From positions 31,051,024 through 31,115,023 of the forward strand of contig CM055113.1 of NCBI GenBank assembly GCA_029204225.1: a stretch of DNA of 64,000 bases. The letters are read 5' to 3'. Shown one piece after another: positions 1 to 64,000 of this stretch (its first letter is position 1; each line of letters begins with the position of its first letter). Source of the DNA: Diphasiastrum complanatum. Lineage: Eukaryota > Streptophyta > Lycopodiopsida > Lycopodiales > Lycopodiaceae. The notes beneath the pieces were generated by a model that saw nothing but the letters and a program-made list of their open reading frames with translations, did not search any database and was not told the origin of the DNA. The translations under genes and the position numbers were made by a program.

Positions 1-175
1 CTACAAAAGTGTCTTAGGAGGATGCACCATCGCGTCAGGAGCATCAATTCTCTAGGTCCGCAAGAAGTAGACCATTGTGGCTCAATCATCCTGCGAAGCA
101 GCAACAAAGATGGCCAATGAAATAATTTGGCTCAAACAGTTCCTTGACGAAATGGACGTATCATGACATCAGCAG
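1..175 (+). mobile_element. Ty1/copia RNase H remnant (3' end of a pol)
   Basis: Read on the plus strand, about positions 65-170 encode a stretch resembling the end of a copia RNase H domain (TIVAQSSCEAA, then EIIWLKQFL). In intact copia elements this corresponds to the segment after the KQ-T-A-LSS-EAEY motif. It is a fossil fragment that begins outside the window. With the gag start at 1121 it forms a head-to-tail arrangement, as if two copies shared one LTR or had recombined. Family assignment is from motif recognition only. Confidence 0.6.
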
Positions 176-1006
176 AAGTACTCTAGAACGTGGCTAATCT
201 GCCACTCTTGTAATTCGTGATTAGTTTCACGAACTATATACTTTCTGCTTGATGCATAATACTGTAAGATGAAAATATACAGAATTCATGTCCACCTGTG
301 AGCGAGACAATTTTGTAAAAGGATCAGCAGATTCAGAAGTCCGCTAGTAAGCAAGACATTATTCGTGAGAGAATTGTATTTCTCTCACGCCAATGCACTG
401 TGTGGATTTGTCGCACAATGCTTGAAATCAGAAGATCAATAGATAATATTGTAGCTGTTATGCGCATATTATTTTGAATGATTGTATGATCTCAAGTGAA
501 TATCTGTCTGTTACTATTCGTGTATATGATTCACTTGTTTATTCAATTCCGCACATTGGTTTGATTTTGTTGCATGCTATAATAATCTATAACGTAGATC
601 AGCAGTGTCTGTCTACATTCTGGAGGATTGTAGGAATGATATAGCCGGCAGTGACCATCAATCATATTTGAATTCCACACGAACTGTTTTTTTCGCGAAT
701 GCCTTCGCTTCATGCGCTTTGTTTCGGTTCGCGATCACTTGGCTATAAGCATAAATCAATTTCAGAGCTTAAGTTTCATTTTGCTTCGCTTCATTTCATC
801 CAGTTTCGTTTCGTTTCGTTTCATTTCGTCTCGTTACTGAGTCTGATTGATCTTTTCGTGAATTCTTCTCTTTTGTCTAGTTTCGCTTCGTTTCGTTTCA
901 TTTCGTTGCAGAGCTCTTCTCGAGCAATTATTCGTGATCAGAACAGTGCGAAATGTTCGCGAATCAGAATTGTACTGGAATTTTGAATTTGCACATTTTT
1001 CCATCA
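176..1006 (+). repeat. Probable copia LTR region (left edge uncertain)
   Basis: This stretch lies between an RNase H remnant and a primer-binding site and ends in CA at 1006, as an LTR should. I could not fix its left border because no clear polypurine tract is visible. Positions about 780-905 hold a run of imperfect TTTCG/TTTCAT pentamer-like repeats, which gives the spurious Ser/Phe-rich reading frames here. No host gene is seen. Confidence 0.45.
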
Positions 1007-1007
1007 G

Positions 1008-1020
1008 TGGTATCAGTGCC
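1008..1020 (+). other. Primer-binding site of copia fossil A
   Basis: The sequence TGGTATCAGTGCC resembles the plant copia primer site TGGTATCAGAGC, complementary to the 3' end of initiator Met-tRNA. It lies two bases after the CA that ends the putative LTR and about 100 bases before gag-like sequence, the expected order. Confidence 0.7.
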
Positions 1021-1120
1021 ACCTTGTCATAGTCTGACATAGCCGAAAAGCTATCAGATCTAGGAGGCTAAGCATTCAAACAAAGAACCATTAACAAGTG
1101 AGGATACAAATTCAGGAGCA

Positions 1121-1893
1121 ATGGCTTCAATAAGTAGCATACAATCCAAGATCTGTACAGTCCTGGATTCATCAAGATCTAACTTCCTAGCATGGAAGGT
1201 TAAGATCTCGCTGATACTAAAGGGAGAAAGATTATTCCCCTGGGTAAATGGCACCGAGGAGATGCCTACAACAACAGGCAAGGAGCTACGCGAATGGAGG
1301 GAGGAGAATGACAAGGCAGTAGCCTTGTTATCATCATCCATCGAGGATAGCCTGACTCTTGACTTGGCTACACTAAAGCAAAAGAGTTGTGGGATACTCT
1401 ACTCACAAGATTTCAGACAAAATCACGTAGTCAGATAATGATGCCTGAAAATCAGCTGACAAACCTGCAGTGGGATGGCAAAGACCTCACTTCCTCTATT
1501 CCTTTCACTACACAATTCTGGAGCAGAAAATGCAGTGTCAGTAGAGAAGCAGCTCACTTAGCTGTTGAGAGCCTTACCAAGATCCTTCTAGACAACCAGA
1601 ACACTGCTAGCAAAGGATCCTACAATGACACTCAAAAAAGCAATTGTCGAGATTCGAGAAGAAGTCGAGGCTCGAGAGCACCTTGATCACAAGGATGCTT
1701 CTGACCAAGCTCTCTACAGCAACAAGGAAAAGACAAAGAAACAATTCAAGCCTAAGAGGGAGTCAGATTGAAAGCAGGATTGTGATCAGCAAGCAGAAGG
1801 AACCAACAAAGGCAAATGGAAGAACAAAGGAAGGTCAAAACAACAAAGTGGAGACAAGAAGACATGCGTGAGATGCAAACGCGAAGGACATTT
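1121..1893 (+). mobile_element. Copia fossil A: gag remnant
   Basis: The first part encodes a gag N-terminus of the UBN2/DUF4219 type (SNFLAWKVKISLILKG, followed by a charged helix). Later parts match, almost word for word, the gag of the minus-strand copia fossil at 5861-8690 (shared TKLSTATRKRQRNNSSLRG), so both belong to one family. The reading stops being gag-like at about 1893, just inside the zinc-knuckle region, where repeat R1 begins. It is a broken fossil with several breaks and no pol downstream. The GT-rich repeat that follows is unrelated to copia. Confidence 0.75.
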
Positions 1894-2392
1894 GCCTATC
1901 TTAATTGCTACCTATAAGAACCCGTAAGGAACTTGTAAGTGGTTCGTAAAGAAACCTATAAGAAAACCTGTTATGAGGCCTTGAGATTATTGCCCGTAAC
2001 AAGCCCGTAAGGAAACTTCTTATGAGACACTACGATCATTGCATAAGAAGCCCGTAAGGAAACCTATTAGTGTATCTTATGGAGCGTGCCGCTTACCAAG
2101 GAGGTGACGACTTTCAACGGGAGTAGTGTACAATAAAGGCAACAATGTCGCCCATCTCCTCATCTTGACGCTCAACTCTCTTGCATGATCATGTTCAAGA
2201 CATCCACGTAATGGATGCCTCTTGCTTATTCTGCCTCTTGCTTAAAAAGCAGAATGTGCCACTGCTATTTTTGCAACATCCAAGTGGCATATTGCATGGC
2301 ATAATTGCAAGGAATAAATATTGTAAAAATTACATGGTCTTATTCCATTTCGTAATGCCTATTCTCTTTTGTAATTGTCATGTGAATTAAAG
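1894..2392 (+). repeat. Repeat R1, short uninterrupted copy
   Basis: About 500 bp with no coding capacity. Positions 1894-2028 match the reverse complement of 56769-56906, and positions 2029-2392 match the reverse complement of 47472-47850. The two distant segments therefore lie side by side here, which makes this either the empty-site version or an internally deleted version of the 8.9-kb block at 47851-56768. It contains three imperfect copies of a CCCGTAAGGAAACYT motif. It interrupts the copia gag on its left and abuts repeat R2 on its right. No terminal inverted repeats were recognised. Confidence 0.7.
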
Positions 2393-2408
2393 AAAAAGAC
2401 AGCCCAAG

Positions 2409-3565
2409 TGCTAATTATGTTTCATAAAACTTATGTGAAAAAAAGCAAATGGGTACCCATTACTCAATGGAAGGTGCTCGGGCAGAGGACATTCTGTCAA
2501 ATTTGAAGTCTCAAAAAATTTAGGAACAACCCCTCCAATACTCACCTAAAAATTTAAAAAAAAATCAATGGGCAAAATGTCTTCTCTAGGACGCCCTAAT
2601 ACATTATAATGAATGCACTATAATACATTTATAATACATTGTAGTGTGCACTACTTAGTAGGAGCAAGAGCTCGTTAACAGAGTGAACAAGAGCTATTTT
2701 TTGTGAACAAGAGCTAGTTAAGGAGTGAACAAGAGCTGTTTTTTGTGCTCGGATAATTGAGCGACTAGGTCCTGCACTAGATACTTCAATGGAGGAATTG
2801 GCAGCAACAAAGATACAAAAGATCGAAATGGCGAGAGCCATTCTTGAAGCAAAGGAAGCTTGCTTTGATTGTGCCCAACACAATGATGCCTGTGCTGCGA
2901 ACTTGGTGATTTCAATTAGAAGTGATAGGCCTCGCTGTGAGTTTGATTGTGCGGAACATATTCAAGCTACATAGATTTCAGTCGCTACTAGTTTAATTCT
3001 TCAGGATGTATATTTTATTTAAACCTATATGGATAGCCCTAGTTGCTAGATTGATTGTTCATAATGTTTATCTTATTTCATAGCGTACTTTGTCTTATCT
3101 TGTCCCTCACGTGAGATACAATATGCAGATCTCGCAAAAGAAGACGGACGTAATGCTATCTATCTCAGTATCTTGGAGCTGGGTAGTCTTACTCGGGAGG
3201 CGGAGGACCATGAGATGGCCTTAAGGGAGAGCTCGAGGTACTCCCAATTGGTTGCAAACCAAGAGCATAATTTCCAGTTAGCACGTTCCTTGACTGATTT
3301 GCCCAAAAGTGCATCATCTCCTTGCAGGTAACATCTTGGAGTTGGAATGAGGTCAAGCTTGCATGTTCTACATCCAATCACTAGAGGTGGACGATCGGAA
3401 CATGAGAAAGGAAAGAGAGATCCAGAAAACTTTGTTGGTGATGATCTTATTTGGAAAAGGGAAATTGCACAAACGTACCAGAAGTGGAAAGATCTAGCTG
3501 ACTATAAGAGTGGGCTCGAGGAAGTCTGCCAGATTTGCATAGAAAAAATACCCTCCGATCAGAAA
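2409..3565 (+). repeat. Repeat R2, copy 1, with exon-like coding segments
   Basis: Matches the reverse complement of 58620-59862 over about 1.2 kb. It contains coding-like segments conserved between the copies. One (about 2789-2974) reads MEELAATKIQKIEMARAILE followed by AKEACF and CAQHNDACAAN, and is probably an amphipathic or coiled-coil helix. A second (about 3128-3340) reads RNAIYLSILELG, then EMALRESSRYSQL; it follows an intron-like CAG at 3127 and ends at a possible donor near 3330. I do not recognise the protein. It may be a gene fragment carried by a mobile element; both copies look decayed. Copy 1 has one 20-residue MEELA unit where copy 2 has three. Confidence 0.6.
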
Positions 3566-5690
3566 AAACAACAAAAATCGGTCAAATCTGCCAGATCTTG
3601 GTCAAAAGGAGACAAAATCGTCATCAAAGCTGATAACTTTTTACTCTCTTTCAGGAAATGTTTGCCGAGTTACAAGCATCTTATGTTTTGATCACAGAAC
3701 CTTCAGTTTGAAGGGCGAACATTCCTTCTCAGTAGATTTCCAAAACCATCAGAAAAACCATCAGAAAGCACCAAAAAACATCGAAAACCCAAAAAATACA
3801 AAAAAAGAACATTCGTCTGATTCACTGTGCATAGGTGTGATTTAGATCTATCTACTGCCAGGTCGACCAATGTTAATTCTAAAATAGAAGTTCAAAAGTG
3901 ACTGTTCATCTAGAAATAGATAAATTTTACAAAATTTCTAGTTTCCAGAAAGAACCTTTGCTAGAAACCTTCGCCAAAGTCTGTGTTAGTCTGATTTACC
4001 ATTTTTGGTTCATTAGTGAGTTCGGCGAACGATAAGCAGAGGCCACGTGTCATATTGTTCAATTTTTGTCAAAAAAATCTCTTTTTTGCAAAAATAATAG
4101 TATTATATTTGTAACCTTCATCAAAACCTTCGTTGAAACTTCTGTGGATTTCATTTATAGTAAGTTACTATTGTTGAGAACATTAATTTTGTCAAAATCT
4201 AGAAAAATCTCTATTTTTACTCTCGTCAAACTACAAAAATCATACTTTTGTGCATAAGGAACCTTGCCTTATACAGTAGGGCAGACCACGACGACATCCA
4301 CCACTATCGCATCAACGAATATCAACGCTACTTCAGAGATGATGCTCAATGAGTTCGAGAAACTTGGAAAGAACCAACAAATACAGATGGAAAAGTTGCA
4401 GTCACAATTTGTTGAAAAGATCAAAGCCTTGGAGAATTTCCATGGACAAGCGAACAAGGAACTTGAGAAGTTTTCTAAGACTTTTCCTACCAGGGATCAT
4501 GAGATTGCTTAATGCCATTTTAATCCTCGGATTATCCAGCAACGAAATGCCCAGATGGAATATCGGGAACCCCTTTACGGAAAAAATCCTGCAGCCAAAC
4601 CTTGTCAATCTGCCCTTGGGTATCCGGAGAGACTAGCATTACCAACCCCATCGACACAATCGACTCCTCCTACTAATCTGATGGAACCAGAACTTTACAG
4701 ATGTAACGAGCAATGGAATTATAGTAATGATCATGAGAGCGGTCCTTCAGAACAATATGCTACATTTGAACCCCCTAGTATTCCTTAAGGAAATTGTCGC
4801 CAAAAAAGTGGCAATTGACATTGTGATATAGAAGAGTCAAGCTACCCAAGCTTTAAAAAAAGCTCTCAAGTTGTATCCCTTCATGATTGTTTTTTGAGGT
4901 CTTGTTAAGACTATGCTTTTTCAAGCAACTATAACGAGCAAAGCCTATAGTCCAAGAAAATCAATCCAACAAATGCTTGACATAATTGAGATCCTTAGAT
5001 CTCAATCGACATTTCTATTTCACACCTTTCTACAAGAACCCACCAATACATTTGACGATCCATCTATAGGACCAACATTTAGCGTACATAGCAAAACAAG
5101 TTGGGGGTCAAACTTGACTTCTATTAAGCTCACTTTCTAGAGTTGGATATAGTTGGATTCTCGGTGTTCCACATTATATGGATTTTCGACTCTCTCTCAT
5201 GGTCTTAGATTAATTTTGGGACACTTCGAATTTCATCACATCTGATTGCTTCTAGGGTATCCCATTCGAAGACAAATTATGGTAGTTGTGTACTCTGGGC
5301 AACAATGAGATTGAGGAGCATTTCATCTTTAGATGCTTTATATACTACGACATAGGGGGAGATATCATTACCTCTTAGAGATACACCAATCACCTTATGC
5401 TCACTCATTGCATATGATGATCCTCATTGTGTTGCCCTTATGGTATGAGAGATGCTTCTATTGTCAAGAGATCTATGTCAAGGCCAACCAACAACAAAGT
5501 CATCATGGCACGTAGATCTAGATTACTTCCTTCTTCTTCAAGAGAAAATATCGAGAAAGACCCAAAGTCAGACATGGAAGCTGATATCCTTGCTTGGGAC
5601 TAACATATAGATAAAAAATAACGTGCATCATATTTGCATTGTGATATGGTAGTTAGAGCGACTGACCCTACTTTGAGAGTATACACTCAA
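3566..5690 (+). other. Uncharacterised stretch with gag-like remnants
   Basis: No confident gene. The best coding-like piece is 4264-4788: a Thr/Ser-rich start (TTTTSTTIASTN), a charged helix with coiled-coil character (EKLGKNQQIQMEKLQ), then in another frame a Pro-rich stretch. The composition recalls retroelement gag proteins, but no zinc knuckle, protease or polymerase motif was found. From 4800 to 5690 all frames are closed by stops. It could be an old gypsy-type gag or an unrelated decayed gene. Confidence 0.25.
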
Positions 5691-5761
5691 AACTTCACAT
5701 ATGCAACATTCTCGATGGCGTAGACGACATACTCCAACATTTCTTTAGTTGTGTGTGTGTG

Positions 5762-8690
<2,929 letters not shown>

Positions 8691-8898
8691 AGATTCTTAG
8701 AATGGATAAATGCAATACGAGAATCTGTTATAATGTTATGTAATAATTCATGATTCATTCAAAGATCTACATTCTCCTACAATGTCTTTTGCCAACGTCA
8801 ATTTTTCTCATGACAATACAAAGATATGCATTTAAGATCATTCTCTGAAATTGAATTTTGTATATCGAAAATGGATTTTTGTACTTTACAACCTTTGA
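8691..8898 (+). repeat. Repeat R4, copy 1
   Basis: About 208 bp that match the reverse complement of 47209-47417 with few changes visible by eye. It abuts the copia fossil exactly where gag similarity ends. In the other copy the far end abuts a CT tract. No coding capacity; family unknown. Confidence 0.75.
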
Positions 8899-9824
8899 AA
8901 ATATCCTAATAAATCATTATTATCATGGCACACCATACAACTAATTCAATAATTGAGCAAAATCTAGAGTATTGTAGAGTGTAGGATCTTGAGGATACAA
9001 AGTTTCACCCATCCACAATTACAAATTTGCCTTGTAATCTTTAATGATCCTCTGACACCTCTTTTCAATATAAGTAGAAATTCAGTAGGAATATTCAAAT
9101 GGAGATAATCCAATGTATTCATCGTAACAAGTACAAAAGAAATTACAAGCACCACATGTTCAAAACAAGTACTACAACTTTATTCCAAAGCATTTGGGAA
9201 TACATCTACTTATGTGAGACAAAATCATAAATTTAGTAAGAGTGATTCAGAGAGGACGCTTCTCTTTTTATTCCAATGTTGAGATGGTGCTCATATTTTA
9301 ATTACAACGTCAAGATGTTACTCAACTTCAAAATTGAAGTAAATGCAACTAGGCTTATATAATTATAATCAACATTTACACAACAATGGTTTAGGAAATA
9401 TGATTCACGACTATCTTGGTTAAACAAGTTAACAATAATTACAATTAGAACACCTGATTATATAGAAAAAATATGAGGCAATTGGGAGTAACAAGGTTTG
9501 ATAAGGCTAAACTTAACTTTTACAAAGCTAAGTTGAAGCTTTACAAAGCAAGCTAAAACTTTTTCAATGCTTAGAAGCTTAATCTCAAGTTTACTTTTGA
9601 GCATATAAAAGCTTCCGAGCCTGCGTGGATGCTTGGGAGTCTATGCCTCGCTATATGAGCCAATTTGAGTGAGAGTATGATGTACGAAACTCTGATTAAA
9701 TTTTGCACATGTTGCCTGAACACATGGTAGGTCCTCATTTCTCAAATGTCTGTTGTGTACCTCCCTGTCATGTGGAAAGTGATCGTTTGGACAAGGCCAA
9801 AACTTGTAGGCCCCAATCCCCATT
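8899..9824. other. AT-rich stretch, no gene seen
   Basis: About 0.9 kb of AT-rich sequence with short open frames only. Positions 9500-9625 show some recurrence of AAAGCTAAGTTGAAGC-like words. I see no RNA gene, element terminus or conserved motif. Confidence 0.5.
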
Positions 9825-10833
9825 TTAATAAGTGACAGCCCTCTTCAATTGGGGACCATCTATGACCCTCCACCTCCTCTCTTTAAAAGAGTGGGGATCA
9901 CAAATGACTTGTCTCTTTGTGTGCTTTCTCCCCAAAAGTAGAGACCAGTGTTGTGGGCAGGTATTGATAATTTTAATACATGAAGACATCACCAAAGCAT
10001 CATCATTTGAATTTTGAACATTGAACCCATCTTCATCATGAGTAATATTACCTTGCTTGTCTCCTTGATCTCTCTTCTTCTTGTAGCACTCACTTGCAAA
10101 GTGTCCTTTGATGCCACAATAGAAGCACTTTAGCTTTGACCTGTCTTTCTTTTTGCCACTTGAAGAAGCCTCCCCTTGATCTTGACCTCTAGACCACTTA
10201 CTTCTGCTTTTTCCCTTGAATTTTCCCTTGATGAACATAGCCTCCTCTCCAACTTGAGATGTTGATGAAGATCAACCTCTTGCTTGAAGCCCATATTCTT
10301 CATTGATCAAGATCCCTTGAAGATCAATCAAACTTGGAAAAGTTCTTTGACTGGCAAGACTTTGTACAATGTTAGCATGAGCATCCAACAAACCATTAAG
10401 AATAACTTGAACAAGCTCTCCTTCCTTAATGCTCTCATCAATGCAAGCTAACTCATCATTCAAAGCCTTCACTCTCAAAACAAAAATATTTGGACTCTCT
10501 ACATTCTTTTGAAACTTTGAAAGATTTGTCTTCTTAGAGTCAACACTCTAGAGGTAGACTTGGATTCATAAAGCTTCTTCAAAGCTTCCCAAGCCTCACT
10601 TGATGAAGTACACTTACCAACTTCCTTGAGAAGTTCATGTGTAGAGTTCTTTTAGCTCTCTTGTCATACCTCAATTGTTCTTGTTGTGTTGTTGGCCTCT
10701 CCTCAAAAGCTACAACAATATCCAAAACATCATTCATCTCAAGAAGTGATTCCATCTTCACCTTCCACAATGAATAGTTGCTTGAGGTAAGCCTATCATT
10801 GCCTTCCAACAAGTATCCACTTGATGTAGCCAT
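9825..10833 (-). mobile_element. Copia gag remnant related to element B
   Basis: The segment 10833-10579 encodes a gag N-terminus (SSNYSLWKVKMESLLEMND) close to that of element B (SSNYSTWKVRMESLLELNE at 16400). The segment 10478-10272 encodes the middle of gag, and 10238-9825 includes a CCHC zinc knuckle (CFYCGIKGHFASEC). No protease, integrase or polymerase follows. It is a broken fossil with about three breaks within gag, from a cousin of element B. Confidence 0.85.
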
Positions 10834-11846
10834 GTTGCAGTGACTTGATCCTTCTCTTTCAACCTATTCCAATGCATAAAGCACTCTTTTGAAATACAAA
10901 AAATGTTTTCAAAAAGAAATCACAAAGATATGGAACCTCTCAATTCTCTTCTAGCACTTATATCTAGCAAATCAACACATAGAATGTAGAAATCTTGATG
11001 ATCTATCCTCAATCTGATGACTCTTGCCACATCCTAAGATTGAAACACACTCTAATGAAGTTCTAAAATCTCACAAAATAGATATCCAATCAAAATTAGG
11101 GTTTTGACAAAATCACAAAAAATTGATTATTTCAAATTCTACATGCAATTGTCAATAAGTTGATATAGAATCTTGTAGATGTTGGAATTCGATGGGAATG
11201 GGCGACGACGTCTGACAATTCCTGCTATAGCAAAAGAGCAGCAACAAGGAATCCTCAGTACATGAAACTAAGTCTATTGATTTAGTGATCAACTCGACCT
11301 CAACGTTGCTAGATTGACTAATTTGATTCCCTAGCCATGCGCAAAATTATATCATATAGATTTTAGCTTTGTGGAAGTGCTGTTTAAATTGCAATTATTA
11401 GAATAAGAAATTGAGCAATGTTATCAATCATATAAAACAATTTAATCTACAAAGCAATTAATCTGCTACTACAAAGCACTCTGAACATGAATGAAAAATG
11501 AGCATTCAAGACAACATTCACAACTTAGATTGTTGGATTATTCAATCATGAAGAGAATATAGTCTGAATGCTGATTAGAGTCGCAATCTTCCTAAAACAA
11601 TACTCTGTAATAACATAGAGGAAGATCAAAACTATTGCACTCTGATTCAACTTCCAAGTCATTGACTTCCTCGACATCGAAGTGTCCGACTTCGACGTCT
11701 AATCAAAGACAAGCTTCGAAGTCTCCGACTTCCACATCAGAATAAGAGATGGTATATTGCCTTAAACATATCCACATATTTCGAGATTCATTTCGACCTG
11801 CACTGATTCCCACCCATTATCAACAGATTTATCAATAAAAGTACAG
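10834..11846. other. Non-coding stretch left of element B
   Basis: The first part is plausibly the leader of the gag remnant to the left. From 11178 (TGTTGGAATTC) the composition changes and may be part of another LTR, but I found no primer site next to it. Positions about 11675-11735 contain a duplicated GAAGTSTCCGACTTC-like word. The right part is the host sequence into which element B inserted; its continuation is at 18299. Confidence 0.4.
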
Positions 11847-11851
11847 ATTTG
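11847..11851. other. Target-site duplication of element B, left copy
   Basis: ATTTG directly precedes the left LTR. The same five bases follow the right LTR at 18294-18298. Five bases is the usual copia target duplication. Confidence 0.93.
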
Positions 11852-12506
11852 TGTGAAAAATACAGATCCTAAGTGGATCTAAACTCCAAGATCATTGGCT
11901 TGAATGCTTGCACTCCAAACTACATAAGCTAGGAATTGGCAACACATTCTATGCTACCTAGAATGCAAAGAACTTGATCAAAAAGCATTTATCACAAATG
12001 GAAACTTCCATAAACATCAAGTGCGGCCCAAAATAGCATTATACAGTCCATAATACATCAGCCTATCACTTTTGGAAAGCACCTAAGATCATACACAATA
12101 GCTTGAAGACAATACACACAACAATGCTCTCAATGGAGGAAGAAACAATGACAATGATCTATTGATCTCAATGAAGCATACAAAAGGTTTCTCCAACCTG
12201 TTCTCCACGACTTCCCTACTATTTATGGATGAGGAAGATGACTCTCTCTCCTCTCTCTAGAAGGTACTTGACCCTAGATATTCCCTATATAGGAAAAATA
12301 GCTAAAAATGGCTTATATGACCAAAATACATCAAAATGGTCTCATTTTGAAGGGTATGAAGTTTGACACTTCATCATACTGAAAAAATACAGTAAATAAA
12401 AACATTGTGGCCTGGTTCACACGTGTGAAACTCCAGAACCAAAACTATTTACAATTTTAGCCAATTTAGGCCTCAAACTAGCTAGGAAATGTTGACAATT
12501 TTCACA
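11852..12506 (-). repeat. Element B left LTR (3' LTR)
   Basis: Starts TGTGAAAAATACAG and ends TTTTCACA, so the ends are short inverted repeats (TGTGAAAA/TTTTCACA). A TATA-like CCTATATAGG lies at about 12283-12293, the expected promoter position for the minus strand, and a CACACGTGTG palindrome (G-box core CACGTG) lies at about 12418-12427, in the part that would be U3. Confidence 0.95.
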
Positions 12507-15500
12507 CTCCCTCTTCAACATTGGATGCTAGTTTCAACATAGTCTTTGAGCACATTCCAAGATTAGATCTATGCATTAAATATAGGTCCTTTCCCAATGG
12601 TTTGGTGAAGATATCAGCCACACACTCCTTTGAAGAGACATGTTGAAGCTCCACCTCTTTGGCAATGACTTGATCTCTCACAAAATGGTGAGCAATCTCA
12701 ATGTGCTTGCTCCTTGCATGAAAAACAGGATTGCTTGCCAAGCTTTGGGCTGAAAGGTTATCACAAAGTATGATTGGAGTCTTCTCTGGTTCCAGCAAGT
12801 GAAGATCCAATAACATCCTCTTGATCCAAAGAATCTCCTTGGTGCATGTTGTTAATGCCTTGTACTCGGCTTCGGTGGAAGATAGAGAGATAGTTGGTTG
12901 CTTCTTTGATAGCCATGAGACCACTCCATCTCCAAGATAGATTGCAAAGGCACTTGTTGACTTCCTATCCATTTGATCACCTGCAAAATCTGAATCTGAA
13001 AATCCACAAAGGTTAGGTGTAGTACCTCCATACAAGATGCCAAAATCTCTAGATCCCGAGATGTATCTAAGTACTCTCTTTCCTAGCTTCCAATGAGCCT
13101 CACTAGGATCTTGCATAAATTGACTTAGTTTACCAACCACAAAGCTTAGATCAGGTCTTGTGATGGTTAACCATATAAGAGATCCTATTAGCTTTCTATA
13201 GAGAGTAATGTCCTTGAAGGATCTTTCATTACTTCTTGTAGTTAGCTTTACATTTGATTCCATAGGAGTAGAAACAACTTTACAATCTTCCATATGAAAC
13301 CTTTTTAGAATAGAGTTAACATACTTTTCTTGACATATGAATGTAGATTTAGAAGTTCTAATAATCTCTATTCCTAAGATATAATGAAGTTTACCAAGAT
13401 CTTGAATTTCAAACTCTCTTTTGAGTGCCATCTTGATTTCATCTATATCTAGATTGTTACCACCACTTAAGATAATGTCATCAACATAGATCAAAAGTAA
13501 AGTGATATCATTTTCATTCAATCTAAAGTAGAGAGAATGATCATACTCACTCATAACAAAGTTTTGAGAAAGTAAGAAGGAATTGAGCTTAGCATACCAA
13601 CTCCTTGGTGCTTGCTTTAGCCCATACAAACTCTTTTGGAGATAGCACACATGATTAGGCTCATCATGTGAAACATAGCCCTCGGGTTGCTCCATGTAAA
13701 TATCTTCTTCAAGATCACCATTCAAGAAGGCATTAGTAACATCCATTTGCCACATATCCCAATCATAAAGAGTTGCAAGAGAGATTAGGATTCGAATAGT
13801 TACCATCTTTGCCACGGGTGCAAAGGTCTCATCATAGTCAATACCATATTCTTGAACATACCCCTTTGCCACCAACCTTGCCTTGTACTTGTTGATTGAT
13901 CCATCTTGATTTGTCTTGATCTTGAAGATCCACTTACAACCAATTGCCTTCTTGTCCTTTGGAAGCTTTACCAACCTCCATGTGTTGCTTTTGATGAGTG
14001 CTTGATGCTCATGATCCATGGCTTGGATCCATTCCTTCTTTTGAATTGCTTCACCTACACAAGTTGGTTCATCAAAAGAGGTAAGAAAAGCAAAGTTAGA
14101 GTTGTCCACCACTTGCTTTCCTTTTTCATCATAGGTTAGCCTTGATGGCTTAGCCCTTTGCCTTTGAGTCTTCCTTGAAGTTTGCTTTGGAGTGGCATCT
14201 CCATCTTCATCCAAGACATCTTGCACATCATGATGATTAGTAGGCACATCAACATCAACATCAACAACATTGGAAACATTCTCTTCATGAAAGATGACAT
14301 CCCTACTTATGACAACTTTCTTTGTAGAAGGAATGTACACTTTGTAAGCCTTGCTTACTTCACTATAGCCAACAAACACACCCTTCTTTGATGAAGGATC
14401 TTCTTTAGTTCTATCATCAAGTGTGATATTGACAAAACATGTACATCCAAAGATCCTACAATGCTTGACACTCGGCCTTCTACCATAAAGAACCTCATGA
14501 GGAGTTTTACCATCCAAGGAAGCACTTGTCCATCTATTACATAGATAGTTAGCACATGCTAAAGCTTCCCCCCAAAAAGACTTAGCAAGATTAGCATGTA
14601 GTCTCATTGCCTTGGCACATTCACAAAGGGTTCTATTCTTCCTCTCGGCCACTCCATTCTGTTGTGGAGTCCTAGGACTAGACATCTCCCTCTTAATCCC
14701 ATGTGCTATACAAAAGTCTTTGAGCCTATTTGAGGTGTATTCCCCTCCATTATCAGATCTTAAGCATTTGATCTTTGTATTGAATTGGTTTTCCATTTCA
14801 TTCTTGAACTTGACAAATGCAGCAAACACTTCATCCTTACTTTTAAGAAGATAGATCCAAGTATACCTACTAAAGTCATCAATGAAAGTTGCATACATCT
14901 TTGCCCCACCATTGCTAGTTGTACTAGAAGAATGAATATCAGAATGCACAAGTTGAAAAGCTTCTTTAGATCTAGAAGTAGATCTAGAAGTAGATCTAGA
15001 ATAAGCAAGTCTATGAGATTTGGACAAGGCACAATGTTCACAAACACTATTGTTTGCAACAAGACTTTTAGGGAGACCAAGAACAAGCTCTTTCTTTGCC
15101 ATTACCTCCAAAGATTTGAAGTTGGGATGGCCCAACCTCTTGTGCCAAACTTCTTGGTTTGTCAATTGCTCCCTAGCCATACATCCTTCATGATTAGAGA
15201 TCACACATGCATCAAGCTTGAAAAGTTTACCATGCCTCCTACCTTGAGCAATCAAGGATCCACATTTACTTATCAAACATGCATCTCCAATGAACTCCAC
15301 ATCAAGTCCTTTGTCAATCATTTGACTTACACTAAGCAAATTCTTAGTGATTGAAGGAATGTACAAAACATTTTCAAGATTTGCTTTCCTATTTGTTGAA
15401 AGGGAAATAGGAATAGTGCCTATGCCTTTGATGTCACATTGACCATCATTTGCAGTGTAGATGATGTTACCTTCTCCCTCATAAGACAATAAGGATGTAA

Positions 15501-15951
15501 AGTATTCCTTATGTCTTGTCATGTGAGATGAGGCTCCACTATCAATCCACCAAGGATCATTATCATCTATGTTGGCTAACAAACTTGAAGTCATAACAAG
15601 TGATTCACATGTGTTATGTTCTTCCTCATCTATTGTAAGATTTCCTTGCCTCTCTCCTTGCTCTCTTTTCTTCTTATAACATTCATTTGCAAAATGACCT
15701 TTTATCCCACAATAAAAGCACTTGAACTTTGACTTATTGTTCTTAGTAGAAGAGGAAGAGGAAGAGTGATCATCATGATCAAAGTTACCACCTTTGGACC
15801 ATTTCCCTTTGCCTTTACCTTTGCCCTTGAATTTGCCTTTTGTGAAGAAAGCCTCTTCACCTCCACCTTGCAAGGATGCACCATCAAGCTTTGATTGCAA
15901 CCTATGTTCTTCAGCCAATAAGATTTCTTGCAAGTCAACCACACTTGGCAA
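12502..15951 (-). CDS. Element B pol polyprotein
   Basis: An open frame of 1,149 codons. In order: end of gag with zinc knuckle (CFYCGIKGHFANEC, about residue 80), aspartic protease (WWIDSGASSHMT, about 135), GAG-pre-integrase (about 265-320), integrase core with HSDIHS, RSDNGGEY and the ERKNRTLCE region (about 335-500), RVT_2 reverse transcriptase with YVDDIIL (about 645-890), and RNase H ending near TKPLGKDLY (about 1000-1125). This is the usual Ty1/copia order, with integrase before polymerase. The product would make cDNA and integrate it. The last bases overlap the LTR, as is common. Remarkably open for this window, consistent with a recent insertion. Confidence 0.95.
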   Translation of the reverse strand: MPSVVDLQEILLAEEHRLQSKLDGASLQGGGEEAFFTKGKFKGKGKGKGKWSKGGNFDHDDHSSSSSSTKNNKSKFKCFYCGIKGHFANECYKKKREQGERQGNLTIDEEEHNTCESLVMTSSLLANIDDNDPWWIDSGASSHMTRHKEYFTSLLSYEGEGNIIYTANDGQCDIKGIGTIPISLSTNRKANLENVLYIPSITKNLLSVSQMIDKGLDVEFIGDACLISKCGSLIAQGRRHGKLFKLDACVISNHEGCMAREQLTNQEVWHKRLGHPNFKSLEVMAKKELVLGLPKSLVANNSVCEHCALSKSHRLAYSRSTSRSTSRSKEAFQLVHSDIHSSSTTSNGGAKMYATFIDDFSRYTWIYLLKSKDEVFAAFVKFKNEMENQFNTKIKCLRSDNGGEYTSNRLKDFCIAHGIKREMSSPRTPQQNGVAERKNRTLCECAKAMRLHANLAKSFWGEALACANYLCNRWTSASLDGKTPHEVLYGRRPSVKHCRIFGCTCFVNITLDDRTKEDPSSKKGVFVGYSEVSKAYKVYIPSTKKVVISRDVIFHEENVSNVVDVDVDVPTNHHDVQDVLDEDGDATPKQTSRKTQRQRAKPSRLTYDEKGKQVVDNSNFAFLTSFDEPTCVGEAIQKKEWIQAMDHEHQALIKSNTWRLVKLPKDKKAIGCKWIFKIKTNQDGSINKYKARLVAKGYVQEYGIDYDETFAPVAKMVTIRILISLATLYDWDMWQMDVTNAFLNGDLEEDIYMEQPEGYVSHDEPNHVCYLQKSLYGLKQAPRSWYAKLNSFLLSQNFVMSEYDHSLYFRLNENDITLLLIYVDDIILSGGNNLDIDEIKMALKREFEIQDLGKLHYILGIEIIRTSKSTFICQEKYVNSILKRFHMEDCKVVSTPMESNVKLTTRSNERSFKDITLYRKLIGSLIWLTITRPDLSFVVGKLSQFMQDPSEAHWKLGKRVLRYISGSRDFGILYGGTTPNLCGFSDSDFAGDQMDRKSTSAFAIYLGDGVVSWLSKKQPTISLSSTEAEYKALTTCTKEILWIKRMLLDLHLLEPEKTPIILCDNLSAQSLASNPVFHARSKHIEIAHHFVRDQVIAKEVELQHVSSKECVADIFTKPLGKDLYLMHRSNLGMCSKTMLKLASNVEEGV

Positions 15952-15972
15952 GACTCTTTGAATGGAAAAACT

Positions 15973-16467
15973 TTACACAAGGTTAGCATGTTCATTTAGC
16001 AAACCATTCAACATAACTTGGACTATTTCACCATCTTTTATGTTCTCATCAATGCATGCTAAATCATCACTTAGGGACTTAACTCTCAAGATAAATGCAT
16101 GAGCACTTTCACCCTCTCTTTGCCTACTAGAAAATATTTGTCTCCTTAGGGTCAATACCCTAGATGTGGACTTTGATTCAAAGAGCTTCTTTAAGGCATT
16201 CCATGCCTCACTTGCACTTTGACACTTTCCAACTTCCTTGAGAAGTTCATTTGTAACATTCATTTTAATGATATGAAGAGCCCTTTTGGCCTTCTTATCA
16301 AACCTTTGTTGCTCTTGAAGTGTGAGAGGTCTCTCTTCAATTTTTGCAACTATGTCCATGAGTTCATTCAACTCAAGTAAGGACTCCATCCTCACTTTCC
16401 AAGTAGAATAGTTTGATGAACTCAACCTTTCACTAGACTCTAGCATGATCCCACCATTGGAAGCCAT
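15973..16467 (-). CDS. Element B gag, N-terminal part
   Basis: An open frame of 164 codons beginning MASNGGIMLESSERLSSSNY, with the DUF4219 start (NYSTWKVRMESLLE) and UBN2 helices (ALHIIKMNVTNELL, then SASEAWNALKKLFESKS). It encodes the capsid-forming part; the zinc-knuckle part lies at the start of the downstream pol frame. The first ATG sits about 1.17 kb inside the 5' LTR, leaving a long leader. Confidence 0.93.
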   Translation of the reverse strand: MASNGGIMLESSERLSSSNYSTWKVRMESLLELNELMDIVAKIEERPLTLQEQQRFDKKAKRALHIIKMNVTNELLKEVGKCQSASEAWNALKKLFESKSTSRVLTLRRQIFSSRQREGESAHAFILRVKSLSDDLACIDENIKDGEIVQVMLNGLLNEHANLV

Positions 16468-17627
16468 GATTCTAATGTTTCTTCAACTTTTAGGTTCTGT
16501 CCTAAAGCACTTAGCACTCACTTTTCTCTCAACAAATGATAGATAAAGAGATCTATGAAGATTTAGGACCCTAAAACACTTCTATCTTGAACCTAGATGG
16601 TTTCCAAGCATAGAAAGGAAGATTGAAACACATGCAACACTTTGCACACACTAAGAATGGATTACAAAATCAAACCAACCTGAACACACTCTTGCTTAAG
16701 CTCTCAAACTTTCCAGCAAGTGACCAAATCAAGTTATGGTGTGAAGAGTTACTTGCATTCTTAGAAAATACCCAAAACTAGGATGCCAAGATTACCTAGT
16801 AATGAACAAACTTGATCAACATATGATCAACACACTAAGATATTGATTCAACCTGTAAAACCACATGTAAACCACACTTCTAAAAGTTTATAAACTCCAG
16901 CAAGTGATAAATACAAGATTTAGAGGTGAATGAATGAGCACACTTAGTGAATCACAAGACTAGCTTCACTATCTTGTCAAATCTTGGTGTTTAGATGTAG
17001 ATCTAAGATCACTTCACATGAGAATGTTCCTCAACCTGTTAAGAACCTGAAAACACACTTGCATAATGGTTAACACCTTCCAGCAAATGCTCCAATCAAA
17101 TTACATAAGGAGAGTTACTTACATGCTCAACAAAGTACACCAAAATTTATGCCAAAATTGATGACAATCTTTACAATATGCTCTTCACAATGGAGCTTAC
17201 AATATGTTCACCCAAAAAAGGGGATCTTTCATCCAAATGGGAGCTTTGCTCAGCCTTTAGGAGAATTACAACTCACTCAAAAGAGCATTTGTCATCCACT
17301 TAAGGAGAAGTTTCATCCACTTAAGGAGAGTGTTCATCCAAGAATGGAGATTGTCAACAATAGGATTGAAAAGAACATTGTTAGTATTGAATATGCACAA
17401 GCCTCACAATCACAAATGATTAGGTGTTATGATCTGATCCAAAATAGTTTCTTTTCAGCCTCTGATCTTCAATAGACCTGAAATATGCTTTTGATCCACA
17501 AGTTCAACTCACAAAACAAAGGTTAGTAAGATTTGATCAACAAAGCAATGCAAAATCATGCTAGAACTTGATCAAACATCCAAATATCACCAAAAATGGA
17601 ATACTTACTGTAAATAGAAGCCAACCA

Positions 17628-17639
17628 GCTCTGATACCA
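17628..17639 (-). other. Element B primer-binding site
   Basis: On the minus strand TGGTATCAGAGC, matching the initiator Met-tRNA 3' end, directly adjoining the right LTR. Confidence 0.95.
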
Positions 17640-18293
17640 TGTGAAAAATACAGATCCTAAGTGGATCTAAACTCCAAGATCATTGGCTTGAATGCTTGCA
17701 CTCCAAACTACATAAGCTAGGAATTGGCAACACATTCTATGCTACCTAGAATGCAAAGAACTTGATCAAAAAGCATTTATCACAAATGGAAACTTCCATA
17801 AACATCAAGTGCGGCCAAAATAGCATTATACAGTCCATAATACATCAGCCTATCACTTTTGGAAAGCACCTAAGATCATACACAATAGCTTGAAGACAAT
17901 ACACACAACAATGCTCTCAATGGAGGAAGAAACAATGACAATGATCTATTGATCTCAATGAAGCATACAAAAGGTTTCTCCAACCTGTTCTCCACGACTT
18001 CCCTACTATTTATGGATGAGGAAGATGACTCTCTCTCCTCTCTCTAGAAGGTACTTGACCCTAGATATTCCCTATATAGGAAAAATAGCTAAAAATGGCT
18101 TATATGACCAAAATACATCAAAATGGTCTCATTTTGAAGGGTATGAAGTTTGACACTTCATCATACTGAAAAAATACAGTAAATAAAAACATTGTGGCCT
18201 GGTTCACACGTGTGAAACTCCAGAACCAAAACTATTTACAATTTTAGCCAATTTAGGCCTCAAACTAGCTAGGAAATGTTGACAATTTTCACA
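17640..18293 (-). repeat. Element B right LTR (5' LTR)
   Basis: A 654-bp near-identical copy of 11852-12506; the only difference I see is one base in a C-run. It carries the same TATA-like site at about 18070-18080 and the same G-box palindrome near 18206. It would drive leftward transcription of gag and pol. Confidence 0.96.
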
Positions 18294-18298
18294 ATTTG
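18294..18298. other. Target-site duplication of element B, right copy
   Basis: ATTTG, identical to 11847-11851. Confidence 0.93.
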
Positions 18299-18949
18299 TT
18301 TCTAAGATGTGTAGATCTATTTTCATGAACCCTAATGTAAATAAAATTGAATGTAGTCCTACACTACAAAATCTGGATCTCCAACAAAAAATAGGAGACA
18401 AATTGCTACAAAACTGTACAAGTATCTGGAGCTGCTACTGGTTGTGTTAGTCAGTTTCTTAGATGCTGTTAGAGCCAAGAAATCGGCATACAAACCTGCA
18501 AAACAATTTCATAACAAAAACTCATACAACTATTGCCTCATGGGGAAATCATAGAATCGGAATATTGAAGCTAATGTGAGGGGTATACTGAGGCTAAGAC
18601 AGATTCTTGCAAATTTCGAAAAGACTTTGCCGCGACATTTTCAAAGAGGGAAGAAGAGTGGGTGATGGTATCAAGGGACGTACCTGTCGCATGTCCTCTC
18701 CCTTGTTTGTTGATCTTTTCTCACCCTCTTTATCCTCCTCACTCTCCTTATTCTCCTCACATTTGAATGCTCCTCTTGCTCTTGTTTCTTGCTCTTTGCT
18801 TTCTCCTCTTGCACCTTGCTTGTTCCTCTTGCACTTTGCTTGTTCCTCTTGCTCTTCCTCTTTGCCTACTCCTTGCAAAATCAAATGTGGTGAGTTCAAG
18901 AAAAAAAAAAAAGCGCAGGATTGAGGTTTTTCGATTGTTAGATGCAAGG

Positions 18950-19023
<74 letters not shown>

Positions 19024-20199
19024 TCATAGTATCTCAATGTGATTGCAGTTTGGTTTGATTGACAACACATCTTCTATGTAGGTTTATTTTGAGGCAAAGG
19101 AGTCGGCAGATCCACAAGAGTTTTTTAAGGTAGCAGACAAGTCGGAAAGGCCGTCGGAATAGGCAGATTTGAAGGATTTGCTATTCTGATGGATATTTTG
19201 ATGGCTTATTTTCTATTCATCAGATGCTTTAGGGTGTTGTAGATCCAGGTGAGGGTGCTGGATGAGGGTGTTGTAGATCCATAGTTGAGGGTGCTGTAGA
19301 TCCATACTTCTTGAGGGTCGGAATGCCTAATAGAATATATTGATTTGTTGGATTTGTTAAATCAGCGCCTATTCCGATGGCTGTTCCGATGCCAAATCCT
19401 TATTCATCAATTGGACATCTAGTTTTTTGGTGAATATACAGGATTCCATATGGATTTTTGTTGTTCTTTGTGTAAAATTAATTTGTTACAATTATTTTTT
19501 GTGGTAATAAACTTTACAAACTACAATACTATTTTTTGTTTTGCAGGTTTCATTATTGGTTACTGGACCGATCATCATCATAGCATTTGAGGCACAAATT
19601 TTTTAGCAGATCCTAGAGGTACTTGCAGGGTCGGAATGGAAGTCGGAATAGACCATGCTGGTTTTCACAGTATACTAGTGTCTATTCCAAGGGCTGTTCC
19701 GACCTCATCTTACATGTTTTTTTGAGCTTTCCAATGATAGATTTGTGAATTTTATGATACATTTGTGACTTTTCCGAGGCCTTGACTAAATTTGATTCAG
19801 TATTCTGTGGTATGTTTTGAGGTGTATTCCGAAGCCTTCACTAAATGCTAGAATCAACTCAAAATTGTTGGATTCTAAAATCACACAATTTTCAAAGATT
19901 GTCAGCCGTTATATTCCCAAGCCTTGTCAAAGAACTTATGGTGCACTGAACGACACAATTTTTTATTTTCTAAATTGTACTCATCTGGTTAAAGGATGTC
20001 CAAACATCGGCATATTTGGCATCCAACCACTATTCTTGGGCATCCAACTACCCAAAATTCTGAAATTAAAGTAGTGATTTTGCAAAATGGTAATTTTTCC
20101 AAGGGCCTGCTCTTGTCTAGCATCTCTTAAGCCGCATCGCAGTTGCACGTCAACATCTGTGAGAGAAATGACCTTTTACGTTAGTTACTAGTAGGTCTT
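18299..20199. other. Non-coding stretch right of element B
   Basis: No gene recognised. A plus-strand Leu/Ser/Cys-rich reading at 18720-18890 results from a CTC/CTT-rich tract. A word resembling TATTCCGATGGCTGTTCCGA recurs imperfectly at about 19366 and 19680. The first part (18299-18600) is the continuation of the host sequence interrupted by element B. Confidence 0.5.
18953..19020. repeat. (CT)n microsatellite
   Basis: About 68 bp of CT dinucleotides, preceded by a 13-bp A-run at 18900. Confidence 0.97.
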
Positions 20200-20835
20200 A
20201 TTTTGTTCATAATGTCTTGTAAAAGGATTCCTTGAAGGCATGTTCGTAATGTCTCATAAAAGGATTCCTTGTGGGTATGTTCATAATGTCTTGTAAAAAG
20301 GATTCCTGGTGAAGCTCAAAGAATTCAATGCACGATTTTGTGCTTCTTTGGACAGGTTTCCGAAGTTCACTTGCTCCAACAGCTCCCTCTTGAACTGAGA
20401 AAACCTTCACAATACGCCCATGGCAATTTTGTGTTTTTTGAACAATGTTCTATTCAGTGACTTTGTCAAGATATCTGCACTCATGTCAGAGGACTTGATG
20501 TATTGAATCAATAACTCTTTCTTCTAGATTAGGTCTCTAACATGATGGTATTTCAATGGAATATGCTTTGTTTTTTAATGAAGAATCATCAATGATCATC
20601 ATGGAGGTACTATTGTGCTTGAGGTACATGCCATCACCTTCTTCTTCTATTAGCATAAAGTTGCATGGGTGGTTGACTTGTTGTGAAGGTGATTCTGCAA
20701 CATGTAAGCCCTTCCTTGGATTTTTGCCCTTGCTACTGGCTTTTGGATTATGCCTATATTCTTTAGCATGATGTCATGTCTTCTAACACTAGAAGAATAT
20801 GACTTCTTATTTGTTTTTCTTCTTGAAGTGGTTGG
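20200..20835 (-). mobile_element. Decayed copia fragment (gag tail joined to RNase H end)
   Basis: On the minus strand the right part resembles a region after a copia zinc knuckle (HNPKASSKGKNPRKG, about 20700-20750), and the left part resembles the end of copia RNase H (VIDSIHQ near 20510, then the tail LDKVTE and NIVQKTQNCHGRI near 20420-20470). The central pol domains are absent. A broken, old fossil; short direct-repeat stretches at 20215-20310 (GTCTTGTAAAAGGATTCCT words) may be downstream non-coding sequence. Confidence 0.55.
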
Positions 20836-20911
20836 CATCTTTGCCTTCAGATTGGGTTTTGTTTATAGAGAAATCTGCCAAGCGTGAAAAGTATTTACAC
20901 TTGGTGTGTGT

Positions 20912-20985
20912 GGTCAGGCTAGAAATTGAACCTAGGACCTCCCCTATTTCAGTGGGGTGCTCTGTTGGAGTATTCTACTATCGAA
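20912..20985 (-). repeat. tRNA-like sequence (SINE head or tRNA pseudogene)
   Basis: On the minus strand, after a degenerate D-arm (TAGAATACTCCAACAGAGC), there is an anticodon-arm-like CCCC...GGGG hairpin with ACTGAAATA in the loop and a T-arm-like hairpin CTAGG TTCAATT TCTAG. The order and spacing resemble tRNA-Phe(GAA). The acceptor stem does not pair, so it is not a working tRNA gene. It could be the head of a tRNA-derived SINE; I saw no second copy in the window. Confidence 0.4.
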
Positions 20986-21251
20986 GTGGTTCAACCGAAA
21001 AATTGATCTTTAATATTCATACACTCTATTGTCTAGTTATGCATCTTTATATATGTTCCTACAGAGGCTGCAAAAATACCCAATTTGTACCACTGAGATT
21101 CGTTTTCTGTTAGTTTAAATGGCCTGGATTATTACCCAATCAAAGGTCAGGGGAAAGGTCTTTCCCAGGAATAAAAAGACACTTCTTGTACCCAACTTTT
21201 ATCTTCAATAAGAGGAGAAGACTCTGCCAAAATTAGATTAGAACATTCTTG

Positions 21252-21252
<1 letters not shown>

Positions 21253-21316
<64 letters not shown>

Positions 21317-21320
21317 TCTT
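21253..21320. repeat. (CT)n microsatellite
   Basis: About 66 bp of CT dinucleotides with two TTC interruptions near the right end. Confidence 0.95.
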
Positions 21321-21348
21321 TGTGTTTGATGCTCGTGTCTATATGTGC

Positions 21349-21397
21349 AGGGAGGGGTGTAAGTTGCCTCCACCATCTCTTGCTTGTTGCTTGTGGC
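21349..21397 (+). repeat. Short LTR-derived segment shared with the window's right end
   Basis: Nearly identical to 63950-64000 (words GTGTAAGTTGCCTCCACC and TTGCTTGTTGCTTGTGGC). The second copy lies inside the 3' LTR of gypsy 2, so this is probably the tail of a related LTR. It precedes gypsy 1 coding remnants by about 250 bp, the right place for a 5' LTR end. Confidence 0.6.
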
Positions 21398-21639
21398 TAA
21401 TTAAGTGTGGTTAGATTAGGAGGAGGATAGTTTTTGCGAGCTAACTTCGCAAGGGAAGCACTATTTTATTGGGAACGAATCTACGCACGACAGGTGAATT
21501 AGGCCGCTACAAATTCTTAACTCCGTAAGTTTAAATCACGAACAAGCAATGAAAAATTAAATCATAAGTGAACTTAAGGATGTTTTTCTATCAATGTTAT
21601 CTCATGGTTTAGTGTCATCTTGATTAGTAGACCATAAGA

Positions 21640-23475
21640 TAGAGTTAATTCTAGGAAGTCAACCTATCTCTAGACAACCTTATTGGTTATCTCAGAAAGA
21701 GAAAGTGGAGATTTAAAATCAAATAGAAAACTATATGAGGATGGGACATATCAAACCCAATAAGTCACCATGCTCCTATTTTTCTGAAAGTCAAGATGGA
21801 TGGAGATTTCTAGATGTGCATGGATTACAAGGGGTTGAACAAAGTGACTATTAAGAGGAATAAATATTTGTTATCCAGGATGGATGACCTTCTAAATTGC
21901 TTAGGTGGGGCTAAATACTTCACTAAGATAGATCTCAAGACATGGTACGATTAGATGAATATTAAACTGGAAGATGTCCAAAGGGCTAGATTTTGTACTA
22001 TATTTGACCATTATGAGTTCTTAGTGTTGTCTTTTGGATTAACGAACACTCCAGCAACATTCCAGAAAATGATTAACGATTTATTTTGTCCATATTTAGG
22101 AAAGTTTGTGGTAATGTTCATAGATAATATTTTCGCTGCAGCCTTATAAAACTATAGATATTTTAGGGCTAGAAAATATATCCTGAATTGTAAATGTCGC
22201 TGCCTATCCAACACTACAGGTTATGAGTATCAATGACACTCTCTCATTTAACTTTTGCCATATCCATTATTTGCCTCTTTGTTGGTGTCATGTATTCCTT
22301 TAACACCCTCTCAATTAACTTAGAGCATTGGACAAGCAGTTGGAACTTAAAGCATGTGCAACACTCCAAGGACTACGTGAATCCTATTTGTGCCCTAGCA
22401 TCTTAGACCATCTATACATCAAAACTTGGGCACTGTTTGGATCTCAAATAGCGCATCAACGCAAGAGAGTTATTCTCTCTTATGAATAGCTAGTATCATA
22501 TACTAACACTTCTTTATCTCTCTCACATTGATCCTTTATATAAAAATGGAGAGAGATAATTAATCTAATCTGTAGTAACTAAAAGAACATATTATATTAA
22601 CCATAACTACTTCTAGTTGCCTGTCATTGTCCACTTTGCTTTGTAGGATAATTTCTTTTTGTAAGATTTCATTTTTTTGGAAACTCATATAGATTTTAGT
22701 CATTCATTGTCATTTGTTGGCAGCAAACATTGGAGTGTGCACGTAATATCTTTAAAAGTGGATTCTACTAGAAGCTGCACACCTATGTGCATGAAAATGA
22801 ATTCCTTGAATGCCAACCATTCCATTGTTAAGTCTTTGTACAAGAGGATGGTAAAGCTATTGCCCAGGCCAAATGGGTTAATTAAATACCAACATGGAGA
22901 TTGTTGATGCAAAGGTTAAATGATCTTTTTTCACTTTTTTTATTTACATGATTGCATGCAGTTTAAACTTATATTGAATTATAATTTAACAATTTTTTGT
23001 TGTAATCTTTAAGACGATTTTAAAGTTGATAACTGGGTATATCTTAAAATACCTAAGGATTCTAAGACTATGCGTACGGAGAAGCATTATAAATTGTCTA
23101 CGAGATAATGTTGACCGTTTTGGATTATAAAGAAAATTGGTTATTTAGCTTACAAACTAGATCTTCAGATTAAGTCTACAGCTCACTCTCTATTTCATGT
23201 AAGCCGTCTAAAATTAAGTTTACATGAAGGTGACGTAGTTGTTCCAGAGGAAGATCTAACCCATTTGGAGGACTTATCGCTTAGTGTTCCTTTGGAACCT
23301 GAAAAAGTAATCAAAACCAGAGATAAACAGTTGAGAAATTGTTCTATCTCTGAGTGCTTGATCAGGTGGAAGGGACGGACTGAGGATGATGATTCGTAGG
23401 AAAGGGTCGAAAGCATAAAGAAGAATCTTCCTAGGTTTCACTTCTAGAGATAGAAGTGGTTCAAAGGGGGGAGAA
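21640..23475 (+). mobile_element. Gypsy fossil 1: RT part and integrase tail
   Basis: Positions 21640-22149 encode Ty3/gypsy reverse-transcriptase segments (GHIKPNKSPCSYF, then LTNTPATFQKMINDLF and the catalytic-box-like VVMFIDNI). Positions about 22995-23450 encode the end of a gypsy integrase followed by a chromodomain-like tail (YLAYKLDLQIKST, LFHVSRLKLSLH, then LIRWKGRTEDD), suggesting a chromovirus. Positions about 22150-22950 do not match gypsy and hold unknown sequence. A polypurine tract AAAGGGGGGAGAA at 23463-23475 ends the internal region. A broken fossil with many breaks. Confidence 0.85.
22150..22950. other. Unidentified sequence inside gypsy fossil 1
   Basis: About 0.8 kb between the RT and integrase remnants where RNase H and the integrase core would be expected. 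The sequence resembles neither. It is probably a later insertion or replacement; no terminal repeats were found. Confidence 0.4.
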
Positions 23476-23960
23476 TGTTATGTCCATGCCTATACAAGGG
23501 AATCGGAATAATTCTTGACGTGGATAGCTGGTCACTCCAGTTGTATGTGATTATTAGTTATGTTACGTCATTCTGGACGTGGTCGTATCAAGCAATTAAT
23601 AATCATATCAGGGCCCAGACCTATAATTGGACATAGGAGCTCATGCATGGTGAAGATTGCTATAATGCAAAAATAAGAGGTCAATAGCTCAATTTAGGTT
23701 GCATGGGAATCCTAGAGGAATATTCTCTCTCTCTTGGAGAGAATATATCCATTGGAAACTCGCCCATCCTCCTATTGTGAATTGTGATTCTTGAGCCAGT
23801 TTCTCCTCTCCTCTCTTGTGTTCTTCACTATGGCTTGGGGGTGGATTGGTTAGGGTAATGACTAGCCTCTCCATATTGGTTGGGTGGTTCATGCTCCACA
23901 GGTGTCCTTTTGGTTTGCATGTGACAGGATTGTGGAAGATCTTCACTTGGTGATCCATAA
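23476..23960 (+). repeat. Gypsy fossil 1, 3' LTR (right edge uncertain)
   Basis: Begins TGTTATGTCCATG immediately after the polypurine tract, as expected for a 3' LTR. The right end is not fixed because no full 5' LTR is available for comparison; 23960 is an estimate from the change in composition. Confidence 0.55.
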
Positions 23961-24113
23961 AACAAACTAATTGAATGCATTCAGATGAATATAGGACATG
24001 TATATAATAACTAAATTTGAGTCTAGTGCAACTAGTCTCTTGAATTTAGCAATACAAGATAAATTAAGCTAAACTTTTAAGATCATTCTAATTAAATCCC
24101 TACTCATTTACAT

Positions 24114-24186
24114 TTGTGACAAGGCCAACTGCAATTTTGTGATCCATGCTCATTGTTTGTGACAAGGCCAATTGCAATCTTGTGAA
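24114..24186. repeat. Two direct repeats of about 30 bp
   Basis: A 30-bp word starting TTTGTGACAAGGCCAA occurs at 24114-24143 and again at 24157-24186 with two or three changes. It directly adjoins the hairpin at 24191. Confidence 0.85.
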
Positions 24187-24190
24187 GAGC

Positions 24191-24286
24191 GAGGCTAGCC
24201 ATGTAATGATGTACATAGGCATGGATCGGATTACACCTACATATGCGAACCATGGCTATGTGCATTATTACATGGCTAGCCTCGGT
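24191..24286. repeat. Long inverted repeat (hairpin)
   Basis: The left arm 24191-24225 (starts CGAGGCTAGCCATGTAAT, ends GGCATGG) and right arm 24251-24286 (CCATGGCTATGTGC...CTAGCCTCGG) are reverse complements with about three mismatches over 35 bp, around a 25-base loop. This could be a foldback MITE, a small-RNA hairpin or a relic of palindromic duplication. No second copy was seen in the window. Confidence 0.85.
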
Positions 24287-24539
24287 CTTCAGTTCTCCTA
24301 AACCAATGAAAACTGAGATTTGCATATTATTCTACTTATGTGTCCAATTGAGGGGTTGCACCGGGGGGGGGGGTTAGGGGTTCAAGGTTCAATACTCCTA
24401 AACTAATGGAAATAACAAGGATTTGCATGATCTTCTGTTTGATAAGAATCTGATTTTGTACAATCAATTGCAAAAGAGTACGTCATTGAGGAGCTCAAGG
24501 TGACTTTGATTACTTCTTCTTTGGTCTTGGATCTTTGTA

Positions 24540-26243
24540 CGAAGGCATGTATTACAATCAAAGTTCTCGCCATGCTAGCGCATGCATCGCGGCCCAGGAG
24601 ATTCTGGGTCGAAGCTGTCTCCACTACAACTTACATCCAGAATAGATGTTCGACCAAGGCCCTTACAAGCTAGACACTCCACGAGGTGTGGACACACTCT
24701 AAGCCTTCTGTGAAGAACCTAAGAGTGTTTGGATGTGTTGCCTATGCACAAATCTCAAAAGGCACCAAGAAGAAATTGGACTTCAAAGGTCTCAAGACCA
24801 TCTTGATCGGATATACTTCATCTGATAATACATACAAGCTGTATGATCCTGATACCCAACAAATCTTGTATAGCCGGGATACAGTCTTTATCAAGGATTA
24901 GTTCGTCGACATCAAAGACAAGGATATTGCTCCAAGAGAACCTTCATCACCTGCCATTGACACGACTGTCTGAGCCTCTGGCTCAGGCGTGTCCATTGTC
25001 AACCCACTTTTTGACAACAAATCAGACAAAGATGTTGATGCTAAAAAGCAACAAGTCCTAGAAGCAGTTCACCAATCAAATCCTCTCAGAAGATCAAGCC
25101 GAGTGCGCACACAACCCACGAGGTATACTCCTGAGTCTGCATGTCTCTTGATACAGGAACTGATGACAGTCGAAGAGGCACTCAGACACCCGACTCTGAT
25201 CTCTGGATAGAAGCTATGGACAGAGAGTATTCCTCTTTGATCAAGAACTAGACGTGGTCACTAGTCGAAGCTCCTATTGGCTGCAATATCATTGATTGCA
25301 AATGGATATTTAAGATCAAATACAATGCCAATGGAACAATTGATTGAAGGAAGACAAGATTGGTAGCACGAGGATTCACTTAGATCCCCAACGTCGACTA
25401 CAACAAGACTTTCAGTCCAGTAGTCAAACATTCATCGATCCGAGCACTCCTATCTTATGTTGCAGCTGCCTACCTTGAAGTACATCAACTTGATGTACAA
25501 GCAACTTATCTGAATGGAGTTATACAAGAAGATATCTACATGATCCAACCTGAAGAATACATTCTGGAAGGTATGAAGAATCATGTCTGTAAACTCCACA
25601 AAGCACTTTTCAGCTTGAAACAGTCTGCCAGAGCTTGGTTTCAGAGAATCAACACATTCCTCATCAAGAAAGGATTCAAACCAAGCATTGTTGATTGCAA
25701 TGTCTATTCCAAGTCAGTGCAGCAATCCTTCATCATCATCACCTTATATGTGGATGACACGTTGCTCTTCAACAACAATACCAATTTGGTCAAGGATTCT
25801 AAGAAGATGCTACTTTTAGAGTTCGACATGATTGATCTGGACAAAGCTCACTTATGTCTGGGCACTCAAATCCACAGAGACAAACCGAGACGACTGATTT
25901 ACATCACTCAGCAAAGGTATCTTCACAATGTTCTTAACCGATACAATCTAATGAATTGTAAATTAGCTCACTCACCGATGGATCCAGGTCTGCATTTGTC
26001 AAAGGATCAATGTCCCCAGATCAAGCAGGAAGAGGAGCAGATGAGAGAGTATCCTTATCGATTGATACTTGGACTACATCAAGGACAAGGTTCTCAACAA
26101 GGAGGTGAGCTTAACGTACTGCAAAACGCAGGACATGGTTGCAGATATATTCATGAAGGCATTAATTGTTAATGCACACAACAATTTTTGTGCATTGCTT
26201 AGTCTGAAGATCAAGGCATTCACGGATCCAGATTAAGGGGGGG
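24540..26243 (+). mobile_element. Copia fossil E: integrase end to RT
   Basis: Plus-strand copia. Integrase C-terminal region at 24590-24900 (RFWVEAVSTTTYIQNRC, then VKNLRVFGCVAYAQ), linker to 25210, RVT_2 reverse transcriptase at 25210-26050 (CKWIFKIKYNANG, LYVDDTLLF and YITQQRYLHNVLNRY), and only a short RNase H tail. A polypurine tract ATTAAGGGGGGG at 26232-26243 precedes the LTR. A broken fossil with several breaks; the 5' half is absent. Confidence 0.9.
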
Positions 26244-26760
26244 TGTTGGATTTATCTCCTCTACTCTCTAAAATCCTATTTTAATCTACCTCCATTCATG
26301 CTGTATTTTTTACTCATGTTGTCGCACAGTCTGCATATTTACATGTAAATTAAGACAGACGAATAAAACACAACTATCTGCATAAATACAAGTAAATTCT
26401 CATAGGCAAAAAAGGCGAAAAACGTGACACTGTGTTTTTACACATGATTCGTGACAGACGAAAAAGATGACACTGCCATAAAAATGCCGAAGGTGCCCTA
26501 GGAAAAGCGAAGGCACCCTGTAAATTAAATCCTAAGGCATTTTGTCAGAGTGTCACATTTTTTGCATCTTCACCAACGTTCATTTTAGCGAAGGCTGTAG
26601 TTGTGGCCTTCTCACACTCATCCCATGCAACTGTGCAATCAGATTTGACATCGACAGCAGCCACCCATGATCTCCTATAGACAGCACATCCACTTTGTAC
26701 TTTCTTTATCTGCACACCTGTAAAATTATGTATATATGTTGGATACCATCTGCGTATCCA
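26244..26760 (+). repeat. Copia fossil E, 3' LTR (right edge uncertain)
   Basis: Begins TGTTGGATTTATCTCC directly after the polypurine tract. The body contains recurring GTGACA / GACGAAAAA words. The right end is an estimate. The following stretch to 27080 has no recognisable gene. Confidence 0.6.
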
Positions 26761-27119
26761 GTGTGTGTGAAAATAATAGCATCAAAAAATTATCAGAGAT
26801 AGACGAAGTAGATGCCCTCATGCATTGATTCTTTTATTGTCAGTAACAGGTCCATTCCTTTCACAGATTGGATTAGCTTTGTAGAGCATGTGGTTTTCAT
26901 CCGCTATTGTCTTGTGCTCAACAACATGATTGACTTGTATATTTTGCTATACTTAGTCTGATAACATCTCAGTTTGATCTGCGTTCAGATTTGTGTCGAT
27001 ATTACTATGTTTTTCTTCATTCTGTCTGACTCTCTTATTTCTCAATCTGGTAAAGTGTTCTTAGCAAATTATTATTAGTCACCGTATTGGAGGAATCTGG
27101 CTACTGTTGTTGTTGCTTC

Positions 27120-27930
27120 TTTGCCTCGTTGTAGATGCGGATACGACACTCCTTGATGTCATGATTGGCTCTCTTGCAATATCTACAGAAAAGCTTCTTG
27201 CATGATCCAATGTTCTCACCTTGAGTGTGAGGCTTATGCTGTTGCTGCTGCACTTGAATCTTGCCCTCAGAATAGTCTTTCTTCTAGGTGTATAAGGCCA
27301 AGGACTTGTCTTTGATAGACAGGCCGCTAGTCCTTCTCCGCATTTCTTTTCTGAAGTAGATGGATAGGCCGCTGGTCTTTCTCTATGTTTTTTCTTGAAG
27401 TAGATGTCCGATCACCTTTTGAATAGTGAAGTTAGGTTGTGTGAAGATCATTACAACAAAGTGTTCATACGACTTTGGAAGAGAAGAAAACAAGGTCATA
27501 ACGGCATCATCATCTTGAATAGCACATTCTACGACTGATAACTGATCCATTAAAGATTTGAAGCTATTGATGTGAGAAGTGATGGCAGTAGAATCAGACA
27601 TGCTAAAAGCAAATGACTTTTGGGAGTCGGCCAGATTGAGTGTGATGCATGCTAAGGCCTTCTAATCTATGATCTTCCATGCCTTTGCTTGATCACCATC
27701 TTCTAGTTTCAGGTCAGCTCCTTCTACTACATCCCAAAGATCTCTATCTATCAACATCATCCGAAGTTTTAACTTCCAGATAAAGAAGTTAGATCCATTG
27801 AGCTTGTCAATGATTCTAGTTTCGTTGGATGATGATGACGAAGGGCTACCAATATAAGACATGTTAACAACAATACAAATAGAACAAACTTAATCTCTCG
27901 GTTTATTTGAGCTATGCTCTGATACCAATC
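27120..27930 (-). mobile_element. Copia fossil F: gag and leader
   Basis: The minus strand encodes a copia gag: start MSYIGSPSSSSSNET with FFIWKLKLRMMLIDRDLWD (27862-27662), middle FSSLPKSYEHFVVMI (27601-27383), and a zinc knuckle CRYCKRANHDIKEC (about 27150-27200). The primer site TTGGTATCAGAGC lies at 27917-27929, beside a short LTR. No pol follows; sequence to the left belongs to the oppositely oriented fossil E. A broken fossil. Confidence 0.85.
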
Positions 27931-28082
27931 TGATGGGGCTAAGGAGGATGGAGAACGCGAGCGGAGAAGCAGGAATATTTGCGAAATAGCTCTCTCGCTA
28001 CAATGGGCTACTACATGCAAAATAGTCTAATAGATTGTTTATTCTAAGTGTAGTCACAGCTTAAATGTTCTGGTGCCCAACA
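27931..28082 (-). repeat. Copia fossil F, 5' LTR (short)
   Basis: On the minus strand it begins TGTTGGGCACCAG and ends CCCCATCA, followed by GA and the primer site. At 152 bp it is short for a copia LTR. The 3' partner is not in the window. Confidence 0.7.
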
Positions 28083-29217
28083 GTATCTTAAAAATTAATT
28101 TATACCCACAAAAACTAAATGAGTACAGTCCACCGAAGAGATTAGAAATGGTTTGAGTGTGGTATTACTGGAAATGTATTTTGATCAAAGTGAGTGAACA
28201 AGTATTATCAAACATCAATGAAGTGCATTCAAATCACAAAAAGCATTCATCTACGTTATACACAGTTAGAAAAACATATTGCTGCTATCACAACAAATAG
28301 CAGTTACAACCAGAATGACGGCATAACTAGGAGGCTCAAAATCATACGTCTCATGGACGGAGCCTCACGTAGAGTGTGCTGGGATGATCCATTTATGGAT
28401 TGCATCCATGTGTTAATTACAATAAATGTTTGTCATCTAATTAGGCAAGCTGTTGTACTTGGAAGTATTTGGCTTGTAATGACAATTGTTCAATGTGTAC
28501 ATGGTCAACCCGTAGGGAATGTTGATGCAGACAAGGACATTGCATTTTTCTCTCACTTCGCATTTTTGGGAAGTGGTTTTCTCTCACTTCGAATTTTTGA
28601 GAAGTGGTTGGAATTGTTCCAAAAATTGATAGATAGACATAGAAAAATTTTGTATATAGATAATTGTATAAAGTATATTGTTAAGAGTCAAAACATGTTA
28701 TTCTTCATAATTGTCACTCTTTTTCTCCTCTTTCAATTGTCCTATTACCATGGAGAAATTCTCTACTTGCAAATGGATCTAAGAGATACATGTTGTCTTT
28801 CTTACCACTTAATCAAATATATCTTGCATATAATGCACAATGACAATTGCTTATAAGAAGAATCTTAGTTCCATAACCTAGAAGCTTAAGTAATATCATC
28901 TTTTTACAAAAAAATAATATTTTATTTGTTTTAACAAACTTATGTCTACCTAAATAATGGATAATGCCTTGATGACCATGATCATGGTTTTTTCAATTGG
29001 ACTAAATTTGGACTGATCAATGCATATCTCATCACCTTTGAAATGCCTAAGGTAATGGCCAAAACCAACGTGCTCAAGTATTGTCAAATGCCTCTTCTAT
29101 GAGCAGACATTTATCAACAATACCAAGGAAACACCTCTAGTCATTTCATCAATATAGAACAAAAAAAAGTAAAGAAATAATTCTTCAGTATCCACTTCAA
29201 CAATGTCTAGACAAAAA
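28083..29217. other. AT-rich stretch with one unconvincing open frame
   Basis: The plus strand has an open frame of 220 codons (28194-28856) with hydrophobic stretches (LLFFIIVTLFLLFQL-like) but no recognised domain, no splice-site support and the AT-driven composition of non-coding sequence. I do not call it a gene. Nothing else is seen. Confidence 0.35.
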
Positions 29218-29400
29218 AAAAGCTATTTGTACAATGTATTTTGTTTTTCAGAAATACAGATGCTATATATGCAAGCTTGGTGTGGGAGAGTGCTTTCTGG
29301 GTGTGTTACTATGTATTATGATCTGTGATTCTGTTTTAACCAAATTTTAACTATATTTGTATTAAATTCTATATCTAAATTTTAAATTGAGCTGAAGAAA
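29218..29400 (+). repeat. Repeat R3, copy 1
   Basis: About 183 bp that match 60918-61098 in the same orientation (shared TTTGTACAATGTATTTTGTTT-like start, GGTGTGTTA middle, GAGCTGAAGAAAG end). It ends exactly where the copia RT fragment begins. Family unknown. Confidence 0.75.
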
Positions 29401-29401
29401 G

Positions 29402-29667
29402 TTCGTTTGATGAACCAACTTGTGCAGGTGAAGCAAATCAAAAGGAGGAATGGATCCAAGCCATGGATCATGAGCATCAAGCACTCATCAAGAACAACAC
29501 TTGGAGGTTGGTGGAACTTCCAAAAGGCAAGAAGGCAATTGGGTGTAAGTGGATCTTCAAGATCAAGACAAAAGAAGATGGATCAATCAAAAGGTACAAG
29601 GCAAGATTAGTGGCAAAAGGATATGCTCAAGAGTATGGCATTGACTGTGATGAGACCTTTGCACCTG
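29402..29667 (+). mobile_element. Copia B-family RT fragment
   Basis: Encodes the linker and start of RVT_2 (EEWIQAMDHEHQALIKNN, then IGCKWIFKIKT and YDETFAP-like CDETFAPA), nearly identical in sequence to element B pol around 13830-14070 but on the opposite strand. Only about 265 bp are present, bounded by R3 and by copia C. A fragment without LTRs. Confidence 0.9.
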
Positions 29668-32600
29668 CGAACAATATAGTCCATAACCCAAGGTAGAAGA
29701 TATATACGTCAAGACTCTTTTAGCCAACTTCCAATGATATAACTTTGGATCATGCATGTGTTGACTTAGCTTATGAACACAAAAGCTTAGATCAGGCCTA
29801 GTCACTGTTAACCAAATAAGTGAGCCAATAAGACTCCTATAAAGAGTGATGTCCTCAAAGGATTTTTCATCATCTTTAATAGGAACTTTTACAGTGTGCT
29901 CAATAGGTGTATCTATGCCTTTACAGTTATCCATATGAAATTTTCTGAGCATGGAAAGTGCATATCTACTTTGGCTTATAAATGCATAACCTTTCTAAAA
30001 ATCTATTTCAAGACCTAGAATATAGTGAAGAACTCCTAAGTCCTGCATTTTAAACTTAGTACCAAGTGCATGCTTAGTTTCTTCAACTAACTTCTCAATG
30101 TTTTCACAAAGAATAATATCATCTACATAGATGAGAAGAATAACTACAAAGTTATCTACAAACTTATAATACAGAGAAGGGTCATATTCACTTAGACAAA
30201 ATCCGAGTGATATGAGATAAGAATTGAGCCTTGCATACCAAGACCTTGGTGCCTGTTTTAGTCCATACAGACTTTTGAACAAAAGACAAACTTTTGATTC
30301 ATCACCTTCCTTCACAAAACCTGGAGGTTGTTCCATATAAATCTCCTCCTCAAGGTAACCATTGAGAAATGCATTAGAAACATCAAACTGGAACATACTC
30401 CATTTGTGAAAACATGCAAGAGAGATGGGTATTCGAATTGTTACCATCTTTGCAACTGGTGCAAAGGTATCTTCATAATCAAGACCTTCAATTTGTGAGT
30501 AGCCTTTAGCACAAAGTCTTGCTTTATACTTATTGATAGATCCATCATGATTATACTTGATTCTGAATAGCCACTTACATCCGATCACATGCATGTTGTT
30601 TGGTGGCTCCACAAGCTCCCATGTGTTATTTGACATCAAGGCTTCAAATTCTTGGGTCATTGCTTCAACCCACTCCTTGGATTGAAAAGCTTCTTGGACA
30701 TCCTTAGGCTCTTCATCTGATATAAAAAGTGCATGATAGGAAGTTTCACCTTCCACTTGCCTTCCTTCTTCATCATATGTGAGCCTCCTTGGATCAGATC
30801 TTGCTCATGTAGATCTTCTTGGTGTGGTAGCTTGAATATGCTCCTCCTCAAGCCTCGGCCTCACCTCTTCTTGAACAACTCAAAGATTGATGATTGATCT
30901 TGCATGAGTCTCTTTGATCTGAACATCATCCAAGTTAAATTTCTGATCTTCATGGAAGACCACATCTCTACTAACAACATTTTTGTCAGTAGAGGACAAA
31001 TAAATCTTGTATGCTTTTTTAGTAGATGCATAGCCTACAAAAATTCCTTTTACTACACTAGGATCTTCCTTCTTTTTAGTTTATAGAGGTACATGTACAA
31101 AGCACACATAGCCAAAAATCCTAAGATGATATACCTCAGGCTTTTTCTTATACAACATCTCAAATGGCGTCTTTCCTCCTATTGCAAGATTTGGAAGCCT
31201 ATTACAAAGATAGTTTGCACATGCAACTGCTTCTCCCCAAAATTCTTTAGGCAGAGAAGCTTCCAACCTAATGGCTTTTGCACATTCACACAAAGTTCTA
31301 TTTTTTCTCTCAGCAACTCCATTTTGCTGAGGAGTATATGAACAAGAGAACTCTCTTTGAATACCCTCTCTCTCACAAAAGTCTTTAAACTTATTGGAAG
31401 TGTATTCCCCTCCACTATCACTTCAAAGCTTTTATCTTAAAAGGAAATTGCTTCTCTACATAAGCTTTAAAAGTAAGAAAAACATCATAAACCATGGCTT
31501 TTGAAGACAACATATAGATCCAAGAATGTCTTGTATAATCATCTACAAAAGAGACAAAGTAGGTGGCTCCTCCTTTGCTCTTAGTTGATGAGAAATGAAC
31601 ATCCGAGTGTACAAGTTCAAATGGTTGCTTTGTCTTGATACTTGATCTAGGAAAAGGCCTTCTGTGTGACTTTGCCAGCACACAAGCTTCACAAGGTAGA
31701 AGCTCCTTTGACAGTGTCTTTGGTAGTCCAACAAATTTTCCTTCCTTGACCATAGATTGCATGATTTTGAAATTGGGATGACCCAATCTCCTGTGCCACA
31801 AATCCTCATGAAGAACCTTGGTCTCACAAGCAATATTTGAAATATTAGCACTCTCCCTATAATCTAGTTTGTACAACTTACCAATTCTAGATCCTCTAGC
31901 AATAACTTCATTTTCTCTTGAGATTATACACTTGTCAACTTGAAACTTGACATCCAATCCACTATCAAACAACTGTCCTACACTAATGAGATTCTTAGTC
32001 AATCTAGGTACATACTGTACATCATGTAAGCAAATTTTTTTTGATGATGATGCATGTCATGGAATGCTACCTATTCCTTCAATCCTACACTCTACATCAT
32101 TAGCAGTATAGATTGACCTTTTTGCACCTAGATATGGCATGAGATTAGTGAAAGAGTTCCTAGAACTAGACATGTGAGAACTAGCCCCACTATCTATCCA
32201 TCAGACTTCTTCATTCTTAAAAGGAAAAGATGAAAAAGTAGACATCATTAATGAATCCTCTCTTTCACTCTCTACACCCTCACACTCATCCTCATTAGTA
32301 AGGTTAGCTTGCTTAGATTGGTTCTTCTCCTTGAAATAGTTTGATGCATAATGTCCTTTCTTTCCACAGAAAAAACACTTGATCTTTGATATCTTCTTCT
32401 TGCCACTAGATGTTGCACCTTGTGAGGACTGATCCTCACCACCTTCTTTGGCTTTTTCCTTCTTGAAGTGTTGTTGTCCTTTGCCCTTGCCTCTTGACTT
32501 ATCTCTGATGAAGAGTGATTTTTCATCTCTCATCTTTCAATGAAAGTCTGTTGATCCTCAGCATCTTGTTCTCTTGCCTGCTTTCTTCAACAATGAAAAC

Positions 32601-33764
32601 ACCTTGTAGTGTCTCCAAGGATGGAAGATCCTCTCTGACAACATAAGTCTGCACAATATTGTCATACTCATCTCTAAGTCCATTTAGGACTACTTGAACA
32701 AGTTCAATGTTCTTAAGAGCATCACCAATACCAGCTAACTCTTGATGATGATTCTTAACTCTCATGACATATGATGAAGCACTCCATCTACTCTTTGATA
32801 ACTTAGAAATATTTGGTTTCTAAGTGTAAGCAATCTAGAAGTATCTTTGATTTCATAGATTGTTTTTAGAGTATTCCAAGCTTCCTTGGCAGTGGTGCAT
32901 ATACTGATCTCTCTTACCACTTCATTGGTAACATTCATTTTTATAAAATGAAGAGCAATTCTGGTTCTTTTGTGGAATGTTGTAGCTTCATTAGGTCCAG
33001 CAAGTTCTTCTTCAGCTCCACTCACAATATCCAGTACATCTTGTAGAATCAACAATGATTCCACTCTGATCTTCCACATTGCATAATTGGAAGATGTTAA
33101 TCTCTCATTGTGCTCTAAGAAATGTGAACCAGATGAAGACATTTTCTTGGTGAGAAATTCTAGTAATGATAAAAAATTGAGTAGAAAGGATGTTGCTACA
33201 GAAAATCAATCTATCTTGAATTTGGATCTTGCTTCAGTCACAAAAGAAGAAGCACATGCAAGCAAGAAGTCTATCTCTCCCACGAGTTTGAATGTACTGA
33301 TAAACTCTCTAGGAACTTACTTCCAACTCAACCACAATAATATGTGTGAAATGAAAAGTCTAAGACCTCAGAACACTCACTTCTATCCAATCCTACTTGA
33401 TTGACAGTGAAAATCGATGAAAATGGTAAAAAAGACAGATGTGTGCTCACTTTGGCATATCCCACGAGTTGAGTACCCTCTCAAACTCTCTGATTGCCTA
33501 AAACTCTTCTAAAAACAAATCAAATTGATTCAGAAACAATAGCAACACATTCTACTCTCCAATATCTATCCAATAAGCTATAGAACATCAAATTTGGATC
33601 ATTCATTGAGAAATAGCACTCATTCATGAGGGTTGATTTCACACGTGTGAGCTCTCTGTCCATAAAGAGCTCCACTGGATCAGATCAGCCTTGATTTGAT
33701 CCACTTATGATCCATAAATTGCTTGTTTCTTAGCGAGTTTGAATCCTTCTCCAAAATTCGAGTT

Positions 33765-33769
33765 CCTGC
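33765..33769. other. Target-site duplication of element D, left copy
   Basis: CCTGC before the left LTR; the same five bases follow the right LTR at 39965-39969. Confidence 0.93.
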
Positions 33770-34493
33770 TGTTGAATTCACACGTGTGGATTGTCCACAA
33801 CATGTACTTGTGATCTCCTAAGATGTGTAGATGCACCAAGATCAAGACTAGATTGAGATCTTAGATCCTATGGCAAAAACACACTACTACATGCATTCAA
33901 TCACTTCCAACTCTCACTCACACATGTGGGAAGTATTCAAAAAATAATCTAAGTAAAAACAAGCTGCTCTCCTCAGGTAGAGAGAGAAAAAGCATCATGA
34001 GCTCTCGGGTAGAAAGAGAAAGCTAGAAAATCAATAACTCACAAAATCCATAAAATCACCAAATCAATTAGATCCAAAATGAGGAGTACAATGATACTAG
34101 AAGATCCACGAGCTACCACTATGCTTAACTATGATTGGACCATACTTTGTCACCTCTTGATCCTATTCGACCATTGATCCATGCACCTCTTAATTCTATT
34201 GGACTATATTCAAGCACACCTCAATTTCCTATTGGACCTCACAAGGTTCCACCTCTAAATCCTGTTGGACCTCTTGGAACTCATCAAACAAAAGCTTTAC
34301 ACTTGTCTACACTCTAATTGCACGTGTTTAGCCTCTTACTCTATTTTGGCTCAATAGTGGCATTACAAGTGGAAATGCATAATTTGCCATCTATGCCAAA
34401 TTTATTCCTATCAACATCCTACACCTAGATGCTTGATGTAAAAAACATAAGACCCCTATATCTAACGTAGATAATCTTTTTCAATTCTTCACA
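33770..34493 (-). repeat. Element D left LTR (3' LTR)
   Basis: 724 bp, starts TGTTGAATTCACACG and ends CTTCACA; followed by a polypurine tract (TTTTTTAGGAGGAG on the minus strand). Contains CACACGTGTG-type palindromes near its left end. Confidence 0.94.
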
Positions 34494-34511
34494 CTCCTCC
34501 TAAAAAAGTAT

Positions 34512-36002
34512 CTATGAAGATTTGAGCATTGATCTTGATATAACTCCAAGATTAGATCTATGCTTGATGAAAGCACTTTTGCTCAAAGGCTTAGTGAGTA
34601 GATCGGCAATACAAGAGGACAAGTTGACATGCTCCAAATAGATTTCTCCTCCAATAAGCTTTTCTCTCACAAAATGGTGTGCCACTTCTATGTGCTTGCT
34701 TCTTGCATGAAATATGGGACTATTGGCAAGAGCTTGGGCCGAGATGTTATCACACTTGATCATTGGTAGATCATCCTCCTTGATGCACTTTAGCTCCATT
34801 AATAACCTCTTGATCCCAAGCACTTCTTTGGTAGTTGTATTGAGTGCTTTGTACTCGGCCTCACATGAAGAGAGAGATATAGTATCTTGCTTTTTGGAAA
34901 GCCAAGATATTAGATTGCCTCCAAGAAAGATAGTGTATGCACTAATAGACTTTCGATCCATCTTGTCACTTGCAAAGTCTGAATCTGAGTAGCCAATAAT
35001 GGATAGATCTTCACTTTTATAGAGTAGACCATAATCACAAGATGACGATACATATCTTAGAATCCTCTTGGCCATTTTCCAATGATGGATCTTAGGATCT
35101 TGCATAAGTTGACTCAATTTGTGCACACAAAAACTTAGATCGGGCCTAGTAATGGTAAGCCAAATCAAGGAGCCTACAAGACTCCTAAAAAGTGTGATGT
35201 CCTCAAAGGATCTTTCATCACCCTTATTAGGATCTTTTACAATTTGCTCCATTGGAGTATCTATGCTCTTAGAATTTTCCATATCAAATTTTTTCAACAT
35301 AGAGTGAGCATATCTAGATTGGCATATAAAGACATGATTTTCATAAAAATGAATTTCTAGGCCTAGGATGTAATGCATCTCTCCTAGATCTTGCATTTTA
35401 AACTCACATCCAAGTGCTAGCTTGGTTTCATCAACTAGCTTGATACAACTTCCACAAAGAATAATGTCATCAACATAAATTAGAAGAATGACAATATTGC
35501 TATCAACAAACTTTAGATACATGGAAGGATCATAGTCACTAAGAGTAAATCCTAGTGAGATAAGAAAAGAATTAAGTCTTGAATACCATGATCTTGGTGC
35601 TTGCTTGAGTCCATAAAGACTTTTGAAGAGCAAGCACACTTTGGACTCATCCTTGATGAGTCCTAGAGGTTGTTCCATATAGATCTCCTCCTTAAGATAA
35701 CCATTTAGAAAAGCATTGGATACATCTAATTGGAACACCTTCCACTTGAAAAAACAAGCAAGAGAAATAAGAATTTTTATTGTCACCATCTTTGCAATGG
35801 GTGCAAAGGTCTCCTCATAATCAAGACCATGGATTTGAGCAAATCCTTTGGCACATAATCTTGCTTTATGCTTGTTGATGGTGCCATCATGATTGAACTT
35901 GATCCGAAATACCCACTTGCAACCAATCACATGCTTGTTGGATGGAGGATCCACAAGCTCCCAAGTATTGTTGGTGATCAATGCATCATACTCTTGCTTC
36001 AT
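34512..36002 (-). mobile_element. Element D reverse transcriptase/RNase H segment
   Basis: The longest open part of element D (496 codons): RVT_2 polymerase (ITNNTWELV, CKWVFRIKFNHDG, LIYVDDIILCG) followed by RNase H (SDSDFASDKMDRKS, SLSSCEAEYKAL) ending TKPLSKSAFIKHRSN. It would copy element RNA to DNA. Treated as part of a fossil. Confidence 0.93.
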
Positions 36003-37378
36003 GGCATCATACCACTCCTTGGTATTGAGTGCCTCTTGTACATTGGCTCTTCATGAGAGACATAAAAAACATAATTAGTGGAATCAAGATCCACTTGTTT
36101 GCCTTTGTCAACATATGAGAGCCTCTTAGGCTCAGATCTATCTCTCATGGATCTTCTTGGTGAAAAAATCCGAGGAGAGCCTTCTTCAAATCTTGACCCC
36201 ATCACATCATGATTGTCTTCAAAATCAATAATTGATGATGCATCCATAGATTTCTTGATCTCGGCCTCTTCAAAAGATGAGTGTTGATCTTCATGAAAGA
36301 CAACATCTCTACTTTCAATAACTTGAGAAGTAGAGAGTATAAAAACTCTATAGGCCTTCTTGGTGGATGAGTATCCAACCATGATCCCTTTGCATGCACT
36401 AGGATCTTCCTTCTTCCTTGTTTCCAAGGGAATACGGACAAAGCATAAGCATCCAAAAACTCTAAGGTGATCAACCTTAGGCTTCTTCAAAAATAAGATT
36501 TCATATGGTGACTTTCCTCCAAGAGCTATATGTGGGAGCCTATCGCAAAGATAATTTGCACAATTAATGGCTTCTCCCAAAAATCTTTGGGCAAAGATGC
36601 TCAATTCTCATAGATTTTGCACATTCACATAGAGATCTATTCTTTCTCTTGGCCACTCCATTTTGAGATGGAGAGTAGGCACAAGAGAACTCTCTTTTAA
36701 TGCCTTCAAGCTCACAAAAATCTTGAAATTTATTGGAGATATATTCACCACCTCCATCACTTCTAAGAGCTTTAATTTTGAATGAGAATTGCTTCTCTAC
36801 ATAAGCTTTGAAAAATAAGGAAATGATCAAACACCATAGATTTTGAAGCAAGAAGATATATCCAAGTGAATCTTGTGTAGTCATCAATGAAAGTAACAAA
36901 ACAAGTGGCTCCTCCCTTGCTTGTAGTTGATGAGAAATGCACATCCGAGTGGATTAACTCCAAAGGATGCTTGCTTTTGATAGAAGATCTTGTAAATGGC
37001 TTTTTGTGAGATTTAGCAATAGCACAAGCCTCACAAGCCTTGATCTTCTTGGAGAATGACTTTGGCAAGCCAATAGCTTTGGATTCTTTGATCATAGAGA
37101 GCATGGATTTGTAGTTGGGATGTCCCAACCTCCTATGCCATAATTCCTCCATAGAGAGCTTGTTCACAAGAGCAACATTACAAACATTCACATACTCATT
37201 TGAATCTAGTTTATAGATGCCACCAAATCTAGATCCTAATGCAAGTATCGCATCATTCTTCTTGATAGTGCAAGTATCAACATTGAATTTTACATCAAGG
37301 CCATTATCAAGCAATTGGCCAACACTAATAAGATCCTTGGTAAGCTTAGGTACATAAAGAACTTTAGAGAGAGGAACT

Positions 37379-38542
37379 TTAGAGGATGCAAGCTTCAAGG
37401 GAATGCCCTATGTCTTCAATAGGACATTCAAAATCATTTGCAGTGTATATTGATTTCTTGACTCCATCATAAGGTGCAATAGAAGAGAAAGGTTCCTTGG
37501 AGCTACACATATGTGAAGAGGCTCCACTATCAATATACCATAGGCCATCCTTCTTGAAAGGAGTAGATGACAAACTAGAGACCATAAGAGATCTCTCTCC
37601 ATCACTTGCAATAGTGTCTTCCTTCTCATTGGTAATGTTGGCTTGCTTGAGTTGATTCTTCTTCTTGAAGCAATTGGTGGCATAATGACCTTTCTTGCCA
37701 CAATAAAAGCACTTGATCTTCTTCTTCTTGAGCTTGAATGATGAAGCATTAGAGGAATCATCTTTCTCCTCATATTTGTCTTTGGATTTGACTTTGACCT
37801 TGCTTGAGGATTGTTGATGTTGGCTCTTGCTCCTCCCTTTATGCTTATCCTTGGCAAAGAGAGCTTTGCCATCATTATGAGTGAGAGAAAGCTTGTCCAT
37901 CCTCAAGAGCTTGTACTCTTGTCTTGATTCTTCCAAAATTAGCACACTTTGGAGAGCCTCCAAACTTGGTAGCTCCTCCTTAATGGCATAGGATTGGACA
38001 AGGTTATCAAATTCACTTCTCAAGCCATTGAGAATGACTTGAACTAGCTCATTTTGATTGATGGAATCACTAATACAAGCAAGTTCTCTATGAATATCTT
38101 TTACTCTCAAAACATAACTAGATGCACTCTCATCACTCTTTTGGCTACTTTGAGAGATTTGATTCCTAAGAGTGAGAATCCTAGAGGTATTCTTAGCCTC
38201 ATAGATAGTCTTGAGACAATCCCAAGCTTCTTTGGCTGTTGTACAAGTACCTATCTTCCTCAATATCTCATTAGAGACATTCATCTTAATGTAGTGGAGA
38301 GCCATCCTAGATCTCTTTTTGTATTTTTGAACCTCTTGAAGAACTTGTGGTTCTTCTTCAAGGCCAAGAACTATGTCCATCATGTCTTGAAGGATCAAGA
38401 TGGACTCCATCTTCATTTTATAAATTGAATAATTTGAAGTGGTCAATCTTTCACTTGGTTCGAACAAGGATGAACCCATTGAAGACATTTGAAGTGAAGA
38501 AAACTCAAATGATGAACAATAAATGCTGCTACACACTCTCAA
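37379..38542 (-). mobile_element. Element D gag segment
   Basis: 387 codons with the DUF4219/UBN2 gag pattern (ALHYIKMNVSNEILRKI, AKEAWDCLKTIYEAK), a basic linker, a CCHC zinc knuckle (CFYCGKKGHYATNC) and the protease start (WYIDSGASSHMCS). The gag of element C (32762-33142) is its closest relative in the window. Confidence 0.92.
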
Positions 38543-39227
38543 TAGGATCCAATAATAGAGTACTATCTCCTCCTATGAAAGATCTTGCAACTATTTGTGA
38601 ATTGATTCCACTAGCTACACAAATCTCTCTAAAACAAGATCTATTTCACATCAAATGATGGAGTATAGGCAAAGTTAGGATCAAACACTCTTAGCACGTG
38701 TGAAGTACTCTAAGAAACCAAATTTGACTCAAATACAATGATATTGCATGAAACAAAATGGCTAAGATCTCAAAACAGTGCCTAGATCACATATAGATGA
38801 GATTGGCAAGCATACAACTGTGATTTTGGATCAACCAAGCAATCTCTTGACCAAATGTGTCCACCCAGGTCTAGGTGCCCTACCTAACCCTCTTCAAAAG
38901 AGTATAGCTTTTGATTGGCTCAATCAAATAAAATGAAACTCATTGCATCAGAAACTGGACAAAAATAGCTTCAAAACAAGCTATCAAGCAAGATAAATGG
39001 ATCAAGCATGAGAGAGAACTTCCAAACTGAAATTGGATGTTTCTCACACGTGTCTAAGCACCTGATTCTGTACAGTACCAAGTCAGACCCAATCAATGTC
39101 CTTTTGATCTCTTTTGATCCAAGATTGAACAAGATAGCTAGGAAAATGGGCCTTGACAACTTCTAGCTCAAGATTGATGAAATTTTTCTCACTTAGATGG
39201 ATCAAAATGCATGGTAACCGTAGGTAG

Positions 39228-39239
39228 GCTCTGATACCA
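39228..39239 (-). other. Element D primer-binding site
   Basis: On the minus strand TGGTATCAGAGC, adjoining the right LTR. Confidence 0.94.
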
Positions 39240-39964
39240 TGTTGAATTCACACGTGTGAATTGTCCACAACATGTACTTGTGATCTCCTAAGATGTGTAG
39301 ATGCACCAAGATCAAGACTAGATTGAGATCTTAGATCCTATGGCAAAAACACACTACTACATGCATTCAATCACTTCCAACTCTCACTCACACGTGTGGG
39401 AAGTATTCAAAAAATAATCTAAGTAAAAACAAGCTGCTCTCCTCGGGTAGAGAGAGAAAAAACATCATGAGCTCTCGGGTAGAGAGAAAAAGCTAGAAAT
39501 CCAATAACTCACAAAATCCATAAAATCACCAAATCAATTAGATCCAAAATGAGGAGTACAATGATACTAGAAGATCCACGAGCTACCACTATGCTTAATT
39601 ATGATTGGACCATACTTTGTCACTTCTTGATCCTATTCGACCATTGATCCATGCACCTCTTAATTCTATTGGACTATATTCAAGCACACCTCAATTTCCT
39701 ATTGGGCCTCACAAGGTTCCACCTCTAAATCCTATTGGACCTCTTGGAATTCATCAAAAAAAAGCTTTACACTTGTCTACACTCTAATCGGCACGTGTTT
39801 AGTCTCTTACTCCATTTTGGCTCAATAGTGGCATTACAAGTGGAAATGCATAATTTGCCATCTATGCCAAATTTATTCCTATCAACATCCTACACCTAGA
39901 TGCTTGATGTAAAAAACATAAGACCCCTATATCTAACATAGATAATCTTTTTCAATTCTTCACA
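39240..39964 (-). repeat. Element D right LTR (5' LTR)
   Basis: 725 bp, same ends as the left LTR, about twenty scattered differences from it. Confidence 0.94.
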
Positions 39965-39969
39965 CCTGC
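39965..39969. other. Target-site duplication of element D, right copy
   Basis: CCTGC, identical to 33765-33769. Confidence 0.93.
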
Positions 39970-40023
39970 AAGCAAAAACACTAATGATCTGATGTATACA
40001 CCCTCACCTCTTCAAAGCATGGA

Positions 40024-40035
40024 GCTCTAATACCA
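40024..40035 (-). other. Element C primer-binding site
   Basis: On the minus strand TGGTATTAGAGC, one base different from the usual TGGTATCAGAGC; adjoins the LTR at 40036. Confidence 0.85.
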
Positions 40036-40765
40036 TGTGAAGTTTTTAGCACGTGTGAACTTCACCACACACCCTACAAGACCTTACTGAAGTGTTGTGA
40101 TTGCACAAGATTGATCAAAGAACAGTATGCTTGAAAAATCTAAGGCAAGAGCACAATGGCATACATCTGATGAAAAAATCTAACTCTTCAATATGAGAAA
40201 TGAATGTCAGAAATAAATCTAAGTGTTCAGTATGGGAAAAAGAGGCTGCTCTCGGGTAGAGAGAGACAATCATACATAGAAAACTCGGGTTGAGAGAGAA
40301 TGAGTCCAAAACACCAAAATCTCAATATTCACAATATGGCAAAACATGCCCAGCTTTGCCTACATGGGAGAGACTCGAATTCCTACAATGGAATTGCATG
40401 GAAAGTCCACTTAACTGAACTAATTTACCTACCCGAGATCCACATGTATAACTGCATGCATATATGGTGCATGTACTGCATGTCAACTCATAAAACTGCC
40501 TAGACATGTGTAGATCTAAGAAACTACTTTGCATGTTGCATGCACTGATTGCATGTGGCTTGCATGCATACAATAAAACTTTGCATGCTATCAAAACATC
40601 TGAATGTCATCATAATTGAACCTATCTAACTCAAATCCGAGCTACACTAGAAGGATATGTGCTCAATTCACACTCCTTATATGTACAACATGAAATCTAG
40701 TGGAAATTATCATGGACATGACCCCAAACTCGAGATAGGAAGATAATATTTTAATAATCTTCACA
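40036..40765 (-). repeat. Element C 5' LTR
   Basis: About 730 bp that starts TGTGAAG and ends CTTCACA, giving inverted ends. The central part is rich in TGCATG words (40450-40590). The partner LTR is not in the window, so the limits rest on the primer site and the terminal inverted bases. Confidence 0.8.
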
Positions 40766-41131
40766 TTATCTTACATACATATCCCTCTTGTCCGCGCTTT
40801 TTACAATCTCTTTTCTCCAGTTTGCTTATCTTGCGCACAGGAGCGATATCTGGCCGACCTCCAAATCTAGTCGTGATAGCAACCTAAGTGCATTTCTTAC
40901 TGAGTTTGGAATTAATGTGAATTTAGACTACTTTCGCTCCCTATTTCGCCCATATTTACATGTTTTCAAGACTGTGCAACCCAATTCTCAAGTATTTTAT
41001 GACCACTATGTTAGATTCAGGCATATAGTCAGTATACCTGTTATCTCCATAGGTCCACTCTCCTTCATGCATTTTTTCTGATCTTGTGCATTTCTTCCCA
41101 CAATTCAAGCAAAGACTGGATAGAATGTTCA
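40766..41131. other. Short unassigned stretch between element C and the LARD-like element
   Basis: About 366 bp with an open frame of 97 codons on the plus strand but no recognisable domain. Possibly original host sequence. No exon of the RBR gene further right was recognised here. Confidence 0.4.
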
Positions 41132-41340
41132 CTAGGAGGGGAGTCACCCACATCGGGACCCCCAATCTGGCATGGCGCCAGGTTGGATCTCAATGTTGGT
41201 TTTCAGAACTTCAAGTTGGTTAAGTCTGATCGTTGTTGGCAAGTTGGCTGCTTGTATGTCAAGTGGGTTTGGATGGCAAGAGTTGAAGGCTGGGAAGCTA
41301 AGTCGTGGTTCCCGACTCCCTTTGGGATGCCTATGCTACA
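41132..41340 (+). repeat. LARD-like element, remaining 5' LTR
   Basis: Matches 44939-45145 almost base for base and ends GCTACA just before the primer site. Confidence 0.9.
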
Positions 41341-41342
41341 TG

Positions 41343-41355
41343 TGGTATCAGAGCC
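41343..41355 (+). other. LARD-like element primer-binding site
   Basis: TGGTATCAGAGCC, complementary to the initiator Met-tRNA 3' end, two bases after the LTR. Confidence 0.92.
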
Positions 41356-41430
41356 GACTGGCCGGTCAGCTATGCGGATCTCACGGAAATGGCCACGGTT
41401 TGGGGTTCATCAAGACAACTGTTGTGCAAG

Positions 41431-41704
41431 GTGCTACCCACAGTGTAAGCACGGGTGCGTCCACGGTCGGGGTGGTTGGTAGAACGGGGGACTTGATGAG
41501 TCAAGGTGCTGCCCTTGAGGTGTAAGCACGGTCAGTTCTTGCGGTTCGGGCCTGGCGCTGTTTGCACGTAGGACGGATGAGGCAAAGTGCTGCCTAGGGA
41601 GGTGAAAGCACGGTCTGTACCTTGTGGGGTGCGGGGCGACATATTCGAACTGTACGGGTTAACCATTGATACAGAGATGCTGCTCGAATTCGGGTGTAAA
41701 GCAC
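41431..41704 (+). repeat. Periodic hairpin motif after the primer site
   Basis: Four units with a GTGCT...AGCAC stem: 41431-41453, 41506-41529, 41587-41611, and a weaker one at 41677-41704 (GATGCT...AGCAC); a fifth half-unit starts at 41794. Spacing is about 75-95 bases, and each is preceded by a GATGAGKCAARG-like word. The position just downstream of the primer site is where retroelement packaging or dimerisation signals lie. Confidence 0.7.
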
Positions 41705-42072
41705 AGGTGGTTAGCTGCCGGTGCGGGATAGCTGCCGATCGTTTAGCTATAAGGGCTATCGACCAAAAAGTGGTGGGGCATGACTGAGGCAATGTGCTGC
41801 TTAATGGTGAGGGTGTCCTATGTTGGCTGATTCCATGATCGATTTGTATGGGCGCGGCCAAGCAAAGGTCCGTTGACAGGACCATCTCAAAGGGGGACCT
41901 TGTCTTTGTTACGTTAGTAAACCTGCCTAAGTGTCTTACTTGTACGTATTCGTGGTGAGTCTTAGTACTCGTGCTTTGTCTAGTTTGCATGATTGCTTGT
42001 GATACAAGGAGCTGATGGCTCGAGAAGGAACCTTTTCTTTTGAAGGCTGATACCATCAAACAAAGAGGACTA

Positions 42073-42575
42073 CAGAATCTGTGGGGCGGATTTGCAGTTC
42101 AAGTACTCACACGTGAACGACAACGAAACGACTCAATATTTGCAAAGGATGGATGGCTAGCCTATTTCTTGGGTTAGTTTCATTTGTGACAACGCCCACC
42201 AGACGCAAGCAGGAAGTCAAAAGTTGGAAAGGGCCATTTCAGGGGAGATCTTTTATAGAGCAGTTGGTCTTCATTTTGGGACGGCCACCTTCGGAACTGA
42301 AACTCACTGAGCATGGGCGATATCCAGAATCTGTGAGGTGGATTTGCAGTTCAAGTACTCGCACGTGAACGACAACGAAATGACTCAATGTTTGCAAAGG
42401 ATGGATGGCTAGCCTGTTTCTTGGGTTAGTTTCATTTGCGACAACGCCCACCAGACGCAAGCAGGAAGTCAAAAGTTGGAAAGGGCAATTTTAGGGGAGA
42501 TCTTCTATAGCAGTTGGTCTTCATTTTGGGATGGCCACCTCGGAACTGAAACTCACTGAGCATGGGTGATATCCA
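42073..42575 (+). repeat. Tandem duplication of about 252 bp
   Basis: Copy 1 is 42073-42324 and copy 2 is 42325-42575, with about 5% differences by eye (shared GATTTGCAGTTCAAGTACTC and ACGTGAACGACAACGAAA words). It lies within the non-coding internal region. Confidence 0.88.
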
Positions 42576-43870
42576 GTATCAGTTGGGTTTTTCCTCAAAG
42601 GGGAAAAGACTAGGATCCTCTTCAGAGATTGGCAACAAGTTGGATCGAGCCATAATCCTAGCATATGGGAAGCAAAGTGTTGGAAAGGCTTTTTGTCCGA
42701 AGAACTCTACTCTAAGTCCAATCAGCTGATTTATTAAGTGGAGGGGAACTATCACACACACCTCTCTCTTGGGGCAAATTTTGATTGAAAGTTGATTAAA
42801 ATGGGGGCAAATTCAAGGTGACCTAGCCATACTCACACGAGTAGACTGGCGAATTTTGGACCTAATAAGTTGACAAGTTTTTGCTGTGGAAAGGAAAGTT
42901 TGTTATAGGCTTTCTCTGGACCAGCAATGATGAGGAAACATATGAGTACGCCGGCTTGTGTTACGTGTAAGGCAGCTGACCAATGAAGGAACTGTGAAAG
43001 TTGAGTCTTGCATGAGAGACTTGGTATTTCGAACGGACGCTAAGGGACAGTTCGCGTTGAGATCGGATTAGTGCAAACTCTGGGTGCATGTTTCTGATTC
43101 AAAGAGAGCTACTTGACGCCAAGCTCGATGTACACTTCTTGTTTTGACTGTGAGGCAACTAACCAGTGATGGAATTGTGAAAGTCAAGTTTTGCGCGACG
43201 GACATCGTGTTTCAAACAAACGCGAAGAGATAGTTCGGATGCGGATCAAACTGGTGCGACCCTTTGGCTTTCCACGAGGTCAATGGTTACATTTGGGCTG
43301 ATTCGAAGAGCTACTTCAAGCTAAGTGAGAGGTGCATTGCGGAGTACTCAATCTTTGCCTACCTTAAAGAGCCAAGATGGAAAAGTATCAAGATCAGGCT
43401 GGGACAAGGAGAGAAATCAAGGTGCAGAAGCAACAAGGCACGGAGTGGACCATAAAGTGGGCAATCAAACGATAAATCCTTCGGCTCAGGGAGCCTTGAT
43501 ACCTGTGCGGAACTGAACAAATCTGGAGCTCAGGGAACTCAACACAAAGTGCATCAAGGACAAATCAGGAGCTCAAAGGAGTTCCAAAGTCGAAAGTCAG
43601 AAGCGATAGGGGCGAAACATTTCAAAGAAAGGCCTCTGTCACCAGTTAATAAGGTTCTCGGGTTTTACGAAAGCGATATCAAATCTACGCTTTTCCCAGA
43701 CAAAGATATATTTTCAAGTTATGTAATTTTTCAGTACAAAGAGCTGAGCCTCCGACTTGTGGTGTGCCAGCTTCAATGTTAATAAAAAGTGGCCAGTAAA
43801 TTGAGTACTATGCCAAGTAGCTTAAATGTATAGTCATTTTTATTGGGAGACACCTTTACTTTAATCTGAC

Positions 43871-43890
43871 ATCTGATGAGGACATCAGAT
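43871..43890 (+). repeat. Perfect 8-bp hairpin before the polypurine tract
   Basis: ATCTGATG, loop AGGA, CATCAGAT, six bases upstream of the polypurine region of the LARD-like element. Confidence 0.8.
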
Positions 43891-43909
43891 TTTATAAAGG
43901 TGGGGTGGA

Positions 43910-45145
43910 TGTTGTAAAGCTACCTTTACAAGCTTTACTTCCGGCGCCAGCTATGTCCCCGGTGCCAGCAGCGCCCCTGCTGCTCCCGGCGCCAACGGCG
44001 CCGGCGCCGCTCCCGGCGCCACTGTGACAAGAATCCAGCCGGCGCCAAGTTCCTATGGCTGAAAATCTTTGATCGGTTCTAGCGGAGTCCAGAGAGCTCA
44101 GATCGATGTGTAATCACCTCACACGATCTAGGCATGATTAAAGGAAACCTGGGGATCAATAAAATCTAGAGAGAGAAAATGACTTTCTAGAAAGAGAAAA
44201 TCCTAGAGAGAGAAAAAACGTGCTTTACCAGCTTGGGTAGAGTGCTTGGTATGAGGGGGGGTGCCGATCACACCAATACTATAGGGGAGTGCGGGTTGCG
44301 ACTCAGGGCGAGCTCCAACCAAGTCTCAGCCTCCCTTGCTGGAATGTTGTCATGGCTCTCGCCTTGGCATGCTAGCGCCCCGGAGACTAGGGTCGGTCAC
44401 ACACTTGAAATGTAACATTCTCAGATTTATCAATAAAGTGGGATTTTTCTCAAACTGACTCTGATTACCTTCTGGGTTTCAGTGTTCGGTAAAAGCGCCA
44501 GTTGTAAGGCCGCTTTCAAAATTTTTAACTTGGCACATAGCTGAGGGTCGTATCCCGGGACGCCAGCGGTATGCCGTCGGGACCATTCGGTCCGTGGCGC
44601 CAGCGGTATGCTGTCGGGACCATTTGGTCCAGGAACTGGTTGTTTCCATATCTGTCGTGGCTTGTGGTTCTGAGTGTTCCTTGCATGAACGTGAATGGGT
44701 TAAGCTCTTGGGGAACGGGCTCTAACCTGTCGGCTGAGTTGGATGGCTTGCTTGGGTGGATGTTACCTGTTTATGGCTGTCCAGTCTGGCGTGGCGCCAG
44801 GTTGGCTTCCAGCGCTCGTGACGAAGCTTTCAGTTGGTTAAGTCTGATGTAAGTCAGACCGCTTGCTTGGAATGGATGTTACTCGTTTGTAACGAAGCTT
44901 TGAGTTGGTTAAGTTTGATGTATGTCGGGCGGCTTGCTTGGAGGGGAGTCACCCACATCGGGACCCCCGATCTGGCATGGCGCCAAGTTGGATCTCAATG
45001 TTGGTTTTCGGAACTTCAAGTTGGTTAAGTCTGATCGTTGTTGGCGAGTTGGCTGCTTGTATGTCAAGTGGGTTTGGATGGCAAGAGTTGAAGGCTGGGA
45101 AGCTAAGTCGTGGTTCCCGACTCCCTTTGGGATGCCTGCGCTACA
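43910..45145 (+). repeat. LARD-like element, 3' LTR
   Basis: Begins TGTTGTAAAGC and ends GCTACA. It contains a GC-rich block with many GGCGCC words (43940-44045), two copies of a GCCAGCGGTATG...GTCGGGACCATT unit (44561-44640), and repeated GTTGGTTAAGT...GCTTGCTTGGA units (44735-44945). These internal repeats make it far more complex than the copia LTRs nearby. Confidence 0.85.
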
Positions 45146-45380
45146 AGCACTCACGTCCACATGAATATCATACCTAGCATTCTGAAATTTCAAGCAACCG
45201 AACATTAGTAGAACACCTTCCACATCTATGCTACAGATTAGTCCATCATTATGGTACATGCATAAGTGTTGGAATGTCGAGGTTGTCAGTCTCAAAAATT
45301 CAACCTCACGGTACCAAATTTATCTATTTTGTGAGTGAAACATTTGAATGGATTCTGACCATCTAAGCACGTTGTGGCAG

Positions 45381-46116
45381 GCTGTCAACATAGATTTTGC
45401 GCCATCTGTCTTTCCAAGCATGCTGAGGCCCGCTGTCAAAGTGGTCAACTGTCCATATACTATCCTTACGTGGGTTGCGGTAATGTTCTGAATTTCAATC
45501 AGTGTTCCCGACTTCTTTCTTTAGAATCATTCCGGGCTCTGACCACGCGACAAATTGTAGCTGCAATCCCCGAGACAGACAGGCTGTACTGCCCTTACCC
45601 TGACTGTTCAAGCCTTATGGTAAAGCCAGAAATTGACATTTATAAACAGTCAAACATCTCCGCGCACCCACATATGAGCTCTGTGGGGTGCGTTGAATGT
45701 GAGGCATGTCATCGTGCGTTCTGCATGGAGTGTATTGTGCCCTGGCATGGAAATCTCACCTGTGCTCAGTATCAATATGAGCTTACAACTCCTGAGGCGT
45801 CTGGAGATAAGAAATTGCTTCAATTAGCAAAAAGTCTGAAATGGCAGCGATGCAAAAATTGTGCTCGAATCATTGAGCGCAGAGACGGCTGCAACCATAT
45901 TACCTGCTTGTGAGATACCTCCCACACAAGAAACATTTTCCCTTTGCTTCGCATATTTTGCAACTGACAGGTACATTTTAGGATCTGTTTGAATGCATTT
46001 GCACACTTCTGACACAGAACTATCTACTTTTGTAATTTGGCAGGTGTGGGCATCGATTCTGCTACGTATGTGGGGCTGTATGGATCAAGATGAATACATG
46101 CAATTGCAGTTATTAA
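45381..46116 (+). pseudogene. RBR-type (RING-IBR-RING) E3 ubiquitin ligase, 5'-incomplete
   Basis: Two exons, 45381-45909 and 46044-46116, joined by a GT-AG intron (45910-46043). The frame encodes the end of RING1 (CQHRFCAICLSKHAEA), the IBR domain (RLYCPYPDCSSLM, CVECEACHRAFC, VPWHGNLTC) and RING2 (QRCKNCARIIERRDGCNHITC across the junction into CGHRFCYVCGAVW). The Cys in GCNHITC is the catalytic residue that accepts ubiquitin in RBR enzymes. The WHGNLTC and RLYCPYP motifs point to the plant RSL1/At3g53690-like group. A CAG at 45378-45380 is a good acceptor, but no exon with the first RING cysteines was found upstream; the LARD-like element ends 235 bp away. It ends at a stop soon after CNCSY, without the usual Cys-Pro tail. 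Either a gene piece cut off by insertions or a captured fragment. Confidence 0.88.
45910..46043 (+). other. Intron of the RBR gene
   Basis: 134 bp, GTGAGA donor and TTGGCAG acceptor. Removing it keeps the RING2 motif (GCNHITC then LCGHRFC) in frame, which strongly supports it. The position between the two Cys pairs of RING2 is a known RBR intron site. Confidence 0.88.
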
Positions 46117-47084
46117 AACGAAAAAAAATTCTGTCACAGTCCAGTGATAGAAAATTAATATATTTTACTGGTCCATCTTGCGCTATATAGGGAGTGTCTG
46201 CAAGGTAGATGTCTTATTTCCTTCTTTCAACAAATATTACCTTATCTCAATCTTAGTATATTGAATGTTACGTCACAACTTGATTATAGGTATATTTTAG
46301 ATACAAGTATGAATGGCAATAAACTTTGAAGACTTCTAGAATATTTGAAAATCTTTGGAATTTGATGTGATGGTTCTCCCTTATTTCCATTTTATTTCCA
46401 TGTGTTGATATACTCTCCATCGCTGTTGCCTTTGTTTGTCTCTATAATATATCATGTGCTCATCCATAGAAGCTATTGTTTTGAAATTGTCAACCCTTAT
46501 TTCCATGTGTTCATATGCTCTCCAATGCTATTACCATATCTTTCTATGTAGATTATTATCTCCTCATTCTACATGGTCCATAGAAACTATTGATTTGATA
46601 TTATCAGCCATTGGGGTTATGGAGAATCAAACTTGGGTGGGTGAGTCCAACTTGAGCATGATACACCTAGCTCACCACATGTGAAAATTTCGATGGCATC
46701 TTTGTCCTGATTAATAATAAATCACGATATAGAATAAGATAACAATAGTAGAATAAACTATCTTGAAAAGATTTGTTTAAGATGTGCCCTTGTATTTGTA
46801 AAGAGCATTCATTTGTGAAAAGAACCATCATGGCTTAAAGGTCATAAAGGTATTGAAGGGGTCCAATAAGCATATTCACAAAGTTTCATAAAACTTGCCA
46901 TAAAAAATGTTAGAAAGGGGGCATGGGTACGATGTGTGCACTGTAAGAAACAGACGCAAACAACAAAATCATTCACAAGAAAATGGATTCTGAATACTGA
47001 CCCTATCACTCTTGCATTATCAAATTCAAAAGGAAAGAACAATCAAAGCAAATAGCTCTTTTCTATGAGAAAATTTTCTCAAAC
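46117..47084. other. AT-rich stretch, no gene seen
   Basis: Downstream of the RBR fragment. Short frames only. A word CATGTGTTSATATRCTCTCCA recurs at about 46397 and 46505. Could include the 3' flank of the RBR gene. Confidence 0.45.
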
Positions 47085-47417
<333 letters not shown>

Positions 47418-47471
47418 CAGTTATTGGAAAAAGTGAAATTTTTTTCAAACAAAATAGAAAACAATAAAGAA

Positions 47472-47850
47472 AAGCAACAATTTTTTTAATTAACATGACA
47501 ATTACACAAGAGAATAGGCATTATGATATGGAATAAGACTGTAATTTTTACAATATTTATTACTTGAAATTATGCCATGCAATACGCCACTTGGATGTTG
47601 CAAAACATCAGTGGCACATTCTACTTTTTATGCTGTCCAAAAAATGGACAGAATAAGCAAGAGGCATCCATTACGTGCATGTCTTGGACAAGAACATGCA
47701 AGAGAGTCGAGCGTCGAGATATGGGTGAAGTTGTTACCTTTATTGTACACTACTCCGTCACCTCCTTGTTAAGTGGGCACACTCAATAAGATACACTATC
47801 AGGTTTCCTTACGGGCTTCTTATGGCAATGATCGTAGTGTAATACGACGA
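47472..47850 (-). repeat. Repeat R1, copy 2, left segment
   Basis: Reverse complement of 2029-2392. The remainder of R1 continues at 56769-56906, on the other side of an 8.9-kb block. Confidence 0.75.
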
Positions 47851-48138
47851 CATTTGTTTTGGGACTTTGACCTGAAAAAGAGTAATCTTTTTTGGTGTTT
47901 TTTAATGGTCCTAGTTTTAGGCCAAAATCGTGGATTTTTTTAATAAATCTCTAAATTTTGTTTTTAAAAAAAGCCAAAAAATGCATATTTTAAATAAAGA
48001 ACTACAAGTTTTTTGTTGCAAACTTCATAAAACCATCATAATTAAAAAAATAATAATTCAAGAGAACAAATGATTTTTGAACTTCGAAATCCCATTGAAA
48101 TACAAAATAACTTAAATTATATTTGCACATTCTTTTTT

Positions 48139-48975
48139 TTAAAGTATATTTTCTAAGGAATTTTCACTGCTGCCTCTCAATTCAGAACTTGACATATTCT
48201 CAACACTCTCGTTTTCAGCTGATGAAGTGGAAGACCCGTCTTCTTCATCAGAGTCAACTGGCATGTCTTTCTCAGAATCCGCGTCTAATGTTGACAAAAA
48301 ACCTTGTAAATCAGCTTTTCTCTGTTGATGACAAGTGGAGGATGATGGTTTTTCAAGTAATCCAAGTCGTTCTTTCAATATAGATATTGTTGAATTTCGT
48401 AGATGATTGGTCATTGTTAATTCAAAATTAAATGCCAAAACATCTACATCCTGTAGATTCAAATCGTCGACTCTTGGTTGATTTTTTGACAATCTCTTTC
48501 TCTTGCCCTTTGGATCTACTTGCAATATTTCGAGTTCGTACCTTCCCAAAAAAACATTCGTTGAAATGGGGTGCAACCAATGGACACGTAGTACTTTTGT
48601 TTGATTGCTATTTTGAATAAAACCAAGTACTTTGGCAATCCAAAATGGACGTCCTTCATTGTTTTCTGAAGCTAGAAGTGCAACAAGGCTTCCAATTTGG
48701 ATTTCATTCAAATCACCGTGCCATTTCATTTTTGCAGCTTTTACACTTTGCCTATTCTTTCTTGAGCCCACATAAATTTCACGTTCCTCACCTTGCACAA
48801 GATGCAGGAAATCATTATCTCGAGGAAGATCTGAAGGTTCGACAATCGTAGTTGATGTTCCTAATTTATGAGGCCAATGAAATTCATCAGTTGTTGATGT
48901 ATGTTCGAGATTGAGCAAACTGATTTTTTGTTTCCTCGAAAAAGTCCATCCACCAATGTTGATCAAACTCATCAA
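48139..48975 (-). CDS. C-terminal part of the DUF7869 gene: chromatin-reader-like and acidic tail
   Basis: An open stretch of 278 codons. Residues about 90-145 (IQIGSLVALLASENNEGRPF followed by WIAKVLGF and LRVHWLHP) have the small-beta-barrel pattern of BAH, Tudor or chromo-barrel domains: a hydrophobic strand, a PFWIAKV strand, then a WxxP strand. Next comes a basic stretch (GKRKRLSKNQPR, possible nuclear localisation signal) and an acidic Ser/Glu-rich tail (DSDEEDGSSTSSAENESVE). Such FWIAKV-type domains often end DUF7869 proteins, in my recollection. It overlaps the previous open frame by about 90 bp in another frame, so the exon limits differ from the open-frame limits. Function unknown. 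Confidence 0.55.
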   Translation of the reverse strand: MMSLINIGGWTFSRKQKISLLNLEHTSTTDEFHWPHKLGTSTTIVEPSDLPRDNDFLHLVQGEEREIYVGSRKNRQSVKAAKMKWHGDLNEIQIGSLVALLASENNEGRPFWIAKVLGFIQNSNQTKVLRVHWLHPISTNVFLGRYELEILQVDPKGKRKRLSKNQPRVDDLNLQDVDVLAFNFELTMTNHLRNSTISILKERLGLLEKPSSSTCHQQRKADLQGFLSTLDADSEKDMPVDSDEEDGSSTSSAENESVENMSSSELRGSSENSLENIL

Positions 48976-49378
48976 AAAAATGATAAGCTGCTTGAATACT
49001 TGATTCCAAAAAATTTAATGAGGAAAATGGATCAATCTCACGATGTTCTCTTTGTGCCTTTTGTTCTTCTAGCAAGGACTTCAAGGGAGACAACACAACA
49101 AGCTTGATTTGAGTCGATGGAATGTTAAGCAAAAATTGAACTCCTTCAAGAGGTAGCCACGAAATTGAATTTGAAAATAGTTTGCCCCATAATAATATAA
49201 TGCTTGATTCGTTACATTTGATTTTAAACTGGTGCTGAAAGCTAATATTATTAATATTAGCTACGCATCGCTCTGTTTCGTTGGATGCCTTAACATAATC
49301 ACGAAAATCATATGTGTGTCTGATTAATGACACGTTTGGCTTTGGCACATACGATTCCTCAACAATGCTTTGAAGCAC
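48887..49378 (-). CDS. Middle part of the DUF7869 gene, unknown function
   Basis: An open stretch of 163 codons between the DUF7869 core and the tail. It contains IRHTYDFRDYVKASNETERC and a Trp-rich segment (QHWWMDFFEE). In DUF7869 proteins the core is followed by a similar region in which a histidine-containing HxF/YDFR-like segment recurs; I do not know its role. Composition and strand agree with the neighbours, so I treat it as part of one gene. Confidence 0.5.
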   Translation of the reverse strand: MLQSIVEESYVPKPNVSLIRHTYDFRDYVKASNETERCVANINNISFQHQFKIKCNESSIILLWGKLFSNSISWLPLEGVQFLLNIPSTQIKLVVLSPLKSLLEEQKAQREHREIDPFSSLNFLESSIQAAYHFFDEFDQHWWMDFFEETKNQFAQSRTYINN

Positions 49379-49926
49379 TGGTAATGAAAATGTTTCTTGC
49401 GTCTCAACCTCTTAGAAAAGCAACTAAACATTTGATCAATTTGATCGTGGGTATGTCCTACCAACAAAAATCCTAGTTTAACTTTTTTGAAAAAAAGTTT
49501 CTCCACTAGCATAGACAAGTATGCCAAAATAGTTTGATTTTTATTTTCCCTAGCAGTGTTGTCAAGCTGCAAATAAAGTATTTTTGGAAGATTTTCACCA
49601 AATTTGCAAATTATCTTATGTACAATGGTGATCGTCAAATTTGGATCATTTCGAACATTGGGATAGTTAAAAAAGACCTTGGACTCCAAAGTGCCATTAA
49701 ACACAAGTGCTCCAACGAGATGAACTTGAATAAAATTTGCCTCGTTCAAATTTTTGGGCACTCTGACAAAATGAGACAACATTGTCTTCTTTTGATCCAT
49801 GCCATCAATAACAAGTCCCAGATATTTTTGTGGACATTCCAAACATTTCTTTTGATGCTTGGCCAACTTTTTTCTTTCAACTGTTTGTTGATCTCTGTGC
49901 AGTTGAAGAGCTTTTGTAGCATCCAC
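49324..49926 (-). CDS. DUF7869-like core, possible RNase H-fold nuclease/transposase domain
   Basis: About 200 codons. The core reads YLGLVIDGMDQKKTMLSHF (residues about 36-54), LYLQLDNTARENKNQTILAY (about 115-134) and FLLVGHTHDQIDQMFSCFSK (about 151-170). Three acidic positions, DGMD, QLDN and the D of HTHDQID, each after a hydrophobic strand, resemble the strand-acid pattern of RNase H-fold nucleases. This matches the DUF7869 family as I know it; a transposase role is inference. A TTTTCAG acceptor precedes it near 49928 and an AAG|GTAAAT donor lies near 50056, so an upstream exon with CSTCELLKSA (about 50057-50125) belongs to the same gene. Confidence 0.7.
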   Translation of the reverse strand: MDATKALQLHRDQQTVERKKLAKHQKKCLECPQKYLGLVIDGMDQKKTMLSHFVRVPKNLNEANFIQVHLVGALVFNGTLESKVFFNYPNVRNDPNLTITIVHKIICKFGENLPKILYLQLDNTARENKNQTILAYLSMLVEKLFFKKVKLGFLLVGHTHDQIDQMFSCFSKRLRRKKHFHYQCFKALLRNRMCQSQTCH

Positions 49927-50056
49927 TGAAAATACAATGATTCACTTATTTAATAAAATAAAGATCATACTATAATGGTGTTCAAAAAGACTGCAACATA
50001 AATTGTTTTAAAACAGAAAGTATTAAAATGAATGACAAATTTGATTAATATTTACC

Positions 50057-50140
50057 TTCTCGTCATTGGTCTTTGCAAGTTGTTTTGCAGACTTTAACAA
50101 CTCGCAAGTGGAGCATATTGTCATTCATGATTTTTTGGGA
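50057..50140 (-). CDS. Short exon upstream of the DUF7869 core
   Basis: On the minus strand it reads CSTCELLKSAKQLAKTNDEK, then a GTAAAT donor. A CxxC-x-LK helix directly before the core is typical of DUF7869 proteins. Too short to appear as an open frame of its own. The right limit is uncertain. Confidence 0.5.
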
Positions 50141-50228
50141 ATCTTTAATAGTCCAAAATCTCTTTTCCAAATCTAAGAAAATATGGGTAACTCAAATAGG
50201 GAACATTTTTTGTTTTTGCAAACTCTTT

Positions 50229-50661
50229 CTACATAGAAAATATTTCTAATTTTGTAAAATTATCCGGCAAGTGAAAATATAAGAAATTAAGCAATTTTTC
50301 TTTGTGCACATCTATGAAATGCTTTAGCCAAGCAGTTGCATTCAAAGCATATGGAGAAACAGTTCGACCTTGTAAGGATCCCCGTAATGTTGGGTTTTTC
50401 TGAAGTCGTGCATGCATTCGTTGAAGCCGTGAGTTTTCGATTGCGTGAACTGCGACAAACCTCCAAAGTATTTAAAAAATACGAAAATGATTTTTTGTCC
50501 GGCCTCACTGTTGCACACAAATAGTAATTTCTCTCATCCTTACTTCGTAAAAAAAAGTTTGATCTTAATTCTTCAATTTCTCTGATACTCAGCTTTTGCA
50601 AACAACAGGATGAGTAGCAAATAATAATCCGTATCTTTCGAATCTCAGATTTTGTAATCAA
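50229..50661 (-). CDS. N-terminal Cys-motif region of the DUF7869 gene
   Basis: Two overlapping open stretches in different frames share this region. One has CCLQKLSIREIEELRSNFFL and RSKDERNYYLC; the other has AIENSRLQRMHARLQKNP and AWLKHFIDVHKEKL. Both patterns are familiar from the N-terminal part of DUF7869 proteins (a CC-C-L-E-I-R pattern, then a VC-x-F-type segment and a WI/LKxFID helix). The region is coding but its exact exon structure is not resolved here. Confidence 0.5.
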
Positions 50662-51335
50662 CTATTTTTGACGATTCATTAAATCAGGTGAGGATCTCAA
50701 GTCTCTCTTGTATTTTTCTTTTTGTTTAGAGTCTGATCTATAAATTGAACCTGTGACACTAGTAGGTGCTTGAACTGGCTGAGAGGGTGTTGGAATTTCA
50801 TGACTGGGAATTTTGGCTCCAACCCTAGGATGTTCTGGACCCTCAGAAGGCTCTAAATTTTTAACGACTATAGTCATTTTAGATTTAATACGATGAACAT
50901 CACTTTGAGAAGGTCTTCTACGAACATGAGAAAAGCTTGAACGTCGCGGATCAACAGACTTATGTGGATCTGTTGATTTACTAGAATTAGAACTGAGTGA
51001 ATTGAAGCTTTTGACTCATCACTCAATGATTCAACTTGTTCAAAAGAACAATGTTCTAGTTGTGCCAAGCCTGTATCTGAAGAGGAGGACGAGGTCAAAA
51101 GATTTGATACAAGCTGAGTTACAGGCGTCATTTCTTGAAAAGTACTTGCTTGAGGAATTTCAGATGATGAACGGGTAAATGATGACGATGCCACATTGTT
51201 TACCAAAATATGTTCAGATTCAAGAGTGACTTTATAAAAAAAGCTTTCATTGGGAATGTCAAATGAAGATGTTGCACTTGTGGCAACATATTGAGTTACA
51301 ACTACTGGAATAGAAGAGGTAGAACTACTTGACAT
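50662..51335 (-). CDS. Ser/Pro-rich N-terminus of the DUF7869 gene
   Basis: Open stretches 51335-50874 (MSSSSTSSIPVVVTQYVATS, many Ser/Thr, acidic patches) and 50877-50662 (PTPSQPVQAPTSVTGS followed by a basic KQKEKYKRD segment). Probably a disordered N-terminus with a nuclear signal. The ATG at 51335 is the first plausible start and faces the palindrome cluster. Confidence 0.4.
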
Positions 51336-51367
51336 CGTAACCTCAAATTTTTTTTTAACTATGTACT

Positions 51368-52421
51368 TATGCTAAGCATAGAACCGTTCAAATAGTTAAC
51401 ACCACACTAAATGTGCTCCTCAAACATAACTGCAACCTATGCTGGTCATAGAACAAATAAAAACCTATGCGAACCTCAATAGACGCACACATAAAAACCA
51501 ACTAAATGCAAATGAGCAACAAGCCTAAAAAGTAATTGGTTAATAAAAATTTCCGACGGCTACCATGCCTTAAATATTGTTTGGCAGCATTATTAGGGTT
51601 AGGGTTAGGTTTAGGGTTAAAATTAGGGTTAGGTTTGGACTGTCCGGGCTAATACTCGAGGTCGGCGTGGGGTGAAGTGAGTCGCGGCAACTTGGTCCCG
51701 AAGTAAGCTTGAGGACTGGCGTGAGATGGGGGTCTCAAAATTTTTTTTATTTAAGGACCATAGTCCAAGCATAACTCACCTCATTTGCGAATTCAGAAGC
51801 CCACATGCTGCCAGAGCAATCGCTACGACCAAGTCACGGTTTCTATAAGATTTTGCATACGTTCTCGCTTCCAAATTTCTTGACGGTAAGATTATTGTCA
51901 TTATCTACCTTTGCTCTATGCTTAGCATGGGTAATAAATTCTTGCATTAGAAAATATTCATATTTTAATTTGTATTCATCTTCTTGCAACATGGGTAACC
52001 TATGCTCAACATAGGTGCCTGCACCAGTCCTCTCCATTAACCTATGCTGAGCACAGGTTGTGCTCGGGTCCTTAGTAATATCCTATGCTCAGCATAGGAT
52101 TCCGGTTTAGCATATCCTATGCTCAACATAGGATTCCTCTTCCAACCTATGCTTAGCATAGGTTAGCAAGCAAATAGTGAAGACATCCTATGCTCAGCAT
52201 AGGTTGGACAAGATCGCGCGAGTAACGACCTATGTTGAGCATAGGATGTCTTCACAATTTGCCTGCTAACCTATGCTGAGCATAGGTTGGAACAGGACCA
52301 GAGATGAAAGCTATGCTCAGCATAGGTCGAAAGGAGGTTAGAATTGAAGAATCCCGCCTCCGTGCTATGCTAAGCATAAGTTGTTAGTAAGGACTCGACC
52401 ACAACCTATGCTTAGCATGGG
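51368..52421. promoter_or_regulatory. Cluster of palindromes CCTATGCTNAGCATAGG between divergent genes
   Basis: Thirteen copies in this interval: near 51368, 51916, 51999, 52041, 52082, 52116, 52146, 52187, 52229, 52270, 52310, 52365 and 52405. From 51999 to 52421 they recur every 30-55 bp. Each is an odd palindrome of up to 17 bases with any base in the centre; the core TATGCTNAGCATA is best conserved and the flanks are often AAC/GTT. Four more lie in the methyltransferase gene (52871, 54633, 54685, 54769). Dyad symmetry, multiplicity and position suggest binding sites of a dimeric protein encoded by the element, or an origin-like iteron array. GCTNAGC inside the core is also a plausible DNA-methylation target. 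Confidence 0.85.
51593..51637 (+). repeat. Interstitial telomere-like repeats
   Basis: About six degenerate TTAGGG/TTTAGGG units in a row. They sit between the Ser-rich N-terminus and the dense palindrome array. Confidence 0.85.
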
Positions 52422-52552
52422 TCGCTACTTGTATTTTCTTGTTTTACAACGCTTTGTCTCAGAAAAGTGATCATTTTGAGATGTTTAAGTAAGAAAATAT
52501 GTTGTATTTATAGTTTTTCTTTTCAAATTTTTTTAAAGATAAGAAAAAATTC

Positions 52553-52831
52553 ATGTACTATTTCACCAAAGGGGTCAACAACACAAAGCTTTCGGAGCTT
52601 TTTATTCATTTAGCAGAAAAGCCTGGCAGAGGAGACTCACAATTCAAAGTTCAAGGAAGATTGCTTGCTGATCAACCAGATGACGATCAAGAAGAAGTTT
52701 TTGTGAATATACTTGTAAAGGAGACGAATAAGTCTCATTCTATTTTCATTCTGAATGAGACTATGATAAAGATCCGACTTTGTCAAGACGAGGCCATCAA
52801 AGCCTATTTTGATAAAGCTCTAGTTACTTTG
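52553..52831 (+). CDS. First visible exon of the methyltransferase gene
   Basis: Starts MYYFTKGVNNTKLSELFIHL and continues with an acidic patch (QPDDDQEEVFVNILVK), ending at a GTGAGT donor at 52832. The next exon begins after CAG at 52967-52969. This N-terminal segment has no domain I recognise. The start lies about 130 bp right of the last palindrome of the cluster, so the array could be its promoter. Confidence 0.5.
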
Positions 52832-52969
52832 GTGAGTAATTATAAAATATATTTTTAATCATGTTTGTTTCATGCTTAGCATAGTTGTTATTAGATATAA
52901 AATTATTTAAACTTTTAGATTTAAGCTTTTGGTCATTATATTTTAAACTTGATTTTTGTTTCTGTTCAG

Positions 52970-53935
52970 AACATGAAGCAATGCTTAAAAATGGTTTTAG
53001 TTGCTATTGCTGAGGGAAAAGATCCGGTCTATTCATTATGGAGTTCAAAAGGTGTATCTATTGGACCTCGCAAGCCCGCTTCTACCACTGCTCAGGTCAT
53101 AAAGCCAGCCTCTGAAAATGTTGAGGATGAAACCGTAGCTGTCCCTCCTCCCAAAAAAAAAGATCTCATAATATTTCTGAGACTTCGCCCACTAGACCTA
53201 AGTCACGCCCAAAGACCATGGCTACACATCGTCATAAGTCCATCCCTTCTGCTGAAAGCAAAAAAACCACCACCGAACCATCTTTGTCGCTACCTGGTGC
53301 ATCCATCCGCCCATTACAAGACAACTCCAAACTTGTCAAATTAAGAGAGGATATCCATAAAACAAAAAAAATAAAAGAAACAACTTTAATTTTAGACATA
53401 AATCAGTGTGATAGGCCACCTGTAGACCTAATAACAGGAGACAACCCAATGGAAGTTAGAGAGCCTAATGAAACATATGTACATAATTTAAAAATAAAAT
53501 TTAAAGATCATACACAAGCCATAGTTACTCCCTTTGTTGTTTTAGTTTATCCCAACGAATACAACGATGTTGCAAATTTTAATTTTTCTTTATTAGATTC
53601 ATATCATTTTTTTTGTTTTTGGGAGGATACACAGTTTACAAGCTCGAAAACAATTATCTCAAGAATATCTCCATATCCCAAGCTTTAGAACTGTGAGTGC
53701 CATTGCATTTGCTGGCCTGACAGTGGAAGAAGTGAAATTATTGGTTTGGGACCACAATATTGATCAGGACTACCGGAGGAAGATGACCGTGATACAAAGA
53801 ATTCGTTTTTTTCACAAAGAATACATGAGAGTCTCCAAAGCAGGAGATGTGAATCAACTTGAGCTGAAAGCACTATGTGCTCAAGAGACAGACCTGTCTT
53901 TTTTATTCGAAAAATCCTACGTAGAGCCTTACTAA
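52970..53935 (+). CDS. ParB-like or linker region of the methyltransferase gene
   Basis: Three open stretches (to 53344, 53218-53688, 53693-53935). The first has a Pro/Ala-rich linker (PRKPASTTAQVIKPASENVE). The middle has PVDLITGDNPMEVREPNETY, then a hydrophobic strand (AIVTPFVVLVYPNEY). The last has IAFAGLTVEEVKLLVWDHNI and IQRIRFFHKEYM, a helical pattern. The order recalls ParB-like domains that precede methyltransferases in phage-type proteins, but the match is loose. Frame changes make the exon structure unclear. Confidence 0.4.
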
Positions 53936-54120
53936 ATACGATAATTTTTTTCAGCTTGCTTTTCGCAGTGACCAGGTAGTTTGTTTGGCTATGCTCGTCA
54001 TGGAATGCTCTGGTCATAATATATGTTATAATCTTTTTAGATTGTTTATATCAGACTAAAATTTTAACTCAATTTTAATATTGGTTAAATTCTTTATCAA
54101 TTAATTTTTTTTTTTATTTC

Positions 54121-54600
54121 AGATGTGGGCCCTTGTTGATAAAATTTTTGATAAGTGAGAAACTTTTCAAATAAAAGGCCAACTTGCACAGGGTGTCTCA
54201 AAGTCCAAACAAAAAGTTATGAGCACTCAAACTTTGAAGTCAATCCCTACTGAAATGAGAGTATCCAAGTGGAAGAATATGCAAGGGATTAGCTCTTCAG
54301 AGCTAATAATAAGTGTTCTTTCAAGAGTTGCCAATGGTCAACTTTCTCTGGCAAAAAATGAGAAAAAAATTTCAGAGGTAATAATCATAATTTAAATATT
54401 TATTTTCATGTTACCTTTTTTAATAAAATGATTTTCATAATTTAGTTGGATTTTTAACAATTATATTTTTTAAATACAGGCACAAATTATTTATGAAAGT
54501 TCAAGAAGCCCTTGTGACAGGGTTAAATTGTCAAAATTTCGATGAGTGCAAGAGGCTTTATCCTCTAAGCAGCCAAAATGAAGCCCTGAGTGTATTTTTT
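54121..54600 (+). CDS. Helical segment(s) of the methyltransferase gene
   Basis: After a TTTCAG acceptor near 54120 the frames encode MWALVDKIFDK, QKVMSTQTLKSIPTEMRVSK and ELIISVLSRVANGQLSLAKN, then a possible donor near 54380 and acceptor at 54480. The content is alpha-helical and Lys-rich; no domain recognised. The frame is not continuous throughout. Confidence 0.35.
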
Positions 54601-54889
54601 TATTTTGTTTAGAGACATGGTATTTATTTCACCCATGCTTAGCATAGGTGCTTATTAATTGTTTCTTTTCTATATTCTATGTCTCCTATGCTAAGCATAG
54701 CTTTTTCTTTATTTAATTATTTTTTTTTTATAAGTTAAGTCTCCTATTCTATTTTTTATTTTTTGTCTCCCATGCTAAGCATAGTTTTTTCCTTTTCAAT
54801 CTCCCGAAGACAAAAAAAACAAAGTTCTTCCAGACCAATTCAAGAGACATATTCTAAAGGCAAAAGCAAAAAAAAAGAAAAGGGAGAGA

Positions 54890-55245
54890 TTGGCACGGGG
54901 TGAGACTATTGCGGAGGAGGATCCATTAGAGACCTACCTTCCCAAAAGTGTCGATGATCAATCATGCTTTTACCCTGTTGAGGAGGGCGATTGTAGAGAA
55001 ATTTCAAATTTTTTAAGAAAAAGACCTTATACACTCTGCATCGCCGATATACCATATGGATTTCAGAAGAAGGAATCATTAAATGATGATACTCCTTTCA
55101 AATTCACTGAAATCCATAATTTTATGCAGGGCTTTCTTGAAGTCACATCTTCTCCAATTTGGAGAGTTGTTATTTTTCATTCTTCTTGGCAGTCACAAAA
55201 AGCTCTACTAACTTTCTGTAATGTGGGAATTGAGAATGCTGTGTG
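54890..55245 (+). CDS. DNA methyltransferase exon with catalytic motif IV
   Basis: Encodes FLRKRPYTLCIADIPYGFQK, where ADIPYG is a variant of the (D/S/N)PPY catalytic motif IV of amino-methyltransferases, and later IWRVVIFHSSWQ, typical of the next strand in beta-class enzymes. It ends at a G|GTAAG donor (55246). The substrate base (N4-cytosine or N6-adenine) cannot be told from DIPY. The start is not certain; upstream is a Lys-rich segment (KRERLARGE). Confidence 0.75.
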
Positions 55246-55361
55246 GTAAGTTCTTAAGTTCCTGAATTATCAATTCATATGTTTATTCATAATTTTATTT
55301 TAAATTTTGTATTTTAACATTAAAATTTTAAACTGATTTTACTTGTAATGTTTCATGTCAG

Positions 55362-55995
55362 GAACTCGGGAGGAGTTCGACTTTGCAATGAAATAGAATA
55401 CATAACCATCGGTTATTATTTTTTAGATGGCAAACACTCGATGCTGTATTATAACACTTCCGGACTGACAAATTTTGGAAACTTGTTCCAGTATCCAGCT
55501 GTGACAAAGAAATTAAAAAATCTAATGACGGGTTCCGTGGCTTGTCCCTACCAAACGTCACAACAATTAATTAATCATTTAATTGATATTTTTTCTCACC
55601 CAGCTGATTGAATTTTAGATTTATTTAGCGGTAGCGGCACTACGAGCGCATGTGCTATTCAGAAAGGTAGATATGTTTCTGCAGTAGATTTAGATACTAA
55701 TTTAGTTGATTTTATAAAAATGAGAATGAAATCTCTTTCAATTTTGCCAAATGAATTATCTGTGGTGGAAAAGAGTTTGGATAGCGAGGATACAATAATT
55801 CCCTTGTTCAAGGAACCTCGGCCTCCTACTAGCGAAAAAGTAGACGACACAGGAAAATTTGCTGATGTCTTGGTTCAAGATTACAGTGTAGTAACTGTAG
55901 TTGAGAAAATTGTAGAAGAGGTGCCACTTGATAGTACAATGGCTACTCAAAAAAAATCAAAAGAAAAAGATGTAAATGACATCAATGATTTTTGA
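55362..55995 (+). CDS. DNA methyltransferase exon with motifs X and I, and C-terminal tail
   Basis: After a TCATGTCAG acceptor the frame encodes RNSGGVRLCNEIEYITIGYY, a target-recognition-like part, then CPYQTSQQLINHLIDIF (motif X, compare QKPxxLLxxLI) and ILDLFSGSGTTSACAIQKGR with YVSAVDLD (motif I, the S-adenosylmethionine loop FxGxG). The order IV, recognition region, X, I defines the beta class. The tail is acidic and Lys-rich, ending KEKDVNDINDF. The product would transfer a methyl group to DNA. Beta-class enzymes occur in bacteria and phages and have been reported in a liverwort. Confidence 0.82.
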
Positions 55996-56768
55996 AAATA
56001 AAAAATTCTCTTTTGTTTTAAAGAATAATTGTGTTTATATTTTTTGATGTATTGTGTTTTGAATTCTTTTTTATTGATTTAATACTTTTAAATTTATTTT
56101 TTAACGATTTAAAATTTTAAAATTTGAAATATTTTAAAGATTTTAACATTGATAATTATTACCAAAAATTAAAATTATAATGATTTGTCTAGTTTACAAT
56201 ATTTTAATTTTAGATGTGTTTTCATAATATTTTTTGTAAAAAAAATATTGTTAAAAATTATAGGAAATGAAAAAAAATTTATTTTTTTCAGGGTGATTTT
56301 GCATTTATTTAATGTTTAAATATTTAATAAGCTTACGTGGGTGTAAGTAAAGATTTTTATGAATTTAAAACTCTAAAAAATATTGATTCAAATTTTTAAC
56401 ATAATTTTAAAAATATTTTTTTCGATACAAGTATTTTAATTTAGGAAACTTTTAAAATTCCAAAAAAAAGAAACTATAACTTTTGTTTTTAGAAAGCAAA
56501 AAATATTTTTTAGGTATTTTAGTGGTTGTGTATCTAATGATATTATTTTAAATAGTATATTATTTAATATAAGCTAATTTTAAGTTATTTATAAAACTCT
56601 ATTGACCAAATTTTTGTAGCTTAAATTATTTTCTTGCAAAATACAACATTTTTATATCATTAGAATATATTTATTTGAAGCATTTTAAATTTATATACTT
56701 TTTTAAAAAATTTAATAAATTTCAAAAAAATGGGTCTTTAAGTCATTTTTCTATTTTTTGGTCATCAT
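55996..56768. other. Very AT-rich right end of the candidate element
   Basis: About 0.77 kb of A/T runs with no open frames. It would be the 3' untranslated and subterminal part of the element. Confidence 0.5.
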
Positions 56769-56906
56769 GTTGTGCCTCGTAACAAGTTTTCTTACAAGCT
56801 TGTTATGGACAATAATCGCAAGACCTGAAAACAGGTCGTTTCCTTACAAGTTTCTTTATGAACCACTTACAGGTTCTTGATAGATAGTGATCAAGATAGG
56901 TGAGAT
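56769..56906 (-). repeat. Repeat R1, copy 2, right segment
   Basis: Reverse complement of 1894-2028. Together with 47472-47850 it reconstitutes the R1 unit, separated by the 8.9-kb block. Confidence 0.72.
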
Positions 56907-57189
56907 CGTAGAGAAATCCAAATTACCTAATTTTGCCCTTTGATCTTTTGCTAATTTGGAGAGCACATCTAGCTTCACTACCAATGTAAAAATCATGCAT
57001 TAACGACACATAGAAGATGAAAACTTAATAAGAACTTGTCATAAACACTTAGATAGTATATGCTACTATCCCTAGCCATGCAACAGCCATACAAGACAAT
57101 ACACACATTTGTGAATTCATAGACATAACAAAACCAACATTCTACACACAATATCTCACTATATCACCACCAAAATTGCAAGAGATTGA

Positions 57190-57530
57190 TGTAGAAACCA
57201 AAAGAGATATCTTCCATAAGAATGAATGAGAGAAGAAGAGAGAGGTTAATTTTTCCCATGCTTGTATGCATATTATAGTAGCCTCTTGACCATTTATATC
57301 ATCTTTCCTTAGCTTATCAATATTTCTAAGTACATACCAAAAACATAGACTAACTTGACTAGATTCGATGTATATGAATGAACCAATAACTAGAGGTCTA
57401 TATGTGACCTTATCAACTTGCCTAGATCCCAGAAATAGCAAAGTTACTATTCTTTGGCCTTATTTACATAATAAAGTCTATCTCTAATTGAAATTGCATA
57501 TTGACCTCAACATTGCCAAATAAACTCAAC
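57190..57530 (-). repeat. Repeat R5, copy 1
   Basis: Matches the reverse direction of 61129-61460 at moderate identity (shared words AATAAGGCC, AGGCAAGTTGATAAGG, TTCTTATGGAAGATATCTCTT). Non-coding. Family unknown; the second copy directly precedes gypsy 2 coding sequence. Confidence 0.65.
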
Positions 57531-57842
57531 TTAAGTAGTTGAAAATTTCAAACTTCATTCATAATGCTATTAGTAATTGAAGCCTTAATGTTATTCATTA
57601 TATTATTGTTAACAATAATCTCATAGACTTAAAAGTTAAAATAGAACCTAATGATTTTCCAATGGAAATTTCAATGGCCAAATGGTCTTCAACAACCAAT
57701 GTAGCTTTGCATAGCAAATATCATGTTATGAAAAATTGTCAATAAAGACTTGGACACTCATTATATTGATTGCGACACATTACAAAAAATCAAAAAGGTT
57801 GAAATAAATAACTGATAAAGCTAGTGATTGCATTGAATTAAA

Positions 57843-58480
57843 AATTTCAAACAACATCAAACTAAGAATGTCCACGATGTCGACAAGATGTGCAAGGAAC
57901 AATGTTCCATCAAAGGTTGCATGCCATTTTCCAATATTACTGTATATCCAACATATGTTTCATTGCCAGAGTCCTTGGCCGAATTGATGGATTGGCATGC
58001 TAGAAATAGATTCATTGATGGTGTCATGAGAATACCTTGTGATAGTATTGCTAAAAATTACAAACACGTCGAAAATGAGTGGTCTATATTTTGTACAAAG
58101 CCAAGACATTTGAGACTTAGGTTGGCTGTTGACAGTGTTAATCCTCACGGTCATCAATCTTTTACTTGGACAACATGGCCAGTGATGCTTGTGAAATACA
58201 ACATACCTCCATGCATGGAAATGAATAACGGTCATATTTTACTTGCCCTCATCATTCGTGGTCATTATAAGATAAAAAACTTAGATGCTATTTTGAACCT
58301 ATTATTGAGTTGCAAATTCTTTGGACAGGGATTCATGTGTATGCCATTTCATGTCCTATCATGAGAATTTGAATTAAAAGGTATTTTGATGTGAACGATT
58401 ATCTTGGATTGGATAAGTGTAGCAATTTTTCTACTTCAAGATACCATGGTTGTAATAAATGTGGAAGTGATCTCCCTGCA
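57843..58480 (+). pseudogene. CACTA (En/Spm) transposase TNP2 fragment
   Basis: Encodes LAELMDWHARNRFIDGVMRI with PCDS, then RHLRLRLAVDSVNPHGHQSF, WPVMLVKYNIPPCMEMNNGH and ILLALIIRGHYK, matching the transposase_21/TNP2 order (WH..R..DGxMRHPADS, RNVRLGLASDGxNPFG, WPVxxxxYNLPPxM, LxLLIPGP). In the next part, after a frame change near 58320, the frame reads ILWTGIHVYAIS and, after a stop near 58370, NDYLGLDKCSNFSTSRYHGC and NKCG, also TNP2-like. The usual HPAD is IPCD here. Only about 210 of roughly 700 expected residues remain, with no element ends found, so this is a dead DNA-transposon fragment. Confidence 0.85.
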
Positions 58481-58619
58481 TGATCCCCGCATGATATAGT
58501 CGTAAGTGGCCAGCTCAGAAGACAGTAGCTCAACTTCCAACAGACTACAAAGTTGCTTAGAACAGATCTACTAGATTAAAGTTGTGATTGTAAAATCTTT
58601 ACCTTCTACAATGAGGAAA

Positions 58620-59862
58620 CTCGTGGAGGGTTTTTATTCCATGCAAATCTGGCAGACTTTGCTGAGCCCACTCTTATTGTCAACTAGATCTTTCCGCTTC
58701 TGGTACGTTTGTGCAGTTTCCCTTTCCCAAATATCATCACCAACAAAGTTTTCTGGACGGCTCTTTCCTTTCTCCTATCCGATCGTCCATCTCTAGTGAT
58801 TGGATGTAGAACATGCAAGCTTGACCGCATTCCAACTCCAAGATGTTCACTGCAAGGAGATGATGCTCTTTTGGTGAAATTAGCCAAGGAACGTGCAAAC
58901 TGGAAATCATGGTCTTGTATTGCATCCAATTGGGATAACCTTGAGGTCTCCCTTAGGGCCATCTCCAGGTCCTCCGCCTTCCGATTAAGCTTACCCAGCT
59001 CCAAGCTCCTGAGATAGATAGCATTGTGTCTGTCTTGTTGTGCGAGACTTGCATATTGTATCTCCCGTGAGGGACAGGATAAGCCAAAGTACGCTACGTA
59101 ATAATTGAGATAAAATAAACATTCTGAACAATCAATCTTGCAACTAGTGCTATCCATATAGGTTAGAATAAAATATACATCCTGAAGAATTAAACTAGTA
59201 GCGACTGAAATCTATGTAGCTTGAATATGTTCCGCAAAATCAAACTCACGGCGACGCCTATCTCTTCTGATCTAAATCACCGAGTTTGCAGCACAAGCAT
59301 CATTGTGCTGGGCAAAATCAAAGCAAGCTTCCTTAGCTTCAAGAATGGCTCTCGCCATTTCGATCCTTTGTCTCTTTGCTGCTGCCAATTCTTCCATTAT
59401 TCTGGCTCTCGCCATTTCGATCTTTTGTCTCTTTGTTGTTGCCAATTCTTCCATTATTCTGGCTCTCGCCATTTCAAACTTTTGTCTGTTTGCTGATGCC
59501 AATTCTTCCATTGAAGTATCCAGTGCTAGACCTAGTCGCTCAGTTATGAGCACAAAAAGCAGCTATTGTTCACTCCTTAGCTAATAAGAGCTCGTTTCTG
59601 TAAATGAGCTTCTGCTCCTACTAAGTAGTGCACACTACAATGTATTATAGTGCATGCATTACAATGTATTGGGGTGCACTAGAGAGGACATTTTGCCCAT
59701 GAAAGCTTTTTAGAATTTTTAGGTGAGTAATGGAGGGCCGACCCTAAATTTTTGAGAATTCAAATTTGGCAGAATGTCCTATGCCCGAGCACCTTCCATT
59801 GAGTAATGGGTACCTATGCTTTTATTCACATAAATGTTATAAAACACATTAGCACTTTCAAA
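58620..59862 (-). repeat. Repeat R2, copy 2, with exon-like coding segments
   Basis: Inverted relative to 2409-3565. The minus strand encodes, at 59553-59272, three tandem MEELAxxKRQKIEMARARI units followed by EAKEACFDFAQHNDACAAN, and at 59157-58684 a segment with RHNAIYLRSLELGKLNRKAE and DLEMALRETSRLSQL. Residues shared with copy 1 are conserved in spacing. The protein is unknown; the three 20-residue units are probably a coiled coil. The 60-bp units lie at about 59342-59515. Confidence 0.65.
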
Positions 59863-60775
<913 letters not shown>

Positions 60776-60917
60776 TTAGAATAAAAAAAGAACTATTGTG
60801 CTACTGTACTATGGGTTCGATCAGTGGATTAGGACGAGTTGGCCTCACCACGAGGCAAGTCCACGAGACACGTATCTCATCAATGGTAATCTTGGCCATG
60901 CATGGGTTGACAAAACG

Positions 60918-61098
60918 AAAGCTATATGTACAATGTATTTTGTTTTTGAGAAATACAATTGCTATGTGAATCTGGTGTAGGAGAGTGCTTTATGGGTGTG
61001 TTATTGTGTATCATGATTTGTAATTATGTTTTAACCACATTTTAACTATATTTGTATTCAAAGTCTAAATCTAAACTTTAAATTGAGCTGAAGAAAGT
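60918..61098 (+). repeat. Repeat R3, copy 2
   Basis: Direct copy of 29218-29400. It is followed 30 bp later by repeat R5 copy 2. Confidence 0.75.
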
Positions 61099-61128
61099 GT
61101 GAAAAATATCAATTAGTTTAGTTTAGTC

Positions 61129-61460
61129 ATGTTGAGGTTATCTGGCAATTTTGAGGCCAATATGCATTTTTATCTTACATATAGACTTTATAAAGTAGAT
61201 AAGGCCCAAGAATAGTGGATTTACTATTTTTGAAAACTTAGGCAAGTTGATAAGGTTGAATTTGGACCTAGTCTAATTAATTAGTAGAGATGGATTTAAT
61301 CTAGTCATATTAGATCTAGGGTTTGGAAGAGATCTAGAAACTTCCATAAGCAGATAAGCTTGTGTAAGAGCATCCAAATAGGGAAAGAGGTTATAATTAG
61401 GCTACAAGTGTGGGAGAAATTCATCTCTCTCATTCTTATGGAAGATATCTCTTTGGGTTT
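61129..61460 (+). repeat. Repeat R5, copy 2
   Basis: Inverted relative to 57190-57530. Its right end merges into the start of gypsy 2 similarity. Confidence 0.65.
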
Positions 61461-63628
61461 GTACAATGTTTGGAGAAAGTGCTTCTACAATGTCGCAAAT
61501 TTCCAATATCATTGAACCTAGAAAAATGCCAGTTTTGGGTCACACATGGTCTTATCTTTGGCCACATTGTATCTAGACATGAGAACACCACTGATATGTC
61601 TAAGATGTGTATTATCATGGATCTTCCACCCCTTGGAACAATTTGTGAAGTTTATGTTTTTATGGGGCATGCCAATTACTACAGGATCTTCATTCTATTA
61701 TTTTCAGATTTGGCATGTCCTATCTACAAGAATTGATCCACATTGGATGAAGGAAGCCCTGCAAGCTTTCCAAAAACTGAAGGAAGCACTTATATCTGCA
61801 CCAATCTTACGGCACTCCCAATTGGAAAATTGAGTTTCATGTGCATATTGATGCATCAAAGTATGCTATAGGAGCAATCACGGCTTTTCTATTCGCTTTG
61901 CCAATTGACAACTCAACCATGCTGAAATCAATTATTCAATGACTGAGTAAGGGCCTTGACAATGGTATTTGTGGTAAGAAATTTTGCCATTATCTCATGG
62001 CAACACACTTTGTATTCTATACTGATCATCAACCTTTGATCTACCTAGTCAACAAAACCTACAACACAGGGAGAATCACTAGATGGCTACTCTTGTTGCT
62101 GGAGTTCGATTTCTGTATTTTGGTATGCAAAGGCAAACAAAATTATATGGCGGATCATGCATCACGAATCAAATCAATACAGAAGGATCCCCAAACTGAT
62201 GATGAGTTAATCGGATGCTGTTTTATTTTACGTGGATGTTGTTCCAGATTGGGCCGCGGACATAGTCGAGTATTTGATGAATGGCCAACCTTATCAGCCA
62301 CTATCCAAGGTGCAACAACGGAAGCTTGTACTTAAAGCTTGACCATACCAGCTGATTGCAGGCCAACTATATCAAAGAGGGGTGGATAATATCATTCGAC
62401 AATGTATCACGTCTGCCTCATAATACAAGTCAGATCATGTCCCTCTCGCATGAAGCAATGGGAGGTGGTGGACACTTTTCATCGGAGGTTACAGTACATA
62501 AGATTCTAAAATCCGGCTATTGGTGGCCAACAATGCATAAGGATACTAAAGTTTATATCAACTAATGTGATGCATGTCAGAGGGCACGTAGACCAATGAA
62601 GTCGAACTATGAGCCATTACATTTTGTATTGGCTCAAGCGCCATTTAAAAATTGGGGACTCAATTATATTGGTCCTATTCACCCAGCTGCTTGCAGTACC
62701 CAAGCCCGATATATTATGGTGACTACAGATTATCTCACCAAGTGAGCTGAAGACAAAGTAGTGCATGTAGAAGATGCTAGGTTCACTACGAACTTCCTTT
62801 ACGAAAATATCAGTGTACACTTCAGATGCCCAGTGGAGATAGTGAGCAATCGAGGAACTCACTTTGTCAACGATACTATCAAGGTCCTATTAGAAGAGTT
62901 CTTCGTAATCCATCATTTCAGCACACCTTATTGCCTTGGCCAAGCCGAATCTTCTAATAAGATTCTATGTGACATTTTGACAAATATTTTGGAAGTAGAC
63001 AGATCAGATTAGGAGCACAAGCTACATGCTGCTCTGTCGGCTTTCAGAACTGCATACAAAGAAAGCACCAAACAAACACCATTCCAACTGGTATATGGCC
63101 AAGATACAGTCATGCTGGTGGAATTTCTCGTTCCATCTCTTCATATTGCCATAGTACAACGATTAGATGATACAAAATCACTCCACCTTCATCACGAAGT
63201 GCTACACAAGTTGTGTGAAACATGCTTGTTAGTGGTCCATGCCCTTGCTGCAGAAAAAAAATCATGCAAGACTTGGCATGATCGTCGTCTTCCAAAAAAT
63301 ATCTCAAGAAAGGAGATTTGGTCCTCATATACAAGACAAACACAATCAGAGAAAAGCTAAAGTTCACTGGTGAAGGCCCTTATCGCATCACCGACATTCT
63401 ATCGCAAGGGGTAGTGACTTTAGAGACAATGGATGGGACACCATTTGTTATGCCCATCACAAGTAGCCGATTACACAAGTACTGGTTGCCACCAGGTTTT
63501 ATATAAGCGATCTATATCCATGCTTTTCTTGAAGCACCTCATCACCAGCAATAAACGTGTCGACAATCTTTTACTACAACAAATGTAGGCAGGTGTCATG
63601 GACCGTCACCTATTTAGGTGGGGAATAC
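61461..63628 (+). mobile_element. Gypsy fossil 2: RT end, RNase H, integrase
   Basis: Ty3/gypsy pol in order: end of reverse transcriptase (LNLEKCQFWVTHGLIFGHIV, GHANYYRIF, 61500-61700), RNase H (ALQAFQKLKEALISAPILR, then FVFYTDHQPLIYLVNK and ITRWLLLLLEFDF, 61760-62170), integrase zinc region (HEAMGGGGHFS, SGYWWPTMHKD, CDACQRARRP, 62440-62600), integrase core (WGLNYIGPIHP, VSNRGTHFVND, 62650-62960) and the C-terminal tail GEGPYRITDILSQGVVTLE (63370-63420). A polypurine-like AGGTGGGGAATAC at 63616-63628 ends it. A broken fossil with several breaks and no 5' half. Confidence 0.92.
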
Positions 63629-64000
63629 TGTTGGGCACTTAGTGGGTCCCACCACTAAACTATTGTTGGCCAAGCTTACTAAGTGGGTCCCGCCATAGTA
63701 CATTGTACAATAGAGTAATAAGTGCGAGGTCACTAGCCTCCTACGTGTATAAACCCAACCCAATGAGCATGCAAATTAGTTTTGTAGAACTTGTAGAAGT
63801 AGGAATAAGCGACTAGGGGCTTAGAACTCTAAGATGGCATTAGAGGCCCAAGTCAAGTTGTTAATAAAAATGCCAAAAGGGCCCAAGTTAGAACTCACAT
63901 GAAACATGTGAGTGTCCTTTGTGCTTTCTTAGTACCATTAGATTTGTTGAGAGGGACGGGTGTAAGTTGCCTCCACCATCTCTTGCTTGTTGCTTGTGGC
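63629..64000 (+). repeat. Gypsy fossil 2, 3' LTR (runs off the window)
   Basis: Begins TGTTGGGCACTTAGTGGG after the polypurine tract. A TATA-like GTATAAACCC lies at about 63748-63757. The last 50 bases match 21349-21397. A word AGTGGGTCCC is repeated inside. Confidence 0.85.

Follow-up and report, generated by a model that had tools for sequence, protein, structure and literature searches.

A multicopy plant DNA transposon with a DUF7869 gene, a ParB-like methyltransferase gene and an internal palindrome array

The stretch of DNA analyzed in this study (the window; 64,000 nucleotides) contains a single insertion of 8931 bp at positions 47841–56771, which is one copy of a multicopy plant DNA transposon with two divergent genes and an array of palindromes. 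We consider, with a probability of roughly 0.55, that it is a Sola-like two-gene cut-and-paste element whose ParB-methyltransferase would bind the element's own palindromes and methylate the element in cis.

Borders and insertion site

The features that define the insertion are as follows.

47841–56771: whole element, with borders common to other copies
47837–47840: left target site duplication (TSD), GTGT, present as a single copy in R1 at 1929–2395
56772–56775: right TSD, GTGC, sharing three of four bases with the left TSD
47841–47851, plus strand: left terminal inverted repeat (TIR), AACACGATGAC in most copies and AATACGACGAC in the window copy
56761–56771, minus strand: right TIR, with the reverse complement AACATGATGAC
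47481–47840: left part of host repeat R1, aligned to 2395–2027 by blastn
56772–56876: right part of R1; 56769–56876 was aligned to 2033–1929 by blastn
1929–2395, minus strand: uninterrupted R1 (empty site), located by blastn

Because 47481–47840 and 56769–56876 both align to the intact R1, they represent one repeat split by the insertion, in agreement with an earlier note that had described R1 halves on both sides of the element and an uninterrupted R1 elsewhere. The note had placed the element at 47851–56768; the insertion itself was borne out, and its exact borders were corrected to 47841 and 56771 by the alignment of copies that the note had proposed, which also gave an 11-bp TIR, with left and right agreeing at 10 of 11 positions, and a 4-bp TSD.

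The borders were found again at unrelated loci of the host genome (1.74 Gb): the left border in L020, L021, L024, L029, L030, L033, and L034, and the right border in L020, L021, L024, L027, L032, L035, L036, and L037. The note had made its reading depend on a second copy with the same borders, and such copies were present at several loci. The multiple copies at unrelated loci, common borders, TIR, TSD, and empty sites support the mobile element that it had proposed. The TSD was exact in four of the six copies having both ends (L021, TTAA; L024, GATA; L030, AACT; L037, TCAA); in the other two, it matched at three of four bases (window copy) or was not found (L034). L020 was left out of this count because its right half is inverted. 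A telomere-like TTAGGG stretch at 51593–51636 was not accepted as a possible end, since it lies inside the element.

The two genes and the palindromes

The following features were assigned inside the element, with the genes and methyltransferase motifs located from the sequence and, for the plus-strand gene, also from relatives.

48139–51335 (approximate limits), minus strand: DUF7869 gene, transposase candidate, decayed
49202–49755, minus strand: DUF7869 domain with DGMD, QLDNTARENKN, and GHTHDQID; two Pfam stretches in two frames (E 6.9e-41 and 4.9e-06)
51366–52421: main array of the palindrome CCTATGCTNAGCATAGG, from the DUF7869 gene start through the inter-gene region
52553–55995 (approximate limits), plus strand: ParB-like and DNA methyltransferase gene, several exons, decayed
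52869–52885: degenerate palindrome between coding pieces, probably in an intron
53365–53933, plus strand: ParB-like region (DINQCDRPPVDL ... WDHNIDQDYR), from alignment A1 and the fold of relative P0117
54632–54785: three palindromes between methyltransferase-gene coding pieces, probably in an intron
55037–55063, plus strand: methyltransferase motif IV, CIADIPYGF
55357–55611, plus strand: motif X exon
55615–55644, plus strand: methyltransferase motif I, LDLFSGSGTT (AdoMet pocket)

The minus-strand gene, described as DUF7869-like in the earlier note, matched the PF25273 profile at 49324–49941 with an E-value of 6.9e-41 and 140.4 bits, compared to a curated cut-off of 26. Its relative P0012 has a predicted RNase H-like fold with three conserved Asp residues in the expected elements. 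Both the fold prediction and the conservation of acidic residues are in keeping with a DDD transposase, which suggests a transposase role for DUF7869. Foldseek alone with the DUF7869 model gave no match at E < 0.001, the best being Mos1 (0.013), and no relative was found in the viral contigs scanned with the DUF7869 alignment. The comparison to DIRS elements in the note did not hold: the element is a DNA transposon with TIR, TSD, and a predicted DDE-type fold, and neither reverse transcriptase nor the tyrosine recombinase of DIRS had a Pfam match in 10 ORFs or four joined proteins.

The plus-strand gene encodes a beta-class amino-methyltransferase, as the note had recognized; the enzyme is of bacterial type and is fused to a domain with a predicted ParB fold. 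The joined plus-strand pieces matched PF01555 with an E-value of 4.6e-12 (46.8 bits versus a cut-off of 26.7), the motifs follow the permuted beta order IV (ADIPYGF), X, and I (DLFSGSGTT), and the best PDB sequence matches were CcrM (E 3.1e-6), RsrI, and MboIIA. The catalytic motif of amino-methyltransferases is (D/N/S)PP(Y/F/W). DPPY is given for N6A methyltransferases in the available part of PMC8885841. The (D/N/S)PP(Y/F/W) motif was absent from the copies, which had DIPY (window, L021, L024, and L031), NIPY (L020), or DISY (L027), and from the Adiantum proteins P0116, P0130, P0117, and P0129, which had DAPY, EAPY, or DALY. Judged by sequence, DIPY would be a variant catalytic motif and the protein a candidate enzyme.

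The predicted model of P0117 contains the ParB N-terminal fold at residues 104–237. The nucleotide motif of ParB/Noc is GERR; it was absent, with GG-x-H-S in its place in the ENA relatives and in the frames of L027, L031, and L033. The joined plus-strand protein (912 aa) gave no match at E 0.01 as a query; a shorter query without motif I gave 16 relatives. No relative was obtained from viral contigs scanned with the methyltransferase and its alignment, no match from tblastn of phages with P0119, and no meaningful match from alignment A2 against the sequences of solved structures. An intron junction, GTAAGT...CAG, in the methyltransferase gene is conserved between copies, and the remaining introns were predicted from sequence alone; the divergent arrangement of the two coding regions described in the note was borne out.

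Codon tests showed selection on both genes between families, with the differences in the ParB-methyltransferase gene falling mostly at the third codon position (153/118/269). This excess and the relatives in Adiantum show that the gene has been maintained.

About 18 copies of the palindrome lie inside the element. With up to three mismatches, 17 matches were counted versus 0.20 expected (0 of 100 shuffles), and chance is excluded. From 51999 on, the steps between palindromes are mostly about 41 bp. A sister family retains the palindromes with different spacing. They are a candidate parS-like array.

Among the fetched loci, the ParB-methyltransferase gene was present in 11 of 14 of the window lineage, divergent to DUF7869 in nine, and in 0 of 13 of other DUF7869 lineages; further scoring took the best 40 of 1428 and the best 40 of 1983 candidates. 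The gene order was identical in the divergent family L031. The divergent pairing at unrelated loci that the note had asked about was found within the host genome, and the closest named proteins, from Ceratopteris, Adiantum, and Riccia, agree with its assignment to a seedless plant. That two unrelated repeats lie side by side by chance, for which only the decayed state speaks, was rejected, being refuted by the recurrence of the same order and of common borders at the ends found.

Both genes of the window copy contain frame changes and in-frame stops, and all copies read closely were decayed. The GG motif between DINQCDRPPVDL and WDHNIDQDYR sits at a frame change in the window copy. The codon preceding motif I is TGA in the window copy and L021, TGG in L030, and TAG in L031; programmed read-through of this stop is not favored because of the latter two. 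The ParB-like domain, palindrome array, TIR, TSD, and decay go beyond the earlier note.

Proposed mode of action and alternatives

In the model that we favor, DUF7869 would act as transposase, cutting as an RNase H-like DDD enzyme at the AACAYGATGAC ends, and insertion would occur via a 4-bp staggered cut, consistent with the predicted fold and the insertion footprint. The ParB part would bind, as a dimer, the palindromes in the common promoter region and in the introns of its own gene and, once bound, would hold or load the methyltransferase on the element. The enzyme would then modify adenine-N6 or cytosine-N4 in cis. By this, the element would likely either regulate its own promoter or, through a mark not recognized by the host as 5mC, evade host silencing. 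As the ParB part may recognize palindromes carried by the same element, the element may be able to mark itself, and self-methylation is plausible. More tentatively, a bacterial ParB-parS clamp system may have been taken over by a eukaryotic transposon as a self-marking device in which the ParB-methyltransferase loads at the array of palindromes and deposits 4mC or 6mA while sliding over the element; if so, plants would possess a DNA mark that is encoded by a transposon and separate from the 5mC system of the host. The use of 6mA or 4mC in plant DNA is disputed, and a multicopy plant transposon with a PF01555 enzyme, a predicted ParB fold, and adjoining conserved palindromes provides a concrete, testable source and target of such marks.

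Replication-coupled timing of transposition by methylation is known from Dam and IS10, and the methyltransferase might likewise modify the transposon ends or palindromes for timing, not for escape from silencing. This is consistent with the single promoter region of the gene pair, which is full of symmetric sites, and effects of methylation on transposition are discussed for virus-borne Mariner elements in the available part of PMC3627910. However, at least 3.5 kb separate the main array from each end of the element, even the outermost palindrome stops about 2 kb short of the right end, and the terminal repeats contain none; we regard this explanation as doubtful.

It is unlikely that the ParB-methyltransferase gene is a captured passenger of no benefit to the element, with the palindromes serving as promoter or transposase sites. 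Such a passenger could be missing from three of the 14 lineage loci (L022, L025, and L029) and from the 13 fetched loci of other DUF7869 lineages, and L022 still has palindromes without the gene, but L025 and L029 look truncated, since their matches break off at window positions 51762 and 50764, respectively, and the maintenance of the gene between families argues against a useless cargo. The ParB fold and the array of symmetric sites would also suit a centromere-like partition site, at which ParB on parS tethers an extrachromosomal circle and the methyltransferase is secondary; however, no ParA was among the Pfam matches and the copies are chromosomal with TSDs, and we regard this as very improbable.

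Related elements and enzymes

The likeness of our element to Sola was drawn from the described features of Sola elements. These have a DDD transposase, as predicted for our element, together with a 4-bp TSD, a TIR from 11 bp, and a size of mostly 2–9 kb, all three of which our element shares, and are reported in a moss (available part of PMC10741241); Sola2 elements also acquire accessory genes (PMC3627910, in part). On the other hand, the available parts of both papers mention no ParB-methyltransferase for Sola, and the TSDs found here (GTGT, TTAA, GATA, AACT, and TCAA) differ from the AWWT given for Sola2.

The note had called the element undescribed. DUF7869 was not found by name in the literature searched, whereas transposon methyltransferase genes were already reported in 2013 for Mariner-2_PGv and Mariner-1_OLpv (PMC3627910, in part). 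These are likewise DNA transposons encoding a DNA methyltransferase, but they reside in giant viruses and have a Mariner transposase, a separate endonuclease gene, and other methyltransferase types, and the available part of that report mentions neither ParB nor a palindrome array. Other cut-and-paste elements bear a DNA-modification enzyme that acts on 5mC (available part of PMC12730594), whereas the amino-methyltransferase here would add a mark.

In Bacillus cereus Bce_0392, a ParB domain is fused to an adenine methylase (PMC5512222, in part); in contrast to this bacterial protein, the fusion here is encoded by an intron-containing gene of a plant transposon that has palindromes of its own. 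The bdelloid rotifer N4CMT is a PF01555 permuted amino-methyltransferase acquired by a eukaryote; its gene belongs to the host and encodes a transposon-targeting chromodomain, whereas the PF01555 gene here is transposon-borne. The bdelloid enzyme is said to have no eukaryotic homologs (available part of PMC8885841), a statement on which the PF01555 enzyme of a plant transposon bears. DUF7869 itself was found in proteins from Chara, ferns, liverwort, lancelet, coral, and sponge.

Recurrence of the gene pair and ends of the element

The DUF7869 profile search covered the host genome (1.745 Gb, 5176 contigs) and gave 2954 first-look candidates, and all 150 that were scored lay above the cut-off. 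Twenty-seven loci, each about 10 kb around a DUF7869 match, were fetched as a non-random sample, with 20 chosen by eye along the list and seven for profile coverage resembling that of the window lineage. By blastn, 14 loci (L020–L025, L027, L029–L034, and L037) matched the element and 13 (L009–L019, L026, and L028) did not. The methyltransferase gene was present in 11 of the 14, in L023 as just its first 41 residues, and was not found in L022, L025, and L029. The divergent pairing with DUF7869 proposed in the earlier note recurs at nine of these 14 loci; rearrangements in L020 and L027 have inverted halves of the element. Within the fetched stretches, none of the 13 loci from other DUF7869 lineages contained the methyltransferase gene.

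DNA searches gave 1428 candidates for the methyltransferase part (40 scored, 81–92% identical apart from the window itself and spread over many large contigs) and 1983 for the DUF7869 part (40 scored, 91–96% identical). Comparison of the DUF7869 profile list with the methyltransferase DNA-search list revealed further pairs, in which C2797 is perhaps a duplicate contig of the C3 stretch.

Further gene pairs on host contigs
C5, 55943608 and 55950063: divergent, <6 kb apart
C3, 42317086 and 42311366: divergent, <6 kb apart
C2797: divergent, <6 kb apart, spacing as on C3
C15: same strand, 3.4 kb apart

Both flanks proved to be parts of the host repeat R1, as had been proposed: window 47481–47840 and 56769–56876 align with the uninterrupted copy at 1929–2395. 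Comparison of other copies set the borders at 47841 and 56771, with the termini AACACGATGAC (left) and AACATGATGAC (right, reverse complement). Exact 4-bp target duplications were observed in four of the six copies for which both ends were available, a tally that omits L020, although both its termini are present, because its right half is inverted.

Target duplications
L021: TTAA
L024: GATA
L030 with L035: AACT
L037: TCAA
Window copy: GTGT/GTGC
L034 with L036: absent

The L037 element, with six bases missing from its left repeat, sits inside a further copy of the element (L037:36–554 and 9384–9881); its insertion point is intact in the window element (GTGCTCAAGAGACAG), providing a second empty site.

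Four copies from other lineages end alike near ...GACARTGTT (L012, L017, and L018; L019, GATAGTGTT), which suggests that AACAY termini may be common.

Palindrome array

The element contains 18 sites with ≤2 mismatches from CTATGCTNAGCATAG, and the remaining 55 kb of the window contains none. No palindromes were found in any of the 13 loci from other DUF7869 lineages.

Palindromes per element-matching locus
L020: 15
L021: 17
L022: 9
L023: 6
L024: 0
L025: 2
L027: 3
L029: 0
L030: 17
L031: 3
L032: 3
L033: 10
L034: 17
L037: 16, including one in the surrounding copy

L022 shows only 76% identity in its DUF core. Its palindrome array (L022:4932–5302) has a 28-bp period, with variants altered symmetrically on both arms (CTTATGCTCAGCATAAG). 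This array sits in an element where the methyltransferase search found none. The three inner ATG/CAT pairs were each unchanged in 126 of 131 sites from 12 sources; these sites were taken at ≤4 mismatches and are thus biased to the consensus, leave out L037, and include a chance match outside the element (window 45941). This conservation suits a dimeric binding protein, for which ParB would be the obvious candidate. A telomere-like TTAGGG/TTTAGGG repeat (window 51593–51636) adjoins the array inside the element.

The two proteins and selection on their genes

PF01555 matches the C-terminal pieces of the window protein and its Adiantum relative P0117, and PHROG 498 (phage DNA methyltransferase) matches P0117 (E 1.6e-15). 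Sixteen relatives were found at E ≤1: four from Adiantum nelumboides, one from A. capillus-veneris, and 11 ENA proteins, which extend only through the ParB part and probably end at exon boundaries. The predicted model of P0117 is good in the ParB part alone (10-residue means 63–91, residues 91–230) and poor over the methyltransferase; ParB, Noc, KorB, and PadC top the VIA list for this predicted model, followed by sulfiredoxins. GGxHS stands in place of the classical ParB nucleotide motif, and in the window copy this spot coincides with a frame change.

Selection was measured as third-position differences divided by the mean of first and second codon positions. Within the family, the ratio was 0.59–1.58 for the DUF core and 0.64–1.54 for the methyltransferase exon; differences are thus even over codon positions, and the copies therefore decay freely. 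Joined methyltransferase pieces compared with the window gave 0.60 (L030), 0.99 (L034), 0.88 (L021), and 2.06 (L033). Between families, DUF7869 gave 3.15–4.11 against L022, and the ParB-methyltransferase gave 1.99 against L031 (third positions 56% different; a few codons at overlapping pieces counted twice), which argues that both proteins were probably functional during family divergence.

In P0081 (Branchiostoma lanceolatum), DUF7869 is fused with an Ulp1-type protease domain (PF02902), which occurs in other transposons.

Published elements and surrounding repeats

No published report of this kind of element was found in the literature searched, with subscription journals outside its coverage. 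The sources consulted concern Sola transposon features (PMC10741241), Sola2 accessory genes and a methyltransferase-bearing virus-borne Mariner (PMC3627910), TET/JBP transposons (PMC12730594), the rotifer enzyme (PMC8885841), a ParB-methylase (PMC5512222), and Repbase classes (PMC4455052).

The CpG observed/expected ratio is 0.62 in the element (47841–56771) versus 0.38 elsewhere in the window, which could reflect less 5mC decay or younger age. Three pairs of direct repeats, 97–100% identical and 4–6 kb apart, are perhaps LTRs of young retrotransposons.

Direct repeats in the window
12028–12327 and 17815–18114
33770–34069 and 39240–39539
41132–41340 and 44937–45145

Long inverted repeats, 86–92% complementary (window 2788–3556 and 58625–59398), represent another dispersed repeat.
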